Below, one piece after another: positions 1 to 64,000 of a stretch of 64,000 nt of DNA. Numbering within the stretch: the stretch's first letter is position 1; the number at the start of each line of letters is the position of its first letter. Below the pieces are notes generated by a model that had not been told where the DNA came from, made no database searches, and saw only the letters and a program-made list of their open reading frames with translations. The translations under genes and the position numbers were made by a program. Source of the DNA: Streptomyces caniferus (GTDB taxonomy: Bacteria; Actinomycetota; Actinomycetes; Streptomycetales; Streptomycetaceae); contig NZ_BLIN01000002.1 in NCBI RefSeq assembly GCF_009811555.1, forward strand, positions 1,178,001 through 1,242,000, given 5' to 3'.

Positions 1-2
1 TG

Positions 3-869
3 CAGTCGGCGCTCGCCATGCTCGCGCCCGTGTGGGGCCTGAAGCCGCTGCTGGACATCGACGAGGCGACGGCCCGTGACAACCTTGCCCGGGCCGCGGT
101 GATGGCCCTGTCGTACGTGGCCCAGTCGGCGCGTGGGCCGGGCCTGCCGATGGTGCCGCAGAAGGAGATCGACACGGCGGAGACCGTCGTGGAGCGCTTC
201 ATGAAGCGCTGGCGCGGGGAGCCCGACCCCCAGCACGTCAAGGCCGTCGACGCCTACTGGACCTCGGCCGCCGAGCACGGCATGAACCCCTCCACCTTCA
301 CCGCCCGCTCCATCGCCTCCACGGGCGCGGACGTGGCGGCCGCGCTGTCCGGCGCGGTCGGCGCGATGTCCGGTCCGCTGCACGGCGGGGCGCCCTCCCG
401 CGTCCTCGGCATGATCGAGGAGATCGAGCGGTCCGGCGACGCCTCCGCGTACGTCCGGCAGGCGCTGGACAAGGGCGAGCGGCTGATGGGCTTCGGCCAC
501 CGCGTCTACCGTGCCGAGGACCCGCGGGCGCGGGTGCTGCGGCGCACCGCCAAGGAGCTGGGCGCCCCGCGCTTCGAGATCGCCGAGGCGCTGGAGAAGG
601 CTGCGCTGGAGGAACTGCGCAGCCGCCGTCCCGACCGGGTGCTGGCCACCAACGTCGAGTTCTGGGCGGCCATCGTCCTGGACTTCGCCGAGGTCCCGGC
701 GCACATGTTCACCTCGATGTTCACCTGCGCCCGTACGGCCGGGTGGAGCGCGCACATCTTGGAGCAGAAGCGGACGGGCCGACTGGTCCGGCCGTCGGCC
801 CGGTATGTGGGCCCGCCGGTGCGTGGCCCGCAGGAAATTGCGGGGTACTCCGATATTGCGCCTCGCTAA
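3..869 (+). CDS. Citrate synthase (5' end outside window)
   Basis: Citrate synthase condenses acetyl-CoA and oxaloacetate to citrate. The frame is open from base 3, so the start lies upstream of the window; the visible 288 codons are the C-terminal part. The family signatures are clear: GPLHGGAPS (substrate-binding His), MGFGHRVY (active-site His and CoA loop), and a C-terminal block running from ATNVEFWAA to TAGWSAHILEQ. At the usual catalytic Asp position (NVDFY in classical enzymes) this protein has NVEFW, a Glu; I believe this occurs in actinobacterial citrate synthase 2 paralogues, so it need not mean inactivity. The gene converges on the TetR gene, and the gap between them is filled by the repeat element described below. 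A methylcitrate synthase cannot be excluded from sequence alone. Confidence 0.9.
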   Translation, partial: QSALAMLAPVWGLKPLLDIDEATARDNLARAAVMALSYVAQSARGPGLPMVPQKEIDTAETVVERFMKRWRGEPDPQHVKAVDAYWTSAAEHGMNPSTFTARSIASTGADVAAALSGAVGAMSGPLHGGAPSRVLGMIEEIERSGDASAYVRQALDKGERLMGFGHRVYRAEDPRARVLRRTAKELGAPRFEIAEALEKAALEELRSRRPDRVLATNVEFWAAIVLDFAEVPAHMFTSMFTCARTAGWSAHILEQKRTGRLVRPSARYVGPPVRGPQEIAGYSDIAPR

Positions 870-877
870 TTCTTTGG

Positions 878-1141
878 CTTCCCACGTTTTTGGCTTTTCC
901 GCCGTTGTTGTTGCTCGCCGTTGCCCGCCCGCTAACGCGGTGCGCTCGTCGTTGCGCCTGGTGGCGGCTTCCAACGTTGTCGGCTGTCCCGCCGTGGTGG
1001 TTTGTCGCCGTTGCGCCTGCGGCGGGCGGGGTCCGCTGCGCGGGGCTGTGGGTGCGGTGACGGGCCTGCGGGGCCTGGTGTGTGGACTGCTTCGCTTTAC
1101 GTCCACACACCAGGCCCCTCCGGCCCGTCCCCTCCCGTGGG
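878..1141 (+). repeat. Repeat element copy 1 (gap A, left arm), ends in hairpin
   Basis: Non-coding, about 264 bp. It starts just after the citrate synthase stop with CTTCCCACGTTTTT and ends with CCCTCCCGTGGG just beyond hairpin 1. Read against the reverse complement of 1283-1554 it matches block by block: CTTCCCACGTTTT, GGCTTT(T/C)CCGCCGT, GTTGCTCGCCGTT, CCCGCCCGCT(A/G)ACGCGG, CGTTGCGCCTG, TGACGGGCCTGCG. The two arms are therefore diverged inverted copies. CGTTGCGCCTG..GGCGG occurs twice inside it. Nothing here looks like a real protein-coding gene. Confidence 0.75.
1059..1129. repeat. Hairpin 1, loop TGCTTCGCTTTAC
   Basis: The inner arms 1070-1087 and 1101-1118 are a perfect 18-bp inverted repeat around the 13-nt loop at 1088-1100. 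Pairing continues outward to 1059/1129 with only two mismatches. The loop is closed by GGAC/GTCC. It lies between two converging genes, so it could act as a bidirectional terminator, but the loop is identical (in one orientation or the other) in the other three hairpins at 1295, 47297 and 47514, which ordinary terminators would not require. Confidence 0.85.
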
Positions 1142-1282
1142 GGAGTAAGTGAAGGCCGGTGGGGGCGGGCCGTCGCTGTGGCCGTTCTGGCCCTTGCCGG
1201 TCGTACCGGGGGACGCGTTTCTGCGTGATCACGAGGCGCACCGGACCCGTCACGTCGCCCCCCACTCACGTTTTCCCTCCCA

Positions 1283-1554
1283 CCCACGGGAGGGGACGGG
1301 CCTGCGCGGGTGGGGGTGTCCGGACGTAAAGCGAAGCAGTCCGGACACCCCCACCCGCGCAGGCCCGTCACCGCACCCCGACAGCCCCGCGCAGCGGCCC
1401 CGCCCGCCGCAGGCGCAACGACGACAAACCCCCACGCCGGGACCGGCAAAGCGCAGCGGACGGGCCCGCCGCAGGCGCAACGACGGGCGCACCGCGTCAG
1501 CGGGCGGGAAACGGCGAGCAACCCCCACGGCGGGAAAGCCGAAAACGTGGGAAG
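1283..1554 (-). repeat. Repeat element copy 2 (gap A, right arm, inverted)
   Basis: Inverted, diverged copy of 878-1141, ending three bases before the TetR stop codon. It contains two copies of the CGTTGCGCCTGCGGCGG motif (read on the minus strand) and hairpin 2 at its inner end. The two copies face each other hairpin to hairpin, separated by about 140 bp of unrelated sequence (1142-1282). Open frames across it are by-products of the inverted GC-rich repeat and show no recognisable domain. Confidence 0.75.
1295..1369. repeat. Hairpin 2, perfect 31-bp stem, loop GTAAAGCGAAGCA
   Basis: Arms 1295-1325 and 1339-1369 are perfectly complementary over 31 bp around the 13-nt loop 1326-1338. The loop is the exact reverse complement of the loop of hairpin 1. 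The stem differs from hairpin 1 beyond the first few pairs (GTGTCCGGAC here against GTGTGTGGAC there), yet stays fully paired. Changes on both arms therefore match, as expected if structure rather than sequence is kept. Confidence 0.9.
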
Positions 1555-1556
1555 CG

Positions 1557-2186
1557 CTACCCCAAAGGGCTTAGCTGGGAGTCGATGATCTTGGCCCATT
1601 GCTCGACCACCCGGTCACGACGAGCCGTGTCGTCGGTCAGCAGATTCGCCAGGCCCAGGCCGCGGGCCATGTCGAGCAGTCCCTGGACCGTTTCCCGGAC
1701 GCCGGGCACCGCCTCGTCCGCGTCCAGGAGGGCGACCGCCGTGCGATGGGCCTCCCGGCCGACCTTGGCTTCCAGGGCGGTGACCCGGTCACGCAGCGGC
1801 TCCTCGTCGGAGGCGGCGACCCACAGGTGCAGCGCGGCGCGGAACAGCGGGCCCGTGTAGAGGCCGACCAGCTCCTCGACGATGATCCAGGTGCGGGCCA
1901 CGGAGCCGGCCGGCGGCAGGTTGCGGGCGACGGCCTTGACCGCGCCCTGACGCTTCTCGGCGACGTGTTCCACGGCCGCCGTGAACAGGTCTTCGCGGGT
2001 GCGGAAGTGGTGCTGGGCCGCGCCCCGTGAGACGCCGGCGCGCTCGGCGACCACGGAGACCGTGCTGCCGCTCCAGCCGCGTTCGGCCAGGCAGGAGACG
2101 GCGGCCTCCAGCAGTTTGAGGCGGGTGGCGCGGCTGCGTTCCTGCTGGGGCTGCTTGGGGCCGCGGGCGGGGGTCAGCGCGCCCAT
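1557..2186 (-). CDS. TetR/AcrR-family repressor of the acyl-CoA operon
   Basis: A 209-aa regulator with an N-terminal TetR helix-turn-helix (residues about 18-65: LLEAAVSCLAERGWSGST, then VVAERAGVSRGAAQHHF) and a helical ligand-binding C-terminal half. Its start lies 13 bp inside the end of the enoyl-CoA hydratase gene, so it is the last, probably translationally coupled, gene of the acyl-CoA operon. TetR proteins in this position (LiuR, PsrA or FadR type) usually sense an acyl-CoA pathway intermediate and repress the operon; that role is inferred from context. The likely targets are the two similar operator-like sites at about 4909-4935 and 14209-14237. The ligand cannot be read from sequence. 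The stop codon sits right at the edge of repeat copy 2. Confidence 0.88.
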   Translation of the reverse strand: MGALTPARGPKQPQQERSRATRLKLLEAAVSCLAERGWSGSTVSVVAERAGVSRGAAQHHFRTREDLFTAAVEHVAEKRQGAVKAVARNLPPAGSVARTWIIVEELVGLYTGPLFRAALHLWVAASDEEPLRDRVTALEAKVGREAHRTAVALLDADEAVPGVRETVQGLLDMARGLGLANLLTDDTARRDRVVEQWAKIIDSQLSPLG

Positions 2187-2944
2187 GCCGGGGCCCGTCG
2201 TTCCAGGAAGGCGGTCATGCCCTCGCGGGCCTCGGCGGAGCCGAAGAGTCGTGCGGACTGTTCGGCCAGCGCCTCGGTGTCGCGGTCGAAGGCCGCCAGC
2301 ACCTCTGCCGTGACCAGCTTCTTCGACTCGGCCAGCCCCTGGGGCGACCCTTTGCGCAGCCCCTCCAGTACGGGCGCGAGGCCGGTGTCGACCTCGTCTG
2401 CCGCGAGCGTGACCAGGCCGATCCTGGCGGCCTCCGCCGCGCCGAACTTCTCACCGGTCAGGTAGTAGCGGCCGGCCGCGCGCGGGTCCAGCCGCGGCAG
2501 CAGCGGCAGGGAGATGACGGCGGGGGCGAGGCCGAGGCGGGCCTCGGTGAACGCGAAGGTGGCGGCGGGCCCGGCCACGGAGATGTCGCAGGCGCCGAGC
2601 AGGCCGAGGCCCCCGGCCCGGACATGCCCGGTGACCCGCGCGACGACCGGTTTGGGCAGCGCCACGATGCTGCGCAGCAGCCGGGCCAGGCCCAGCGGCC
2701 CGTCCTTCGCCGAGCCCGAGGTGGCCTCGGAGAGGTCCGCCCCGGCGCAGAACGTGCCGCCGGTGTGGGTGAGCACGACGGCGCGGGTGGCGTCGTCGGC
2801 GGCGGCGTCGGCGAAGGCCTGGCCGAGTTCGGCGACCAGTCGGTTGGAGAGGGCGTTGCGGTTGTGCGGGGAGTCCAGGGTGAGGGTGGTGATGCCGTGC
2901 TCGTGGGAGCGCGGGACCAGGGTCGTGGCGGGTGCGTCGGTCAT
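2174..2944 (-). CDS. Enoyl-CoA hydratase/isomerase family protein
   Basis: A 256-aa crotonase-fold protein. The oxyanion-hole signatures are visible: LDSPHNRNALSNRLV near residue 25, GTFCAGADLSE near residue 65, and ARVTGHVRAGGLGLLGACDI near residues 103-122. Crotonases hydrate trans-2-enoyl-CoA in beta-oxidation-like pathways. Here the partners are an acyl-CoA ligase, an acyl-CoA dehydrogenase and a biotin-dependent acyl-CoA carboxylase, so branched-chain or isoprenoid acyl-CoA breakdown is the most likely setting. The ATG overlaps the stop of the upstream ligase gene (ATGA), and the 3' end overlaps the TetR gene, which indicates a tight operon. The exact substrate is not readable; a methylglutaconyl-CoA hydratase-like role is one possibility. 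Confidence 0.87.
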   Translation of the reverse strand: MTDAPATTLVPRSHEHGITTLTLDSPHNRNALSNRLVAELGQAFADAAADDATRAVVLTHTGGTFCAGADLSEATSGSAKDGPLGLARLLRSIVALPKPVVARVTGHVRAGGLGLLGACDISVAGPAATFAFTEARLGLAPAVISLPLLPRLDPRAAGRYYLTGEKFGAAEAARIGLVTLAADEVDTGLAPVLEGLRKGSPQGLAESKKLVTAEVLAAFDRDTEALAEQSARLFGSAEAREGMTAFLERRAPAWAR

Positions 2945-4530
2945 CGGGGCGTCGAGCTCCTTTCCCTGGCGCGCAGTTCGCGCCGCAGGATCTTTCCGGT
3001 GGTGGCGCGCGGCACGCTCTCCAGGAATTCCACGCGGCGCACTTTCTTGTACGGGGCGACCTGCCCGGCAACGTACGCGATGACCTCGTCCTCGCTCAGC
3101 CGGGCCCCCCGCTGCCGGACCACGAACGCCTTGGGCACCTCGTTGCCGTCCGTGTCCTCGACCCCGATGACCGCCGCGTCGGCGATGGCGTCGTGCGCGA
3201 GCAGCAGCGCTTCGAGGTCCGCGGGGGCGACCTGGTAGCCCTTGTATTTGATCAACTCCTTGACGCGGTCGACCACATACAGCCAGCCGTCCTCGTCCGC
3301 CCGCCCGACGTCGCCGGTGTGCAGCCAGCCGTCGGGGTCGATCATCGCGTCGGTGGCGGCGGGCCGCCCGAGGTAGCCCTTCATGACCTGCGGGCCGCGG
3401 ATGAGGATCTCGCCGCTGTGCCCCGGCGGCACGTCCTCGCCGGACTCCAGGGACACCAGCCGCATCTCGGTGTTGGGGATCAGCTTGCCGACGGCGCCCG
3501 GCGGCGGGTTCGGCGTGTCGAGCGGTACGACATGGGTGCCGGGCGAGAGTTCGGTCATCCCGTAGGCCTGCAGGACCGGCGGCAGGCCGAGCCGCCGGGA
3601 GCAGGCCGCCGCCAGCTCGGCGTCCAGGGGCGCCGCGGCGGAGACCAGGTACCGCAGGGAGGACAGGTCGTACTCGGCGACCAGGGGGTGTTTGGCCAGG
3701 GCGAGCACGATCGGGGGCGCGACGTAGACGGCCGTGATGCGGTGCTGCTCGATGGCGGCGAGGAACTGCCGCAGGTCGAAGCGGGGCAGGACGACGACGG
3801 TGGCGCCGTTGCGCAGCGGGGCGTTCATCAGGGCGGTCAGCCCGTAGATGTGGAAGAAGGGCAGCACCGCCAGCACCCGGTCGTCCGGGCCGTTGGAGAC
3901 CAGCGGGGTGAGCTGGGCGAGGTTGGTGGCGATGCTGCGGTGGGTGAGCATCACGCCCTTGGGAGAGCCGGTGGTGCCCGAGGAGTAGGGCAGTGCGGCC
4001 AGGTCGTCGGCCGGGTCGAGGGTGACGGACGGTTCCGGGTCGGTGCAGGTGAGGAGGTCCTGGACACAGCGGTGGCCCTCGGCCCGGTCGCAGACGAGGA
4101 TCTCGGCGATCCCGCCGGTCCGCGCCGCGGCGGCGCGGGCGGTGTCCAGCAGCGCCGATACGGTCACGATCCAGCGGGCCCCGGAGTCCGCCAGCTGTTG
4201 GGCGAACTCGCCCTCGGTGGCCAGCGGGTGGACGGTGGTGACCGCCGCGCCGCAGCGCGAGGCGGCGTAGAAGACGACGGGGAAGAGCACGCTGTTCGGG
4301 CTGTGCAGGGCGAGCACCTCGCCCTTGCGGACCCCGGCCGCCGTGAGGGCGGCCGCGAGCCGGCGGCTGAAGTGGTCCAGCCGGTCGTAGCCGAGGGTGG
4401 TGCCGTCGAGGCCGTCGATCAGGGCGGGCCGGTCGCCGTACTCGGCCGCCCGCCCGAGGACGGCCTCGTGGATCGGCAGCTCTACGGGCGCGACGTCGGC
4501 GTACTCGCTGTGGAAGACGTGGGACACCAT
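2941..4530 (-). CDS. Acyl-CoA ligase, 4-coumarate-CoA ligase-like (ANL superfamily)
   Basis: A 529-aa adenylate-forming enzyme that would activate a carboxylic acid to its CoA thioester through an acyl-AMP. The AMP-binding P-loop is LPYSSGTTGSPKGV (about residues 180-193), followed by YGMTELSPG (A5), WLHTGDVGRADEDGW (A7/A8 hinge), KELIKYKGYQV and the C-terminal catalytic Lys in PRATTGKILRREL (A10). The start at 4530 (MVSHVFHSEYADV) has a GGAAAGG ribosome site; an in-frame upstream extension is proline-rich and unlike the family. The length is normal. Grouping with an acyl-CoA dehydrogenase, a carboxylase and a hydratase suggests it feeds a fatty or terpenoid acid into the operon's pathway. 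It lies downstream of a remnant dehydrogenase and a promoter/operator region. Confidence 0.88.
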   Translation of the reverse strand: MVSHVFHSEYADVAPVELPIHEAVLGRAAEYGDRPALIDGLDGTTLGYDRLDHFSRRLAAALTAAGVRKGEVLALHSPNSVLFPVVFYAASRCGAAVTTVHPLATEGEFAQQLADSGARWIVTVSALLDTARAAAARTGGIAEILVCDRAEGHRCVQDLLTCTDPEPSVTLDPADDLAALPYSSGTTGSPKGVMLTHRSIATNLAQLTPLVSNGPDDRVLAVLPFFHIYGLTALMNAPLRNGATVVVLPRFDLRQFLAAIEQHRITAVYVAPPIVLALAKHPLVAEYDLSSLRYLVSAAAPLDAELAAACSRRLGLPPVLQAYGMTELSPGTHVVPLDTPNPPPGAVGKLIPNTEMRLVSLESGEDVPPGHSGEILIRGPQVMKGYLGRPAATDAMIDPDGWLHTGDVGRADEDGWLYVVDRVKELIKYKGYQVAPADLEALLLAHDAIADAAVIGVEDTDGNEVPKAFVVRQRGARLSEDEVIAYVAGQVAPYKKVRRVEFLESVPRATTGKILRRELRARERSSTPR

Positions 4531-4684
4531 GCCGGGGCCTTTCCCTTCGACGGTGGGTACGGCGGGGCGGGTACGGCGGGGTGGTGCGGGGCGGGGCGGC
4601 ACCGGTGGCACGGGTACTGGTCGGCCGGGCAGCCGGTCAGCCGGTCAGCCGGTCTGCGACTGCCACACGGGCACGGGCAGCAGC

Positions 4685-4790
4685 ATGGCGCGCTCAGTAC
4701 GACTTGGGCAGTCCCAGGGACTGGTGCGAGACGAAGTTGAGGGTCATCTCGCGGCTGACGGGGGCGATCCGCGCCGCCCGGGCGACGTTC
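4685..4790. repeat. Direct repeat, copy A (acyl-CoA dehydrogenase 3' end)
   Basis: Nearly identical to 6530-6635: the first 57 bases are the same, then scattered changes appear, and the match fades beyond about 4790. Both copies encode the C-terminal dozens of residues of an acyl-CoA dehydrogenase (ending SHQSLGLPKSY). The two copies bracket the VOC/MerR cassette, about 1.84 kb apart start to start. Confidence 0.85.
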
Positions 4791-4849
4791 ACCAGGACGG
4801 CCGTCCCGTAGTGGTGGGTGAGTCGCGCCAAAGGGACTGCTGTGCCCAT
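4694..4849 (-). pseudogene. Remnant of a second acyl-CoA dehydrogenase (51 codons)
   Basis: This short frame begins at an ATG with a good ribosome site (GAGGGGG) and starts MGT, as does the intact dehydrogenase at 7703. It then jumps to the extreme C-terminus: LTHHYGTAVLVNVARAARIA followed by PVSREMTLNFVSHQSLGLP and KSY. The intact enzyme reads LTQEYGLASLITAARVARIA at the same place. The simplest reading is a paralogous dehydrogenase gene that lost its middle by deletion and kept its start, ribosome site and end. It has no FAD or substrate site, so it cannot be an enzyme. It may persist as a translated leader for the ligase gene 163 bp downstream. Alternatively it is a by-product of the recombination that brought in the VOC/MerR cassette. 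Confidence 0.75.
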
Positions 4850-4908
4850 GAGTTCTGCCCCCTCGCTGCGCTGGACTAGCGGCCTTCAGAGGGTGACAGC
4901 GGCAGCAA

Positions 4909-4935
4909 GAACAATCAAGCGTGCTTGCATAATTT
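4909..4935 (-). promoter_or_regulatory. Operator-like site A before ligase-hydratase-TetR genes
   Basis: Read on the plus strand, the region holds CAATCAAGC, GT, GCTTGCATAATTT, with arms CAAGC/GCTTG forming a short dyad. Almost the same sequence lies upstream of the other half of the catabolic operon at 14209-14237, including the GCAAGAA..CAATCAAGC lead-in. It is placed 60-90 bp upstream of the remnant dehydrogenase start and is locally AT-rich, as expected of a promoter/operator. TetR control is inferred. In the rest of the 290-bp gap (4850-5139) I see nothing else. Confidence 0.6.
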
Positions 4936-5139
4936 GCGACGTGCACCGAGCGCCCGCCCAGTCACGTTTCCGACGGCCACACCTTCCCCGTAGGCTCAAC
5001 GGCGCCAGTACGGCGAACGGCCCACCCCGGATGCCCCGGGGCGGGCCCAGTCGCTCGACCGCGTCCTGACAGGCGCCCGCCGCACTCGACGCCGGCGACT
5101 ACACGAACCGGAACGTGATCGAGCGCCGCTACTGCCACA

Positions 5140-5958
5140 TCACTGCCAGGTGGCTGTCTCCGGGTCGATCCCGTGAGCGCGCGCGCACTCGTCGATGCTT
5201 TGCCGAAACCAGGAGGCCAGCCCGACCCGGATTCCGTCGTAGTGGGCAGAGAAGCCAGGGTCGGACTCGAACATTCTCCCCAGGCACACCTGCATCTGTC
5301 GCGTGAGCGGGAAGAAATGGGAAAATACTTCGCGGTGGCGTTCGACGAGCGCGTTCGCTTCCGGGCCGCCCGGAAGGAAACCCTGATCCAGGGCGTTGCC
5401 CAGATCGAGCTGCAACGTGGACATCGCCGCGGAGAGCGACTGCCATTGCTCCCGCGTGCGAGAAGCGGACCGCTCGGCGAACTGTGCCCATTGCACAGAA
5501 TCCCCCCACACGGTGCGGGCCTGCCGGGATCGATGGGCGTCCCAGTCCGCCCCGAAGATCTCCGACTGCGCTTCATCGTTGAGGAGGATGCCCCGCTCGT
5601 GAGCCTCGGTCATCCGTTCCAGGCGCTCGTCGAGCTGTTGCAGGTCCTGGATGCGCTCGGCGAGCTGGGCACGCTGCTCACGCAAGGTAGCGCCGATCTC
5701 CGCTGTCGCGTCATCGAGAACCTCACGCACCGCGTCCAGCCCGAGACCAGCCTCCCGGTACGCGACGATTCGATGCAGCCGTTGCAGGTCCGGGTCGGTG
5801 TACTGGCGATAGCCGGCGGTGGTGCGCACGGACGGCGACGCCAAGCCGATCTCGTCCCAATGATGAAGCGTGCGGACGGTCACTCCCACCAGCTCAGCGG
5901 CCGCGCCCACCGTGACGCCGTCACGGCTGTCGCGCTCGCTTTCAACCATGGACACCAT
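5140..5958 (-). CDS. MerR-family regulator with TipAS-like C-terminal domain
   Basis: A 272-aa protein. The N-terminal MerR DNA-binding domain is at residues about 14-85 (VTVGAAAELVGVTVRTLHHW, then a wing reading AGYRQYTDPDLQRL). A coiled-coil dimerisation helix follows (about 85-125), then an all-helical C-terminal domain resembling the antibiotic-binding TipAS domain (WDAHRSRQARTVWGDSVQW; SDPGFSAHYDGIRVGLASWF). The start at 5958 was chosen for its GGAGGGGGG ribosome site; in-frame codons reach upstream into the VOC gene. It overlaps the VOC gene by 17 bp, so the two are co-transcribed. TipA-type proteins detect thiopeptides or other drugs and activate their own operon; the matching dyad is at 6504-6520. 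The drug is unknown. Confidence 0.85.
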   Translation of the reverse strand: MVSMVESERDSRDGVTVGAAAELVGVTVRTLHHWDEIGLASPSVRTTAGYRQYTDPDLQRLHRIVAYREAGLGLDAVREVLDDATAEIGATLREQRAQLAERIQDLQQLDERLERMTEAHERGILLNDEAQSEIFGADWDAHRSRQARTVWGDSVQWAQFAERSASRTREQWQSLSAAMSTLQLDLGNALDQGFLPGGPEANALVERHREVFSHFFPLTRQMQVCLGRMFESDPGFSAHYDGIRVGLASWFRQSIDECARAHGIDPETATWQ

Positions 5959-6487
5959 TGTGGCCCCCCTCCGCCGATCCCGGGGCGAAGATTCCGGCCG
6001 AGGCGAGATCATGCGCTTCCTGGCTGTCAGGATCGAACTCCTGCGCCGCGGTGAACACGACCCGCGCACCCTCGGGGGTGATCACCTCGACGTCGCGAGT
6101 ACGCCACGGCGTATCCCGCGGCCCCGTCACGCTGCCCGGCACGAGCTCCGAACACGCCTTGACGAGGGGATCGATCTCGCTCAGCACGCATAAGAAACTC
6201 ACACTCATCGCCGGCACTTCGGGCACCTCGGCACCGGCCTCCGCAGGAACGAGCAGGACATCCTGGAACGCCCACCGGCGCAGGTGGACCACCTGCCCCG
6301 GGATGCTGAACAGCTCGATGAAGCCGAACCCTCGCACCCAGAAATCCGTCGACGCCGCCAAGTCCGACGTCGGAACCGTCACGAACACCGGCATCGCGTA
6401 GATGCCGCGGAACACCTCTGGTGCAACCGCCTTCGGTCCACGCTCGGATACGGGGCCCATTTCGAATGCGTTGAAGAAATCGCTCAT
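5942..6487 (-). CDS. VOC-fold protein (glyoxalase/bleomycin-resistance type)
   Basis: A 181-aa protein with a vicinal-oxygen-chelate fold pattern: MPVFVTVPTSDLAASTDFWV at residues 32-51, FIELFSIPGQVVHLRRW, then a second half with RDVEVITPEGARVVFTAAQ. VOC proteins bind and sequester drugs or act as metal-dependent lyases or dioxygenases. The pairing with a TipAS-type MerR regulator favours a drug-response role (inference). Codon 99 (6191-6193) is TTA, the rare bldA-dependent leucine codon of Streptomyces, so translation may be limited to late growth. The gene is preceded by a MerR-type dyad promoter and sits inside an otherwise catabolic operon, which suggests insertion of a ready-made cassette. 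Confidence 0.8.
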   Translation of the reverse strand: MSDFFNAFEMGPVSERGPKAVAPEVFRGIYAMPVFVTVPTSDLAASTDFWVRGFGFIELFSIPGQVVHLRRWAFQDVLLVPAEAGAEVPEVPAMSVSFLCVLSEIDPLVKACSELVPGSVTGPRDTPWRTRDVEVITPEGARVVFTAAQEFDPDSQEAHDLASAGIFAPGSAEGGHNGVHG

Positions 6488-6503
6488 GCCGCCTACCGTC
6501 CCC

Positions 6504-6525
6504 CCTCACGCAACGTGAGGGTCAA
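6504..6525 (-). promoter_or_regulatory. MerR-type operator/promoter of the VOC-MerR cassette
   Basis: CCTCACG-CAA-CGTGAGG (6504-6520) is a perfect 7-bp dyad with a 3-bp centre. On the minus strand the -35-like hexamer TTGACC (6525-6520) runs directly into it, the arrangement typical of MerR-activated promoters where the dyad fills an over-long spacer. A matching -10 is not obvious (GGTAGG near 6495). The VOC start codon follows within 20 bp of the dyad, so the transcript would have a very short leader. Confidence 0.7.
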
Positions 6526-6529
6526 GCCG

Positions 6530-6635
6530 CATGGCGCGCTCAGTACGACTTGGGCAGTCCCAGGGACTGGTGCGAGACGAAGTTGAGGATCATTTCGCGG
6601 CTGACCGGGGCGATCCGTGCCACCCGGGCGGCGGT
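6530..6635. repeat. Direct repeat, copy B (inside intact dehydrogenase gene)
   Basis: Counterpart of 4685-4790. It covers the stop codon and C-terminal codons of the intact acyl-CoA dehydrogenase plus about 10 bp beyond its stop. The identity of the first 57 bases, including the few bases past the stop codon, indicates that the two copies share a common origin by duplication rather than mere protein homology. Confidence 0.85.
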
Positions 6636-7703
6636 GATCAGGGAGGCGAGGCCGTACTCCTGGGTGAGGCCGTTGCCGCCGAGGGTGTGCACGGCCTGGT
6701 CGACGGCGTGGACCGCGGCCTCGGCCGCCGCGTACTTGGCCATGTTGGCGGCCTCCCCCGCGGCCATGTCGTCGCCCGCGTCGTAGAGGTGCGCCGCCTT
6801 CTGCATCATCAGCCGGGCGAGTTCCAGCTCGATATGGGCCTGGGCCAGGGGGTGGGCGATGGCCTGGTGGGCGCCGATGGGCTCCTTCCACACCTGGCGG
6901 GTACGGGCGTAGTCCACGGCCCGGTCGAGGGCGTAGCGGCCCATCCCCAGGGCGAACGCGGCGGTCATGATCCGCTCCGGGTTGAGCCCCGCGAAGAGCT
7001 GGAGGAGCCCTGCGTCCTCGTCGCCGACCAGCGCGTCGGCGGGCAGCCGGACCTCGTCCAGGGTCAGTTCGAACTGCTTCTCCGGGGCGGCGAGTTCCAT
7101 CGCGATCGGGCGGCGGCCGAAGCCGGGGGTCTCGCGCGGGACGATGAACAGGCAGGGCTTGAGGCGGCCGGTCCTGGCGTCCTCGGTGCGGCCGACGATC
7201 AGGGTCGCGTCGGCGATGTCGACGCCGGAGATGAAGACCTTGCGGCCGTTGAGGACCCAGTCACTGCCTTCCTTGCGGGCGGTGGTCGTGATGCGGTGCG
7301 AGTTGGAGCCGGCGTCCGGCTCGGTGATGCCGAAGGCCATCTTGCGGGTGCCGTCCGCGAGGCCCGGGAGCCAGGTCCGCTTCTGCTCCTCGGTGCCGAA
7401 CCGGGCGAGGACCGTGCCGCAGATGGCGGGCGAGACGACCATCATCAGCAGCGGGCAGCCGGCCGCGCCCAGCTCCTCCAGGACGAGGGAGAGTTCGACG
7501 ATGCCGCCGCCTCCACCGCCGTACTCCTCGGGGAGGTTGACGCCGAGGTAGCCGAGCTTGGCGGCCTCCGCCCAGAGTTCGTCGGTGTGCGCGCCCTCGG
7601 CCACGACGCGGGTGACGTAGTCGCGGCCGTAGCGCTTGCCGAGCGCGGCGACGGCGTCGCGCAGGGCGCGGTGCTCGTCGGATTCGAGCGTCGGGGTGCC
7701 CAT
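6540..7703 (-). CDS. Acyl-CoA dehydrogenase
   Basis: A 387-aa flavoenzyme that introduces a trans-2,3 double bond into acyl-CoA and passes electrons to ETF. Family signatures: LGYLGVNLPEEYGG (N-terminal domain), MAFGITEPDAGSNSHRITTT (FAD-contact signature, about residues 125-145), NGRKVFISGVDIADATLIVG (beta domain), and HTLGGNGLTQEYG near the C-terminus. The start MGTPTLESDEHRALRDAV has a GAGGAG ribosome site. It follows the biotin-carboxylase gene in the same direction and should be the oxidation step of the operon. The gap to the upstream gene is 246 bp, unusually long for this operon, and G-rich. The substrate chain type (isovaleryl, citronellyl or other) cannot be read. Confidence 0.9.
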   Translation of the reverse strand: MGTPTLESDEHRALRDAVAALGKRYGRDYVTRVVAEGAHTDELWAEAAKLGYLGVNLPEEYGGGGGGIVELSLVLEELGAAGCPLLMMVVSPAICGTVLARFGTEEQKRTWLPGLADGTRKMAFGITEPDAGSNSHRITTTARKEGSDWVLNGRKVFISGVDIADATLIVGRTEDARTGRLKPCLFIVPRETPGFGRRPIAMELAAPEKQFELTLDEVRLPADALVGDEDAGLLQLFAGLNPERIMTAAFALGMGRYALDRAVDYARTRQVWKEPIGAHQAIAHPLAQAHIELELARLMMQKAAHLYDAGDDMAAGEAANMAKYAAAEAAVHAVDQAVHTLGGNGLTQEYGLASLITAARVARIAPVSREMILNFVSHQSLGLPKSY

Positions 7704-7949
7704 GGGGTCTCCTCGGGTCGTGGTGGCGGTGGCTGTTGCGGTGATCTGTTGCGGTGCCTCTGTTGCTTCGTTTGGGGCGGGGGTCTTTCGGGTGCAGCGA
7801 TTGGCGCCTGCGGCGGTGTGGGGTGGGGTGGGGTGGGGGTGGGGTGGGGCCCGGATGTGGTGCGGTCGGTGTCGGGGCCTCCGGGGCGGGTGCCGCCGGA
7901 GGGGTGACGGGTTCCAGCCCGGTGGGGCGGTGGCGGGCTACCTGGCTTG
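7704..7949. other. G-rich low-complexity gap, possibly a decayed repeat element
   Basis: Strong G/C strand bias with runs of GTGGGG, one GGCGCCTGCGGCGG motif like those in the repeat elements at 1 kb and 47 kb, and an imperfect hairpin (CCTCCGG..CCGGAGG near 7887-7905). It lacks the conserved TGCTTCGCTTTAC loop (only TTGCTTCGTTT near 7763). It may be a degenerate relative of those elements. No gene is seen here. Confidence 0.4.
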
Positions 7950-9863
<1,914 letters not shown>

Positions 9864-9870
9864 TTCTGCC

Positions 9871-11469
9871 TCACATCCGGAAGACGCCGAAGCCGCCCCG
9901 CGCGCCCTCGACCGGGGCGTTGTGGAGGGCGGACAGACACAGGCCGAGGACGGTTCGGGTGTCGCGCGGGTCGATGACGCCGTCGTCGTAGAGCCGCCCC
10001 GACAGGAACATCGGCAGCGACTCCGACTCGATCTGCTGCTCGACCATCGCGCGCAGCCCGGCGTCCGCCTCGTCGTCGTACGGCTGCCCCTTGGCCGCGG
10101 CCGAGGCGCGGGCGACGATCGAGAGCACCCCGGCCAGCTGCTGCGGCCCCATCACGGCGGACTTGGCGCTCGGCCAGGCGAACAGGAACCGGGGGTCGAA
10201 GGCGCGGCCGCACATGCCGTAGTGCCCGGCGCCGTACGAGGCGCCCATGAGGACGGACAGATGCGGGACCGTCGAGTTCGACACCGCATTGATCATCATC
10301 GCGCCGTGCTTGATGATGCCGCCCTGCTCGTACTCCTTGCCGACCATGTAGCCGGTGGTGTTGTGGAGGAAGAGCAGCGGGATGTCGCGCTGGTTGGCCA
10401 GCTGGATGAACTGCGCGGCCTTCTGGGACTCCGCGCTGAACAGAACGCCCTGCGCGTTGGCGAGGATGCCGACCGGGTAGCCGTGCAGTTCGGCCCAGCC
10501 GGTGGCCAGGCTCGGGCCGTAGAGCGGCTTGAACTCGTCGAAGTCCGAGCCGTCCACGATCCGGGCGATGACCTCGCGCGGGTCGAACGGCGCCTTGAGG
10601 TCGCCGGGGACGATGCCGAGCAGTTCTTCCTCGTCGTACTTCGGCGGGGCGGCCGGGCCCGGCTCCGGCTGTGCCTTGCGCCAGTTGAGGCGGGCGACGA
10701 CCCGCCGGGCCTGGCGCAGCGCGTCCGGCTCGTCCACGGCGAAGTAGTCCGCGAGCCCGGAGGTGCGGGCGTGCATCTCGGCGCCGCCCAGCGACTCGTC
10801 GTCGCTCTCCTCGCCGGTCGCCATCTTCACCAGCGGCGGGCCGCCCAGGAACACCTTGGCGCGCTCCTTGACCATGATCACGTGGTCGGACATCCCCGGG
10901 ACGTAGGCGCCGCCCGCGGTCGAGTTGCCGAAGACCACGGCGATGGTCGGGATGCCGGCCGCGGACAGCCGGGTGAGGTCCTTGAACAGCGCCCCGCCCG
11001 GGATGAAGATCTCCTTCTGGCTGGGCAGATCGGCGCCGCCGGACTCGACGAGCGAGATCAGCGGCAGCCGGTTGGCGGAGGCGATCTCGTTGGCCCGCAG
11101 CGCCTTCTTCAGCGACCAGGGATTGCTGGCGCCGCCGCGCACCGTCGGGTCGTTGGCGGTGATCAGACATTCCACGCCCGAGACCGTGCCGATGCCGGTG
11201 ACCAGCGAGGCGCCGACCTGATGGTCGCTGCCCCAGGCCGCGAGCGGCGACAGCTCCAGGAACGGCGTATCGGGGTCGACGAGCAGCTCGATCCGCTCCC
11301 GGGCGAGCAGCTTGCCGCGCCCCCGGTGCCGGGCGACGTACTTCTCCCCGCCGCCCGCCGTCGCCTTGGCGTGTTCGGCCTCGACCTCCGCCAGCTTCGC
11401 GAGCATCGCCTCACGACGCTCCGCGTACTCGGCACCCGCCGGGTCGAGCCCGGTTGCGAGCACGGTCAC
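9871..11469 (-). CDS. Acyl-CoA carboxylase beta subunit (carboxyltransferase)
   Basis: A 532-aa carboxyltransferase that moves CO2 from carboxybiotin to an acyl-CoA. It shows the paired crotonase-like halves: VARHRGRGKLLARERIELL, then SLVESGGADLPSQKEIF and GNSTAGGAYVPGMSD in the N-half, and NNTTGYM-like HNTTGYMVGKEYEQGG plus GASYGAGHYGMCGRAFDPRF in the C-half. The GTG at 11469 was chosen because it overlaps the stop of the upstream gene (GTGA); the frame stays open further upstream but inside the AtuA gene. These motifs are closer to methylcrotonyl/geranyl-CoA carboxylase beta subunits than to the accD type. It works with the 637-aa alpha subunit encoded 7 bp downstream. Confidence 0.92.
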   Translation of the reverse strand: MTVLATGLDPAGAEYAERREAMLAKLAEVEAEHAKATAGGGEKYVARHRGRGKLLARERIELLVDPDTPFLELSPLAAWGSDHQVGASLVTGIGTVSGVECLITANDPTVRGGASNPWSLKKALRANEIASANRLPLISLVESGGADLPSQKEIFIPGGALFKDLTRLSAAGIPTIAVVFGNSTAGGAYVPGMSDHVIMVKERAKVFLGGPPLVKMATGEESDDESLGGAEMHARTSGLADYFAVDEPDALRQARRVVARLNWRKAQPEPGPAAPPKYDEEELLGIVPGDLKAPFDPREVIARIVDGSDFDEFKPLYGPSLATGWAELHGYPVGILANAQGVLFSAESQKAAQFIQLANQRDIPLLFLHNTTGYMVGKEYEQGGIIKHGAMMINAVSNSTVPHLSVLMGASYGAGHYGMCGRAFDPRFLFAWPSAKSAVMGPQQLAGVLSIVARASAAAKGQPYDDEADAGLRAMVEQQIESESLPMFLSGRLYDDGVIDPRDTRTVLGLCLSALHNAPVEGARGGFGVFRM

Positions 11470-13313
11470 CACAACACCTCCGGTATGTCCATGTGCCGCG
11501 CGCGCAGCCACTCCCCCACGGCCTTGGCCTGCGGGTCGAACCGGGCCTGGGCCGCGACGCCCTCGCCGAGCAGCCCGTCGACGACGAAGTTGAGCGCGCG
11601 CAGATTCGGCAGTACGTGCCGGTCGACCGACAGGTCCGCGGTCTCGGGGAGCAGTTGCCTGAACCGCTCGACGGTCAGCTCGTGTGCCAGCCACCGCCAG
11701 GCCTGGTCGGTCCGGGCCCACACCCCGACGTTCGCCGAGCCGCCCTTGTCACCACTGCGGGCGCCGACGACCCGGCCGAGCGGGCCGCGCCGGGCCGGCC
11801 CGGCGGGCAGCGGCCCGGGGAGCGGAGGGTCGGGCAGCCGAACCAACTCCTGGGTATGGTGGGCTGGCTGAACGCCGATACGGGTGCCGTCCGGCAGTAC
11901 GGCGAGGTGCGGCACCTCGGCCGCGTCCACCGCCACCGCCTCGAAGACCCCGTACGGGGTGCCCTTGCCGGGCGGCGCGGTGACGTGGAAGCCGGGGTAG
12001 CTGGCCAGCGCCAGCTCGATCGCGGCGCCGCTGACCACCCGCCCCACCGCGTCCTGGTCGGCGTCCCGCACCACCAGCCGCAGCAGGGCGCTCGCCTCCT
12101 CCTGGACCTCCGCGTCGTCGTGGTCGGTGCGGGCCAGCGTCCAGCGCACCTCGGCCGGGCGGTTCCCCGCCGCGTCGAAGGCCGCCTCCATCTGCCGGCG
12201 GACCAGCACCGCCTTGGCCGTCACGTCCAGCCCGGTCAGGACGAAGGTGACCTCGTTGCGCCAGCCGCCGAGGCGGGTCAGGCCGGTCTTGAGGGTCGGC
12301 GGCGGCGCCTCGCCGCGCACCCCGTCGATCCGGACCCGGTCCGGCCCCTCCTCCGTGAGTCGCACGGTGTCCAGCCGCGCCGTCACATCGGGCCCGGCGT
12401 AGCGGGCACCGGCCGTCTCGTAGAGCAGTTGGGCGGTGACCGTGCCGGTGGTGACGGCGCCGCCGGTCCCCGGGTGCTTGGTGATCACACAGCTGCCGTC
12501 GGCGGCGATCTCGGCGAGCGGGAAGCCGGGCCGCAGCAGGTCGTGGGCGCCGAAGAAGGAGTAGTTGCCGCCGGTGGCCTGGGTGCCGCATTCGAGGACG
12601 TGCCCGGCGACCACCGCCCCGGCCAGCTGGTCCAGATCCTCGGGCCGCCAGCCGAAGTGCGCCTGCGCCGCGCCGCTGACCAGCGCGGCATCGGTGACCC
12701 GCCCGGTCACCACCACATCGGCCCCGGCCCGCAGACACGCCGCGATCCCCCCGCCGCCCAGGTAGGCGTTGGCGGTCAGCACGCCGTCGCCCCACCCCCC
12801 GCGCGCCAGCAGGTCGTCGCCCTCCACATGTGCCACGCGTACGGGCACGCCGGCCTTCTGCGCCACCTCCCGTACGGCGTCGGCGAGTCCGGCCGGGTTG
12901 AGCCCGCCCGCGTTGGCGACGATCCGCACCCCGCGCTCGACGGCCAGGCCGATCGCGTCCTCCCACTGCCGAAGGAAGGTCCTCGCATAGCCGCGCGTGG
13001 GGTCCTTCAGACGGTCCCTGCCGAGGATCAGCATGGTCAGCTCGGCGAGGTAGTCGCCGGTCAGTACGTCGAGGGGCCCGCCGGTGAGCATCTCGCGCAG
13101 CGCGTCGAAGCGGTCGCCGTAGAAGCCGGAGGCGTTGCCGATGCGCAGGACGGCGGGGTCGGCGCCGATGGGGCGGACGGGGGCGGGGGGCCGGGTGGGG
13201 TGTGGGGTGGGGTGCTGTGCGGAGTGCGGGGCGTCGTTCGCGGGGTGCGGGTCGTTCACGGGGTTCGCGTCGTTCGCGGGGTGCGGGTCGTTCACGGGGT
13301 GCCCGCCGCTCAT
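11466..13313 (-). CDS. AtuA-family protein (acyclic terpene utilisation; DUF1446 + DUF4387)
   Basis: A 615-aa protein. Residues about 48-460 match the AtuA/DUF1446 pattern ([61 protein letters not shown]). The C-terminal about 110 residues look like the small DUF4387 domain ([18 protein letters not shown]). The biochemical role of AtuA is unsettled; it is genetically needed for acyclic terpene breakdown in Pseudomonas and keeps company with geranyl-CoA carboxylase. The first about 45 residues are a proline/asparagine/histidine-rich linker with a 12-residue repeat ([12 protein letters not shown]), absent from typical family members. The start at 13313 overlaps the upstream stop (ATGA). A fusion of the two domains into one chain is common in actinobacteria as far as I recall. 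Confidence 0.85.
13231..13299. repeat. 36-bp tandem repeat in the AtuA-family gene start
   Basis: A 33-base stretch beginning GCGTCGTTCGCGGGGTGC at 13231 recurs exactly at 13267, period 36 bp, and a partial unit precedes it. It keeps the frame and encodes the repeated NDPHPANDA peptide. The 5' end of the gene appears to be growing by slippage. Confidence 0.8.
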
Positions 13314-14113
13314 GCGGCGCCGTCCTTCCCGGACGGCTCCCGGCCCTTCCCCGGCGGGCCCGCGAAGGCCTGGGCGATCCCCAGCCAGCGCTGCGCGTCC
13401 GCCCCTTCGGCCCGCAGGGACGGCAGGTCGGCACGGTGCGCCCGCTGGGTCACCAGCAGACAGAACTCCCGCGCGTCCCCGGTCACCCGCTGCCCGGCGT
13501 CCGGCGGCCCGTACTCCCACACCGTGCCGTCCGGGGCCCGCAGCTCGACCCGGAACTCCTCGTCGGGCGGGGTGAGTTGATGTGTCGCATAGGCGAAGTC
13601 GCGGGTCCGCACCCCGATCCGGGCGATATGCCGCAGCCGGGCGGTGGGGGCCCGGACGGCACCGAGCGCATCGGCGACGTCCTGCCCGTGCGCCCAGGTC
13701 TCCATCAGGCGCGCGGTGGCCATCGACGCCACGCTCATCGGCGGCCCGTACCAGGGCAGCTTCTCGCCCGCCGGCCGCTCCGCGAGCGCCCGGAGCAGCT
13801 TTTCACGGCCCGACCGCCAGTACGCGAGCAGCTCCGCGGGCGGCACCTTGGCCCCCGCCTCGGCAGCCTCGTCGACGAACGTCAGGGGCGAGGCGAGCGC
13901 TTCCTGCGCGGCCCGCAGGAACCCCTCCGGGTCGGTGGCCGAGAGCAGCGCCTGCCGGTCGGTCCAGGCCAGGTGGGCGATCTGATGGCTGACGGTCCAG
14001 CCGTCGGCGGGCGTCGGGGCCGCCCAGCGCTCGGCCGGCAGCCCGGCGACCAGCGCGTCCAGCTCCTCGCTCTCCGCCCTGAGATCCGCCAGTACGGCGC
14101 CGGGATCGGACAC
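13310..14113 (-). CDS. TIGR03084-family metal-binding protein (DinB/MDMPI fold)
   Basis: A 267-aa protein of the mycothiol-dependent maleylpyruvate isomerase-like, DinB-fold group. The pattern includes [39 protein letters not shown] (metal-ligand His in the H-x3-H region, about residues 44-50) and a later [15 protein letters not shown] (residues about 138-152) supplying the other ligand. The function is unknown; TIGR03084 genes accompany AtuA-type and acyl-CoA carboxylase genes in actinobacteria, so a thiol- or CoA-linked side reaction is plausible (inference). It is the first gene of the operon, about 100 bp downstream of operator-like site B, and its stop overlaps the start of the AtuA gene. 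Confidence 0.82.
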
Positions 14114-14208
14114 GCGGCACTCCCCTCATCGGCCCCATGTGGCCGACGGCCAGGGCAGGTTGACAGGTGCTGTGGTGCGGTACGGGTCCGAGCGTGGCAG
14201 CGCGGCAA

Positions 14209-14237
14209 GAAACAATCAAGCACGCCTGCATGATTTT
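14209..14237 (-). promoter_or_regulatory. Operator-like site B before the carboxylase operon
   Basis: The plus strand reads AAACAATCAAGC, AC, GCCTGCATGATTTT, after a GCAAGA lead-in. It matches site A at 4909-4935 at almost every position outside the dyad centre, in the same orientation relative to its operon and at a similar distance from the first start codon. Both sit in otherwise GC-rich intergenic DNA. This makes a shared regulator, most likely the TetR protein at 1557-2186, a reasonable inference. Confidence 0.65.
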
Positions 14238-14636
14238 CTGCTCCGCCGACGCCTTTGCGACAGGACCGCTGACGGGATACGGCCGCGGGGCGGTCGAGTG
14301 CGTGCCCGGCGGCGGCGCGCCCCGGAGGAGGGAACGCCGCCGTCTGCGGACGAGGGGGCGCGCCCGTCCACGTCCGTCGTACCGGCGCAAGACCGCCCGC
14401 CGGCCGCACACGAGTACCTGGGCACGTCGGCTGCCACCGCGAACGCGCCCGGCTCAACGAGTACGGCCGCCGGCCCCTGCGCACCGCCGCCGACGCGGCC
14501 CGTCCCGCCTGAACGGTCCGGGGAACCATGGTGATGCGGGGCGCATTTCCCGTGCTGCACGAAGTCGCCGAAAAACTGCGAATTGGCGGACCGTCAGCCA
14601 CGCGGCGGGCATGCTGTAGGGGAAGGGGAGGGCGAT
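14238..14636. other. Intergenic stretch without a supported gene
   Basis: About 400 bp lie between operator site B and the start of the membrane-protein gene. Several frames stay open here, on both strands, but they are Arg/Pro/Gly-rich and show no domain, and none has a convincing ribosome site. The region must hold the promoter of the plus-strand module; I could not pick out clear -35/-10 hexamers. Confidence 0.5.
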
Positions 14637-14990
14637 ATGACGCGGGGACGGAAGATTGCGATCATTGTCCTGGGGGCGGCGGGAGTGGTCTCCACGCCGC
14701 TGATCTGGCTGCTGGGCACTCCCGGTGCGGGCGATCTGGCCGGGGCCTCCATTCAGGCCGCCGTCGGTATCGCGGCCTTGGTCTGGACGCTGTTTCAGCC
14801 CCCGGGAAATGACGCAGAGGATACGGCCGTCCGGACCGGGTCGGCGCGCGCGAGCGGCGGAGGCAGGGCCACCGCAGGAATCAGGCGCCCCCAGGGCCAC
14901 GGCAGCGGATCAGCGAAGGCGGAGGACACCGGGAACGCCACCGCAACCGGCGACGGCAGCAGTGCCACCAGCGGCATCGACTACACCTGA
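14637..14990 (+). CDS. Small two-helix membrane protein with C-terminal NLR-shared motif
   Basis: A 117-aa protein of unknown family. Residues about 6-26 (IAIIVLGAAGVVSTPLIWLL) and 36-53 (GASIQAAVGIAALVWTLF) are predicted membrane helices. The rest is a Gly/Ala/Thr/Ser-rich, disordered-looking tail. The tail ends in EDTGNATATGDGSSATSGI (96-114), which resembles two copies of a motif in the N-terminus of the NLR-like protein encoded 49 bp downstream. A GGGGAGGG ribosome site precedes the ATG at 14637; an upstream in-frame ATG lacks one. The layout (effector-like membrane domain plus C-terminal short motif, next to a STAND ATPase with the matching N-terminal motif) recalls bacterial amyloid-signalling (BASS-type) effector/NLR pairs. 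Function is inferred only from this layout. Confidence 0.7.
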   Translation: MTRGRKIAIIVLGAAGVVSTPLIWLLGTPGAGDLAGASIQAAVGIAALVWTLFQPPGNDAEDTAVRTGSARASGGGRATAGIRRPQGHGSGSAKAEDTGNATATGDGSSATSGIDYT

Positions 14991-15039
14991 TCGGCCCGGT
15001 CACAGCGCAGGCGGCAAGGACGAGGGGAGCAGCGATCGC

Positions 15040-18000
15040 ATGAGCCGAAAAGACGCGCGCCAACAGGGCCCCGACGACACCGTCCCCCACATCACGGTGG
15101 CCGACACCGGGGACGCGACGGCCACTTCCCAAGGCATGTCCGTGACCGGATACCTCGGCCCCGCCCCGGGAACCGGCCGCGCTCCCTGCTCTCCGGCGCA
15201 CGTGTCCCACACCGGGCACGCGAACGCCGCCACAGGCGGAATCGCCAACACCGGCTACATCGGCGCGCTGACCGTGCAGCAGCGTGGCCCCCAGGAACCG
15301 GCCGACTGGCCCCACCAGGTAGGCGTCATCCCGCCCGCGGCGCGGTCCTTCCTGCACCGTGCCGAGGCCGAGCGCCTACGGACGAGGGTCGACGGCGGCG
15401 GCACCGCCGTGCTGACCCAGCTGCTGACCGGCATGGGCGGGGTGGGCAAGACCCAGCTCGCCGCCGACTACGCCCGCACCGCCTGGGACAACGCCGGCGA
15501 AACGGGCGGCCTGGACGTCCTGGTCTGGGTCAACGCGAGCGCCCGCTCCCCCATCGTGACCGGATATGCCCAGGCCGGCATCGAGCTGTGCCGGGCCGAC
15601 CCCAGCGACCCCGAACATGCCGCGCGGACGTTCCTGGCCTGGCTGACCCCGAAGGCCGGAGCGAAGCCATTCCGGTGGCTGATCGTCCTGGACGACGTCA
15701 CCGACCCCGCCGACCTGCACGACCTGTGGCCCCCCGCCAGCCCTCACGGCCGCACCCTGGTCACCACCCGCCGTCGGGACGCCGCCCTCGACCCGGACGG
15801 CCACCACACCATCAAGATCGGCCTGTTCACCAAGGACGAAGCCCTCACCTACCTCACCACCTCCCTGACCGGCCGCGACGAACCCACCGACGAGCTCGCC
15901 GCCCTGGCCGAGGACCTCGGATACCTGCCCCTGGCACTCACCCAGGCCACCGCCTACCTCATCGACACCGGCGAGACCGTGGCCGCCTACCGCCGCCTGC
16001 TGGCCGACCGAACCACCACACTCAGCGCCATCGCCCCTGGCGCCTTGCCCGACAACCAGGCGCTCCCTCTGGACGCCGCCTGGTCCCTGTCCATCGACCG
16101 CGCAGACACCCTCCGCCCCGCCGGCCTGGCCCGCCCCATGCTCCGGCTCGCCTCCATGCTGGACCCCAACGGCATCCCGCACACCGTTCTGACCAGCGAG
16201 CCCGTCCTGACCTACCTCACCGCGCACCGCACCCCGACCGGTGAGCACCCCGTCGGGGAACAGGCCCCGGTCTCCCCCCGGGACGCGGTGCACGCCCTGC
16301 GAGCCCTGCACCGGCTCAGCCTCATCGACCACACCCCCGACACTCCGCACCAGGCCGTCCGCGCCCACCAGCTCATCCAGCGCGCCACCCGCGACACCCT
16401 CACCCCCCACGAGCACGATCAGCTCGCGCGTACAGCCGCCGACGCCCTCGTGGCCGCCTGGCCCGATATCGAACGCGACACCAACCTCGTCCAGACCCTG
16501 CGCGCCAACACCACCGCCCTCACCGGCCACGCCGAAGACGTCATGTACCAATCCGACACTGTCCATGAGGTGCTCATCTACGCCGGCTACAGCCTGGGCC
16601 ACACCGGCCAAGTTGCTGCCGCCGTCGAGCATTTCCACCGCATGGCCGATGTCGCCCACGGCCGCCTGGGACCGGACCACCCCGTCACCCTCACCATCCG
16701 GGGTGAACTTTTCCGCTTCCGGGGTGAGGCGGGGGATGCCGCCGGGGCTGTCACTGCCTACGCCGAACTGCTGGAGGACGTGGTGCGCGTGCTCGGCGAT
16801 GACCACGCCTTCACCCTCGCCACCCGGCACAATCTCGCCCGCTTCCGGGGTGAGACGGGGGATGCCGCCGGAGCTGCCACTGCCTACGCCGAACTACGGG
16901 AGCACATGGTGCGCGTGCTCGGCGATGACCACGCCTTCACCCTCGCCACCCGGCACAATCTCGCCCGCTTCCGGGGTGAGACGGGGGATACCGCCGGAGC
17001 TGCCACTGCCTACGCCGAACTACTGGAGCAAAGGGTGCGACTGTTGGGCCCGGACCATCCCGACACCCTCACCACCCGGGGCGAACTCGCGCGCATCCGG
17101 GGTCTGGCGGAGGATGCTGCCGGAGCCGCGGACGCCTTCGCCGAACTGCTGGAGCACATGGTGCGAGTGCTGGGCCCGGACCACCCCGACACCCTCACCA
17201 CCCGGGGCAATGTCCTTCGTTTTCGGGGTCAGATGGGGGATGCGGCCGAGGCTGCCACTGCCTACGCCGAACTGCTGGAGCACATGGTGCGAGTGCTGGG
17301 CCCGGACCACCCCGACACCCTCACCACCCGGCACAATCTCGCCTACTGGCGGGGGGAGGCGGGGGATGCGGCCGGAGCCGCGAACGCCTACGCCGAGCTC
17401 CTCGCCGACCGGGTGCGCGTGCTCGGCGACGACCACCCCTCCACCCTCACCACCCGGGGCAATATCGCCTACTGGCAGGGAAGGGCGGGGGATGCGGCCG
17501 GAGCCGCGAACGCCTTCGCCGAGCTTCTCGCCGACCGGGTGCGCGTGCAGGGCGAGAGCCACCCCGACACCCTCGACACCCGGCGCTATGTCGCCCGCTG
17601 GCGGGGAAAGGCGGGGGATGCGGCCGGAGCCGCGGACGCCTTCGCCGAACTGCTGGAGCACATAGTGCCAGTGCTCGGCGATGACCATCCCGACACTCTC
17701 ACCACCCGGGGCAATATCGCCTACTGGCGGGGGGAGGCGGGGGATGCGGCCGGAGCCGCGAACGCCTTCGCCGAGCTTCTCGCCGACCGGGTGCGCGTGC
17801 TGGGCGAGGGCCACCCCGACACCCTCGACACCCGGCGCTATGTCGCCCGCTGGCGGGGAAAGGCGGGGGATGCGGCCGGAGCCGCGGACGCCTTCGCCGA
17901 ACTGCTGGAGCACATAGTGCCAGTGCTCGGCGATGACCATCCCGACACTCTCACCACCCGGGGCAATATCGCCTACTGGCGGGGGGAGGCGGGGGATGCG

Positions 18001-18402
18001 GCCGGAGCCGCGAACGCCTTCGCCGAGCTTCTCGCCGACCGGGTGCGCGTGCAGGGCGCTGACCATCCCAACACCCTCACCACGCGGCACAATCTCGCCT
18101 ATTGCCGGGGAAGGGCGGGGGATGCGGCCGGAGCCGCGAACGCCTTCGCCGAGCTTCTCGCCGACCGGGTGCGCGTGCAGGGCGAGAGCCACCCCGACAC
18201 CCTCACCACCCTGCGCCATGTCGCGCACTGGCGGGGAAAGGCGGGGGATACGGCCGGAGCCGCGGACGCCTACGCCGAACTGCTGGAGCACATGGTGCCG
18301 GGTGCCGGGCGATGGACATCCCGGAACCCGGACCTATGGCGCCGACTGGCGGGGGACGCGGCCGTTGGGGACGCGGCCGTTGATGAATCGACCGATTCCT
18401 GA
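15040..18402 (+). CDS. NB-ARC/TPR STAND ATPase (NLR-like), with two N-terminal motif repeats
   Basis: A 1120-aa protein. Residues 19-40 and 55-75 carry two copies of a short motif (ADTGDATATSQGMSVTGYLG; SHTGHANAATGGIANTGYIG). The NB-ARC ATPase follows: Walker A GMGGVGKT (131-138), Walker B LIVLDD (214-219), GRTLVTTRRRD (sensor-like) and LGYLPLALTQA (GxP/GLPL motif). A winged-helix-like region follows (AVHALRALHRLSLIDHTPD). From residue 543 there are 13 kinesin-light-chain-type TPRs of exactly 42 residues each (pattern LGxDHPxTLxTRxxxAxxRG, then AGDAAGAAxAYAELLxxxVRV). A GGGGAG ribosome site precedes the ATG at 15040; reading further upstream would run into the membrane-protein gene. STAND proteins oligomerise on ligand sensing by the repeats. 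The C-terminal 30 residues past the last repeat are degenerate. The role (defence, differentiation or other) is not known. Confidence 0.88.
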   Translation: MSRKDARQQGPDDTVPHITVADTGDATATSQGMSVTGYLGPAPGTGRAPCSPAHVSHTGHANAATGGIANTGYIGALTVQQRGPQEPADWPHQVGVIPPAARSFLHRAEAERLRTRVDGGGTAVLTQLLTGMGGVGKTQLAADYARTAWDNAGETGGLDVLVWVNASARSPIVTGYAQAGIELCRADPSDPEHAARTFLAWLTPKAGAKPFRWLIVLDDVTDPADLHDLWPPASPHGRTLVTTRRRDAALDPDGHHTIKIGLFTKDEALTYLTTSLTGRDEPTDELAALAEDLGYLPLALTQATAYLIDTGETVAAYRRLLADRTTTLSAIAPGALPDNQALPLDAAWSLSIDRADTLRPAGLARPMLRLASMLDPNGIPHTVLTSEPVLTYLTAHRTPTGEHPVGEQAPVSPRDAVHALRALHRLSLIDHTPDTPHQAVRAHQLIQRATRDTLTPHEHDQLARTAADALVAAWPDIERDTNLVQTLRANTTALTGHAEDVMYQSDTVHEVLIYAGYSLGHTGQVAAAVEHFHRMADVAHGRLGPDHPVTLTIRGELFRFRGEAGDAAGAVTAYAELLEDVVRVLGDDHAFTLATRHNLARFRGETGDAAGAATAYAELREHMVRVLGDDHAFTLATRHNLARFRGETGDTAGAATAYAELLEQRVRLLGPDHPDTLTTRGELARIRGLAEDAAGAADAFAELLEHMVRVLGPDHPDTLTTRGNVLRFRGQMGDAAEAATAYAELLEHMVRVLGPDHPDTLTTRHNLAYWRGEAGDAAGAANAYAELLADRVRVLGDDHPSTLTTRGNIAYWQGRAGDAAGAANAFAELLADRVRVQGESHPDTLDTRRYVARWRGKAGDAAGAADAFAELLEHIVPVLGDDHPDTLTTRGNIAYWRGEAGDAAGAANAFAELLADRVRVLGEGHPDTLDTRRYVARWRGKAGDAAGAADAFAELLEHIVPVLGDDHPDTLTTRGNIAYWRGEAGDAAGAANAFAELLADRVRVQGADHPNTLTTRHNLAYCRGRAGDAAGAANAFAELLADRVRVQGESHPDTLTTLRHVAHWRGKAGDTAGAADAYAELLEHMVPGAGRWTSRNPDLWRRLAGDAAVGDAAVDESTDS
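16666..18300 (+). repeat. Thirteen 126-bp TPR-coding tandem repeats
   Basis: Units start at 16666 and every 126 bp thereafter to 18178; the thirteenth breaks down after about 18297. Units 2 and 3 (16792-17043) are nearly identical for their first two thirds. Units 8-9 (17548-17799) and 10-11 (17800-18051) are a 252-bp tandem duplication that I read as differing at only two bases, so the array has expanded recently. The repeats are inside an open frame, so this is not a CRISPR array. Confidence 0.92.
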
Positions 18403-18576
18403 GGAAGATCAGAAAGTGGCGGCGTGCGACTCGCCCGGAACCGGATCATGCGCGAGAAACGGTGCGGTGTCGGCCCATCGGTGCCCTGGACGATGAGTTC
18501 TCGGATAAACGGCCGCTGAAGTGGGACGGCAGCCGCTTGGCGTCGTTGTTTCTGCGAGATCCACCGGGACCCGACC

Positions 18577-19575
18577 TCAGTGCGAGCCCGCCCCCGCGCT
18601 CCGTACCGCCCCCACGCTCGCGGCCACGACCAGCCCGATCGCCACCACCTCGGCCCAGCCCAGCGCCTGGTGCAGTACGAGGAATCCGGCGGTGGCCGCG
18701 ACGGCCGGCTCCAGGCTCATCATCACGGCGAAGCCGGAGGCCGGGAGCTTGCGCAGGGCGAGCAGTTCCAGGGTGTAGGGCATGACGGACGACATCAGGG
18801 CGACCGCGGCGCCCAGGCCCACGGTGACCGGGTCCAGCAGGGCGGTGCCGGCGCTCGCGATGCCGAACGGCAGGCTGAGCAGCGCCGCGACGGTCATCGC
18901 CACCGCCAGCCCGTCCGCCCGGGGGAAACGCTGCCCCGTACGGGCGGAGAGCAGGATGTAGGCGGCCCACAGGCCGCCGGCCGCCAGCGCGAACGCGGCC
19001 CCCGAGAGGTTGAGCCCGTCGAAGCCCTCGCGCCCCAGCAGCACCACACCGCCCAGCGCCAGCCCCGCCCACACCAGGCTCAGCAGCCTGCGCGAGGTCG
19101 CCACCGACAGGATCAGCGGCCCGAGGAACTCCAAGGTGACCGCGGCGCCCAGCGGGATGCGGTCGATCGCCTGGTAGAAGAGCGAGTTCATACCGGCCAG
19201 GGCGACGCCGAAGGCGAGCACCGTGACCCAGTCGCCCCGTGTGTAGCCGCGCAGTCTGGGACGGCAGGCGATCAGCAGCACCAGCGCGGCGACGACCAGC
19301 CGCAAGGTGACCACGCCCAGCGCACCGGCCCGCGGGAAGAGCAGCACCGCCACCGACGAGCCGAACTGCAGCGAGACGATCCCGCCGATGACCAGCGCCA
19401 CCGACCCGAGCCGCCCGCGCGCACCCGACGCCCCGGCGGCCCCCGCCTGAACCTCCGCCGTCAGCACCTCCGGCGACGGCGGCACGGGATGCGGAATCTC
19501 CCCGTCGCCGGCGGGCAGGGTGGGAACGGCAGGAGCCGGCGTACGGCCTTCGGGGTTCTCGGGCGATGCATTCAC
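18577..19575 (-). CDS. EamA/DMT-family exporter
   Basis: A 332-aa inner-membrane transporter with ten predicted helices after a hydrophilic about 50-residue N-terminus. The two EamA halves can be followed: ALVIGGIVSLQFGSSVAVLL through VTLEFLGPLILSV, and ALAAGGLWAAYILLSARTG through LEPAVAATAGFLVLHQALGW. The family exports amino acids and other small metabolites (RhtA/YdcZ type); the substrate is not readable. It is transcribed away from a LysR gene only 69 bp away, the classical arrangement in which the LysR protein controls the exporter. The 174-bp gap between its end and the NLR gene's end holds nothing clear. Confidence 0.87.
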   Translation of the reverse strand: MNASPENPEGRTPAPAVPTLPAGDGEIPHPVPPSPEVLTAEVQAGAAGASGARGRLGSVALVIGGIVSLQFGSSVAVLLFPRAGALGVVTLRLVVAALVLLIACRPRLRGYTRGDWVTVLAFGVALAGMNSLFYQAIDRIPLGAAVTLEFLGPLILSVATSRRLLSLVWAGLALGGVVLLGREGFDGLNLSGAAFALAAGGLWAAYILLSARTGQRFPRADGLAVAMTVAALLSLPFGIASAGTALLDPVTVGLGAAVALMSSVMPYTLELLALRKLPASGFAVMMSLEPAVAATAGFLVLHQALGWAEVVAIGLVVAASVGAVRSAGAGSH

Positions 19576-19644
19576 GCCACCACGCTACGGGGCCTTCTTC
19601 CGGTCCGTGAAATGCGTTTTCCCTTGTTGTTATGCTCCCCACGC

Positions 19645-20520
19645 ATGAGCATCGAGCTGCGTCATTTTCGCTGCTTTCTGGCCATCGCGGACACCCTGAG
19701 CATCACCCGCGCCGCCGAACGCCTGCATCTGACCCAGCCGGCCGTCTCCCGCACCCTGCGCCAACTGGAACAGGAACTGGGCCTCCGCCTCGTCGACCGC
19801 TCCACCCACCACCTCGCGCTCACCCCCGACGGCGTCGCCTTCCGCGACCGGGCCGCGATCGCGGTGACCGCCTTCGACCGCGCGCTCGGCGCCGCCCACC
19901 ACACCGCCTGGCCGCTGCGCCTGGGCCACGCCTGGTCGGCCGCCGGTACGGACACCACCGCCCTGCTGCGCCGCTGGCACGAGGAGCACCCCCGCACCCC
20001 GCTCGAACTCCTCCGCATCGACGACCGCACGGCCGGTCTCGCCCGCGGCGATGTGGACGCCGCCCTGCTGCGCGGCGAGGTCCGCGCCCCGGGCCTGATC
20101 ACCGAGCAGCTCACCACCGAGCCCCGGGTCGCCGGCCTGCCCGCCGACGACCCGCTGGCCCACCGCACCGCCGTCTCCCTCACCGACCTGACCGACCGCA
20201 CCATCGCCCTCAACACCGTCTCCGGCACCACCACCCTCGACCTGTGGCCCGCCGCGGCCCGCCCCGCCTCGACGATCACCATCGGCAACACCGACGACTG
20301 GCTGGCCGCCATCACCGGCGGCCGCGCCGTGGGCGTCACCACCTCCGCCACCGCCGAGATGCACCCGCACCCGTCGATGGCCTACGTCCCGCTGACCGAC
20401 GCGCCGCCGGTCCCGGTCGTCATCGCCCGCCGCGACGGCCCGGGACATCCGCGCATCCCCGACCTGGTCAGGCTGGCCCACGAGGTCATCGGGAGGCCGG
20501 GGGGCGGGGGTACCCGGTGA
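19645..20520 (+). CDS. LysR-family transcriptional regulator
   Basis: A 291-aa protein. The N-terminal winged helix-turn-helix reads LRHFRCFLAIADTLSITRAA, then ERLHLTQPAVSRTLRQLEQE (residues 5-45). A substrate-binding-like effector domain follows from about residue 90. The start at 19645 gives the canonical LysR beginning MSIELRHFRCFL; the frame extends upstream only through the divergent exporter gene. It probably regulates the EamA gene from the shared 69-bp promoter region (inference from divergent layout). The effector molecule is unknown. Confidence 0.9.
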   Translation: MSIELRHFRCFLAIADTLSITRAAERLHLTQPAVSRTLRQLEQELGLRLVDRSTHHLALTPDGVAFRDRAAIAVTAFDRALGAAHHTAWPLRLGHAWSAAGTDTTALLRRWHEEHPRTPLELLRIDDRTAGLARGDVDAALLRGEVRAPGLITEQLTTEPRVAGLPADDPLAHRTAVSLTDLTDRTIALNTVSGTTTLDLWPAAARPASTITIGNTDDWLAAITGGRAVGVTTSATAEMHPHPSMAYVPLTDAPPVPVVIARRDGPGHPRIPDLVRLAHEVIGRPGGGGTR

Positions 20521-20729
20521 ACGCTCCCCGGCGGGCCCGGCCCGGTGTGGGATGCAGGTGCCGTCCGCGCTCCATAAGCTCGTAGCAGGGAGCACTCGCC
20601 GACGGGCGGAGGCCCGGCCGGTACGACCCCGTGCCCCCGGTGCCGTTGCGGCGTCCGCCCCGGGACCCGGACACCGGGACGGGTGCTCAGCGCCGCATCG
20701 CTCCTGATGCCCCTGACGTGGAGTCCTTC

Positions 20730-21347
20730 ATGACCACACCGCGGGACCTGTTGTTCGTCGCCCTGGACGTGGAGGCCGGTCGCACTCCCGAGCACGGTGA
20801 GCTGTCGCTCGCGCTCGCGGGAGCCGAACTGATCGACCTCCTCGACGCGAACGCCCTCGGCCTGGACGGCGACCGCATCGTCCCGGGCTTCCGGCCCGCC
20901 GTGGCCGACCGCCTCATGGACGAGGCCGCGTCGTCCCTCGACCAGCAGCCGCCGTACGAGTCGGTCGGCGACTGGCTGTGGCGCAGGGGCCGCGGCCTGA
21001 CCGCTTCCTACCTGGCCGTCCTGGAGGCGGAAGGACAGCTCACCCGGCAGGGCGGCGGCCGGTGGAAGCGCTTCCGCACCGGCGAGTTGAAGCCGGCCGA
21101 CTCGCCCGACCGGCGCGCGGCAGTGGACCGCTTGACCTCGGACGAGCCCGTCCTCACGGCTCTCGTAGCGCCCCTGGGCATTCTCGGCGAGGCGGCCGCG
21201 GACCCACCGGAGGTGACCGACGAAGCGGTGGCGACGGTGCTCGGCGCCGTCGACGACGCGGTGCGGGAGCTGCAGTTCGAACGCCAGCGGCGCGCCCTCG
21301 ACGAGGAGGCCTTCAGCAACATCTGGCGGGGCTACGACGGCTGGTGA
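20730..21347 (+). CDS. GPP34 (GOLPH3/Vps74-like) family protein
   Basis: A 205-aa all-helical protein of the GPP34 family: TTPRDLLFVALDVEAGRTPE at the N-terminus, then LALAGAELIDLLDANALGLD and the usual RERF-like loop VGDWLWRRGRGLTASYLAVL. In eukaryotes GOLPH3 binds phosphatidylinositol-4-phosphate at the Golgi; the bacterial role is not established, though Streptomyces carry many copies. ATG 20730 follows a GTGGAG ribosome site. No operon partner is evident. It sits 209 bp after the LysR gene. Confidence 0.85.
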   Translation: MTTPRDLLFVALDVEAGRTPEHGELSLALAGAELIDLLDANALGLDGDRIVPGFRPAVADRLMDEAASSLDQQPPYESVGDWLWRRGRGLTASYLAVLEAEGQLTRQGGGRWKRFRTGELKPADSPDRRAAVDRLTSDEPVLTALVAPLGILGEAAADPPEVTDEAVATVLGAVDDAVRELQFERQRRALDEEAFSNIWRGYDGW

Positions 21348-21703
21348 CCGGCTGCGCGAGGCCGCCGGCCGCGCCGTGATGCGGCGTCGGCCCAGCCGTC
21401 GGGGGTCGCCTACCGGTACCTCCCCGAACTGTGCACCGCCGCCATCGCGGCCCTGCTGCTGCTCCCGGCCTCCCACAGCTACTTCTCCTCGGTCCGGCGG
21501 ACCGGCTGAGGGCGGGACGCCGGCCGCCGACGGCAGCCGGGCGCCCGGTCCGGTGCCTGGGTGTGCGGCACCCGGCCTCGGTCCGCCCTGGTTGAGGGGC
21601 CGCCCGCGGCACAGAGTGATCGCACCCGGCGCCTCCGGGCCGACGCGAACGAGCGCGTCGGCGGCTGCCGCCGGTGCCCGCGATCCCCTTCAGAGGAGCA
21701 CCC
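21348..21703. other. Intergenic gap, no supported gene
   Basis: About 356 bp. A run directly after and in frame with the GPP34 stop encodes a hydrophobic stretch (AAIAALLLLPASHSYFSS, ending at 21509), but it has no start codon or ribosome site and may be chance or a decayed coding segment. No other feature is seen before the ribosome site AGAGGAG of the next gene. Confidence 0.4.
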
Positions 21704-22195
21704 GTGTCCGCTGTGTCCGCCACCCCCCTCGACGACGACCACTTCGCCCGACGCCTGCGGCGCCTGGAGGACAAGGAGTCCCTGCGCGCGCTGATGATCC
21801 ACGGCTGGCGGGCGCTGGACCGCAAGGACTGGCGCACCTGGATCACGTGCTGGTCCGAGGACGCGGTCCTGGAGTTCGGCCCGTGGGAGCGGGTCCACGG
21901 CCGGGACGCGATCCTGACCAAGGTGGTCGAGGCCGAAGCGCCGTACACCACCATGCAGCACCACATCCTCAACATGGACTTCGAGGTGCAGGGCGACCGG
22001 GCGACCGGCGTCGGCTACATGTGGTTCGTGGCCGTCGCCGGTGCCGGTCCCGTCTCCTCGCCCTACGCCATGGGCGGTCCCTACGACTGGGAGTTCTCCC
22101 GTGGGACCGACGGATGGCGCCTGACCCGCCAACGGCTCGGCGTCTGGTGGACCACCGGCGAGGACACCCTCCGCTCCTTCACCGAGGGCGAGTAG
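21704..22195 (+). CDS. NTF2-like (SnoaL-type) protein
   Basis: A 163-aa cone-fold protein. The start is GTG 21704 with the ribosome site AGAGGAG; the protein begins VSAVSATPLDDDHFARRLRR. The pattern LEDKESLRALMIHGWRALDR, then DWRTWITCWSEDAVLEFGPW and ITKVVEAEAPYTTMQHHILN (approximate) is typical of SnoaL_4/NTF2-like proteins, which include scytalone-dehydratase-like and ring-hydroxylating dioxygenase small-subunit-like folds. A C-terminal DWEFSRGTDGWRLTRQRLGV completes the sheet. The enzyme activity is unknown. It is a lone gene converging on the FAD/Fe-S oxidoreductase. Confidence 0.82.
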   Translation: MSAVSATPLDDDHFARRLRRLEDKESLRALMIHGWRALDRKDWRTWITCWSEDAVLEFGPWERVHGRDAILTKVVEAEAPYTTMQHHILNMDFEVQGDRATGVGYMWFVAVAGAGPVSSPYAMGGPYDWEFSRGTDGWRLTRQRLGVWWTTGEDTLRSFTEGE

Positions 22196-22322
22196 GCCGG
22201 GCGTCGAACGCCCGCCGGGACCGGGGGGGCGGTGGTGCCGCACCTCCCGCTCCGCGGGCAGCGGTTCGACGGCGGCCGGAGAGCTGTCCGGCCGCCGGCC
22301 CCGGCGAACCGCCCCCGGCCCC

Positions 22323-25250
22323 TCAGCCGCCCTGCGCTTCGCCCCCGTCCCCCTCCCCCAACGCCTCCGCCAGCACCTCCGCCAGATGGCGTCCCGGCCG
22401 GTCGCCGAGCTGGTCGAGCTGGGTCCGGCAGGAAAAGCCGTCCGCGAGGACCTCCGTCCCCTCGGGGGATTCCCTTACGGCGGGCAGCAGCTGGTCCTCG
22501 GCGCAGGCCACCGAGATGTCGTAGTGGCCGCGCTCGAAGCCGAAGTTGCCGGCCAGGCCGCAGCAGCCGCCGGACAACTGGCCGGTGAGACCCGCGCGTT
22601 CGCGCAGGCGACGGTCGGCCGCGTCGCCGAGGACCGCGTGCTGGTGGCAGTGGGTCTGGCCGGCGACGGGGCGGTCCAGGCGCGGGGGCTGCCAGTCGGG
22701 GGCCAGCTCCTCCAGGACTTGCGCGAAGGTCCGGACGGAACGGGCCAGTTGCGCGGCCCGGGGGTCGTCGGGCAGCAGTTCCGGGAGGTCCGTGCGGAGG
22801 GCGGCGGCGCAACTGGGTTCGAGGACGACCAGGGGGCGGCCGTCCCGGAGCAGCGGGCTCAGGACCTCGACCGTACGGCGCATCACCGCGCGGGCCCGGT
22901 CGAGCTGGCCGGTGGAGACATAGGTCAGGCCGCAGCACAGGGGGCGGTGGCGGCGTGGCAGCGCAGCGGCCCCGGGCGGGCGCAGGGGTGCGGTGGGCGG
23001 CAGGAGGGGACGCAGACCGGCGGCCTCCAGGACGCGTACGGCGGACCGGCCGACCTCCGGGGAGAGGTGGTTGGTGAAGGTGTCGGGCCACAGGACGACC
23101 GTGCGGCCGGCCGGGGCCTCGGGGGCCGCCGTCTTCCGGCGGTGCCACCACCAGCGGGTGAACGTCTCCGTGGCCAGCCGGGGGATCGGGCGCTCGGGGG
23201 CGATTCCGCCGAGGCGTTTGCCGACGGCCGCCAGCGGTGTACGGGCGAGCGCGTTGAGGACGGGCGCGGCGGGGGCCGCGGCGTGCAGCCACTGCGGGAG
23301 GCGGCCCATGGAGTAGTGGGCGGCGGGCCGCAGCCGGCCCTCGTAGTGGTGGTGCAGGAACTCCGCCTTGTAGGTGGCCATGTCGACCCCTACGGGGCAG
23401 TCGCTGCGGCAGCCCTTGCAGGACAGGCAGAGGTCGAGGGCCTCGTGCACCTCCGGCGACTGCCAGCCGTCCGTGATCACCTCGCCGGCCAGCATCTCGT
23501 GCAGCAGCCGGGCCCGGCCGCGGGTGGAGTGCCGCTCCTCGCCGGTGGCACGGAAGGACGGGCACATCACGTCCGTCGAGCCCGGACCGGTCGCGGCGTT
23601 ACGGCACTTGGCGACGCCGACGCAGCGCCGTACGGCCGCGGAGAAGTCCCCGTCGTCGTGCGGGTAGCCGAAGGCGACCGGGACCGGGGTCCTGGGCAGC
23701 AGTTCGAAGCGCAGGTTCTCGTCGAGCCGTGCGGGGCGGACGAGCATGCCCGGGTTGAGGCCGGCGGCCGGGTCCCAGAGCGATTTGAACCGCTCGAAGA
23801 GGCCAACGAGTTCCGGGCCGTACATCTTCGGGAGCAGTTCGGCGCGGGCCTGGCCGTCGCCGTGCTCGCCGGAGAGCGAGCCGCCGTGCGCCACCACGAG
23901 TTCGCCCAGGTCGTAGGAGAACTCCCGGAAGCGGCGGATGCCGGGCGCGGTCAGCAGGTCGAAGTCGATGCGGACGTGGATGCAGCCGTCGCCGAAGTGG
24001 CCGTAGGGCGTACCGCGCAGGCCGTGCTGGGTCAGCAGGGCGCGGAAGTCCCGCAGATACGGGCCGAGCCGGGCGGGCGGGACGGCGCAGTCCTCCCAGC
24101 CGGGCCAGGCCTCGGAGCCATCGGCCAGCCGGGTCGCGGTGCCCGAGGCGTCCTCGCGGATCCGCCACAGGGCGCGCTGGCCGGCCGGGTCGGTGACGAG
24201 GGTGTGATCGGTGGCACCGTCCGCGGCCGCCGCCCGGCACAGCGCCTCGGCCCGTGCCGCCGCCTCACCGGGACTCGCGCCGCCCATCTCCACGAACAGC
24301 CAGGCGCCGCCCTCGGGCAGCCCGGCCGCGCTGCCCACCAGGTCGGCGGCCATCCCCTCGACGGTCATCGGCCGGTGCGGCAGCAGGGTGTGCGCGGCCT
24401 CGGCCGCCGCGCTCTCGTCGGGGTAGCCGAGGACGGCGAGGGCCCGCGCCGCGGGGGTCTCCACCAGGCGCACGGTGGCCTCGGTCAGCACGCCGAGGGT
24501 GCCCTCGCTGCCGGTGAGGGCACGGGCCAGGTCGGTGCCCGCTTCGGGCAGCAGCGCGTCCAGGGCGTAGCCGGAGATCCGGCGGGGGAGGTCGGGGTAG
24601 CCGGTGCGCAGCAGCGCCAACTGCCCGTCGACCAGGGCCTTGACGCCGTCCCGCAGACGCGGCGGCAGTCCGGTCGGGGCGCCGGTGGGCCCCGTACCGC
24701 GGCCGGCCCGCACCTGCTCGCCGCCGTAGGTCAGCAGCTCCAGCTCGCGGACGCTGTCGGCGGTGGTGCCCCAGGCCACCGAGTGCGAGCCGCAGGAGTT
24801 GTTGCCGATCATGCCGCCGAGGGTGCAGCGGCTGTGGGTGGAGGGGTCGGGGCCGAAGGTCAGTCCGTGCTTCCCGGCCGCCGCCCGCAGGTCGTCGAGG
24901 ATGACGCCGGGCTGGACGACGGCGGTGCGGGCGGCCGCGTCCAGCGACACGATGCGCCGCATGTGCCGGGTGAAGTCCAGCACCACACCGACACCGGTCG
25001 CCTGCCCGGCGATACTGGTCCCGGCGCCGCGCGGCACCACCGGCACCCCGTGTTCCCGGCACACCCGCAGCGCCGCCGCGACGTCCTCGGCGTCCCGGGG
25101 CGCGACCACCGCCGTGGGCACCCGCCGGTAATTGGACGCGTCCATCGTCATCAGTGCCCGGTCGGCCGCGGCGAACGAGACCTCCCCCCGTACCGCGGCC
25201 GCCAACTCCTTCGCCAGGTTCCGCTTCTCCGTCTCCGTACGATCAGCCAT
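22323..25250 (-). CDS. FAD-linked oxidase + Fe-S protein (D-lactate/2-hydroxyacid dehydrogenase-like, YdiJ type)
   Basis: A 975-aa fusion. Residues 1 to about 480 are a VAO/GlcD-type FAD domain (VPRGAGTSIAGQATGVGVVL; GNNSCGSHSVAWGTTADSV; LTGSEGTLGVLTEATVRLVE). From about residue 530 follow the iron-sulfur region with CLSCKGCRSDCPVG (4Fe-4S ligands) and the CCG-domain motifs CCGLTYVSTGQ and SGGCCGLAGNFGFERGHYD. Such fused proteins oxidise D-2-hydroxy acids (D-lactate, 2-hydroxyglutarate) and pass electrons to the respiratory chain. Length and order are normal for the family. It is followed closely (27 bp upstream) by the BBE oxidase in the same direction; whether they cooperate is unknown. Confidence 0.9.
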   Translation of the reverse strand: MADRTETEKRNLAKELAAAVRGEVSFAAADRALMTMDASNYRRVPTAVVAPRDAEDVAAALRVCREHGVPVVPRGAGTSIAGQATGVGVVLDFTRHMRRIVSLDAAARTAVVQPGVILDDLRAAAGKHGLTFGPDPSTHSRCTLGGMIGNNSCGSHSVAWGTTADSVRELELLTYGGEQVRAGRGTGPTGAPTGLPPRLRDGVKALVDGQLALLRTGYPDLPRRISGYALDALLPEAGTDLARALTGSEGTLGVLTEATVRLVETPAARALAVLGYPDESAAAEAAHTLLPHRPMTVEGMAADLVGSAAGLPEGGAWLFVEMGGASPGEAAARAEALCRAAAADGATDHTLVTDPAGQRALWRIREDASGTATRLADGSEAWPGWEDCAVPPARLGPYLRDFRALLTQHGLRGTPYGHFGDGCIHVRIDFDLLTAPGIRRFREFSYDLGELVVAHGGSLSGEHGDGQARAELLPKMYGPELVGLFERFKSLWDPAAGLNPGMLVRPARLDENLRFELLPRTPVPVAFGYPHDDGDFSAAVRRCVGVAKCRNAATGPGSTDVMCPSFRATGEERHSTRGRARLLHEMLAGEVITDGWQSPEVHEALDLCLSCKGCRSDCPVGVDMATYKAEFLHHHYEGRLRPAAHYSMGRLPQWLHAAAPAAPVLNALARTPLAAVGKRLGGIAPERPIPRLATETFTRWWWHRRKTAAPEAPAGRTVVLWPDTFTNHLSPEVGRSAVRVLEAAGLRPLLPPTAPLRPPGAAALPRRHRPLCCGLTYVSTGQLDRARAVMRRTVEVLSPLLRDGRPLVVLEPSCAAALRTDLPELLPDDPRAAQLARSVRTFAQVLEELAPDWQPPRLDRPVAGQTHCHQHAVLGDAADRRLRERAGLTGQLSGGCCGLAGNFGFERGHYDISVACAEDQLLPAVRESPEGTEVLADGFSCRTQLDQLGDRPGRHLAEVLAEALGEGDGGEAQGG

Positions 25251-25277
25251 GTCTCCAGCCTGCCCACTGGGGCGGGT

Positions 25278-26888
25278 TCATGGGGCCTCGGCAGGCCGGT
25301 GAGTGGTGAGGGACCGGCGGGAAGGGCCGGCCGCGGCGGCCCCGGCCGGGTGGAAGCGGAAGACGTTCTCCGGATCGTGGTGGTCCTTGAGCCGGGCCAG
25401 CCGCCGGTGTTCGTCGGCGTCGTGCACGCTGCGGGCCACCTCCGCGGCGTCCGGCCGCTCCCCGTGCGGGCCGAAGAGGAAGTTCACGCTCCGGCCGATC
25501 CGCCAGGGCTCCACGGCCGCCAGCACCTCGGCATGCAGCGCCCGCACGGTCGCGCGGGCGGCATCGGGCCCGTCGGAGCGAGGCGCAGCGGCGCCGGACC
25601 GGCCGGTGCCCTCAGCCCCAGGGCGGCCGGCGCCGGACCGGTCCGTGCCATCGGTGCCGGGCTCCTCCCCCGTATCGGCCCCGATCAGCGGCGACAGCAC
25701 CCGCAGCGCGAACCGGGCGTCCCGGTGGCCGACGGCACCGGCCACGTCGTCCGGCCCGCCCCGCCGCGCCATCGCACCCCCGAGATGGTTGAGCTGGACC
25801 ACGCACATGGCCGGCGCGGCCGGCCCCGCCAGCGTGGCCACCCGGAGCAGCGCCGCCGCGTCCAGCCCGCCGAGCAGCGCGTTGTCACCGTCGTAGGCGT
25901 GCGGATCGCTCGGATCCTGGTGGATGGTGTGCGACTCGGCGTACGGCATCTCGCGCAGCTGGTCGCTCACCCGCGGCCCCACCGCCCGCAGCGGCGCCAC
26001 CAGCCGCTCGCCCTCCTCGGCACTCCCCGTCCAGGCGATCCGGATCTGCGCGAGGTGGCGGCCGCGCAGCGACTCGGGAAGCTGCGGGAGGTCCGGGTAC
26101 ACGATCAGCGCGAGCGACGAGGTCAGCTCGTCCGGGACGGTCTCGGTCCAGCGCAGATACGCCGCCAGCGCCGTGTCGATCCGCTCGCCGTCGAACACCA
26201 GCTGCCCGCCGTACAGCCGGGCCACCGGCACCAGCCCGAACTCCATCGCGGTCACCGCCCCCAGGCCGTGGCCGCCGCCGAGCAGCGCCCGGAACAGCCC
26301 GGGGTCGCTCTCCGCGGTGACCGTCCGCCGGCGGGCGCCGGCGGTGACCAGGTCGACGGACCGCACCTGGTCGGCGGCGAAGCCATAGGTACGGGCCAGC
26401 ACCCCGACGCCGCCCCCGAGGGTGTACGAGACGACGCCGACGCCCGGGGAGGAGCCGTTGAGCGGCGCCAGACCGTACGGGGCCGCCGCCTCGACGACCT
26501 GTCCCCAGACGACACCCGCCTCGACCCGCGCGGTCCGGGCCGCCGGGTCCACCCGCACCCCGTCCATCCGCCGCGTGCTGATCAGCAGTCCGCCGTCGGT
26601 GGCCGCCGAGAGCCCGTGCCCGGTGGCCTGGACGGCGACCGGCAGCCCCTGAGCACGGGCGAAGCGCACGGCGGCGACGACGTCCTCGGCGCACCGGGCA
26701 CCGACGATCACGGCCGGCCGGTGCCGGTACGCCCGCTGGAACCCGGACCGTTCGGCGTCGTAGCCGTCGTCGCCGGGGACGAGGACGGGGCCCCGGGACT
26801 CCCGGACGAGGGCGGCGAGAGCGGCGGGGTCGAGGGCGGGGGCGTCGGCGTGGGGGCGGTGCGTCCGTACGAGGTCGTTGATCTCCAT
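25278..26888 (-). CDS. FAD-binding oxidoreductase, berberine-bridge-enzyme type
   Basis: About 536 aa counted from ATG 26888 (MEINDLVRTHRPHADAP); an ATG at 26918 would add 10 residues. The FAD-binding PCMH domain is clear: RPAVIVGARCAEDVVAAVRF, PVAVQATGHGLSAATDGGLL (the His that usually binds FAD covalently), then GSSPGVGVVSYTLGGGVGVL. The second covalent residue, a Cys in bicovalent enzymes, is replaced (GSSP), so FAD is probably attached once. The C-terminal BBE segment (DEHRRLARLKDHHDPENVFR) is present. A region around residues 395-440 is a Gly/Ser/Asp-rich, low-complexity insert not expected in the core fold. It diverges from the WYL regulator gene, which may control it. Confidence 0.85.
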   Translation of the reverse strand: MEINDLVRTHRPHADAPALDPAALAALVRESRGPVLVPGDDGYDAERSGFQRAYRHRPAVIVGARCAEDVVAAVRFARAQGLPVAVQATGHGLSAATDGGLLISTRRMDGVRVDPAARTARVEAGVVWGQVVEAAAPYGLAPLNGSSPGVGVVSYTLGGGVGVLARTYGFAADQVRSVDLVTAGARRRTVTAESDPGLFRALLGGGHGLGAVTAMEFGLVPVARLYGGQLVFDGERIDTALAAYLRWTETVPDELTSSLALIVYPDLPQLPESLRGRHLAQIRIAWTGSAEEGERLVAPLRAVGPRVSDQLREMPYAESHTIHQDPSDPHAYDGDNALLGGLDAAALLRVATLAGPAAPAMCVVQLNHLGGAMARRGGPDDVAGAVGHRDARFALRVLSPLIGADTGEEPGTDGTDRSGAGRPGAEGTGRSGAAAPRSDGPDAARATVRALHAEVLAAVEPWRIGRSVNFLFGPHGERPDAAEVARSVHDADEHRRLARLKDHHDPENVFRFHPAGAAAAGPSRRSLTTHRPAEAP

Positions 26889-26911
26889 GCCGCACACGGT
26901 GCCGCGATAAC

Positions 26912-26935
26912 TTGACACCTGCCGTCATATATAAA
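26912..26935 (+). promoter_or_regulatory. AT-rich divergent promoter region (TTGACA, TATAAA)
   Basis: TTGACA at 26912-26917 and TATAAA at 26930-26935 stand out in GC-rich DNA, but they are only 12 bp apart, too short for a normal -35/-10 pair. The TATAAA box lies 8 bp before the GTG start of the WYL regulator, which would give a leaderless or near-leaderless transcript, as is common in Streptomyces. The TTGACA may instead belong to an operator shared with the divergent oxidase gene. Confidence 0.45.
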
Positions 26936-26943
26936 GAACGCTT

Positions 26944-27948
26944 GTGAAAGCGGACCGGCTGCTCTCGATCCTCCTGCTCCTCCAGACCCGGGGCCGGGTC
27001 CCGGCCGGAGAACTCGCCGCACGGCTGGAGGTCTCGACCCGGACCGTCCACCGCGACATCGAGTCGCTGTCGGCGGCCGGGGTGCCGGTCTATGCCGAAC
27101 GCGGCCGGCACGGCGGGATCGCGCTGCTGCCCGGCTTCCGTACGGACGTCACGGGGATGACCACCGACGAGGCGCGCGCCCTGTTCATCCTGGCCGCGCA
27201 GGGCGCCCACACCGCCCTCGGTCTGGACGAGGCGCTCGGCTCGGCGCTGCGCAAGGTGATGGCGGCGCTGCCCGCCCCGCACCGGCCGGCCGCGGAGCTG
27301 GCCGGCAGCCGCATCCTGGTCGACCCCGACAAGTGGATGAGCGGCCCGCGCCCCGCCGTCGACCTGGACGAACTCCAGACCGCCGTCTTCACCGACCGGC
27401 GGCTGCGCATCCGTTACCGCCACAGCGGTGAGACCCGGCTGCGGACGTACACCGTCGACCCGTACGGGCTGGTCGCCAAGGCCGGGACCTGGTACCTCGT
27501 CGCGGACCGGCGCGGCAGACCGCAGCTCTTCCGCGCCGACCGGGTCGGGTCGGCGGCTCTCACCGACGCCCCCGTGCGGCGGCGCGAGGGAGTGGAGCTC
27601 GCCGCCGTCTGGCAGCAGTTGCGCCGCCAGGTGGAGGACCGGCCCGCGGAGGTCAGGGTGACCGCCCGGATCCGCCGCGACCGCCTCGACCTGGCCGTAC
27701 GCATCCTGGGCGGAGCACTGACCGGGCCACCCCGTACGGGTGACGGCGCGGAATCACCGGACGTCGGGAGCCCCGGGGACGGCTGGGCCGTCATCGAGCT
27801 GGCCTACCCGGTTCTCGGCGCGGTCCGTCAGCTGCTCCAGTTCGGCGACTCGCTCGAAGTGCTCGACCCGCCGGCGGCCCGCCGGGTGATGGCCGAGGCC
27901 GCCGCCGCCCTCACCGCCGTCTACGCGGCAAACGCCCCGTCCGCATAG
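26944..27948 (+). CDS. HTH-WYL (YafY-type) transcriptional regulator
   Basis: A 334-aa regulator starting at GTG 26944. The N-terminal DeoR-like HTH_11 reads LLLLQTRGRVPAGELAARLE, then VSTRTVHRDIESLSAAGVPV (residues 7-46). The WYL domain follows, with RHSGETRLRTYTVDPYGLVA and KAGTWYLVADRRGRPQLFRA (the W-Y-L triad is in TWYLV, about residue 182). A WCX-like C-terminus is present. WYL proteins sense nucleotides or other small ligands and often regulate a neighbouring gene; here the divergent BBE oxidase is the obvious candidate. The start codon is eight bases after a TATAAA box. Confidence 0.88.
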   Translation: MKADRLLSILLLLQTRGRVPAGELAARLEVSTRTVHRDIESLSAAGVPVYAERGRHGGIALLPGFRTDVTGMTTDEARALFILAAQGAHTALGLDEALGSALRKVMAALPAPHRPAAELAGSRILVDPDKWMSGPRPAVDLDELQTAVFTDRRLRIRYRHSGETRLRTYTVDPYGLVAKAGTWYLVADRRGRPQLFRADRVGSAALTDAPVRRREGVELAAVWQQLRRQVEDRPAEVRVTARIRRDRLDLAVRILGGALTGPPRTGDGAESPDVGSPGDGWAVIELAYPVLGAVRQLLQFGDSLEVLDPPAARRVMAEAAAALTAVYAANAPSA

Positions 27949-28030
27949 CGCTCCGGCGCCGTCCACCGTACGAGCATCCGGCATCTCACCCGCTGGACGC
28001 GGAGCCGAAGCGCCGAGCGCGACGGATTAG

Positions 28031-29158
<1,128 letters not shown>

Positions 29159-29179
29159 CGACCGGCTCGCACGTTGCAC

Positions 29180-29213
29180 CACAGGCCCCGGCGGGCGACC
29201 GCCGGGGCCTGTG
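29180..29213 (+). terminator. Stem-loop terminator after serC
   Basis: CACAGGCCCCGGCGG (29180-29194) and its exact complement (29199-29213) form a perfect 15-bp stem with a 4-nt GCGA loop, starting 21 bp after the serC stop. There is no T-tract, which is usual for Streptomyces terminators. Confidence 0.85.
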
Positions 29214-29391
29214 CGTCGTCTCGGCCCCACGGCTCGCCGCTCCGTGCCGAGGGTGACGGAGCCGGGACCGCCGTACGCCCCGTCAAGCCGTGCGGCGGTA
29301 TCGCCGTATGGAGGGAGCGCCTCCCCCGTTGCCGCCCGAACGGACGTACCGCGGCATGACGAAACGGGCTGGATATGCCTGTATGGGACCC

Positions 29392-29838
29392 ATGACGAAT
29401 CCCCCGAGTCCCGGTCTCGCCCCCTTCGAGCGGCAGGGGGCGGTGCTGCTGACCACGTACAAGCGGGACGGCACCGGCGTCGGCACGGCGGTCAACATCG
29501 CCGTCGACGGCGACCACGCCTATATCCGCACGTACGGCAGCGCCGGAAAGGCCAAGCGGATGCGCAACTTCCCGGAGGTGGAACTCTGCGCCTCCACCTG
29601 GCGGGGCCGTCCCACCGGCCCCGTCGTCCACGCGCGGGTGCGGCTGCTGGACCCGCAGACCCGGGAGTACCGGCGCGCCGAGCGTTCACTGACCCGGAAG
29701 TATCCGCTGCTCCAGGGGCTGCTGGTGCCGTGGGCGCACCGGCTGAAGAAGGAGCGGACGCTGCACTACGAGCTGCGGCTGATCGAGGGCGAGGCGGGCG
29801 CGGAGCGGACGGCGCAGGAGTCGGGGCTGGGGATCTAG
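29392..29838 (+). CDS. PPOX-class F420-dependent oxidoreductase-like protein
   Basis: A 148-aa split-barrel flavin/F420-binding protein. Signature segments: LAPFERQGAVLLTTYKRDGT, GVGTAVNIAVDGDHAYIRTY, GSAGKAKRMRNFPEVELCAS. These place it with the TIGR03668/PPOX-class proteins that use the deazaflavin F420 in actinobacteria. The start at 29392 (MTNPPSPGLAPF) fits the family length; in-frame upstream ATGs would add a basic tail, and the ribosome site is weak at all choices. The substrate is unknown. It is not obviously in an operon. Confidence 0.8.
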   Translation: MTNPPSPGLAPFERQGAVLLTTYKRDGTGVGTAVNIAVDGDHAYIRTYGSAGKAKRMRNFPEVELCASTWRGRPTGPVVHARVRLLDPQTREYRRAERSLTRKYPLLQGLLVPWAHRLKKERTLHYELRLIEGEAGAERTAQESGLGI

Positions 29839-29869
29839 GGGGCTGGGCGTCCAGGGACCACCGCTTCCC

Positions 29870-30865
29870 CTAGCGCCGCCGCACCAGCCTGCGCAGTCCG
29901 ACGACCAGTGCCGTGGCGACGGCGAAGACCACCGCCCCCTTGATGAAGTCGGGGTCCAGGTCCGTCCCCGAACTCCCCTTCCCGCCCTGGCCGTTGGCGC
30001 CGTCGCCGTTCGACGGGTCGTCCTCGGCCGAGTCCGGCAGCTGGTCGTCGCTCAGCCCGACCGGTTTGACGTCGCTGTCGCTGCCCTCCGAGCCGTACAT
30101 CAGGGTGCGGCCGTCGGGGGTGAAGGTGACCGATTCGCCCTGCTGTTGGACCGGGACGCCCACACTGCCGAGGTCCTTCGGGCGGCCGTCCTGCCAGCGG
30201 TAGACCCGGGCGCCGAAGTAGCTGCGCATCACCAGGCGGCTGCCGTCGGGGGAGAACGCCCCGTCCGTCACCCACAGATCGATCGGCGCGACCTTGCGGA
30301 AGACGTTGGTGCCGGAGGTGGTGAGCCGCTGCGGCCCCGCGTAGAGGGCGCCGCCGCCGTCCTGCTTCTTGCTGGCGATGTAGACCCGGCCGGTCTTGGG
30401 GTGCACCATCAGCGCCTCGGCGTCGCGCGGCCCGTCCGCGTACTTCACATCGAACTGGGTCGCCGTCACCGTCGCGTCGCGCAGCTTCTTCGGTTCGGGG
30501 AAGCGGTAGATCCAGACGTGGTTCCAGGTGCCGCCGAGGTTGTCGCCGATGTCGCCGACGTAGACATCGCCGTCCGGGCCGATCGAGATCGCCTCGACAT
30601 CGCGCGGTGTGCCGATGCCGCGCAGCGTGATCCGGGCGACCGTACGGCCGGACCTGCCGTCGACGGCGTAGACGTACGGGCCGTCGTCGCTGTCGTTGTG
30701 GGTCCAGTAGATCCCGGGGTGCGCACGGCTGGCGGCCAGGCCGCTGGACTCGGTGATCCGGGGGTCGCCGATGGTGAAGCCGTCGGGCTCGTCGGCGGCG
30801 GCGGGCACCACGGCCGCCGACCACAGGATTCCCGCGGCACCGGCCGCGCACAGAAGCGAACGCAT
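29870..30865 (-). CDS. Secreted, membrane-anchored beta-propeller-like protein
   Basis: A 331-aa protein. Residues 1 to about 26 form a signal peptide (MRSLLCAAGAAGILWSAAV, cut after PAAADE). The mature part has repeated propeller-like blades (YWTHNDSDDGPYVYAVDG; ISIGPDGDVYVGDIGDN; FSPDGSRLVMRSYFGARVYR; VTFTPDGRTLMYGSEGSDS). A Ser/Asp/Gly-rich linker then leads to a C-terminal membrane helix (FIKGAVVFAVATALVVGLRR) with a basic tail. It should sit on the outer face of the membrane. The function is unknown; 'TolB/WD40-like' is the usual label. The start at 30865 was chosen to give a proper signal peptide; the open frame extends further upstream without one. Confidence 0.8.
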   Translation of the reverse strand: MRSLLCAAGAAGILWSAAVVPAAADEPDGFTIGDPRITESSGLAASRAHPGIYWTHNDSDDGPYVYAVDGRSGRTVARITLRGIGTPRDVEAISIGPDGDVYVGDIGDNLGGTWNHVWIYRFPEPKKLRDATVTATQFDVKYADGPRDAEALMVHPKTGRVYIASKKQDGGGALYAGPQRLTTSGTNVFRKVAPIDLWVTDGAFSPDGSRLVMRSYFGARVYRWQDGRPKDLGSVGVPVQQQGESVTFTPDGRTLMYGSEGSDSDVKPVGLSDDQLPDSAEDDPSNGDGANGQGGKGSSGTDLDPDFIKGAVVFAVATALVVGLRRLVRRR

Positions 30866-31022
30866 GGGCACAGACTGCCATCCCGGGCCGCCGTGCGCGG
30901 ACGCGGCGGCCACCCTCCTCGCCGTCGCCCGCACCGCGCCGGCCACCTCTGCCCGCGTCACGGCCCCGGGCGTGTCCAGCGTCACGTACCGAGCAGTAGG
31001 GGGTCTCGGCCATCATGGCCGG

Positions 31023-31766
31023 ATGAGGATCATGTTCGTCGGTGACTCGATGACCATTGGGAGCACCGGCGATTTCACGTGGCGCTACCGGATGTGGCAG
31101 CACCTGAACGCGACGTTCGACGGCCCGTACCGCATCGTCGGGCCGCGCCACACGCTCCACGAACCGGCCGCGGGCGTCCCCACCTCCACCGCCTACGCCG
31201 ACCCCGGCTTCCCCGACGAGGCCCGCCGTCATCTCGCCGGCTGGGGCGAGGGCTGGCTGCACATGGCGCCGCTGATCGGCGACATGGTGCGCCGGTACGA
31301 GGCCGACACCCTGCTGGTATCGCTCGGGCTGATAGACCTCGGGTTCTACACGAACGCCGAGCAGACCGCGGAGAACGTCCGGGAGTTCGTGGCGCGGGCC
31401 CGGGAGGCGGCGCCGCACGTCCGGGCGGTGCTGATGCCGGTGATACCCAATGTGCGGGCGGCGGCGGACGCCGCGTTCGGCGCGGAGTGCGAGCGCTTCA
31501 ACGAGTTGCTGGCCAAGGCCGTCGCCGATCTCTCCACCCTGCACTCCCCGCTGCTGCTGGCCTCCGAACCGTGCGGCTGGGAGACCGGGAGCGCCACGTA
31601 CGACGGTACCCATCCCTCCCCGTGGGGCGAGCGGTTGCTGGCCGGGGCGTTCGCCGGGGCGATGCATCAGGCATGGGGCGTCGGGGGCCCGTACCCGGCC
31701 GCCGAACCGCACGCGGACGGTGTCAGCGGCGGGTCCACGAGTCCGCGAGCTCGCACAGCTCCGTGA
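31023..31766 (+). CDS. SGNH/GDSL hydrolase
   Basis: A 247-aa SGNH-fold esterase/lipase-like enzyme. Block I with the nucleophile Ser is MRIMFVGDSMTIGSTGD at the very N-terminus, and the catalytic Asp-x2-His is in TYDGTHPSPWGERL (about residues 195-208). LIDLGFYTNAEQTAENVREF and VRAVLMPVIPNV fit blocks II-III in a weaker form. No signal peptide is visible, so it is predicted cytoplasmic. Its last 44 bp overlap the end of the converging TetR gene on the opposite strand. The substrate is unknown. Confidence 0.85.
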   Translation: MRIMFVGDSMTIGSTGDFTWRYRMWQHLNATFDGPYRIVGPRHTLHEPAAGVPTSTAYADPGFPDEARRHLAGWGEGWLHMAPLIGDMVRRYEADTLLVSLGLIDLGFYTNAEQTAENVREFVARAREAAPHVRAVLMPVIPNVRAAADAAFGAECERFNELLAKAVADLSTLHSPLLLASEPCGWETGSATYDGTHPSPWGERLLAGAFAGAMHQAWGVGGPYPAAEPHADGVSGGSTSPRARTAP

Positions 31767-32301
31767 GCGCCGCCTCCGTGCGTGCCCGGTCACCGGTGAC
31801 CAGCAGGTCGGCCTGCAGGCCCGCGTAGGCACTGTTCAGGAAGGTGGCGTGGACCCGCGCCGCGTCGGGGGCGAGACCACGGACCTGGAGGGCGCCGGCG
31901 ACGAAGTCGGCGCGGTCCGCGAGGAACTTGGGGACCCGGCCACCGAGCCGGCCGGCCGCCGCCAGCCCCTCGATCTCGTGCACGAGCCGGGTGGCACCGA
32001 GATTCTCCGGCTCCAGGTGGCGCCGCCAGGAGTCCCGCACGAGGGCGCCGATGCCGCACGAGGTGTCGTCCCAGCCCTCGGTGGCCCGCAGTTGCCCGTG
32101 CTGGATCTCGTCCAGCCGCTCCAGTACGGCCGTGATCAGGTCGTCCTTGTCCGCGAAGTGATGGGTCAGCACCCGTGTGCTGTGCCCGAGCGCCTGGGCC
32201 AGCGGACGCAACGAGAGGCCCGCGATCCCCGTTTCGGCCAGCTGCTCGATGACCGCGTCGAGGATCTCGGTACGGCGTCGGGGGTCGCGGGGCCTGGCCA
32301 T
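31723..32301 (-). CDS. TetR-family regulator divergent from a broken MFS gene
   Basis: A 192-aa protein beginning MARPRDPRRRTEILDAVIEQ at ATG 32301. The helix-turn-helix is LAETGIAGLSLRPLAQALGH, STRVLTHHFADKDDLITAVL (residues 15-55). The regulatory domain has the helical pattern typical of TetR_C. It is divergent from an MFS efflux gene start, as expected for a drug-efflux repressor, and the dyad at 32418-32428 just before the MFS ATG is a candidate operator. The MFS gene it would control is truncated. Its stop lies inside the SGNH gene's 3' end (44-bp antisense overlap). Confidence 0.86.
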   Translation of the reverse strand: MARPRDPRRRTEILDAVIEQLAETGIAGLSLRPLAQALGHSTRVLTHHFADKDDLITAVLERLDEIQHGQLRATEGWDDTSCGIGALVRDSWRRHLEPENLGATRLVHEIEGLAAAGRLGGRVPKFLADRADFVAGALQVRGLAPDAARVHATFLNSAYAGLQADLLVTGDRARTEAALTELCELADSWTRR

Positions 32302-32417
32302 CGGTCGGACTCTCCTAGCGTGCGGGGATCTCCGGGCGGGCGTGCTGGGCCCTCCGGGCCCGTCGGTCCATCGGCCCTCCGGCCGGGCCACGCTCCACCC
32401 TAAAGAGGGAAACAAGC

Positions 32418-32428
32418 GTTACGTTAAC
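32418..32428 (+). promoter_or_regulatory. Candidate TetR operator GTTACGTTAAC
   Basis: A short dyad (GTTA-CGT-TAAC) lies within an AT-richer run four bases before the start codon of the truncated MFS gene and 117 bp upstream of the divergent TetR start. Its place between divergent regulator and exporter genes is typical of TetR operators. The site is short, so it is only a candidate. Confidence 0.45.
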
Positions 32429-32431
32429 GGC

Positions 32432-32940
32432 ATGTCCACGCTCTCCGCCTTACGGCGGCGCCTCCCCGCCGGCTGGCTCTGTGCCCTCACCCTCTGCGCC
32501 TTCGCGCTCCAGACCGACGACTTCGTGATCACCGGCGTACTGCCCGCCCTCGCCCGTGAGCTGACGGTCGGCCAGGCCGCGGCCGGACAGCTCGTCACCG
32601 TCTTCTCCGTCATCTGCGCGGCGGTCGCCCCGGTCGCCGCCGTCGTCACCGCCCGGCTCCCCCGGCGCCGCCTTCTCACCGCCGCCCTGACGCTCTTCTG
32701 CCTCGCCAACTTCGCGGTGCTGGTGACGCGTTCGTACGGCGCGCTGATGGTGCTGCGGGTACTGGCCGCGCTCGCCGCCACCGTCGCACTGCCCACCGTC
32801 CTCGCCGTGACCGCCCACCTCGCGCCGCCGGAACGCCGCGGCAGCAGTCTCGCCACCGTCATGGCCGGGCTGACCGGTGCCGTGGTCATCGGCGTCCCGG
32901 CCGGCACCTGGACCGGGGCGGCACTGGGCTGGCGTACCCG
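32432..32940 (+). pseudogene. 5' fragment of an MFS exporter gene, cut by an aldo/keto reductase locus
   Basis: About 170 codons of a DHA1-type MFS exporter: LCALTLCAFALQTDDFVITG, VLPALARELTVGQAAAGQLV, then four to five helices up to VIGVPAGTWTGAALGWRTR. In intact relatives GWR is followed by FWL and seven more helices; here the frame continues as HPPQVLASRALQGVGWTT and then runs, without a stop, into the complete aldo/keto reductase. The break point is about 32940. The join is in frame, so a 520-residue fusion could in principle be made, but five helices fused to a soluble reductase is unlikely to function. I treat it as a truncated gene. Confidence 0.75.
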
Positions 32941-32960
32941 CCACCCGCCACAGGTCCTTG

Positions 32961-32978
32961 CTTCGAGAGCACTCCAAG
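32961..32978 (+). promoter_or_regulatory. MerR-type dyad before the aldo/keto reductase
   Basis: CTTCGAGAGCACTCCAAG has the symmetric form CTT-N-GAG-N4-CTC-N-AAG. It lies 18 bp before the reductase ATG, in what would be the spacer of a MerR-activated promoter. This suggests that the reductase gene brought its own promoter when it was joined to the MFS fragment. No MerR gene lies beside it; the one MerR gene in the window (5140-5958) has a different dyad (CCTCACG..CGTGAGG). Confidence 0.6.
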
Positions 32979-32995
32979 GCGTTGGCTGGACCACC

Positions 32996-33994
32996 ATGAA
33001 GTACACGCAGCTCGGACGCACCGGACTCAAGGTCAGCCGACTCGTCCTCGGGACGATGAACTTCGGGCCTCAGACGGACGAGGCCGGCAGCCACACCATC
33101 ATGGACGCGGCGCAGGGCGCGGGCGTCAACTTCTTCGACACCGCCAACGTCTACGGCTTCGGGGCCGACAAGGGCCGTACCGAGGAGATCGTCGGCACCT
33201 GGTTCGCCAAGGGCGGCGGCCGGCGGGACAAGACCGTACTGGGCACCAAGGTGTACGCCAACATGGCGCCCGAAGGCGGCAAGGTCTGGCCCAACCACGA
33301 CAAGCTCTCCGCGCTCAACATCCGGCGCTCGGTGGACGCCAGCCTCAAGCGGCTGGGCACCGACTACATCGACCTCTACCAGTTCCACCACGTCGACCGG
33401 GACACGCCCTGGGACGAGATCTGGCAGGCCATCGACATCCTCGTCCAGCAGGGCAAGATCCTCTACGCCGGCTCGTCCAACCACGCCGGCTGGCACATCG
33501 CCCGCGCCAACGAGACCGCCGCCCGCCGCGGTTCGCTGGGCCTGGTCAGCGAGCAGTGCCTCTACAACCTCGCCGAGCGGCGCGCCGAGATGGAGGTCAT
33601 CCCGGCCGCCCAGGGCTACGGCCTGGGCGTCATGCCCTGGTCCCCGCTGCACGGCGGGCTGCTGGGCGGCGCCCTGCGCAAGGAACGCGAGGGCGGCGCG
33701 GGCCGCTCGGGCGTCGGGCGCTCGGCCGACGCCCTCGCCAACTCCGCGATCCGCGCCAAGATCCAGTCCTATGAGGACCTGCTCGACAAGCACGGCCTGG
33801 AGCCCGGGGAGGTCGCGCTGGCCTGGCTCCTGACCCGTCCCGGCGTCACCGGTCCGATCGTCGGCCCCCGTACGACGGACCAGCTCGCCTCCGCGCTGCG
33901 CGCCGTCGAACTGACCCTCCCGGACGATCTCCTCGCCTCGCTCGACGAGATCTTCCCCGGCCCCGGCCCGAGCCCGGAGGCCTTCGCCTGGTGA
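32996..33994 (+). CDS. Aldo/keto reductase
   Basis: A 332-aa NADPH-dependent oxidoreductase of the AKR superfamily (TIM barrel). MKYTQLGRTGLKVSRLVLGT is the standard start. The catalytic Asp and Tyr lie in GVNFFDTANVYGFG (about residues 42-55), the Lys in VLGTKVYANM, and the His in YQFHHVDRDTPWDE. GPIVGPRTTDQLASALRAVE near the C-terminus is the cofactor loop. It should reduce aldehydes or ketones in the cytoplasm; the substrate is unknown. The gene is complete. Upstream it is joined in frame to an MFS fragment, and a MerR-type dyad precedes its ATG. A very long terminator hairpin follows the stop. Confidence 0.9.
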   Translation: MKYTQLGRTGLKVSRLVLGTMNFGPQTDEAGSHTIMDAAQGAGVNFFDTANVYGFGADKGRTEEIVGTWFAKGGGRRDKTVLGTKVYANMAPEGGKVWPNHDKLSALNIRRSVDASLKRLGTDYIDLYQFHHVDRDTPWDEIWQAIDILVQQGKILYAGSSNHAGWHIARANETAARRGSLGLVSEQCLYNLAERRAEMEVIPAAQGYGLGVMPWSPLHGGLLGGALRKEREGGAGRSGVGRSADALANSAIRAKIQSYEDLLDKHGLEPGEVALAWLLTRPGVTGPIVGPRTTDQLASALRAVELTLPDDLLASLDEIFPGPGPSPEAFAW

Positions 33995-33999
33995 GCGGA

Positions 34000-34042
34000 C
34001 CGAGCGCCCGGCAGCCGGTCGGACCGGCTGCCGGGCGCTCGG
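34000..34042. terminator. Long bidirectional terminator hairpin
   Basis: 34000-34020 and 34022-34042 are perfect 21-nt inverted repeats (CCGAGCGCCCGGCAGCC... and complement) around one central base. It begins 5 bp after the aldo/keto reductase stop and ends 18 bp before the stop of the converging small gene, so it can serve both. Confidence 0.85.
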
Positions 34043-34060
34043 CAGCGGCCACGGCATCGC

Positions 34061-34147
34061 TCAGTGCAGCGCCGCCGCCACGACCACGACGATGAGCAGG
34101 ACGGCGAGCAGGCCGGACATGATCCGGTTACGGGTTTTGGGGTCCAC
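34061..34147 (-). CDS. Very small membrane protein (28 aa)
   Basis: A 29-codon frame from GTG 34147: VDPKTRNRIMSGLLAVLLI then VVVVAAALH. It is one transmembrane helix with a short basic N-terminus, resembling other tiny Streptomyces membrane proteins that I recall being conserved. An AAGGGG stretch lies immediately upstream, closer than ideal for a ribosome site. It is located between a terminator hairpin and thpR. The alternative start is the internal ATG (MSGLLAV). The function is unknown. Confidence 0.5.
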   Translation of the reverse strand: MDPKTRNRIMSGLLAVLLIVVVVAAALH

Positions 34148-34224
34148 CCCTTGAGCCTAACCGGGACCGGACCGCACGCTTCAGCGGCCCGTGGTCAAGA
34201 CCGGCCGCGGGGCCCGGCGGCCGG

Positions 34225-34794
34225 TCAGCCGCCCAGCGGCCAGGACCCCACCGTTTCGTAGCGGGGCTGCTTGCCCGCCACCCCCGGGACGGGCGGATGG
34301 CTGCACACCAGGGCGAGGGAGCCGACCGTCCACGGGGCCCCGGCGAAATCCTTCAGGGCGGCCGCGTACGGGCGGAGATCCAGGTCGGGGACGCGGTTGC
34401 GGGCGAGGGTGAGGTGGGGGGTGTACGGGCGGTGCTCCTCCTCCATCGCCACGCCGGCCCGGCGGGCCGCTGCCGCCGCCGCGCCCGCGAGGGTGCGCAT
34501 GGCCGGCCGGTCGCCGTCGGCCCCGGCCCACACCACCCGGTCCGAGAAGCGGCCGCCGCCGGCGATCCGCAGCTCGTAGGGGTCGCGGCGGCCGGCCGCG
34601 CGGCCCAGGCGTTCCCGCAGGTCGGGGACGATCTCCTCGGACACCTCGCCGTAGAAGGCAAGGGTGAAGTGCCAGCTCTCCCGGCCGGTCCACCGCAGCC
34701 GCCCGGCGGCCGGGAGCTTCTTCAACTGCGCCACCTCGGCGGCCAGTTCCTCGATCGCGGGAGCGGGGGGCAGGACGGCGGCGAAGAGTCTCAT
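34225..34794 (-). CDS. thpR: RNA 2',3'-cyclic phosphodiesterase (2H family)
   Basis: A 189-aa 2H phosphoesterase. The two catalytic H-x-T/S-x motifs are HFTLAF (about residue 43) and HLTLAR (about residue 127), spaced as in ThpR/LigT. The enzyme opens 2',3'-cyclic phosphates on RNA ends. The start MRLFAAVLPPAPAIEELAAE (34794) is typical; the open frame continues further upstream into the gap and the MFS gene without a domain. It lies 116 bp after the MFS gene on the same strand, perhaps co-transcribed. Confidence 0.85.
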   Translation of the reverse strand: MRLFAAVLPPAPAIEELAAEVAQLKKLPAAGRLRWTGRESWHFTLAFYGEVSEEIVPDLRERLGRAAGRRDPYELRIAGGGRFSDRVVWAGADGDRPAMRTLAGAAAAAARRAGVAMEEEHRPYTPHLTLARNRVPDLDLRPYAAALKDFAGAPWTVGSLALVCSHPPVPGVAGKQPRYETVGSWPLGG

Positions 34795-34910
34795 GCGGTC
34801 AGTGTGGCGCAGGGCTGCTGCCGTGCGAGGGACGGCGGACCGGGCGCAGGGACGCGCCGATCCGGCCCGGGGCCGGCCCGGCAGGATCGCTCCCGCCGGA
34901 CCGGGCCGCC

Positions 34911-36365
34911 CTACGCCGCCGGGGCCAGGTCCTTCTCCACGGACGAAGCGGTCGAGGAGGCGCTCGACGAGGCCGTTCCGGGGACCCGGGGCACGAAGGC
35001 GACATGCCGATGGCCGCGGCGCAGGTCGATCTTGAGGCGCAGGCCGCCCATCCGGGCGAGGATCAGGCCGATGACGACCGCGGCCACCAGGGAGACCAGG
35101 CCGCCCGCCAGGAAACCGATCCGGGGACCGAAGGCGTCGGTGATCCACCCGACCACCGGCGCGCCCAGCGGGGTTCCGCCCACGAAGACCATCATGAACA
35201 GGCTCATCACCCGGCCGCGCATCAGCGGATCGGTGGCCATCTGGATGCTCGAATTGGCGGTGACGTTGACCGTCAGACCGACCATGCCGATCGGGGCGAG
35301 GAGCGCCGCGAAGACCCAGAACGACGGGGCGAGCGAGGCCGCGATCTCCAGCGCGCCGAAGAGGATCGCCGCGCCGACCAGCAGCCGCAGCCGGGAACCG
35401 GCGCGGCGGGCCGCGAGCAGCGCGCCGATCAGCGAACCGGCCGCCATCAGCCCGTTGAACAGCGAGTAGGTGCCGGCGCCCTGGTGGTAGACGTGGTAGA
35501 CGAACGCGGTCAGCCAGATCGGGAAGTTGAAGCCGAAGGTCCCGATGAACCCGACCAGCACGATGGGCCAGATCAGGTCGGGGCGCCCCGACACGTACCG
35601 CAGCCCCTCCCGCAGCTGCCCCTTGCTGCGCGGGACGCGGTCGACCGGGTGGAGTTCCGCGGTCCGCATCATCAGCAGGCCGGCGACCGGGGCGATGAAC
35701 GACAGGCCGTTGAGCAGGAAGGCCCAGCCGCTGCCGAAGGCGGTGATCAGGACACCGGCGACGGCGGGCCCGATCAGCCGCGCGGACTGGAAGTTGGCGG
35801 AGTTGAGGCTGACGGCGTTGCGCAGCTCGTCCTGGCCGACCATCTCGGAGACGAAGGCCTGCCGGGAGGGGTTGTCGAGGACGGTGACCAGGCCGAGGAC
35901 GAAGGCGACCAGATAGACGTGCCAGACCTGCACCTGGCCGCTCAGCGTGAGCACGGCGAGGGCGAGGCCGGTCAGGCCCATGGCGGACTGGGTGAACAGG
36001 AGCAGCTTGCGCTTGGCGAAGCGGTCGGCGATGACGCCGCCGTAGAGCCCGAAGAGCAGCATCGGCAGGAACTGCAGCGCGGTGGTGATGCCGACCGCGG
36101 CGGAGGAGCCGGTGAGGCTCAGCACCAGCCAGTCCTGGGCGATGCGCTGCATCCACGTGCCCGTGTTGGACACCATCTGGCCGGTGGCGAAGAGGCGGTA
36201 GTTACGTATTCGTAGGGAACTGAACGTGCCCTTGCGCGGTGTGGCGGCGGGGCCGGCGGCGACGCCCGGGGCGGTGCCCGGAGTGGTCGCGGTCGCGTCG
36301 TCGGAAACCGTGTCTTCTTGGGAGTTCGGTGCGGGGGCGGAGTGTGCTCCGGATCCCGTACTCAA
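34911..36365 (-). CDS. MFS transporter (DHA3/EntS-like)
   Basis: A 484-aa major-facilitator protein. A hydrophilic, Ala/Thr/Pro-rich N-terminus of about 45 residues precedes 12 predicted helices. FSSLRIRNYRLFATGQMVSN, TGTWMQRIAQDWLVLSLTG, LPMLLFGLYGGVIADRFAKR (motif A) and VTVLDNPSRQAFVSEMVG are typical of the EntS/DHA3 group, which export siderophores, macrolides or other drugs. It is transcribed together with the MarR gene 28 bp upstream, so it is probably drug- or phenol-inducible (inference). The substrate is unknown. Some codons past helix 12 form a short Thr/Ser tail. Confidence 0.88.
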   Translation of the reverse strand: MSTGSGAHSAPAPNSQEDTVSDDATATTPGTAPGVAAGPAATPRKGTFSSLRIRNYRLFATGQMVSNTGTWMQRIAQDWLVLSLTGSSAAVGITTALQFLPMLLFGLYGGVIADRFAKRKLLLFTQSAMGLTGLALAVLTLSGQVQVWHVYLVAFVLGLVTVLDNPSRQAFVSEMVGQDELRNAVSLNSANFQSARLIGPAVAGVLITAFGSGWAFLLNGLSFIAPVAGLLMMRTAELHPVDRVPRSKGQLREGLRYVSGRPDLIWPIVLVGFIGTFGFNFPIWLTAFVYHVYHQGAGTYSLFNGLMAAGSLIGALLAARRAGSRLRLLVGAAILFGALEIAASLAPSFWVFAALLAPIGMVGLTVNVTANSSIQMATDPLMRGRVMSLFMMVFVGGTPLGAPVVGWITDAFGPRIGFLAGGLVSLVAAVVIGLILARMGGLRLKIDLRRGHRHVAFVPRVPGTASSSASSTASSVEKDLAPAA

Positions 36366-36393
36366 AGTGGGTTCGCCTCCTCGGCCTAGGGGT

Positions 36394-36870
36394 CTACAAC
36401 TGTGCGAGCTTCTCCAGCACGGGCGCGGCGGCCCGTACCTTCGCCCACTCGTCCTCGTCCAGCCCGGAGGCCAGCTCGGCGAGCCAGGCGTTGCGCTTGC
36501 GGCGGCTCTCCTCGAGCATCGCCTCGGCCTGTTCGGTCTGCCTGACGACCTTCTGACGGCGGTCGTCCGGGTGCGGTTCGAGCCGGACCAGTCCCTTGGC
36601 CTCCAGCATGGCCACGATGCGGGTCATCGACGGCGGCTGCACATGCTCCTTGCGGGCCAGCTCGCCCGGGGTGGCACTGCCGCAGCGGAACAGGGTGCCG
36701 AGCACCGACATCTCGGTGGGGCTCAGCGATTCGTCGACCCGCTGGTGCTTGAGTCGGCGCGACAGGCGCATCACGGCGGACCGCAGAGCGTTCACCGCGG
36801 CCGCGTCGTCTGGGGGCACCTCCCGGCCGTCGGGCTGGGGGCGGGACAGTTCCGGCATGGTCTTTAGCAT
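36394..36870 (-). CDS. MarR-family regulator
   Basis: A 158-aa winged-helix regulator. Key elements: LSPTEMSVLGTLFRCGSATP, then GELARKEHVQPPSMTRIVAM (recognition helix), LEAKGLVRLEPHPDDRRQKV (wing). The start at ATG 36870 has an AAAGGG ribosome site; ATG 36858 (MPELSRP) is an alternative. It is co-oriented with the MFS gene 28 bp downstream, a standard MarR-efflux operon. The AT-rich stretch around 36868-36892 (AACTCATTACCCTTTCT) is the likely promoter/operator. Confidence 0.88.
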   Translation of the reverse strand: MLKTMPELSRPQPDGREVPPDDAAAVNALRSAVMRLSRRLKHQRVDESLSPTEMSVLGTLFRCGSATPGELARKEHVQPPSMTRIVAMLEAKGLVRLEPHPDDRRQKVVRQTEQAEAMLEESRRKRNAWLAELASGLDEDEWAKVRAAAPVLEKLAQL

Positions 36871-36988
36871 AACTCATTACCCTTTCTAAGGAGAGCCAGG
36901 GGGCGCCGCCCGTCGGGTATCACCCATATGAGTGAGGACGCGGCCGAAAGTGACGCACCTGACCGCGTACGGACGGGACCGTGTCCGG

Positions 36989-37180
36989 ATGGGATCGCGA
37001 GTGCTCAGCCTGCGGGTGGACGGGGAGCTGCTGGAGCGCCTCCGGCAGCACGCCGCAAAACGCGGAATGAGCGTCCAGGACTATGTGGTCCGGACGCTCA
37101 TTCGCGAGGATTTCGACGAGCGGTTCAAGTCCTCCGTCGACGAGACGGAGAAGCTGGGGGGCCGCTGGCCGGCTACTTGA
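36989..37180 (+). CDS. Small ribbon-helix-helix protein
   Basis: About 63 aa from ATG 36989 (MGSRVLSLRVDGELLERLRQ). The beta strand VLSLRVDGELLERL plus helices HAAKRGMSVQDYVVRTLIRE match the CopG/MetJ/Arc fold, so it should bind DNA as a dimer. A GTG at 36950 would add 13 residues. Such small RHH proteins can be antitoxins, but no toxin-like gene is adjacent: the next gene is a permease on the opposite strand whose end overlaps this one by 8 bp. It is therefore more likely a stand-alone regulator. Confidence 0.72.
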   Translation: MGSRVLSLRVDGELLERLRQHAAKRGMSVQDYVVRTLIREDFDERFKSSVDETEKLGGRWPAT

Positions 37181-38645
37181 CCCCGAGCGCCTGCTCGATC
37201 GGGTCGAGCAGGAAGTACACCAGGAAGCAGAAGCCGACCGCGTTCAGCAGCCAGGGGATCTCCTTGACCCGGCCGGTCGCCGTGCGCAGCAGGATGAAGG
37301 CCAGGACACCGATGCCGATGCCGTTGGTGATGCTGTAGGTGAACGGCATCGAGACCATCGTCAGGAACGCCGGGATGCCGATGGTGAAGTCGCCCCAGTC
37401 GATGTCCCGCACGTTCGAGGCCATGATCAGGAAGCCGACGACCAGCAGTGCGGGCGTCGCGGCCTGCGAGGGGACGACGGTCGCCAGCGGCGTGAAGACC
37501 AGCGCGAGCAGGAAGAGGCCGCCGGTCATCAGGTTCGCGAGGCCGGTGCGGGCGCCCTCGCCGACACCGGCCGTGGACTCCACGAAGCAGGTGTTGGCGG
37601 AGGCGGAGCCGAAGCCGCCGCCCGCGACCGCGATGCCGTCGACCATGAGGATCCGGCCCATGTTCGGCAGCTGGCCGGTCTCGTTGTCCAGCAGCCCGGC
37701 CTCCTCGCCGACGCCGATGATGGTGCCCATCGCGTCGAAGAAGCCGGAGAGCAGCACGGTGAAGACGAACAGGCAGCCGGTCAGCACGCCGACTTCCTTG
37801 AAGCCGCCGAAGAGGCTGATCTGACCGATCAGGCCGAAGTCCGGGGTGTCGACGATCTTGTGCGGGACGTTGGGGACCGCCAGGCCCCAGGACGCGTCCG
37901 GGATGTCGACGAGGGCGTTGATGACGATCGCGACGACGGCCATCGAGACCATCCCGATCAGGATCGCGCCCCTGACCTTCCGCACGATCAGCACGAACAT
38001 CAGCACCAGGCCGAGGACGAAGACCAGCACCGGCCAGCCCTTGAGCTGTCCGCCCTGCCCCAGGCTCATCGGCACGGTGGTGTGCGCGGCGTCCGGGTTG
38101 CGCGTCACGAAGCCGGCGTCGACCAGGCCGATCAGCGAGATGAACAGGCCGATGCCGATGGCAATGGCCCGCCGCAGCCCGTTGGGGATCGCGTCCATCA
38201 CCCGCTGCCGCAGCCCCGAGGCGACCAGGGCCATCAGGACCAGACCGGCGAGCACGACCATGCCCATCGCGTCCGGCCAGCTCATCTTGGGCGCGAGCTG
38301 CAGGGACACCACGGCGTTGATGCCGAGGCCGGCCGCGATGGCGATCGGGACATTGCCGACGACGCCCATCAGTACCGTGCTCAGACCGGCCATCAGCGCG
38401 GTGGCGGTGACCAGCTGGGCGTTGTCGAGATGGTGGCCGAACTTGTCGACTCCAGAGCCGAGAATGATCGGGTTCAGCACGATGATGTAGGCCATCGCGA
38501 AGAACGTCGCCAGGCCGCCGCGGAGCTCGCGGCCGATGGTCGACCCCCGCTCGGAGATCTTGAAGAAGCGGTCGAAGCCGTTCTTGGGAGGCTTCGGACC
38601 CGGGTTCTCAAGGGTGTCGACCGGCGTGGTGGCCGAGGGGGGCAT
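37173..38645 (-). CDS. AzgA-type purine permease (NCS2 family)
   Basis: A 490-aa membrane protein with about 13 helices. LRGGLATFFAMAYIIVLNPI and GVVGNVPIAIAAGLGINAVV are hallmark AzgA/GhxP segments, followed by SFFDAMGTIIGVGEEAGLLD-like GFFDAMGTIIGVGEEAG and SANTCFVESTAGVGEGARTG. It imports guanine, hypoxanthine or adenine with protons. The length is normal. The 295-bp upstream gap is unusually AT-rich for this chromosome and probably carries the promoter. The 3' end overlaps the small RHH gene by 8 bp, tail to tail. Confidence 0.9.
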   Translation of the reverse strand: MPPSATTPVDTLENPGPKPPKNGFDRFFKISERGSTIGRELRGGLATFFAMAYIIVLNPIILGSGVDKFGHHLDNAQLVTATALMAGLSTVLMGVVGNVPIAIAAGLGINAVVSLQLAPKMSWPDAMGMVVLAGLVLMALVASGLRQRVMDAIPNGLRRAIAIGIGLFISLIGLVDAGFVTRNPDAAHTTVPMSLGQGGQLKGWPVLVFVLGLVLMFVLIVRKVRGAILIGMVSMAVVAIVINALVDIPDASWGLAVPNVPHKIVDTPDFGLIGQISLFGGFKEVGVLTGCLFVFTVLLSGFFDAMGTIIGVGEEAGLLDNETGQLPNMGRILMVDGIAVAGGGFGSASANTCFVESTAGVGEGARTGLANLMTGGLFLLALVFTPLATVVPSQAATPALLVVGFLIMASNVRDIDWGDFTIGIPAFLTMVSMPFTYSITNGIGIGVLAFILLRTATGRVKEIPWLLNAVGFCFLVYFLLDPIEQALGVK

Positions 38646-38940
38646 GCGGGGACCTCAGTCGGACGGGCCTGGGCAGGCGTGGGGGGCCGGAGGCCCGGAA
38701 CACGTACAGAATCAGAAACAACTGGATCAGGTTGGATGAATAGACGAGCTAAACAAGCCGTATCCAGAAAGGTTCAGTATGAATAAACAATGCGGTGATC
38801 GCTATCTCCGCGCGTAGACCCAAGTGGCGTACGGGACGCATCAGGATGGCGTACGCGGCGACCGGCCCGGCCCACGCCGCTCCGTGTCCGGGCCACCGCC
38901 GCCCGCAGCCCCCGCACCCCGTCCCCGTAAGCTGAACACC
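38646..38940 (-). promoter_or_regulatory. AT-rich upstream region of the purine permease gene
   Basis: The segment 38706-38800 is clearly AT-richer than its surroundings, with TATTCATCCAACCTGAT and TATTCATACTGAACCTTT on the minus strand as two similar TATTCA-xx-CTGA blocks about 45 bp apart. They may be repeated operator half-sites or stacked promoters. I see no clear purine riboswitch core and no open reading frame of note. Confidence 0.45.
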
Positions 38941-39201
38941 ATGTGGAAGAAGTCCGAACTGCGCGAGGCCCCGGCGCCTCTCGAGGGCCCCGTCGTCGGC
39001 ACGATCACCGGCGGCACCATCATCTGGTTCGTGCTCTTCCTCGGCCAGCTCCCCTTCTACGGCTGGTTCGCCGACCACGGCCACTCCTGGTGGGTGTGGA
39101 CCTGCCTGGCCGGCGGCGGCCTCGGGCTGATCGGCGTCTGGTACGTCCGGGCCCGGGACGCCGCGATCAAGCGCTCCGCGGCGTCCGCCGAGCGGCCCTG
39201 A
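38941..39201 (+). CDS. DUF2530 small membrane protein
   Basis: An 86-aa protein starting MWKKSELREAPAPLEGPVVG. It has two membrane helices (about residues 21-42, TITGGTIIWFVLFLGQLPFY, and 51-70, VWTCLAGGGLGLIGVWYVRA) and a basic tail (RARDAAIKRSAA). This matches the actinobacterial DUF2530 family, whose function is unknown. It lies 68 bp upstream of the P-type ATPase in the same direction and may be co-transcribed with it. Confidence 0.82.
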   Translation: MWKKSELREAPAPLEGPVVGTITGGTIIWFVLFLGQLPFYGWFADHGHSWWVWTCLAGGGLGLIGVWYVRARDAAIKRSAASAERP

Positions 39202-39269
39202 GGGCACACCGCCCACCGCACCGCCCGCCCAGCGAGTGAAGTGCGCATTCCGCCCGTAACGTCGGGGGC

Positions 39270-41684
39270 ATGACGGAGCGGGCGAGGGCCGAGACCGAGC
39301 ACTCCGGACCGGGCCGCGAACCGGCCCGACGGACCGCTCGGAAGCCGGTCGCCGCCGGACTGACCGCCGCCGAGGTCGCGGAACGGGTCGCCCGGGGCGA
39401 GGTCAACGACGTCCCCGTACGGTCCTCCCGCTCGGCCGCCGAGATCGTCCGCGCCAACGTCTTCACCCGCTTCAACGCCATCATCGGCGTGCTCTTCGTG
39501 ATCATCCTGATCGTCGGCCCCCTCCAGGACGGCCTGTTCGGCTTCGTCATCGTCGCCAACACCGGCATCGGCATCGTCCAGGAGCTGCGCGCCAAGAAGA
39601 CCCTGGACAGCCTGGCGGTCATCGGCGAGGCGCGGCCGACCGTCCGGCGCGACGGGGCCCCCGCCGAGATCCCCACCTCCGCGGTGGTCCTCGGCGACGT
39701 CATCGAACTCGGGCCCGGCGACAAGGTCATCGTCGACGGCGAGGTGCTGGAGAGCGACGGCCTGGAGATCGACGAGTCGCTGCTGACCGGCGAGGCCGAT
39801 CCGGTCGTCAAGAAACCCGGCGAGGCGGCGATGTCCGGCAGCTTCGTCGTCGCGGGCAGCGGCGCCTTCACCGCGACCAAGGTCGGCCGGCAGGCGTACG
39901 CGGCCCAGCTCGCCGAGGAGGCCAGCCGCTTCACCCTGGTCCACTCCGAACTGCGGAGCGGCATCAGCCGGATCCTCAAGTACGTGACCTGGATGATGAT
40001 CCCGACCGCGATCGGTCTCGTCCTGAGCCATCTGCTCACCCTCGGCCTGCCGGGCGACGAGGCCATCCGCCGGATGGTCGCCGGCATCGTGCCGATGATC
40101 CCCGAGGGCCTGGTGCTGCTCACCTCCGTCGCCTTCGCGATCGGCGTCATCCGGCTCGGCCGCAAGAAGTGCCTGGTCCAGGAGCTGCCCGCGATCGAGG
40201 GGCTGGCCCGGGTCGATGTGGTGTGCCTGGACAAGACCGGCACGCTCACCGAGGGCGGCATGGACGTCAACGGGCTGCGGTCCCTCGACGGCGACGAGAC
40301 CCAGGTGAAGCAGGTGCTGGGCGCGCTCGGCGCCTGCGACCCGCGGCCGAATGCCTCCCTCCAGGCGATCATCGAGGCGTATCCGGCGGACCACGGCTGG
40401 CGCTGCACCCGGGCCCTGCCGTTCTCCTCCGCCCGCAAATACAGCGGCGCCGCCCTCAACGGCCCGGACGGCGAGAGCACCACCTGGCTGCTCGGCGCCC
40501 CGGACGTCCTGCTGCCGGCCGGCGACCACCGCCTCACCGAGATCGACGGCCTCAACGCCCAGGGGCTGCGCGTCCTGCTGCTGGCCCGTACCGAACACGA
40601 GCTGGACGACCCCGACGTCACCCGGGGCGTACGGCCCGCGGCCCTGGTCGTCCTGGAGCAGCGGCTGCGCCCGGACGCCCCCGACACCCTGCGCTACTTC
40701 GCCGAGCAGGGCGTCCGGGCCAAGGTGATCTCCGGCGACAACGCGGTCTCGGTGGGCGCGGTGGCCGGCAAGCTGGGGCTGCCCGGCGCCGACGACCCGG
40801 TGGACGCGCGCGAACTGCCCGGCGAGACGGAGGCGAGCGCGGCTGCGGTCGAACAGGGCGCGGTCTTCGGCCGGGTCACCCCGCAGCAGAAGCGGGCGAT
40901 GGTCGCGGCCCTGCAGCTGCGCGGGCACACCGTCGCGATGACCGGCGACGGCGTCAATGACGTCCTCGCCCTCAAGGACGCCGACATCGGCGTGGCGATG
41001 GGCTCCGGCTCCGAGGCGACCCGCGCCGTCGCCCAGATCGTCCTGCTCGACAACAGCTTCGCCACGCTCCCCTCGGTCGTCGCCGAGGGCCGCCGGGTCA
41101 TCGGCAACATCACCCGCGTCGCCACCCTCTTCCTCACCAAGACCGTCTACTCCGTCCTGCTGGCGATCCTGGTGGCCTGCTGCCAGATCCCCTATCCGTA
41201 CCTGCCGCGGCACCTGACCCTGCTCTCCACCCTGACCATCGGCATCCCCGCGTTCTTCCTCGCCCTGGCCCCCAACAAGGAGCGCGCCAGACCGCACTTC
41301 GTCCGCCGGGTGATGCGCTACGCGGTGCCGTCGGGCCTGATCACGGGCCTGGCCGCCTTCACCACCTACCTGCTCGCCCGCAGCTACTACAGCGGCCCCG
41401 GCGCCCTGCCCGCCGAGACCAGCGCGGCCACCCTGACGCTCTTCCTCGCCGCGATGTGGGTCCTTGCGATCATCGCCCGCCCCTACACCTGGTGGCGGAT
41501 CGCCCTGGTCCTGGCGATGGGCCTGGCCTTCCTCGCCGTCCTCGCCACCCCCTGGCTGCAGAGGTTCTTCGACCTGCGGCTGGTCGGGACGACGATGCCG
41601 TGGGCGGCCGTCGCCATCGCGGTGGTGGCGGCCGTCCTCCTGGAACTCACCTGGCGATGGGTGGGCCGGCGCTTCCCGGCCTGA
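39270..41684 (+). CDS. P-type cation-transporting ATPase (CtpE-like)
   Basis: An 804-aa ion pump. The actuator motif is LLTGEADPV (about residue 172), the phosphorylated Asp is in CLDKTGTLTEGG (about residue 323), the ion-binding M4 motif is VPMIPEGLVLL, and the P-domain hinge is MTGDGVNDVLALKDADIG. There are about eight to ten membrane helices and no N-terminal metal-binding domain. PEGL rather than CPC or SPC excludes the heavy-metal group and resembles mycobacterial CtpE, reported as a calcium pump. It appears complete. No dedicated regulator is adjacent; DUF2530 lies just upstream. Confidence 0.88.
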   Translation: MTERARAETEHSGPGREPARRTARKPVAAGLTAAEVAERVARGEVNDVPVRSSRSAAEIVRANVFTRFNAIIGVLFVIILIVGPLQDGLFGFVIVANTGIGIVQELRAKKTLDSLAVIGEARPTVRRDGAPAEIPTSAVVLGDVIELGPGDKVIVDGEVLESDGLEIDESLLTGEADPVVKKPGEAAMSGSFVVAGSGAFTATKVGRQAYAAQLAEEASRFTLVHSELRSGISRILKYVTWMMIPTAIGLVLSHLLTLGLPGDEAIRRMVAGIVPMIPEGLVLLTSVAFAIGVIRLGRKKCLVQELPAIEGLARVDVVCLDKTGTLTEGGMDVNGLRSLDGDETQVKQVLGALGACDPRPNASLQAIIEAYPADHGWRCTRALPFSSARKYSGAALNGPDGESTTWLLGAPDVLLPAGDHRLTEIDGLNAQGLRVLLLARTEHELDDPDVTRGVRPAALVVLEQRLRPDAPDTLRYFAEQGVRAKVISGDNAVSVGAVAGKLGLPGADDPVDARELPGETEASAAAVEQGAVFGRVTPQQKRAMVAALQLRGHTVAMTGDGVNDVLALKDADIGVAMGSGSEATRAVAQIVLLDNSFATLPSVVAEGRRVIGNITRVATLFLTKTVYSVLLAILVACCQIPYPYLPRHLTLLSTLTIGIPAFFLALAPNKERARPHFVRRVMRYAVPSGLITGLAAFTTYLLARSYYSGPGALPAETSAATLTLFLAAMWVLAIIARPYTWWRIALVLAMGLAFLAVLATPWLQRFFDLRLVGTTMPWAAVAIAVVAAVLLELTWRWVGRRFPA

Positions 41685-41827
41685 GCCCGCACCCCGCCGC
41701 CGCTGAGAGCGGCCGAGGACCGAAGGGGCCGAGGGCTGAAGGGGCCGAGCGGCGCCTCTTGGCCCGCCCCGAACCGACCCGTCCGGCCGGTATCCGCAGC
41801 ATGCCCGCCGCACTACACTCCGGCCCC

Positions 41828-42013
41828 ATGACAACCCACGGGGCCCTGGCGTACGAGGTGCTGGCGAGCTCGCACCGCCACTACCACCATCACACCGGCG
41901 GCCACTACGGCACCACCGGCGACGGCACCCTCGACTGGTGGGTGTGGCCCCTCCTCGCCCTCTCCGCCATCGTCGTCATCTGGAGCCTGGTCAAGCGGTT
42001 CCGCTCGAACTGA
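41828..42013 (+). CDS. Small His-rich membrane protein
   Basis: A 61-aa protein of unknown family: MTTHGALAYEVLASSHRHYH, then HHTGGHYGTTGDGTLDWWVW and one membrane helix (PLLALSAIVVIWSLVKRF). Six histidines fall in a 13-residue stretch (SSHRHYHHHTGGH), which could bind metal. The location right after a cation ATPase invites, but does not prove, a metal-related role. The ribosome site is weak. Similar small proteins may be conserved in Streptomyces, but I cannot confirm that here. Confidence 0.62.
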   Translation: MTTHGALAYEVLASSHRHYHHHTGGHYGTTGDGTLDWWVWPLLALSAIVVIWSLVKRFRSN

Positions 42014-42069
42014 GCGGGCGGCGTGGACGAGCCGGTCCCGCGAGCCCGCCATGATCCGAACGACACCCC

Positions 42070-42435
42070 CTAGTCCTCGCCTTCGTCGAGGCCCTGGTCC
42101 GGCGGGGGAAGCCGGGCGCCCCGGCTCTCCGCGATACGCCGTACGTCCCGCAGGGCGTCGGCCAATCCGCGGGCGAGGAAGCGCAGTTCCGGGGAGGTGA
42201 CCCGCTGGCAGGCGAGCATGTCCTCCGCATGTCCGAGGAGCCCGTCCGCCATGTCGAGCTGCAGGCACTCGACACTGTCGGCGATACGGGAGACGTACCC
42301 CGTACCGTCGCCCACCAGATAGCAGGGGTTGCCGTCGGCGTTCGCCCAGGGCAGCAGGCGTGCGGAGCCGCAATGCCCGGCTGCTTCGCCGTCTCCGGGC
42401 GAAGACTCGAAATACTTCGCGATAGCGTGATGCAT
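42070..42435 (-). CDS. Small protein divergent from the XRE/DUF397 pair
   Basis: A 121-aa cytoplasmic protein from ATG 42435 (MHHAIAKYFESSPGDGEAAG). It has a conserved-looking LLPWANADGNPCYLVGDGTGYVSRIADSVE, then a helical half (LLGHAEDMLACQ, LRFLARGLADALRDVRRIAE). Proteins of this type, or anti-sigma-like ATPases, commonly sit divergently beside Scr1-type XRE genes in Streptomyces. No catalytic motif is visible. It may be a partner or target of the neighbouring regulator. Confidence 0.72.
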   Translation of the reverse strand: MHHAIAKYFESSPGDGEAAGHCGSARLLPWANADGNPCYLVGDGTGYVSRIADSVECLQLDMADGLLGHAEDMLACQRVTSPELRFLARGLADALRDVRRIAESRGARLPPPDQGLDEGED

Positions 42436-42599
42436 GTCGTCGACCTCATGGGGCTGATGACCACACCCCCGGACCGTTGCCGCGGTCGCGGGGGCCTTTC
42501 CGTCCTTACTCAGCATCGCCGACGAAATACGCTGGGTGCACGCCATGGGTGTCACCAAAGTCCGTGAGTGGACAGCGAGTTGAAGGTGTGTTCGAGCAA

Positions 42600-43439
42600 A
42601 TGGAGTTGAACAACGAGGACGACGGCAGGGCCACCCCGCGCACGGTGCTCGGACGGCGCCTGCGCCGCCTCAGGGAGTCCGCCGGCCTCTCCCAACGGGC
42701 CCTCGCCGACAAGGTCGGATACCCGCACACGTACCTCAGCCGGGTGGAACGGGGCGAGCAGTTGCCGTCGGAGGCACTCGCCGAGGACCTGGACACGCAT
42801 TTCGCCACGGACGGCCTCTTCGTCGAGTTGCTTTCCATGGCGCAGGACGCCTCGATTCCCGATTACGGCCGGGTCGTGGTCGACGGCGAGAGCAAGGCGG
42901 CCCGTATTCAGGTATTCGGCAGCAGCCTGATTCCGGGGCTCCTGCAGACCGAGGGTTATGCCCACGCACTCTTCCGCGAGTCGCTTCCCGGCGAATCCGA
43001 GGAACGGATAAACGAGCGGGTCGCCACGCGAATGCGCCGTAAGCGTGTCTTCGAGAAGGAGCAAGCACCCTATTACTGGGCAATCATGGATGAAGCAGCG
43101 TTAAGGCGCCCAGTCGGGGGCTCGGCATGCATGAGCGATCAACTCCGCCATGTGCTCGCGGCAGTTGCGTCGCCCCAGGTCGCGGCTCAGGTGCTGCCCT
43201 TCACGCAGGGAGAGCACCCCATGCTGGGTGGCAGCCTGAGCCTGCTCACCCTCCCCAGCGGGGCCACGATCGGATACGTCGAGAGCTTCTTTTCCGGGGA
43301 GTCGGTCGAGTCACCAGCAAAGGTTCTTGAGCTCACGCACATGTTTGACGTCGCTCGCTCCAAGGCACTTCCGGAGCGGGAAACTCTCGACCTGATTCGC
43401 GGATACCTGAGAAAGTACGAGGATGAAGACGATTCCTGA
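42600..43439 (+). CDS. XRE-family regulator, Scr1 type, with a TTA codon
   Basis: A 279-aa protein. The N-terminal helix-turn-helix is LGRRLRRLRESAGLSQRALA, then DKVGYPHTYLSRVERGEQLP (residues 17-56). The C-terminal DUF5753 domain (from about residue 95: VFGSSLIPGLLQTEGYAHAL through VLAAVASPQVAAQVLPF) is typical of the Scr1/AbaA-like group that pairs with a DUF397 gene. The DUF397 gene starts inside its last 17 bp. Codon 168 (43101-43103, in DEAALRRP) is TTA, the rare Streptomyces codon read by the bldA tRNA, so this regulator is probably limited to the developmental or antibiotic phase. Such pairs influence sporulation and secondary metabolism in S. coelicolor. Confidence 0.9.
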   Translation: MELNNEDDGRATPRTVLGRRLRRLRESAGLSQRALADKVGYPHTYLSRVERGEQLPSEALAEDLDTHFATDGLFVELLSMAQDASIPDYGRVVVDGESKAARIQVFGSSLIPGLLQTEGYAHALFRESLPGESEERINERVATRMRRKRVFEKEQAPYYWAIMDEAALRRPVGGSACMSDQLRHVLAAVASPQVAAQVLPFTQGEHPMLGGSLSLLTLPSGATIGYVESFFSGESVESPAKVLELTHMFDVARSKALPERETLDLIRGYLRKYEDEDDS

Positions 43440-43638
43440 CGCGTCCACTCTGCCCCGCTGGCGCAAGTCCAGCTACAGCAACGGCCAGGGAGCCGAGTGC
43501 ATCGAGATCGCCGACGGCCACGCCGGCGCCGTCCCCGTCCGCGACTCCAAGAACCCGCACGGGCCCGCATGCGTCTTTGCCGAGGCGGGCTGGTCGGCCT
43601 TCGTCGAAGCAGTCAAGCGCGGCGCGTTCGCCCGCTGA
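43423..43638 (+). CDS. DUF397 protein (Scr2/BldB-neighbour type)
   Basis: A 71-aa protein with the DUF397 signature WRKSSYSNGQGAECIEIADG, then VPVRDSKNPHGPACVFAEAG and WSAFVEAVKRGAFAR at the end. It overlaps the XRE gene by 17 bp, so translation is probably coupled. In the known pairs the DUF397 protein binds and modulates its XRE partner; that is inferred here. There is no TTA codon in this gene. Confidence 0.92.
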   Translation: MKTIPDASTLPRWRKSSYSNGQGAECIEIADGHAGAVPVRDSKNPHGPACVFAEAGWSAFVEAVKRGAFAR

Positions 43639-43728
43639 TCCGCCGACCGACCCGGCGCGGCACGCACCACGGATCGCCTCCGGCTGGCCCCCGTCACGTC
43701 CACCGCAACGGGGGCCGCCCCCTTACCC

Positions 43729-46700
43729 TCAGTCGAACCACCGCGCCCGCGCCAACTCCTCGCCCCGTTCCGGGTCCTCCAGGAGGGCCGCGACCTCGAA
43801 GCGGCGGGGCCACTGGGCCGCCGCCCAGGACAGTCCGGCGGCCACGCCCTCCAGGGTCGCGGCGTGCACGGTGCCGTCCGGGGTCCGGCGCCAGTCCAGC
43901 TCGGCGGGGCCGTCGGGGCCGTCGACGAGGAGTTCCTCGTGCTCGACGTAGGCCTCGGGGGTGGCGGCGCCGAGCAGGATGCGGACGGCCTCCGGGACCT
44001 CGTGGCGTACGCCCTCGGAGCGGACCTCGGCGCCGACCGCCTCGCTCAGCCGGCGGACCTGCAGCAGCTCCGCCAGCTCGGCCGCGCGGGCCGGGCGCAC
44101 CGGCAGCAGCGCGCGGCCGGAGGCCAGCGGCACCAGGTCCGGTGCGTCGGCGACCACCGCGTGGGCGGCGTCCACCACCCGGACCTCTTCGTCGCGCACG
44201 ACCCGCAGGTCGTCGGGCAGGGTCACCTGATCGGGGTCGAGGTCCGCCAGCAGGCCGTAGACCGCGTGCAGTTGTGCGGCGCCGACGGGCAGCTCCGGGT
44301 CGGCGAGCCGGGTCAGCAGCTCCGCGGCGCCGCCCGGCTCGTCCAGGAGCGCGGCGACGGAGGTACGCACGCCCAGTGCGCGGAGCACCTGCGCATCGAC
44401 CTCGCCCGCGTCCGCGGACTCGTACAGTCCGGACAGCAGCGGATCGCCGCCCGCCGACCGCAGACCGGCGGGACGGCGGCCGTCGAGCACCGGGTGCCCG
44501 CGCAGCCACCAGGCGGTGTACGGCCGGACGGACTCGGTGGTGCCGTCCGGGAGCAGGACGCGGACCGGCGCGGTCAGCGCATCGCGCAGCGGCGGCCGGG
44601 AGAGCATCGCCAGCACCTCGGGCCAGGCGTCGTCGTCGACCAGATCGAGGTCGCGGACCGCCACGAGTTCGGTCACCACCGGGGGCACGGGGGTCTGCGG
44701 CAGGGCGTCGAGGATGTCCTCGCACCAGACGTCCACCGCGTCCAGCAGCCCGACGTCGTCCGGCTCGGCGAAGTCCCCGTCGCGCGGCTCCATCTCGTCC
44801 GGGTCGAGCACGACATCGGTGGCCCGGACCAGCGCGAAGTCGGCCATGACGCCCACGGCCGTGAGCGGCTGCTCGCCCCAACGCTCGGCCAACTCGGCGT
44901 CGCAGGCGGGGATTTCGCCCTCCCGGATGACCCGCTCGAAGGCGCTGCCCGGGTACACCAGCTCGCCGGCGGGCGCCAGCTCGCCGTCCTCGTCGGGCAG
45001 GGCGAGCGCCCCGAGCCAGGGCTCGTCGCCCGGCGTGAGGTTGGCGTCCCGGACCAGCCCGAGCACCGTCTCCGCCAGTTCCTCGGCGCCCAGCGGGGCT
45101 CCGGCCCCGCCCTCGGTCTCGTCGGCGAAGACGTCGTAGGCGTCCTCGTCGGCGTCCAGTGAGTTCGCGACGGCCGCACGCACCTGGGGTGTGGTCAGTA
45201 CGGCGCGCGGTGCGGCCGGGGTGGCGCCCAGCTTCTCCAGCAGCGGGTGCACCGCGTCGGGGTGGGCGACCTTCAGTCCGAGCCGGGCGAGCGTACGGTG
45301 CCGGGCCGCGGCGTCCTCGTCGAGGCCGCCGGGCAGCGGCAGCAGCACCTGGCGCGGCCCGATCGTGGTCCGTACGCCGCTGCCGCCGCCGGGCCCCTGG
45401 CCCGCCGTGCCCGCGAGCGGCACCGGCAGCCCGCTGAGCCGGTCCGGGTCGGTGCCGGCCAGCGCGTCATAGAGGCGCCACCACCAGTCGGGCGCGCGTT
45501 CGACGCCCGCCAGCCGGTCGACCATCTCCCCCAGCCCCACCCGGGCCACACCCAGTGCCCGCAGCTCCGGGCGGCGTTCGAGACCGGCCGGCAGCAGGCT
45601 CGGGAACAGTTCGGCCAGCACTCCGACCGTCGCCGCGCCCGCGCCCTCCACCAATTCGGCGTCCACCGGGCGCAGCACGAAGCGGTCCACCCCGCCGTCG
45701 CCCTCGTCCCACTCGCCGGCCGCCGGCACCTCGGGCTCGGCGGACCGGCCGGCGGGCGCACCCGCGCTCGGCAGGAACCGCACCCGCGGCAGCAGTTCCA
45801 GCACCTGCCGGCGCAGCTCACCGTCCAGACCGCCCTTGCCCAGCGGCCCCGGCACCAAGTCGAGCGTGCCGACCGACACCGGCTGCCAGTCGCCCAGCAG
45901 CGTCGTGTACGCCGCGGCCGCCCGGCCCACCAGGAAGTCCGTCAGCGGGCCCGGCGCGACATGCCGGCGGGTCGGCTCCAGCGGGAACGAGGCGATCAGC
46001 AGCGCGGGCAGCCCCAGCGGCTCGTCCGTCGGCGTCGGTGCGTGCACCACCGCCGCGGTTCCCGGCCGCGCCGGTGCGCCCTCGTCGTCCACCGGCACCG
46101 CCCAGGTCACCGACCAGGCCGGCCGCAGCCGCTCCTCGACGGGCCGGTCCGCCAGCAGCGCCGGGTCCAGCGGACCGCCGTCGCTCGCCACCCGCCACCG
46201 GGTGGCACCGCGCTCGCTGTCCTCGATCAGGACGTAGGGGCCGTCCTCGCTGCGCCGCAACTCCCGTACGTGCTCGGGGGTCTCGATCACGACCTCGGCC
46301 AGCCCCGGCAGGGTCAGCAGCAGCGCCGCGTCGACCGCGTCCAGCAGCCGCTCGGCGAGATCCTGCGCGGCGACGTCCCGCAGCGGCAGCACGACGGCGG
46401 TGTCGTACCCCTCGGGGGCGCCGCCCTCCGCGGGCAGCGGCAGCCGCAGCAGCGGTACATGGCCGTCCCGGCGGCGCAACTCACCACCGAGCCCCGGGCT
46501 GTGCGCCGCGACCTCGTCCGCCATCGCCCGCGCCTCGGCCAGCGACCAGCGCACGCCGCCGGTACGGCCCACCAGCGCCGGCTCGTCGCTCACCGACAGC
46601 ACCGCGGCGAAGCCCACGCCGAACCGGCCGACCGCCCCGGCCGACACACTGGGCTCCCGCTTCGCGGAGGCGCGCAGCGTCGACAGCGATTCGACGCCGG

Positions 46701-47004
46701 TGGCGTCCAGCGGAGCGCCCGTGTTGGACGCGACGAGGACGGCGGGTGCGTCGCCGTTCGCCGCGTGCAGGGTCAGCCGCAGCCGGCCCGGGACGCCGGC
46801 GCGCGCCGCCGCGTCGGCCGCGTTCTGCGCCAGTTCCACGGCGAGCCGGTCCCGGTAGCCGCCGAGCGCCAGGTCCTCCTCGGCGTTGGCATCCTCCCGG
46901 AACCGGGCCGGCGACGTGGCCCAGGCATCCAGCACGCCACGCCGCAGTCGGGCCGTCCCGAACGGGTCTCCGGCTGCGCCTCGCACCCACGACGTAGCTG
47001 TCAC
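43729..47004 (-). CDS. Sacsin/Hsp90-like GHKL ATPase protein
   Basis: A 1091-aa protein. The N-terminal GHKL ATPase has the N-box LAVELAQNAADAAARAG (residues about 52-68), SNTGAPLDATGVESLSTL (G1-like) and AVGRFGVGFAAVLSVSD (G2-like). The rest, about 800 residues, is Asp/Glu/Leu/Pro-rich without a firm domain, as in the actinobacterial 'sacsin N-terminal ATPase-like' proteins often labelled Hsp90. The start GTG 47004 has an AGGGAG ribosome site; the frame stays open upstream with no ribosome site. Its role is not established; chaperone-like activity is a guess from the ATPase. The next upstream gene is 695 bp away, behind the gap B repeats. Confidence 0.78.
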   Translation of the reverse strand: MTATSWVRGAAGDPFGTARLRRGVLDAWATSPARFREDANAEEDLALGGYRDRLAVELAQNAADAAARAGVPGRLRLTLHAANGDAPAVLVASNTGAPLDATGVESLSTLRASAKREPSVSAGAVGRFGVGFAAVLSVSDEPALVGRTGGVRWSLAEARAMADEVAAHSPGLGGELRRRDGHVPLLRLPLPAEGGAPEGYDTAVVLPLRDVAAQDLAERLLDAVDAALLLTLPGLAEVVIETPEHVRELRRSEDGPYVLIEDSERGATRWRVASDGGPLDPALLADRPVEERLRPAWSVTWAVPVDDEGAPARPGTAAVVHAPTPTDEPLGLPALLIASFPLEPTRRHVAPGPLTDFLVGRAAAAYTTLLGDWQPVSVGTLDLVPGPLGKGGLDGELRRQVLELLPRVRFLPSAGAPAGRSAEPEVPAAGEWDEGDGGVDRFVLRPVDAELVEGAGAATVGVLAELFPSLLPAGLERRPELRALGVARVGLGEMVDRLAGVERAPDWWWRLYDALAGTDPDRLSGLPVPLAGTAGQGPGGGSGVRTTIGPRQVLLPLPGGLDEDAAARHRTLARLGLKVAHPDAVHPLLEKLGATPAAPRAVLTTPQVRAAVANSLDADEDAYDVFADETEGGAGAPLGAEELAETVLGLVRDANLTPGDEPWLGALALPDEDGELAPAGELVYPGSAFERVIREGEIPACDAELAERWGEQPLTAVGVMADFALVRATDVVLDPDEMEPRDGDFAEPDDVGLLDAVDVWCEDILDALPQTPVPPVVTELVAVRDLDLVDDDAWPEVLAMLSRPPLRDALTAPVRVLLPDGTTESVRPYTAWWLRGHPVLDGRRPAGLRSAGGDPLLSGLYESADAGEVDAQVLRALGVRTSVAALLDEPGGAAELLTRLADPELPVGAAQLHAVYGLLADLDPDQVTLPDDLRVVRDEEVRVVDAAHAVVADAPDLVPLASGRALLPVRPARAAELAELLQVRRLSEAVGAEVRSEGVRHEVPEAVRILLGAATPEAYVEHEELLVDGPDGPAELDWRRTPDGTVHAATLEGVAAGLSWAAAQWPRRFEVAALLEDPERGEELARARWFD

Positions 47005-47155
47005 TGTCCGTCTCCCTAAGCGTGTGTCGGTGGCCCGACGGTATCGCCCCACGTCGGCGGGTGCGGCGCCGTGTCCCGGCTGTGGGATTTTTTCCCGCAT
47101 GCCGGGGGGCGCCTTCGGCGGGAGGGGTGGGGTTTGGGGTGAGGCCCCGGCTGGG

Positions 47156-47277
47156 TGCGGTTGCGCCTGTCGGCGGTGGGGTGGTGGTTGGGGTGGGGCC
47201 CCGGCTGGGTGGTGGGTGCGGTTGCGCCTGTCGGCGGTGGGGTGGTGGTTGGGGTGGGGCCCCGGCGGGGTGGTGGG
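47156..47277. repeat. Two 61-bp tandem repeats
   Basis: The block GTTGCGCCTGTCGGCGG followed by TGGGGTGGTGGTTGGGG and TGGGGCCCCGGC occurs twice with a 61-bp period (TTGCGCCTG at 47161 and 47222). A half unit precedes it. One strand is almost free of A, with many G-runs, which could form G-quadruplexes. Confidence 0.85.
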
Positions 47278-47296
47278 TGCCGGTGGCGGGGGCTCC

Positions 47297-47343
47297 GGGG
47301 TGGGTGTGTGGACTGCTTCGCTTTACGTCCACACACCCACCCC
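47297..47343. repeat. Hairpin 3, loop TGCTTCGCTTTAC
   Basis: Perfect 17-bp arms (47297-47313 and 47327-47343) around loop 47314-47326. The loop is identical to that of hairpin 1, and its inner pairs GTGTGTGGAC/GTCCACACAC also match hairpin 1, while the outer stem differs (GGGTGG instead of GCCTGG). Confidence 0.88.
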
Positions 47344-47513
47344 TCCGCCCCCGCCCCCTCCCGTCAGTTGTGGGCCCCACCCCGGTGGGGGAGCAGGAGA
47401 AAAACCAAAAGAGGCTCGGTCATGCCACGGCGCGGCCGAGCTTCTGGTTTTTGAACCCTTCCCCCCCCCACCGGGCGGGGGTCGCGGTCCCGGGCGGGAG
47501 GTGGTGGGCCGGA

Positions 47514-47562
47514 GGGGGTGGGTGTTCGGACGTAAAGCGAAGCAGTCCGAACACCCACCCCC
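47514..47562. repeat. Hairpin 4, loop GTAAAGCGAAGCA
   Basis: Perfect 18-bp arms (47514-47531 and 47545-47562) around loop 47532-47544, which equals the loop of hairpin 2 and the reverse complement of hairpins 1 and 3. The stem reads GGTGTTCGGAC here against GGTGTCCGGAC in hairpin 2; the opposite arm carries the matching change (GAACACC). The remaining sequence of the right arm (to 47631) mirrors the left arm start. Confidence 0.88.
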
Positions 47563-47699
47563 GGAGGACCACCACCGGCACCACCACAAAGCAAACGCGG
47601 CCCCCGCCCAAACCCCACCCCCGCCGGAGGCGAGACGCGAAACGACGCCGCAGAAAAAGACGTGGGCCCCAGGCCCAGCGCGCCAGCGCGCAAGCGCGC

Positions 47700-48617
47700 C
47701 TAGCTGTGGCCGAGCTCCTCAGCCGGCCCGGTCTCCTCGACCGACCCCCCGTCCCGCTCCGGCCGCAGCGACAACGGCTCGACGATCGTCTCGTCGACCA
47801 CCGGCGCGGCCGGCCGCGGCGGCTTCGGCATGACGGCGGCCTCGGAATGCGCGCCGCACCCGTAGCCGAGGGAGACGACCCGCCCGTCCGCGGGGGCGAA
47901 CTCGTTGGCGCAGACACCGAAGGCCTGGCCCAGGGAGCCGGGGAGCGGGGTGAGGAAGCCGCAGCTCACGCAGGTGGCGGGGGCCGCCTGGGCCATGGCG
48001 GTCTTGGCTCCGAAGGCGTCTTCCCAGCGGTCGGCGGCGGAGTGCAGGCCGTAGCGGGACAGCACCCGGGCGCGGCGCATGCCCAGTTCCTCGGCGACCG
48101 CCGCGATGCTGCCGCGCTCGGGCGCGGGCTGGATCGCGGGCGAGCCCGGGAGGACGTCCGCCTCCTCGGAGTCGGCGACGTCGGCGGCCATGCCCTCGGC
48201 GATCGGGGAGTTCGGCGGCGGGGCATCCTCCCCGGTGAAACCGGGCTCCAGGCGCAGGTCGTCGGCCTCGGTGGGCAGCAGGTCGCCGGGGCCCATGTCG
48301 CCGGGGCGCAGCCGCTCGCTCCACGGCACCCATTCCGGTGCGAGCAGCGCGTCGGGGCCGGGCAGCAGGACCGACTCGTCGAGCGTGACGACCTTGGCGC
48401 GGGAGGCCCTGGCGACCGTCACGGCCCAGCGCCAGCCCCGGTAACCGGGTTCGTTGCAGGCGAAGAGGTGGGTGACGACGCGGTCTCCGTCGGCGACGGC
48501 ATCGATGTGCTCCCCGACCGTGCCGGGCAGTGCGGCTTCCTCCGCCGCCTCCCGCGCAAGGTCGACCGCCTCGGCGCACAGGCGGTCAGGGGTACGGCTT
48601 CGCATCGCAGCACTCAC
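47700..48617 (-). CDS. DUF3027 protein
   Basis: A 305-aa protein starting GTG 48617 (VSAAMRSRTPDRLCAEAVDL). The N-terminal half fits DUF3027: AREAAEEAALPGTVGEHIDA, then FACNEPGYRGWRWAVTVARA and DESVLLPGPDALLAPEWVPW. The middle holds a helix-turn-helix-like SIAAVAEELGMRRARVLSRY. Near residue 215 a zinc-ribbon-like set of cysteines appears (TCVSCGF, GVCANEF, GYGCGAH). The function is unknown; DUF3027 genes lie near cold-shock and menaquinone genes in Streptomyces, as here. The Asp/Pro-rich middle is probably unstructured. Confidence 0.85.
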   Translation of the reverse strand: MSAAMRSRTPDRLCAEAVDLAREAAEEAALPGTVGEHIDAVADGDRVVTHLFACNEPGYRGWRWAVTVARASRAKVVTLDESVLLPGPDALLAPEWVPWSERLRPGDMGPGDLLPTEADDLRLEPGFTGEDAPPPNSPIAEGMAADVADSEEADVLPGSPAIQPAPERGSIAAVAEELGMRRARVLSRYGLHSAADRWEDAFGAKTAMAQAAPATCVSCGFLTPLPGSLGQAFGVCANEFAPADGRVVSLGYGCGAHSEAAVMPKPPRPAAPVVDETIVEPLSLRPERDGGSVEETGPAEELGHS

Positions 48618-48881
48618 AAGAATCGATTCTCTCTTCTACGCCGTCTCACGAGTGCGCCAGCCGTAGCTGTCCTTGTCCTGTCCGGACGACCGGCGGTACC
48701 GGGGCGGGCGGAGCGGACCAGGGGACCGCGTCGACGTCCGCGCCCGGTCGTTCCGGTCGAGCGCACCTCTTACGTCCCATTCTGCGGGATCGCGAGGAGG
48801 CACGCGGCCAAGAACGACCGCCGGTGGCGCGCTACACACGCTACCCCTTCAACGGTGTACGACCCCTCGGTGGGAGGGCAA
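48618..48881. promoter_or_regulatory. Divergent promoter region between DUF3027 and MFS genes
   Basis: 264 bp with no coding support. It must hold promoters for both directions. I could not assign clear hexamers. A GGTGGGAGGG ribosome site at its right end serves the small leader frame that follows. Confidence 0.4.
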
Positions 48882-48968
48882 ATGTCAGCGGCAGCGACTC
48901 CGGGCCGGTGCGCCTCGCGCGCCAGCACGGAGAAAGTGCCCTCCCCTGGGCGAGTTGGGGCACTATGA
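48882..48968 (+). CDS. Possible 28-aa leader peptide upstream of MFS gene
   Basis: ATG 48882 follows an excellent ribosome site (GGGAGGG, 3-9 bp upstream). The frame reads MSAAATPGRCASRASTEKVP and SPGRVGAL before a TGA at 48966. The stop is four bases before the proposed GTG start of the MFS gene, which itself lacks a good ribosome site. The arrangement suggests translational coupling through a leader peptide; chance is possible because the peptide has no recognisable motif. Confidence 0.4.
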   Translation: MSAAATPGRCASRASTEKVPSPGRVGAL

Positions 48969-48972
48969 CCAG

Positions 48973-50418
48973 GTGGCTGCCGCAAGGGCGTCGAAGGTGT
49001 CGAGGGTGTCCAGGACCTCAGGGAAGTCGTCACGGGTGTCGCGCGCCTCGACGCGGGGCGGGTATGGGGACAACCGGGCCCGCCGGGCGGGCCGGGCGGT
49101 CGGCCGTGCGCTGCACCGGCCGTTCACCGGCGCGGCGCGGGGGTTGCGGCGCGCCACGCATGCGCACGGCGCGGGCGAGTCGGGTCTGGGCAAGCTGATC
49201 GAACTGCATGCGGTGAACTCCGCCGGTGACGTGATGATCACCGTCGCGCTGGCCTCGACGGTGTTCTTCGCGGTGCCGACGGATCAGGCGCGGGGCCGGG
49301 TGGCGCTGTATCTGGCGGTGACGATGGCGCCGTTCGCCCTGCTCGCGCCGGTCGTCGGGCCCCTGCTGGACCGGGTGCCGCACGGCCGCCGGGCGGCGAT
49401 GGCGGGCGCGATGCTGGCGCGGGCGCTGCTGGCGCTGACGATGTCGGGCGCGGTGGCGACCGGCGGGCTGGAGCTGTATCCGGCGGCGCTGGGGGTGCTG
49501 GTGGCGTCGAAGGCGTACGGCGTGGTCCGCAGCGCGGTGGTGCCGCGGCTGCTACCGCCGCGGATTTCGCTGGTCAAGGCCAATTCGCGGGTGACGCTCG
49601 CGGGGCTGCTGGCGACCGGGGTGGCGGCGCCGGCGGGGGCCGGGCTGCAACTGCTGGGGCCGGGCTGGCCGCTGTACGGGGCGTGTGCGGTGTTCGCCGC
49701 CGGGACGTTCCTGTCGTTCTCGCTGCCGCACAAGGTCGACTCGGCGAAGGGCGAGACCCGGGCCCGGCTGGCGTCCCGGGAGGCGCGGGCGGCCGGCGGC
49801 GGGCGCAAGCCGGGGCTGCGTACGGTCGGCCCGTCGGTGCTGCACGGTCTGCAGGCCAATGCCGCGCTGCGGGCGCTCTCCGGTTTCCTGACGTTCTTCC
49901 TGGCGTTCATGCTGCGCGAGCATCCGCTGGGCGGGCTGGGCGCGGCGGCCTCGCTGGGGCTGGTGGTGGTGGCGGCCGGTACCGGAAACGCGCTGGGCAC
50001 GGCGGTCGGTGCCTGGCTGAAGGCCCGCGGCCCGGAGCCGATCATCGCGGCGATGCTGGGGCTGGCGCTGTGCGCGACGGTCCTGGCGGCGGTCTTCTAC
50101 CCGGTGATGGCGGTGGTCGTGGTCCCCGCGGCGGCGGCCACGGCGGGGCTGTGCCAGGCGCTGGCGAAGCTGTCGCTGGACGCGATGATCCAGCGCGATG
50201 TGCCGGAGGAGGTGCGCACCTCCGCGTTCGCCCGGTCCGAGACGGCGCTGCAGATGTCGTGGGTGGTGGGCGGCGCGATCGGGATCTCGCTGCCGCTGAT
50301 CGGCACGGTGGGCATGGCGGTGGCGGCGGGGCTGGTGGCGCTGGGCGTGGTGCTGGCCGTACGCGGACTGCTGAGCGCGGCCCGGCGGGGCGGTACGACG
50401 GCCCCCCGGGTGGCCTGA
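48973..50418 (+). CDS. MFS-type membrane transporter
   Basis: About 481 aa from GTG 48973 (start uncertain). A basic, Arg/Ser-rich N-terminus of about 75 residues precedes helices starting at IELHAVNSAGDVMITVALAS. Others include MAPFALLAPVVGPLLDRVPH (motif A-like), LLGPGWPLYGACAVFAAGTF and ALSGFLTFFLAFMLREHPLG. This matches actinobacterial MFS proteins with no known substrate. The gene follows the divergent DUF3027 gene and precedes the DUF2771 lipoprotein and mqnB in the same direction. Confidence 0.82.
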   Translation: MAAARASKVSRVSRTSGKSSRVSRASTRGGYGDNRARRAGRAVGRALHRPFTGAARGLRRATHAHGAGESGLGKLIELHAVNSAGDVMITVALASTVFFAVPTDQARGRVALYLAVTMAPFALLAPVVGPLLDRVPHGRRAAMAGAMLARALLALTMSGAVATGGLELYPAALGVLVASKAYGVVRSAVVPRLLPPRISLVKANSRVTLAGLLATGVAAPAGAGLQLLGPGWPLYGACAVFAAGTFLSFSLPHKVDSAKGETRARLASREARAAGGGRKPGLRTVGPSVLHGLQANAALRALSGFLTFFLAFMLREHPLGGLGAAASLGLVVVAAGTGNALGTAVGAWLKARGPEPIIAAMLGLALCATVLAAVFYPVMAVVVVPAAAATAGLCQALAKLSLDAMIQRDVPEEVRTSAFARSETALQMSWVVGGAIGISLPLIGTVGMAVAAGLVALGVVLAVRGLLSAARRGGTTAPRVA

Positions 50419-50488
50419 GAGCCGACGGGCGACGCGGCACGCCGCACCCGGGCGTGGCGTGAGCTGGAGCGCCAGATAGCCTGCCCGT

Positions 50489-50992
50489 ATGACCGCTGCG
50501 TTGATCTCCTGGGGCAAGGGCCGCCGTGCCGCTGCCGCCATCGGTGCCGTGTCCCTGGGCCTCCTCACCCTCTCCGCCTGCGAGAAGCCGACATCGCTCG
50601 CGACCGTGACCGTCGGTTCGACGACGGTGCAGGCCGAGGCCACCCCCGGCTGCGACGGCGACGGCAAGGTCCTCCCCAAGAAGGCCGTCACCGCCTGCAT
50701 CACCAAGAAGGGCGGTCAGACGATCACCGTCCACCCCGGTGAGAAGGTCCGCGTGGGCGTCGACCCCGAGGTCGCCAAGTCCGGCTGGATCGTCATCGGC
50801 GCCGGCCCCGTCATGCGCGAGCCGAGCAAGCAGACGTACCGCAGCTTCGACGCGGACAGCCTGTTCATGCAGCAGAACCCGCAGACCGGCCAGACCTCCT
50901 ACTCCAAGGACGTCACCCTCCAGGTCGCGGAGCTGGGCGGCGGCGACGGTCCCAAGACCATGTGGCACTTCACCCTGAAGCAGAAGGACTAG
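50489..50992 (+). CDS. DUF2771 lipoprotein
   Basis: A 167-aa secreted lipoprotein. The signal peptide GRRAAAAIGAVSLGLLTLSA ends in the lipobox LSAC (Cys about residue 31), so it should be lipid-anchored outside the membrane. The rest (VTVGSTTVQAEATPGCDGDG; ITVHPGEKVRVGVDPEVAKS; SYSKDVTLQVAELGGGDG) matches DUF2771, a family of unknown function. It has two further Cys that may form a disulfide. It lies 70 bp after the MFS gene and 17 bp before mqnB, so it probably belongs to the same transcription unit. Confidence 0.85.
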   Translation: MTAALISWGKGRRAAAAIGAVSLGLLTLSACEKPTSLATVTVGSTTVQAEATPGCDGDGKVLPKKAVTACITKKGGQTITVHPGEKVRVGVDPEVAKSGWIVIGAGPVMREPSKQTYRSFDADSLFMQQNPQTGQTSYSKDVTLQVAELGGGDGPKTMWHFTLKQKD

Positions 50993-51009
50993 GGCGGGAG
51001 GGCCGTCTG

Positions 51010-51732
51010 ATGCGGGTCCTGGTCGTCACGGCGGTGGCCGCCGAGCGCGACGCGGTGGCCGCCGCGGCGGGGCCCTGCGACGAGGCGGCACTGCCCGGCG
51101 GATACGCGCTGCGACGCGCGGCGGGTTCGCCGGTGGCGCTCGACGTGCTGGCCGCCGGTGTCGGCCCGGCGGCCGCGGCCGCCGGCACGGCCACCGCGCT
51201 GACCGCCGCCACGCTCGCCGGAGCGCCGTACGGCCTGGTCGTCTCGGCCGGTATCGGCGGCGGCTTCGCACCCGCGCCGCTGGGCTCCGTGGTGGTCGCG
51301 GACGCGATCGTCGCGGCGGATCTGGGCGCCGAGACCCCCGACGGCTTCGCCCCGGTCACCGAACTCGGCTTCGGGACGGTGGCGCACCGCCCCGGCCCGG
51401 CGCTGGTGCGGGCCGTCGCCGCGGCGGCCGGTGCGGCGTCCGGCACCGTCGTGACCGTCTCCACGGTCACCGGCAGCGCGGCCCGCGCCGCCGAGCTGGC
51501 GCAGCGTCACCCGGGGGTGCTGGCCGAGGCGATGGAGGGCTTCGGGGTCGCCGAGGCGGCCGCCGCACACGAGGTGCCGGTGCTGGAGATCCGTACGGTC
51601 TCCAACGCCGTCGGCCCCCGCGACCGCGGCGCCTGGCGCATCGGCGCCGCGCTCACCGCACTGACCGGCGCCTTCCGTACGCTTCCCGGAGCCCTGACGG
51701 CCGCCGCACCATCCCTGAGGAGGACCCCGTGA
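51010..51732 (+). CDS. mqnB: Futalosine hydrolase
   Basis: A 240-aa nucleoside-phosphorylase-like enzyme that releases hypoxanthine from futalosine to give dehypoxanthine futalosine in the futalosine menaquinone pathway. It starts MRVLVVTAVAAERDAVAAAA. VVSAGIGGGFAPAPLGSVVV holds the ligand-binding GIGGG, EAMEGFGVAEAAA is the nucleoside-binding Glu region, and IRTVSNAVGPRDRGAW carries the SNxxGxRD motif with the catalytic Asp. Its stop overlaps mqnD by the GTGA arrangement, so the two are co-translated. Confidence 0.92.
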   Translation: MRVLVVTAVAAERDAVAAAAGPCDEAALPGGYALRRAAGSPVALDVLAAGVGPAAAAAGTATALTAATLAGAPYGLVVSAGIGGGFAPAPLGSVVVADAIVAADLGAETPDGFAPVTELGFGTVAHRPGPALVRAVAAAAGAASGTVVTVSTVTGSAARAAELAQRHPGVLAEAMEGFGVAEAAAAHEVPVLEIRTVSNAVGPRDRGAWRIGAALTALTGAFRTLPGALTAAAPSLRRTP

Positions 51733-52580
51733 CCCGGCCGCTGAACATCGCGTACTCGCCGTGCCCGAACGACACCTTCGTCTTCGACGCGCTGGCGCAC
51801 GGCCGGGTCCCGGACGCGCCGGAGCTGGCGGTCACCTTCGCGGATATCGACGTCACCAACGGCATGGCCGAGCGCGGTGAGTTCGATGTGCTGAAGGTGT
51901 CGTACGCGGTGCTGCCGTGGGTGCTCGACGACTATGCGCTGCTGCCGTGCGGCGGGGCGCTGGGCCGCGGCTGCGGGCCGCTGGTGCTGACCAAGGAGCA
52001 GGGTGCGCCCGCGGATCTGGCGGGCAAGACGGTCGCGGTGCCCAGTGAACGGTCGACCGCCTACCTGCTGTTCCGGCTGTGGGCGGCGGCCGAGGTGCCG
52101 GGCGGGGTCGGCGAGGTCGTGGTGCTGCCCTTCCACGAGATCATGCCGGCCGTGCGCGACGGCAAGGTCGATGCGGGCCTGGTCATTCACGAGGCGCGCT
52201 TCACGTACCAGAACTACGGCCTGGTGTGCCTGGCCGACATGGGCGAGCACTGGGAGCTCACCACCGGCCTGCCGATCCCGCTCGGCGCGATCATCGCCAA
52301 GCGATCGCTGGGCGAACAGGCGTTGCGCGACCTCGCGGCGGCGGTCCGCAGCTCCGTGCTGATGGCCTGGGACGACCCCGAGGCCTCCCGGCCGTACGTC
52401 CTGGAGCACGCCCAGGAGATGGACCCGAAGGTCGCCGACCAGCACATCGGGCTCTACGTCAACGAGTTCACCGCCGACCTCGGCGAGGACGGCTATGCCG
52501 CGGTGCGCGGGCTGCTCACCCGCGCCGCGGCCGAGGGGCTGGTTCCGCCCCTGGGCCGCGAGGGGTTGCAGTTCGTGTGA
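51729..52580 (+). CDS. mqnD: 1,4-dihydroxy-6-naphthoate synthase
   Basis: A 283-aa enzyme of the futalosine pathway that converts cyclic dehypoxanthine futalosine to 1,4-dihydroxy-6-naphthoate. The N-terminus LNIAYSPCPNDTFVFDALAH is diagnostic. VPSERSTAYLLFRLWAAAEV and VIHEARFTYQNYGLVCLADM (substrate-binding, with catalytic His in IHEARF) also match. It has the periplasmic-binding-protein-like two-domain fold without a signal peptide. It starts with a GTG overlapping the mqnB stop, so both steps are made together. The end of the gene lies in a 16-bp tandem repeat (52575-52606). Confidence 0.93.
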   Translation: MTRPLNIAYSPCPNDTFVFDALAHGRVPDAPELAVTFADIDVTNGMAERGEFDVLKVSYAVLPWVLDDYALLPCGGALGRGCGPLVLTKEQGAPADLAGKTVAVPSERSTAYLLFRLWAAAEVPGGVGEVVVLPFHEIMPAVRDGKVDAGLVIHEARFTYQNYGLVCLADMGEHWELTTGLPIPLGAIIAKRSLGEQALRDLAAAVRSSVLMAWDDPEASRPYVLEHAQEMDPKVADQHIGLYVNEFTADLGEDGYAAVRGLLTRAAAEGLVPPLGREGLQFV

Positions 52581-52606
52581 GCTGTGCAGCGTGTGAGCTG
52601 TGCAGC
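52575..52606. repeat. Two 16-bp tandem repeats across the mqnD stop
   Basis: GTGTGAGCTGTGCAGC at 52575-52590 is repeated exactly at 52591-52606. The first copy contains the mqnD stop codon TGA, so the second copy adds a pseudo-stop downstream. Confidence 0.85.
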
Positions 52607-52656
52607 GAGGTGTGCCGCGTGTGACGGCTGAGTGCGTCCGTCGCGTGCGGGCGTGC

Positions 52657-53040
52657 TCAGACGTCCATCTGGTCGGCGACGGCGCGCAGCATCCCGGCGA
52701 TCTTCGCGCCGTGCACCTTGTCGGGGTAGCGGCCGCGCTCCAGTTGCTGGGTGACGTTCTCCAGGAGCGTCGTCAGGTCCTGGACGATCGAGGCGAGTTC
52801 ATCGGGCTTGCGGCGCTGCGCCGCGGCCACCGAAGGTGCGGGGTCGAGGAGCGTCACGGTCAGCGCCTGGTCGCCGCGCTGGCCCGCGACCACGCCGAAT
52901 TCGACGCGCTGGCCAGGCTTGAGTGCGGCTACGCCGTCGGGCAGTACCGACGAGTGCACGAAGACGTCACCGCCGTCATCGCGGGAGAGAAAGCCGAAGC
53001 CCTTCTCACTGTTGAACCACTTGACCTTGCCGGTAGGCAC
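52657..53040 (-). CDS. Cold-shock-domain protein with C-terminal helical extension
   Basis: A 127-aa protein starting GTG 53040. Residues 1-66 are a classic cold-shock (OB-fold) domain with both RNA-binding motifs (KVKWFNSEKGFGFLSRDDGG, DVFVHSSVLP). A helical tail of about 60 residues (PDELASIVQDLTTLLENVTQ, then QLERGRYPDKVHGAKIAGML) is absent from the about 67-residue CspA proteins but is found in some actinobacterial ones. It probably acts as an RNA chaperone. A GAGGACAGAC ribosome site precedes the start. The gene converges on mqnD. Confidence 0.88.
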   Translation of the reverse strand: MPTGKVKWFNSEKGFGFLSRDDGGDVFVHSSVLPDGVAALKPGQRVEFGVVAGQRGDQALTVTLLDPAPSVAAAQRRKPDELASIVQDLTTLLENVTQQLERGRYPDKVHGAKIAGMLRAVADQMDV

Positions 53041-53279
53041 GTCTGTCCTCGTCCTCGTACTCGTCGGAAAGAAACGTTGAAATCTGGAGCCGGATCTACT
53101 GCGGAATCTGCGGGGTGGGTCCCCCCGCTCGACGAGCGAAGCCGAGAGTGGGGAGGGGCTGGAGAGCAGTGCAGCGGGCCGCAGGACCCACCGTCACCAA
53201 GGCTAATGGTCCTGAGGTCGGTGACAAGACGCCGCCGGGTGGATCCTCGGTGCTTCTGGCCCGGACTTACCCTGGTCAG

Positions 53280-53540
53280 GTGTCTGACGAAACTCCCCAG
53301 GCCGGGGATCTGCTGGTCCGAATCGGCGCGATCATGTTCCTAGTTGGCGCAGTGGCCACTCTCGCCACGGTGACGCCGCTGTTCCTCGGAACCGAACCGC
53401 TGCCGTCCGTCTTCTACTGGCTGTGCATGCTGATGGGCCTCGGGTTCCTCGTCGCGGCAGCCGGACTGATCCGTTCCGCCGTCGCCGAACGCCGTCAGGC
53501 GGCGGCGCCGTCGCCCCCGTCGGCGCCCTCCGCGACATAG
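53280..53540 (+). CDS. Small two-helix membrane protein
   Basis: 86 aa from GTG 53280 (VSDETPQAGDLLVRIGAIMF). It has two membrane helices (about residues 13-33, VRIGAIMFLVGAVATLATVT, and 42-64, FYWLCMLMGLGFLVAAAGLI) and a proline/serine tail. I recognise it only as a Streptomyces-type conserved small membrane protein; no family name is sure. In-frame codons further upstream lack a good start. Its 3' end overlaps the converging HAD gene by 46 bp. Confidence 0.65.
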   Translation: MSDETPQAGDLLVRIGAIMFLVGAVATLATVTPLFLGTEPLPSVFYWLCMLMGLGFLVAAAGLIRSAVAERRQAAAPSPPSAPSAT

Positions 53541-54142
53541 CGCTCCAGCCAGGACGGAAACTCCGTCAGGTCGGCGAGCACCACCGCGGCACCGGCGGTA
53601 CGCAGCTCCGTGGCGTCGCACGGGCCGGTGGCGACCCCGACGGACAGCGCGTCGGCGGTCCGCGCGCCCGCGACGTCGCCGATGTGATCGCCGACGTAGA
53701 CCTGCGCATGGTGCGCGCGCAGCGCCTCGGCCTTGGCCTCGGCCCACAGGGAGCCGACGAGGGCGTCCACGTCCAGGCCGAGGTGGGCCAGGTGCAGCTC
53801 GGCGCTGGGCTCGTACTTCGCCGTCACCACGACCGCCCGGCCGCCCGCCGCGTGCACCGCGTCGATCGCCTCCCGGGCGCCGGGCAGGGCGGGCGTCGCC
53901 GCGATCGCGTAGTCCGGGTACAGCGTGCGGTAGAGAGCGGCGGTGTCCGCCACCCGCGCCTCGGGGAACCAGTGGCGCAGCTCGTCCTCCAGCGGGGGCC
54001 CCAGCCGGCTCACCGCGAGGTCGGCGTCGACGGCGGTGCCGGTCCTGGCCGACAGCTCCTCGTACGTGGCCCTGATGCCCGGCCGGGAGTCGATCAGCGT
54101 CATGTCCAGGTCGAAGCCGACCGTGAGGGGGTGTGCAGCCAT
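53495..54142 (-). CDS. HAD-family phosphatase (phosphoglycolate phosphatase-like)
   Basis: A 215-aa HAD hydrolase. Motif I with the nucleophile is VGFDLDMTLIDSRPG, motif II is AVVVTAKYEPSAEL, motif III/IV is VYVGDHIGDVAGARTADALS (DHxxD pair). A cap domain is inserted between motifs I and II. It fits phosphoglycolate-phosphatase/beta-phosphoglucomutase-type enzymes; the substrate is not readable. The start is ATG 54142 (MAAHPLTVGFDL) or 54151 (MAGMAAH). Its last 46 bp overlap a small membrane-protein gene on the other strand. Confidence 0.87.
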   Translation of the reverse strand: MAAHPLTVGFDLDMTLIDSRPGIRATYEELSARTGTAVDADLAVSRLGPPLEDELRHWFPEARVADTAALYRTLYPDYAIAATPALPGAREAIDAVHAAGGRAVVVTAKYEPSAELHLAHLGLDVDALVGSLWAEAKAEALRAHHAQVYVGDHIGDVAGARTADALSVGVATGPCDATELRTAGAAVVLADLTEFPSWLERYVAEGADGGDGAAA

Positions 54143-54201
54143 GCCTGCCATTGTGCCTGCGGCGGCCACCCCGGCCGGAGGAGCCCCCGGGCCCTGCCTC
54201 C

Positions 54202-55386
54202 TCACCGCGGCACCCGCCGCATCCGCCACACCAGGAACAGCGCCGAGGCGACCGCGGCCACCCGCACCACCCCCGGCAGCCCGTCGACCATCTCCTGCCC
54301 CAGCCGCCCCTGCGCGATCGGCTCGCCCCAGCGCCCGTCGAACCGGCCCCACAGCCAGATCACCATGCCGCCGACGACGGTCCCCGGCACGCCGAGCGCC
54401 GCGAACTTGGCCTCGGTCCGGCTCAGCCGCCGGGAGACGTAGGCGAGCCCCCAGCCGCCCGCCAGCGCGAGCCACGACCCCAGCGCCGCACCGGCCACCA
54501 GCAGCAGGACGGCCAGCGTCAGCACCGGGCTGAGCGGTGCCCGCGCCGGCACCGCGACGACCTCCTCCCCGGCCACCGGCGCCGCACCGGCCGCGGCCCC
54601 GCGCCGCCGGCCGAGCACCCGGCGGATCAGCCGGGGCAGCGGGCGTCCCGCCGGCTCGTCGCCGGCCTCGTCCGCGCCCTGCTCCTCGTCCCCCTCGGCG
54701 CCGTCCTTCGTCAACGACAGCGGGTCGCTCTTCGGCCGGTCCCATATCTCCGGGATCTCGATCCCGCCGACGAACCCCGGCACGGTCTCGCCCGGCCCGA
54801 ACGGCGCGGGCTCCACCCGCCACCAGTCGGGCGCGTCACCGTCGTCGCCCAGCTCGTGCGCGCCGGCCAGATGCGGCGGCAGGCCGACGGACGGCGCGGG
54901 GTCCGGGCCGCCGTCGCGCGGGGCGGGCACCGTGCCGTGCGGGGTGTTCTTGCCGTTCGCGGACGGCTTGCCCGCCGGGCCGCGGCGCCGGGCCAGGCCG
55001 GTGAGCTTCTCGCGCGCGGCGGCCCACGGGCGCGGTGGCTCCGCGGGCGGCGACGGCGGGGCGGGCGCCGGGCCGAGCGGTACGGAGGGCCCGGGTCCCG
55101 AGGCGCTCGGGGTCTTCGGCCCCTGCCGCGGCGCCGGGTCGCCCCAGGACGCGCCCGGCACCCGGTCGTCCGCGCTGCCCGCGGCCGCGACCACCGCCTC
55201 CGGCGTCCCCAGCCGCGCCAGGATCCGCTTCACGCCGGTCACCGAATCGGCTTGCTGTCCGTCTATCTCGGCCCGGAGCCCGGTGACCAGCCGCATCCGG
55301 GTGGCGGCGGGCAGTCCCCGCTGCTGGGCCAGGTCGCCCACCCGGCTCAGATAGTCATAGACGAGCTGATCGCTCTCGATCCCCAC
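54202..55386 (-). CDS. Membrane protein with long acidic/proline linker
   Basis: 394 aa from GTG 55386 (VGIESDQLVYDYLSRVGDLA). An N-terminal helical segment of about 65 residues (RMRLVTGLRAEIDGQQADSV, TGVKRILARLGTPEAVVAAA) resembles permease-associated helical HAAS-like domains. A Pro/Gly/Asp-rich linker of about 165 residues follows, then a C-terminal membrane domain with about three or four helices (LTLAVLLLVAGAALGSWLAL; LGVPGTVVGGMVIWLWGRFD). The function is unknown. A GGGGATTTC segment gives a modest ribosome site. The N-terminal frame stays open upstream without a start that fits. Confidence 0.72.
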   Translation of the reverse strand: MGIESDQLVYDYLSRVGDLAQQRGLPAATRMRLVTGLRAEIDGQQADSVTGVKRILARLGTPEAVVAAAGSADDRVPGASWGDPAPRQGPKTPSASGPGPSVPLGPAPAPPSPPAEPPRPWAAAREKLTGLARRRGPAGKPSANGKNTPHGTVPAPRDGGPDPAPSVGLPPHLAGAHELGDDGDAPDWWRVEPAPFGPGETVPGFVGGIEIPEIWDRPKSDPLSLTKDGAEGDEEQGADEAGDEPAGRPLPRLIRRVLGRRRGAAAGAAPVAGEEVVAVPARAPLSPVLTLAVLLLVAGAALGSWLALAGGWGLAYVSRRLSRTEAKFAALGVPGTVVGGMVIWLWGRFDGRWGEPIAQGRLGQEMVDGLPGVVRVAAVASALFLVWRMRRVPR

Positions 55387-55585
55387 GAAATCCCCTGCGG
55401 CGTCCGCTGGTTGCTGCCCCGACGGTACCCCTTCGGCCCGCCGCCGGGACGGAGGGCGCGAGGGTCGGGCGGGGTGGCGTACGCGGGGCGTGGCGGGGTG
55501 GCGCGGCCATGGCGTTGCGGCGCTCCGCGGAGGGCGTGCCGCCGCTCGCTCCCCCGTCCTGCCCCGTCCCGCTAACGTAGGACGA

Positions 55586-58132
55586 ATGACCGGTACACCC
55601 CGCACCCTCGCCGAGGAGCTCAGGACCCGCACCGACCGCGGGCTCGCCGGGCTGCTGCGGGCACGGCCCGACCTGCTCAATCCGGTGCCGGGCGACGTCA
55701 CCCAGCTCGCCACCCGCGCCGGGACGCGCGCGTCGGTCGTCCGCGCGGTGGAGCGGCTCGACCGGTTCGTGCTGCAGACCGCGGAGGCGCTGGCGGTGGC
55801 GCCCGACCCGTGCCCGTACGACACGCTGGGCGCGCTGATGGCCGGGGACGCCGGGGACCCGGCGGTCGCCGCCGAGCTGCCCAGGGCCGTGGCGGAGCTG
55901 CGGGCGCAGGCGCTGGTGTGGGGCCCGGACGACCGGCTGCGGCTGGTGCGGACGGCCCGTGAGCTGCTCAGTCCCAGCGCCGCGCATCCGTCGCCGACCG
56001 GCCTGGGCCCGACCGTCGCCGAGGCCGCGGCCGGGATGTCGCCGGGGCGGCTGCAGGAGATCCTCACCGCGGCCGGGCTGCCCGCCACCCACGATCCGGT
56101 CACCGCCGTCGCCGCGCTCACCGGACTCTTCTCCGACCGCGCCCGGATGGCGGCGCTGCTCGACACCGCGCCCGCCGAATCCGTCACCGTCCTCGACAAG
56201 CTGCTGTGGGGCCCGCCGTACGGCGGGGTCACCGACCGCCCGGCGCCGCATCTGCAGTGGCTGCTGGACCGGGGCCTGCTGATCGCGGCCGGCGCCCGCA
56301 ATGTCGTGCTGCCGCGGGAAGCGGCGCTCCATCTGCGCGCCGGGCGCGCCCATCACACCCCCGAGCCGGTCCCGCCCGCGCTCTCCCCCGCCATGGAACG
56401 TGATCCACAGCTTGTGGACAACGCCGCGGCGAGCCAGGCGTTCACCGCGCTGGCGACCGTCGAGGAGCTGCTCAAGGAGTGGGACCTGGGCGGGCCCGCC
56501 GTCCTACGGGCCGGCGGGATGAGCGTCCGCGACCTCAAGCGGACCGCCACCGCCCTGGACACCACCGAGCAGCTCGCCGCCTTCTGGCTCGAACTCGCCT
56601 ACGGGGCCGGGCTGATCGCCTCCGACGGCGAGGCCGACGAGCGGTTCGCGGCCACCCCGGCCGCCGAGGAGTGGCTGCAGCTGCCCGACCACGAGCGCTG
56701 GGCCCAACTGGTGAGCGGCTGGCTCGCCGCGACCCGCACCCCGGGCGTCGTCGGCACCGCCGACGCCAAGGGCCGCGCACTGGCCGCCCTCGGCCCGCAC
56801 CTCGACCGCTCCCCCGCCCCCGAGGTCCGCCGCCGCGCCCTCGCCCTCCTCGCCGGCCTGCCGCCCGGCACCTCCGTCCCGGCGACGGCGGTGCTGTCCC
56901 GGCTGCGGTGGGAGCGTCCGCTGCGCGGCGACGCGGCCGCCGGCCAGGTTCCGGCACCGGCCGCGGGCCGGACCCCGGCCGCGGCGGCCGCCGCACCCCC
57001 GCCCGGCTCCGCGGGCGCCGCCCCCGCACCCGCCGACGACCTCCGCTCACGCCTCGCCCAATGGACCCTGGCCGAGGCCGAGTTGCTCGGCGTGACCGGC
57101 CGCGGCGCGCTCTCCGCCCACGGCCGCGCGCTGATCGACACCACCGCCGAGGCCACCGCGGCGCCCTCCCCCGCGGACACCGGCGCCGCCGCGACCCGCG
57201 CCGCCGCCCTCCTCGCCCCCCTCCTGCCCGAGCCCGTCGACCACGTCCTCCTCCAGGCGGACCTGACGGCCGTCGCCCCCGGCCCGCTGCACCGCCCGCT
57301 CGCCGAGGCGCTCGGCGTCCTCGCCGACATCGAGTCCAAGGGCGGCGCGACGGTCTACCGCTTCACCCCCGCCTCCGTGCGCCGTGCCCTGGACGCCGGC
57401 CGCTCCGCCGCCGAGCTGCAGGAATTCCTCACCGCCCACTCCCGCACCCCGGTCCCCCAGCCCCTCGCCTACCTCATCGACGATGTGGCCCGTAAGCACG
57501 GCCGGCTGCGGATCGGCGCGGCCACCGCCTACGTCCGCTGCGACGACGACGCGCTGCTCTCCGAGATCGTCGCCGACCGCCGCGCCGCCCCCCTCCGGCT
57601 GCGCCGGCTCGCGCCGACCGTGCTCGCCGCCCAGACCTCCCCCGACCAACTCCTCGACGGTCTGCGGGCGATGGGCTACGCCCCGGCTGCCGAGTCCGCC
57701 GCCGGTGACGTGCTGATCGCCCGCGCCGACACCCACCGCACCCCGCCGCGCACCGCCCCCGCCCCGGTGCCCGACGGCCCGCCGTCCCCCGACCCGACCC
57801 TGCTCACCGCGGCGGTACGCGCCATCCGCGCCGGCGACCTCGCCGCCACCGCGGAGCGCAAGCCCGTCCACGCCCCGGCCCCGGCCTCCGGGTCCCTGCC
57901 CCGCACCACCTCCGCCGAGACCCTCGCCACCATGCAGGCCGCGGTCCTGACCCACTCCGCCCTGTGGATCGGCTACGTCAACGCCGACGGCGCCGCCAGC
58001 CAGCGCGTCATCGCGCCGGTACGCGTCGAAGGCGGCTTCGTGACGGCCTACGACCACACCTCCGACGAGGTCCGCACCTACCCGCTGCACCGGATCACGG
58101 GCGTGGCGGAGCTGGCGGACGACTCGGTCTGA
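55586..58132 (+). CDS. Helicase-associated protein (helicase C-terminal-like), neighbour of XPB
   Basis: An 848-aa protein with no Walker A or DEAD motif. The N-terminal third carries DNA-binding-like helices (LAEELRTRTDRGLAGLLRAR; LATRAGTRASVVRAVERLDR). The C-terminal third matches the helicase-associated segment of actinobacterial 'helicase C-terminal domain' proteins (LPEPVDHVLLQADLTAVAPG; LAYLIDDVARKHGRLRIGAA; WIGYVNADGAASQRVIAPVR). A Pro/Ala-rich linker lies near residues 450-490. It is followed 257 bp later by an XPB helicase gene. It may be an accessory subunit of that helicase (inference). The start ATG 55586 follows an ACGTAGGACG ribosome site. Confidence 0.78.
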   Translation: MTGTPRTLAEELRTRTDRGLAGLLRARPDLLNPVPGDVTQLATRAGTRASVVRAVERLDRFVLQTAEALAVAPDPCPYDTLGALMAGDAGDPAVAAELPRAVAELRAQALVWGPDDRLRLVRTARELLSPSAAHPSPTGLGPTVAEAAAGMSPGRLQEILTAAGLPATHDPVTAVAALTGLFSDRARMAALLDTAPAESVTVLDKLLWGPPYGGVTDRPAPHLQWLLDRGLLIAAGARNVVLPREAALHLRAGRAHHTPEPVPPALSPAMERDPQLVDNAAASQAFTALATVEELLKEWDLGGPAVLRAGGMSVRDLKRTATALDTTEQLAAFWLELAYGAGLIASDGEADERFAATPAAEEWLQLPDHERWAQLVSGWLAATRTPGVVGTADAKGRALAALGPHLDRSPAPEVRRRALALLAGLPPGTSVPATAVLSRLRWERPLRGDAAAGQVPAPAAGRTPAAAAAAPPPGSAGAAPAPADDLRSRLAQWTLAEAELLGVTGRGALSAHGRALIDTTAEATAAPSPADTGAAATRAAALLAPLLPEPVDHVLLQADLTAVAPGPLHRPLAEALGVLADIESKGGATVYRFTPASVRRALDAGRSAAELQEFLTAHSRTPVPQPLAYLIDDVARKHGRLRIGAATAYVRCDDDALLSEIVADRRAAPLRLRRLAPTVLAAQTSPDQLLDGLRAMGYAPAAESAAGDVLIARADTHRTPPRTAPAPVPDGPPSPDPTLLTAAVRAIRAGDLAATAERKPVHAPAPASGSLPRTTSAETLATMQAAVLTHSALWIGYVNADGAASQRVIAPVRVEGGFVTAYDHTSDEVRTYPLHRITGVAELADDSV

Positions 58133-58307
58133 ACGGCGGGCGGGCGCGGCGGCCCCGGCTGCCTCCCGGCGCGTCCGGCCCTCCCCCGTGACCGGCGTCG
58201 CGGGCCTCGGCACCCGGCGCGCGCCCCGTGCCGGACAAGGGCCCGCCGTGCATCGCTGCCGTTCGCTGCGGCGATGCGGCACACTGGACGTTTGGCCGTG
58301 TGTGCGG

Positions 58308-58346
58308 TCGAGGTCTGCGGTCGTGATCGACGATCGAGGTCTGCGG
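58308..58346 (+). promoter_or_regulatory. Direct repeat TCGAGGTCTGCGG ahead of XPB gene
   Basis: TCGAGGTCTGCGG at 58308-58320 and 58334-58346, spaced 26 bp start to start, precede the GTG start by about 45 bp. The arrangement suggests a binding site for a protein or a duplicated promoter segment. There is no independent support. Confidence 0.4.
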
Positions 58347-58389
58347 CCGGTCCCAGCGGCCGACGGCCGGGAAGCGAAAGGCGAGGCGC

Positions 58390-60042
58390 GTGAACGGACC
58401 CCTCATCGTCCAGAGCGACAAGACGCTGCTGCTGGAGGTGGACCATGAGCTGGCGGACGCCTGCCGGCGGTCCATCGCGCCCTTTGCCGAGCTGGAGCGG
58501 GCGCCGGAGCACATCCACACCTACCGGGTGACGCCGCTCGGGCTCTGGAACGCGCGGGCGGCCGGGCACGACGCCGAGCAGGTCGTCGACGCGCTGGTGC
58601 AGTTCTCGCGGTACCCGGTGCCGCATGCGCTGCTCGTGGACATCGCCGAGACCATGTCCCGCTACGGGCGTCTCACGCTCACCAAGCACCCCGCCCACGG
58701 CCTGGTGCTGACCACCACCGACCGCCCGGTGCTGGAGGAGATCCTGCGCTCGAAGAAGGTGCAGCCGCTGGTCGGAACGCGGCTGGACCCGGATTCGGTC
58801 GTGGTCCACCCGTCGGAGCGCGGGCAGATCAAGCAGACGCTGCTCAAACTGGGCTGGCCGGCCGAGGACCTGGCCGGCTATGTCGACGGCGAGGCGCATC
58901 CGATCGAGCTGGCCGAGAACGGCTGGGCCCTGCGGCCGTACCAGCAGCAGGCGGTCGAGGGGTTCTGGCACGGCGGCTCGGGTGTGGTCGTGCTGCCCTG
59001 TGGCGCGGGCAAGACGCTGGTCGGGGCGGGCGCGATGGCGCAGGCCAAGGCGACCACGCTGATCCTGGTGACCAATACGGTCTCGGCCCGGCAGTGGAAG
59101 CACGAGCTGGTCAAGCGCACCTCGCTCACCGAGGAGGAGATCGGCGAGTACAGCGGGACGAAGAAGGAGATCCGGCCGGTCACCATCGCCACGTACCAGG
59201 TGCTGACGACCAAGCGGAAGGGCGTCTACCCGCACCTGGAACTCTTCGACTCCCGGGACTGGGGCCTGGTCATCTACGACGAGGTGCATCTGCTGCCCGC
59301 GCCGGTCTTCAAGTTCACCGCCGATCTGCAGGCACGGCGCCGGCTGGGGCTGACCGCGACGCTGGTGCGCGAGGACGGCCGGGAGTCGGACGTGTTCTCC
59401 CTCATCGGGCCCAAGCGCTTCGACGCGCCCTGGAAGGAGATCGAGGCCCAGGGGTACATCGCCCCCGCGGACTGTGTCGAGGTACGGGTCAACCTGACCG
59501 ACTCGGAGCGGCTGGCGTACGCGACGGCCGAGACCGACGAGAAGTACCGCTTCTGTGCGACCACCGCCAGCAAGCAGAACGTGACCGAGGCACTGGTCCG
59601 CCGGCACCAGGGCCAGCAGACGCTGGTCATCGGGCAGTACATCGACCAGCTGGACGAGCTGGGCGAGCATCTGGACGCCCCGGTGATCAAGGGCGAGACC
59701 ACCAACGCACAGCGCGAGAAGCTCTTCGACGCCTTCCGGCAGGGCGAGATCTCGGTGCTCGTCGTCTCCAAGGTCGCGAACTTCTCCATCGACCTTCCCG
59801 AGGCCACGGTCGCGATCCAGGTGTCCGGCACCTTCGGGTCGCGCCAGGAGGAGGCCCAGCGGCTGGGCCGAGTGCTGCGCCCCAAGGCGGACGGGCACGA
59901 GGCGCGGTTCTACTCGGTCGTCGCGCGCGACACCATCGACCAGGACTTCGCGGCCCACCGCCAGCGCTTCCTGGCCGAGCAGGGCTACGCGTACCGCATC
60001 GTCGACGCGGACGAGCTGCTGGCGGCGGACGAGGACGTCTGA
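58390..60042 (+). CDS. XPB-family DNA repair helicase
   Basis: A 550-aa SF2 helicase starting GTG 58390. The N-terminal XPB damage-recognition-like domain (VDHELADACRRSIAPFAELE; HIHTYRVTPLGLWNARAAGH) precedes the motor: LRPYQQQAVEGFWHGGSGVV, Walker A VLPCGAGKTLVGAG, Walker B VIYDEVHLLPAPVF (DEVH), LTATLVRED (motif III), then EAQRLGRVLRPKADGHEARF (motif VI, with two Arg fingers). This is the actinobacterial XPB type, a 3'-5' helicase linked to nucleotide excision repair. Two TCGAGGTCTGCGG copies (58308-58320, 58334-58346) lie just before the start and may be regulatory. Confidence 0.9.
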   Translation: MNGPLIVQSDKTLLLEVDHELADACRRSIAPFAELERAPEHIHTYRVTPLGLWNARAAGHDAEQVVDALVQFSRYPVPHALLVDIAETMSRYGRLTLTKHPAHGLVLTTTDRPVLEEILRSKKVQPLVGTRLDPDSVVVHPSERGQIKQTLLKLGWPAEDLAGYVDGEAHPIELAENGWALRPYQQQAVEGFWHGGSGVVVLPCGAGKTLVGAGAMAQAKATTLILVTNTVSARQWKHELVKRTSLTEEEIGEYSGTKKEIRPVTIATYQVLTTKRKGVYPHLELFDSRDWGLVIYDEVHLLPAPVFKFTADLQARRRLGLTATLVREDGRESDVFSLIGPKRFDAPWKEIEAQGYIAPADCVEVRVNLTDSERLAYATAETDEKYRFCATTASKQNVTEALVRRHQGQQTLVIGQYIDQLDELGEHLDAPVIKGETTNAQREKLFDAFRQGEISVLVVSKVANFSIDLPEATVAIQVSGTFGSRQEEAQRLGRVLRPKADGHEARFYSVVARDTIDQDFAAHRQRFLAEQGYAYRIVDADELLAADEDV

Positions 60043-60155
60043 GCCGACCCCCCGGGCGAGCGGCGCTGCCCGGCGCCTGGTGGGTCGCACCGCCGGGACC
60101 GGGCGGCTCGGCCCGTCGGGCCCTCGGTGGTCCGGCCCGCCCCGTGCCCGGTGGC

Positions 60156-61454
60156 TCAGCCCGCCCGGGACCCGCTGGGCAGTTCCTGTCCGGCGCGCTG
60201 CGCCGGAAGGCAGCCGCCCGGGACGCCGGGGACCACGGGGGTACCGGAGGCGGCGGAGGGCTGCCGCGTCCACCGGACCACGGCCGCCAGCAGGGCGAGA
60301 CCGAGCACGGGGTACGGGGCCGCGAACGGCTGCTGCCACCACGCGAAGTGCAGGTCGAGGTCGCCGGTGTGCGGGATGATCCACATCGTGCGGGCGGCGA
60401 AGACGACGGTGACGGCGGCCAGCAGCGCCCTGCGCCACGGGCTGCGCCGGGTGTGCGCGGCGAGCGCGACGAGCAGCGGCACGCACCAGACCCAGTGGTG
60501 GGACCAGCTGATCGGCGAGACCAGCAGGGCCGTGACGGCCGTGCAGAGCACACCCCAGCTGTCCAGGCCGCGCCGCTTGTACACCCGGCGGGCGGTGTAG
60601 AGCCCGGCCGCGGCGGTCAGCAGCGCGGGCACCGCCCACAGGAGACCGGGCTCGGGGTCGTGCAGCACGCGGGTGATCAGGCCCTGGAGCGACTGGTTGT
60701 CGACGATCCAGATCTTGCCGACCCGGCCGGTCTCGAACATCCGCTGCGTCCAGAACTCGATGCTGGCGGCGGGCAGCACCAGCCAGCCCAGCAACGCCGA
60801 GACCAGAAACCCGCCGAGGACGGTAAAGGCGGCCTTCACCCGGCCGGTGACCAGGAGATAGAGGCCGAAGATCGCGGGCGTGAGTTTGATGCCGGCCGCG
60901 ATGCCGGTGGCGAACCCCTTGAAGCGGGCGCCGTCCGGCCGGGAGAGGTCCCACAGGACCAGGCAGGTCAGCGCGAGGTTGACCTGGCCGAAGACGAAGG
61001 TCTGGAAGACCGGCTCCAGCCACAGGCCGAGCGCGGTGGAGGCGAGGATGACGGGCGCGGTGCCGGCTGCCTTGCGCAGGCCCGCGGCCTTGCAGGAGAG
61101 GTGGATCAGCAGCGCGAGAAGGACCGCGTTGACGAGTACGCCGACGACTTTGAGGGTGCCGAGGGAGACCCAGGTGGTCGGTATGAAGAGCACCGCCGCG
61201 AAGGGTGGATAGGTGGCCGGAAGTGCCCACTTGGTGACCGTGAACCCGTAGAGATCGCCGCCGGCCGCGGCCGCCTGGCCCTCGGCCCGGTAGACCGCTA
61301 TATCGGACATCGGCATCGGCAGGACCTGGTAGAGCAGCCACAGTCCGGCCAACGAGGCCATGAGCAGCGCCGTGGCGATCACCAGGCCGCGGGGGCGGGC
61401 GATGCCCTGCCCCCAAGTCCGTCTCCCCGTCCGCGTCCCCTCGGCGGCAGACAC
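60156..61454 (-). CDS. GT87-family glycosyltransferase (DUF2029)
   Basis: A 432-aa polytopic membrane protein with about ten helices: LVIATALLMASLAGLWLLYQ at the start, MSDIAVYRAEGQAAAAGG (the acidic loop-1 Asp expected to be catalytic in GT-C enzymes), PATYPPFAAVLFIPTTWVSL, NQSLQGLITRVLHDPEPG and SPISWSHHWVWCVPLLVAL. The GT87 family includes mannosyltransferases such as PimE and arabinofuranosyltransferases that use polyprenyl-phosphate sugars. A short basic N-terminus (RTGRRTWGQG) precedes the first helix. The C-terminal tail is hydrophilic, Pro/Ser-rich. It is a lone gene on the minus strand, with the XPB gene converging. Confidence 0.85.
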   Translation of the reverse strand: MSAAEGTRTGRRTWGQGIARPRGLVIATALLMASLAGLWLLYQVLPMPMSDIAVYRAEGQAAAAGGDLYGFTVTKWALPATYPPFAAVLFIPTTWVSLGTLKVVGVLVNAVLLALLIHLSCKAAGLRKAAGTAPVILASTALGLWLEPVFQTFVFGQVNLALTCLVLWDLSRPDGARFKGFATGIAAGIKLTPAIFGLYLLVTGRVKAAFTVLGGFLVSALLGWLVLPAASIEFWTQRMFETGRVGKIWIVDNQSLQGLITRVLHDPEPGLLWAVPALLTAAAGLYTARRVYKRRGLDSWGVLCTAVTALLVSPISWSHHWVWCVPLLVALAAHTRRSPWRRALLAAVTVVFAARTMWIIPHTGDLDLHFAWWQQPFAAPYPVLGLALLAAVVRWTRQPSAASGTPVVPGVPGGCLPAQRAGQELPSGSRAG

Positions 61455-61564
61455 CCCTTGTCCCCTCCCCGTCGCCCTGAGTGCACCCTCTGGCGCGACG
61501 CTAGTGGATCGAGGCCTACGGGCCGTAACGGTTTCCGGTCATCCGCACCTCAACTGCGGGGCGG

Positions 61565-61800
61565 CCGTGTAACCGCACGCCTCGGCGTCGGTCGGTCGTC
61601 CGTCGCGTGATCCGTCGCGACAGTCGCTCCGCCGTGTCGTCGTCCGCCGCGTCAGGTGCTCGTGCGTCGCGTCGGCCGCCGCGTCCGGTGCGTCGTCCGT
61701 CGCGTCAGGCGCTCGTCCGGTGCGTCCGTCGGTCGGTGGAGTCGTCCGTGGAGCCATCCGTGGAGTCGTCGGCGTACTCGCCCATGACGACGACGCTGAA
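61565..61800. repeat. Degenerate CGTC-type repeats
   Basis: A 235-bp run of short, imperfect units such as CGTCGGTCG, GTCGTCCGTCGCG and GTCGTCCGTGGAG. The right part codes, on the minus strand, for the Asp/Ser/Thr-rich end of the small protein at 61705-61971 (STDGSTDDSTD). The left part is non-coding. It resembles slippage-driven expansion. Confidence 0.7.
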
Positions 61801-61971
61801 GGCCGCCGTGGCGAAGACCTTGATCGCGCGGAGGGCGTTGCCCACGACATAGCGGTGCTCGTGGACGGGCGCCGGACCGCTTCCGGGATCCGAGCCGAGG
61901 GCCGTGGCGCCCTTGACCGGGTGGAGGGAGATCGGGTGGGCGGAACCTGGGGGAATCGCTGCGCTGCTCAT
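61705..61971 (-). CDS. Small conserved-type membrane-associated protein
   Basis: 88 aa from ATG 61971 (MSSAAIPPGSAHPISLHPVK). A central hydrophobic stretch (HRYVVGNALRAIKVFATAAF followed by SVVVMGEY) forms one amphipathic or membrane helix. Its C-terminus is a low-complexity STD repeat lying in the degenerate repeat region. I believe the core VVGNALRAIKVFATAAFSVV is conserved in Streptomyces, but the function is unknown. The ribosome site (GGAG, 3 bp before the ATG) is too close to be ideal. Confidence 0.62.
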   Translation of the reverse strand: MSSAAIPPGSAHPISLHPVKGATALGSDPGSGPAPVHEHRYVVGNALRAIKVFATAAFSVVVMGEYADDSTDGSTDDSTDRRTHRTSA

Positions 61972-62134
61972 GTCTCCATGATGAAATTCACGCGATTGCA
62001 GCACATCGGTCCATAGGTCCATCCCTGGGGCCGGACGTCACCCTCCAGACCCACCCCGCCCCCTACGGGAGGCCTACGGCGCTCTCGGGGACCGTCCGCC
62101 CCGGAACGACCGCCGCAACCCCGCCCGAATTCCG
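61972..62134. other. Intergenic, nothing recognised
   Basis: Left part of the 370-bp gap before the HelD-type gene. It holds no open reading frame with a ribosome site and no repeat that I can see. It should contain the promoter of the small gene on the minus strand. Confidence 0.4.
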
Positions 62135-62164
62135 TTGGCGCCCTTCTGAGCCGCTGACTACAAT
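62135..62164 (+). promoter_or_regulatory. Vegetative-type promoter of the HelD-type gene
   Basis: TTGGCG (62135-62140) and TACAAT (62159-62164) are 18 bp apart, a good match to the main sigma factor consensus. They imply a transcript start near 62171 and a leader of about 170 nt. I saw no rifamycin-associated element-like dyad upstream. Confidence 0.65.
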
Positions 62165-62341
62165 CGCGCGTCTGCCTGCCTCCCGTCGAGGAGTGCCGCC
62201 GGCCGGTCGGAAACCGGACGGTCCTTCGCTTCACGCCGCTGACCCGCGCATCGCACGAACCGCGCTACGCACCGACACCGGCCCGCCGCGCCCGCTCACC
62301 CCGGCGCGCCCGCCGAAGTACCCGCCACCGGAGGCAACGCC

Positions 62342-64000
62342 GTGCCCTCGCACGCCCACCCGTCACCCGACCACCACCCCTCACCGACGGCGCTACGCAC
62401 CGACAGCACTCCCCCGTCACCCGACCACCACCCCTCACCGACGGCGCTACGCACCGACAGCACTCCCCCGTCACCCGACCACCACCCCTCACCCGCGTCA
62501 CCCACCCCGGCCCCCGCTGCCCCGGCCGAGACCACCACGTCCTGCGACCCCCTCCAGCGGGAGAAGGCGCACCTGGCCGCCTCCCGCGCGGCGCTGCGCG
62601 CCATGCGCGAGGACGCCGAGGCGCTGAACATCGCCGATGTCACGGCGAACTGGGTCAACGCCGAGGTCCTCCAGGGCGAGATCGACGCCCGGATCAAGGC
62701 GCTCGCGGACCTCTCCCACACCCCGCTCTTCTTCGGCCGCCTCGATTACCTCCACGCCCCCGGCCTCGACCTCGCCGAAGGCGCCTCACGAGGGGCGGCG
62801 CACCGCGCCTCCGGCGAGGGTGGTGATGGGCAACGGGAGGGCGAGAACTTCTACATCGGCCGACGGCACGTCCACGACGCCGACGGCGACCCCATGGTCA
62901 TCGACTGGCGCGCGCCCGTGTCCCAGCCGTTCTACCGGGCCTCCAAGAAGGACCCGATGGACCTCCGGCTGCGCCGCCGGTTCGGTTACACGGCCGGTGA
63001 GTTGACCGCCTACGAGGACGAGCACCTCACCGACCCCGCGGAGGCGGAACGGACCAGCCGGCTCCTCCAGTCCGAGATCGAGCGCCCGCGCGTCGGCCCC
63101 ATGCGGGACATCGTCGCCACGATCCAGCCGGAGCAGGACGAGATCGTGCGCGCCGGCATCGGCGGCTCGGTCTGCGTACAGGGGGCGCCGGGCACCGGTA
63201 AGACGGCCGTCGGCCTGCACCGTGTCGCGTATCTGCTGTACGCGCACCGTGAGCGGCTGGCCCGCGCCGGCACCCTCGTCATCGGCCCGAACCGCTCGTT
63301 CCTGCACTACATCGAGCAGGTGCTGCCGGCCCTCGGTGAGCTGGAGGTCAAGCAGGCCACGGTCGACGACCTGGTCGGCCATGCGGAGGTGCGCGGTACC
63401 GACGAGGCGGCCGCCGCGACGGTCAAGGGCGACGCGCGCATGGCGGAGGTGCTGCGACGGGCGGTCCGCTCGCACATCACCATGCCGCAGGAGCCCTGCG
63501 TGGTCGTCCGCGGCTCCCGCCGCTGGCGCGTACCGGCCTATGAACTCGAAGAACTCGTCACGGAGTTGATGGACCGGGACATCCGCTACGGAGCCGCCCG
63601 CGAGGCGTTGCCGCAGCGGATCGCGCATGCCGTACTGGTCCGGATGGAGCAGGCGGGCGAGGCCCCGGACGACCGGGTGCAGGACGCGGTGGCCCGTAAC
63701 GCCGCCGTGAAGGCCGCGGTCAAGGCGGTGTGGCCGCCGGTCGACCCGGCCAAGCTGGTGCTGCGGCTGCTGGGCGACGCGGAGTTCCTGGCCGAGCAGT
63801 CCGAGGGGATCCTGACGCCCGAGGAGCAGAAGACGATCCTGTGGACCAAGCCGGCCCGCAGCGTGAAGAGCGCCAAGTGGTCGTCGGCGGACACGGTGTT
63901 GATCGACGAGGCGATGGACCTGGTCGCACGCACCCACTCCCTCGGCCATGTGGTCCTGGACGAGGCGCAGGACCTCTCCCCCATGCAGTACCGCGCGGTC
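62342..64000 (+). CDS. HelD/HelR-type RNA polymerase-recycling ATPase (3' end outside window)
   Basis: The frame runs off the window, so it has no visible stop; 553 codons are seen. GTG 62342 has a strong GGAGG ribosome site. After a repeat-rich N-terminus of about 65 residues comes the coiled-coil 'secondary channel' arm (EKAHLAASRAALRAMREDAE), then VTANWVNAEVLQGEIDARIK, FYIGRRHVHDADGDPMVIDW and RAPVSQPFYRASKKDPMDLR, all typical of HelD/HelR proteins. Walker A is VQGAPGTGKTAVGLHRVAYL, and Walker B is VVLDEAQDLSPMQY near the edge. These UvrD-like motors remove stalled RNA polymerase from DNA; HelR also counteracts rifamycins. Which subclass this is cannot be told without the C-terminus. Confidence 0.87.
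   Translation, partial: MPSHAHPSPDHHPSPTALRTDSTPPSPDHHPSPTALRTDSTPPSPDHHPSPASPTPAPAAPAETTTSCDPLQREKAHLAASRAALRAMREDAEALNIADVTANWVNAEVLQGEIDARIKALADLSHTPLFFGRLDYLHAPGLDLAEGASRGAAHRASGEGGDGQREGENFYIGRRHVHDADGDPMVIDWRAPVSQPFYRASKKDPMDLRLRRRFGYTAGELTAYEDEHLTDPAEAERTSRLLQSEIERPRVGPMRDIVATIQPEQDEIVRAGIGGSVCVQGAPGTGKTAVGLHRVAYLLYAHRERLARAGTLVIGPNRSFLHYIEQVLPALGELEVKQATVDDLVGHAEVRGTDEAAAATVKGDARMAEVLRRAVRSHITMPQEPCVVVRGSRRWRVPAYELEELVTELMDRDIRYGAAREALPQRIAHAVLVRMEQAGEAPDDRVQDAVARNAAVKAAVKAVWPPVDPAKLVLRLLGDAEFLAEQSEGILTPEEQKTILWTKPARSVKSAKWSSADTVLIDEAMDLVARTHSLGHVVLDEAQDLSPMQYRAV
62361..62491 (+). repeat. 54-bp tandem repeats in the HelD-type gene start
   Basis: Units begin at 62361, 62415 and 62469 (the third is partial, to about 62491). 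The unit starts CGTCACCCGACCACCACCC and encodes the 18-residue SPDHHPSPTALRTDSTPP in frame. The first two units look identical. This gives the protein a Pro/His/Ser/Thr-rich disordered N-terminal tail. Confidence 0.88.

Follow-up and report, generated by a model that had tools for sequence, protein, structure and literature searches.

The 64,000-nucleotide stretch of Streptomyces caniferus DNA analyzed here (the window) harbors a two-gene module in which the gene for P0001, the candidate effector, lies directly 5' of that for P0002, the candidate receptor, both on the + strand (Table 1). An earlier note made from the DNA alone had already placed both genes at the coordinates listed, describing P0001 as a 117-residue protein with two membrane helices and P0002 as an NB-ARC/TPR protein that starts with two similar motif blocks, and we find both the hydrophobic segments and the blocks. 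No known family accounts for P0001, as searches of Pfam, PADLOC, NCBIfam (up to E 1), and PHROGs (up to E 0.1) give no match, and the N terminus of P0002 gives one weak PHROGs match (phrog_5392, function unknown, E 0.016). P0002 scores 436.8 bits against NCBIfam NF040586 (FxsT), above the cutoff of 300, and thus has NB-ARC/TPR ancestry in common with that family.

Table 1. Features of the P0001–P0002 locus (window coordinates).
Feature	Coordinates	Strand	Basis
Two-transmembrane (two-TM) effector gene, 117 aa, P0001	14637..14990	+	ORF and homologues
TM helix 1, residues 7-25	14655..14711	+	hydropathy; AlphaFold2 helix 3-25
TM helix 2, residues 34-52	14736..14792	+	hydropathy; AlphaFold2 helix 31-52
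Effector motif copy 1, residues 62-83	14820..14885	+	alignment A3, conservation, predicted β strands 62-65/70-72/77-83
Effector motif copy 2 (C-terminal), residues 93-117, with GIDYT as its end	14913..14987	+	alignment, conservation, predicted strands 93-96/101-103/109-115
NB-ARC/TPR STAND receptor gene, 1120 aa, P0002	15040..18402	+	ORF, Pfam, NCBIfam
Receptor motif copy 1, residues ~18-39	15091..15156	+	alignments A2/A4, predicted strands
Receptor motif copy 2, residues ~53-75	15196..15264	+	alignments A2/A4, predicted strands
NB-ARC NTPase domain, residues 129-301	15424..15942	+	Pfam PF00931, E 7.1e-11
DUF7779, residues 364-458	16129..16413	+	Pfam PF25000, 31.4 bits vs cutoff 27
TPR array (putative sensor), 126-bp (42-aa) unit in 13 copies	16675..18314	+	repeat analysis; TPR_12/TPR_10

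P0001 and P0002 share a motif of ≈20 residues, T-G-x-A-x-A-x(4-6)-A-x-[TS]-G-[IYV], in two copies per protein, and the four copies span ≈450 bp across the gene boundary (14820-15264). The earlier note had seen this sharing, which is real and far above chance, with a single effector copy quoted three residues short of its end; the complete tail (copy 2) reads EDTGNATATGDGSSATSGIDYT, and another copy (copy 1), RTGSARASGGGRATAGIRRP, lies at residues ≈62–83, so that each protein has two. An hhalign comparison of effector profile A1 with receptor profile A2 aligns both repeats with a probability of 97.1 and E 5.4e-11; profiles A1, A2, and A5 were built partly from loci searched later. Scanning the host's own genome with the receptor-motif profile A2 at E≤0.1 retrieves only P0002 and the receptor and effector of a further copy of the pair located on a different contig, with the next-best match at E 0.14; the window's own effector is absent from this list and is detected by the joint profile A5. 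With an HMM derived from the effector repeats alone, 15 of 35 receptor ORFs score ≥8 bits vs 12 of 8040 other ORFs (51 loci); ten of those 12 are, by reading, partners, a further effector, or pieces of genes of these kinds. Across 199 genomes of the same genus, the motif scan yields 65 matches at E≤1e-6, and 50 of them lie within 1 kb of another same-strand match. Motif-like segments had been expected to turn up equally often elsewhere if the pairing were fortuitous; other matches are few, both in the host genome and in the 199.

A motif-bearing next gene accompanies 45 of 56 full-length two-TM effectors vs 31 of 1587 background ORFs, as counted with a regular expression written after the receptor motifs were known, and with up to three ORFs per effector vs one N-terminal window per background ORF. 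At 41 of 52 named loci, a non-effector ORF spans both receptor-profile repeats at ≥15 bits; profile A2 has some genomes in common with this 52-locus set, and near-duplicate loci are present (e.g., L056/L057 and L144/L147). That the sharing is a chance likeness between Ala/Gly/Thr-rich low-complexity segments of a GC-rich genome agrees with the ≈2% of background ORFs that fit the loose pattern, among which, in the 25 matches listed, at least three are real partners (L080, L084, and L086); set against the hhalign E value, the rarity in the host genome, the neighbor counts, and the 50 of 65 paired matches, this explanation has next to no credence. We reject chance or low complexity as the origin of the sharing on the effector-repeat HMM, the own-genome scan, the neighbor counts, and the 199-genome scan.

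The motif tail, the loss of which among homologues had been named as grounds for abandoning the pairing, is kept in 128 of 129 proteins, P0001 included (123 by a loose pattern and five by eye with one substitution; the set combines two homologue listings, one giving the best 120 of 179), and the one protein with a different tail is probably frameshifted. A simple hydropathy scan finds two hydrophobic segments in 119 of 128 P0001 homologues and one in the other nine. Across 96 homologues, the motif positions rank with the best-conserved ones in the effector, and the motif columns alternate a conserved small residue with a variable one, as in a β strand; the most divergent A1 effectors, L056, L081, and L083 (28–35% identity), have an altered TM part and retain the motif G/T positions. 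This conservation bears on whether the four closely spaced copies are what remains of an ancestral array of four repeats, now divided between two genes, with no present signaling role. The spacing itself favors such an origin, which is made very improbable by the conserved motif positions, by the presence of the tag on unrelated domains and partners, and by a two-TM domain with a different, matched tag (see below).

The effector search finds matches in 49 of 295 genomes, weak or motif-only ones counted in. A further search gives matches in 18 genomes, in five of them only at E>1e-4, of which four (G547, G726, G744, and G821) look spurious, the locus having been inspected in G547 only. Homologues occur in 19 of 72,556 plasmid records, and a phage origin is rejected, since no match among 50,697 phage records reaches E≤1e-5.

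AlphaFold2 models two sets of three strands both in the effector tail (10-residue block means 78–92) and in the receptor N terminus (mean pLDDT 81.5), i.e., two predicted β rungs in each; the two-TM part is modeled as two helices only. The only PDB folds that Foldseek lists for the receptor N-terminus model are functional amyloids, three HET-s and one FapC, at nonsignificant scores (best E 0.89), and the whole effector model returns only unrelated helical chains. Searched against PDB sequences up to E 1, profile A3 has no match and profile A4 matches only a superoxide dismutase (E 0.23); neither profile reveals sequence homology of the motif to the HET-s repeats. The doubling of the motif on both sides, its predicted folding into two compact rungs, and its low Q/N content would also suit a homotypic, non-amyloid docking, in which a finite β-solenoid or edge-strand contact builds a defined hetero-oligomer (a resistosome-like wheel, for instance) and no open-ended templated fiber. 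We consider this unlikely, since the nearest listed PDB folds, although not significant, are amyloids, and since BELL-type domains that share the tag bear other tags in their relatives, one of them RHIM-like (L183, by reading).

The expectation that homologues lie next to NB-ARC genes stands as regards a motif-bearing neighbor and proved too narrow as regards its type: partners include NB-ARC, NACHT, and other STAND proteins and also membrane-spanning proteins with no recognized NTPase. A hydropathy scan finds a segment within the first 420 residues of nine partners. Partners with their own TM segment are L070, L073, and L082 (hydropathy) and L053 (by reading); weak single segments occur in L055, L071, L128, and L143 and also in L052, whose segment coincides with the motif itself, and L083 has six C-terminal hydrophobic segments. 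L053 is missing from the hydropathy output, probably owing to the choice of a different frame.

The same TG tag is also found on helical effector domains of the unrelated classes B and C, relatives of which bear other tags that are often echoed by the next gene. When effector tags are scored against neighbor N termini in 36 BELL-type pairs (from loci that are the best 39 of the matches, L184, L185, and L196 having been removed before the count), the mean is 46.8 vs 30.3 ± 1.6 for shuffled pairs (0/5000), with the true partner first in 9 of 36 and a median rank of 3.5. A two-TM domain with a different tag, L142, is again matched by its partner. The same scoring of two-TM loci (usable pairs, 46 of 52 named and 55 of 56 unnamed) did not find fine cognate specificity within the TG motif family. 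Judged from the sequences, the tag is an interchangeable plug carried by BELL-type effectors and by other STAND and membrane-spanning partners. Adjacency and motif sharing would equally be expected if the two-TM protein were a membrane anchor or adaptor that tethers the receptor through motif–motif binding, with the receptor or a third protein as the real effector. Partners that already have their own TM segment (L070, L073, L082, and L053) would not need an anchor, and a tag on two unrelated effector-position domains is more in keeping with exchangeable effectors than with a fixed anchor, making this a minor possibility.

Adjacent genes for a STAND/NLR receptor and a small effector, with a matching motif at the receptor N terminus and the effector C terminus, have the geometry of BASS systems, as the earlier note had proposed. 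We think it probable that the pair is a two-gene receptor–effector module of this kind, in which receptor oligomerization templates the two-TM protein's tag, followed by assembly of that protein in the membrane. As its family suggests, P0002 would sense a trigger through its TPR array and oligomerize; the N-terminal TGxAxA pair, with its two predicted rungs, would then be brought together and may nucleate a β assembly. The two-TM protein's tail, presumably cytosolic, would, given its matching doubled motif, be recruited and templated onto this assembly, and clustering of the two-TM hairpins could disrupt the membrane and lead to cell death or arrest. The doubled tag shared by such neighboring genes, which some Streptomyces-type soil bacteria possess, looks like a way for a sensor to switch on a membrane protein by prion-like self-assembly; amyloid formation and templating, pore formation, toxicity, and a role in defense are inferences. 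A broader reading, possible if rather doubtful, is that a HET-s-like two-rung tag, which has no sequence kinship to known prion tags in PDB profile searches (E up to 1), acts as a universal plug among Streptomyces and related bacteria. Such a plug would couple STAND receptors, as well as membrane-spanning proteins presumed to have an extracytoplasmic domain (L053, L073, and L082), with three unrelated effector domains, one of them a two-TM pore, so that amyloid templating relays intracellular and cell-surface signals to membrane killing. If true, a minimal (≈55-residue) two-helix membrane effector joins bacterial amyloid signaling, with a doubled HET-s-like tag on both effector and receptor, and with tags swapped between unrelated effectors and receptors at related loci. 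The pair is small and open to direct tests, namely cross-seeding of tags and membrane opening upon templating. It would also be clean material for studying the evolution of tag specificity and what multicellular bacteria detect with these receptors.

Small two-TM effectors of CBASS and related systems are presumed to permeabilize the membrane once oligomerized and work with nucleotide sensors; P0001 resembles them as a small two-TM protein and differs in its short amyloid-like tags and in having no PADLOC match. The match of P0002 to FxsT, the TPR protein of the FxSxx-COOH system, may reflect only a common NB-ARC/TPR body. Fungal HET-s/NWD2 (described in part in PMC8086366) has two ≈21-residue pseudorepeats in the effector tail that are matched by the N terminus of the neighboring NLR. 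The pair described here shares the two tail repeats and the matching neighbor, and is predicted to form two rungs; in contrast, its receptor bears two repeats rather than one, its effector domain is a TM hairpin rather than HeLo, and the resemblance is accompanied by no sequence match in the PDB profile searches and a nonsignificant Foldseek match. BASS/BELL systems and the BASS1–10 profiles were reportedly described by Dyrka et al. (2020, J Mol Biol). In the published accounts consulted, a STAND receptor with an N-terminal motif of 20–40 residues adjoins a small membrane-directed effector with a matching C-terminal motif, such systems occur in actinobacteria (PMC7889193, PMC12261475, PMC9815663, PMC8086366), and repeats of BASS4 on the Bell side are relatively frequent (PMC8086366). 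P0001–P0002 agrees in adjacency, in the placement of the matching motifs, in its actinobacterial host, and in sharing its tag with domains that behave like BELL; on sequence grounds, the class B and C domains with swapped tags are the published BASS/BELL design. The two-TM part itself has hhalign probabilities of only 0.8 and 0.1 against the two BELL-type domains found here and is modeled as two helices only, and we therefore do not file it as BELL. Our literature search for related work returned no title or abstract on a two-TM BASS effector. Relative to the accounts consulted, what is new is an effector that is a ≈55-residue two-TM hairpin, a tag doubled on both sides, and partners some of which span the membrane and show no NTPase.

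In the window, which derives from a 9.15-Mb, 10-contig genome of Streptomyces caniferus, the gene for a small two-TM effector (P0001) is followed, after a gap of 49 bases, by that for an NB-ARC/TPR receptor (P0002), and the two proteins carry the same doubled, conserved motif, which is also found on unrelated effector domains. The hydrophobic helices of P0001 span residues 7 to 25 and 34 to 52 in a hydropathy scan, and its C-terminal end reads GIDYT; P0002 also passes the NCBIfam model FxSxx_TPR. Residues 801 to 900 of P0002 are identical at only 36 and 16 of 100 positions to the near relatives L039 and L040, while the remaining hundred-residue blocks are 71 to 96% identical, a pattern that fits a changed copy number in the TPR sensor array; neither relative has an equivalent of the final 20 residues of P0002. 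The same genome harbors a second, divergent pair on another contig, C5 (locus L038), whose effector is 62% identical to P0001.

Coordinates of the window pair and of the comparison loci
Feature	Position	Strand	Remark
P0001, 117 aa	14637-14990	+	two hydrophobic helices, basic N terminus, long tail
P0002, 1120 aa	15040-18402	+	NB-ARC/DUF7779/TPR; downstream of P0001
P0002 TPR array	16675-18314	+	126-bp DNA repeat, 13 copies
Effector motif copies	P0001 residues ~62-83, ~93-117		
Receptor motif copies	P0002 residues ~18-39, ~53-75		
L038 (C5:413000-425000)	3433-3801; 3805-6873		effector; receptor frame
L142	2913-3440; 3425-7615		two-TM effector; STAND neighbour
Membrane-spanning partner frames	L053:3233-4294; L073:6096-7688; L082:3250-4878; L070:6377-7609		motif precedes TM segment
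Two-TM effector neighbour	L282:2279-3133		285-aa frame, motif present

The shared unit of ≈20 residues (the TG tag) occurs twice in each protein and conserves T-G-x-A-x-A, a G-rich turn, and A-x-[TS]-G-[I/V or Y], with fixed small residues alternating with variable ones in the alignments. Alignment of the effector and receptor profiles with hhalign matches both repeats with both (probability 97.1, E 5.4e-11) and leaves the TM part of the effector outside the match. We propose that the receptor would oligomerize upon sensing, that its tags would nucleate a beta assembly templating the effector tail, and that the two-TM hairpins, once clustered, would breach the membrane. As the main alternatives, the two-TM protein may be a membrane anchor, or the motifs of effector and receptor may form a finite homotypic complex.

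Chance similarity was gauged with several profiles. At E ≤ 0.1, the receptor-motif profile finds in the source genome only the two receptors (P0002 and C5:416876) and the effector of the second copy (C5:416639), the next-best match having an E of 0.14; P0001 is not among the matches listed, and a joint effector and receptor profile recovers all four genes. A motif HMM trained solely on effector repeats scores 8 bits or more in 15 of the 35 receptor ORFs. Outside the effectors and the NB-ARC hits, it does so in 12 of 8040 ORFs, 10 of which are, by reading, either partners, a further effector, or pieces of such genes. In six frames of 199 same-genus genomes, the joint profile gives 65 matches at E ≤ 1e-6. 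For 50 of these, another match lies on the same strand no more than 1 kb away; the other 15 include effectors with a divergent partner motif (e.g., L052 and L061).

Homologues of P0001 number 179 among 5.8 billion proteins searched, and the best 120 of these are, where named, nearly all from Streptomyces, with one from Microbispora. Matching genomes comprise 49 of 295 at the genus level, 44 of 293 at the order level, and 18 of 394 at the class level (9 of 137 genera, a few matches weak). A profile scan of GTDB contigs yields 52 named loci, including Streptantibioticus, Kitasatospora, and one Streptosporangium-labelled record; in 41 of them a non-effector ORF spans both receptor repeats at 15 bits or more, 33 of these being NB-ARC hits. 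At E ≤ 1e-5, 19 of 72,556 plasmid records match (18 Streptomyces, 1 Embleya), as do 0 of 50,697 phage records. The tail is present by pattern in 123 of 129 fetched proteins and by eye in five more; one has another tail, probably due to a frameshift.

Partners were examined at 71 loci (the window, 50, and 20 in two further sets), which harbor 56 full-length two-TM effectors, 45 with a motif-bearing gene next downstream. Among the remaining 11, the receptor frame is broken in L041, L044, and L048, with the motif seen in a fragment; the partner motif is divergent, judged by eye, in L065, L082, and L132; that of L070 is missed by pattern and detected by HMM; and L081, L131, L139, and L143 show no clear partner motif. 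Most partners are of the NB-ARC/TPR type; others are NACHT (L077, L083, and weakly L068) and weak or other STAND proteins (L059, L061, L132, and L140). Partners in L073, L082, and L070 (hydropathy) and L053 (by reading) place a TM segment after an N-terminal motif, with the portion beyond it presumed extracellular; Pfam scans find no NTPase in these four. In the motif-bearing L282 neighbour, no STAND domain was recognized by reading.

The TG tag is also C-terminal to two further domains, class B (VEIAVGY...; L076, L078, L079, and L134) and class C (MLxEALTALAAAGG...; L057, L080, L084, L086, L138, and L289), which match neither each other nor the two-TM domain by hhalign (probabilities 0.1–1.0). 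Of 101 genomes, 43 contain class C and 6 contain class B. Among 39 opened class B/C loci, three carry the TG pattern (L159, L189, and doubtfully L176) and the rest other tails. Over 36 pairs, tail and next N terminus score a mean of 46.8 vs 30.3 ± 1.6 when shuffled (0 of 5000 as good), and the true partner ranks first in nine (median rank 3.5); several pairs lack a visible echo, e.g., L162, L165, and L177, where the chosen frame may be wrong. Echoes include SGNTFHGPTAVQVGDHN with GNTFHGPTALQVGTGN, SQVLGSGNM with SQVLGQGSL, and RVYQLGQGEM with RVYQVAEGNM, the last of which looks RHIM-like. A tail echoed by the next gene's N terminus matches the description of BELL/BASS systems in PMC7889193. 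The two-TM domain itself bears a swapped tag in L142, where GERSIAAGGNVGIADTGD is echoed by GERAVAIGGNAFAVVTGD in the STAND neighbour. Judged from these sequences, tags are interchangeable between effector domains; within the TG family, cognate preference is little or none (shuffled pairs did as well in 145 and in 1443 of 5000 cases). Two modules adjoin in L138 (a class C and a two-TM pair), L134 (two class B pairs in tandem), L056, and L199. The helical class C domain of loci L159 to L188 bears many differing tail motifs, often echoed downstream, and offers rich material for cataloguing bacterial signalling tags.

We do not class the two-TM effector/receptor pair as a BELL or HET-s relative. 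The window pair has the gene layout of BASS pairs and, like them, a matched motif, and by analogy it would work like the BASS and HET-s systems.
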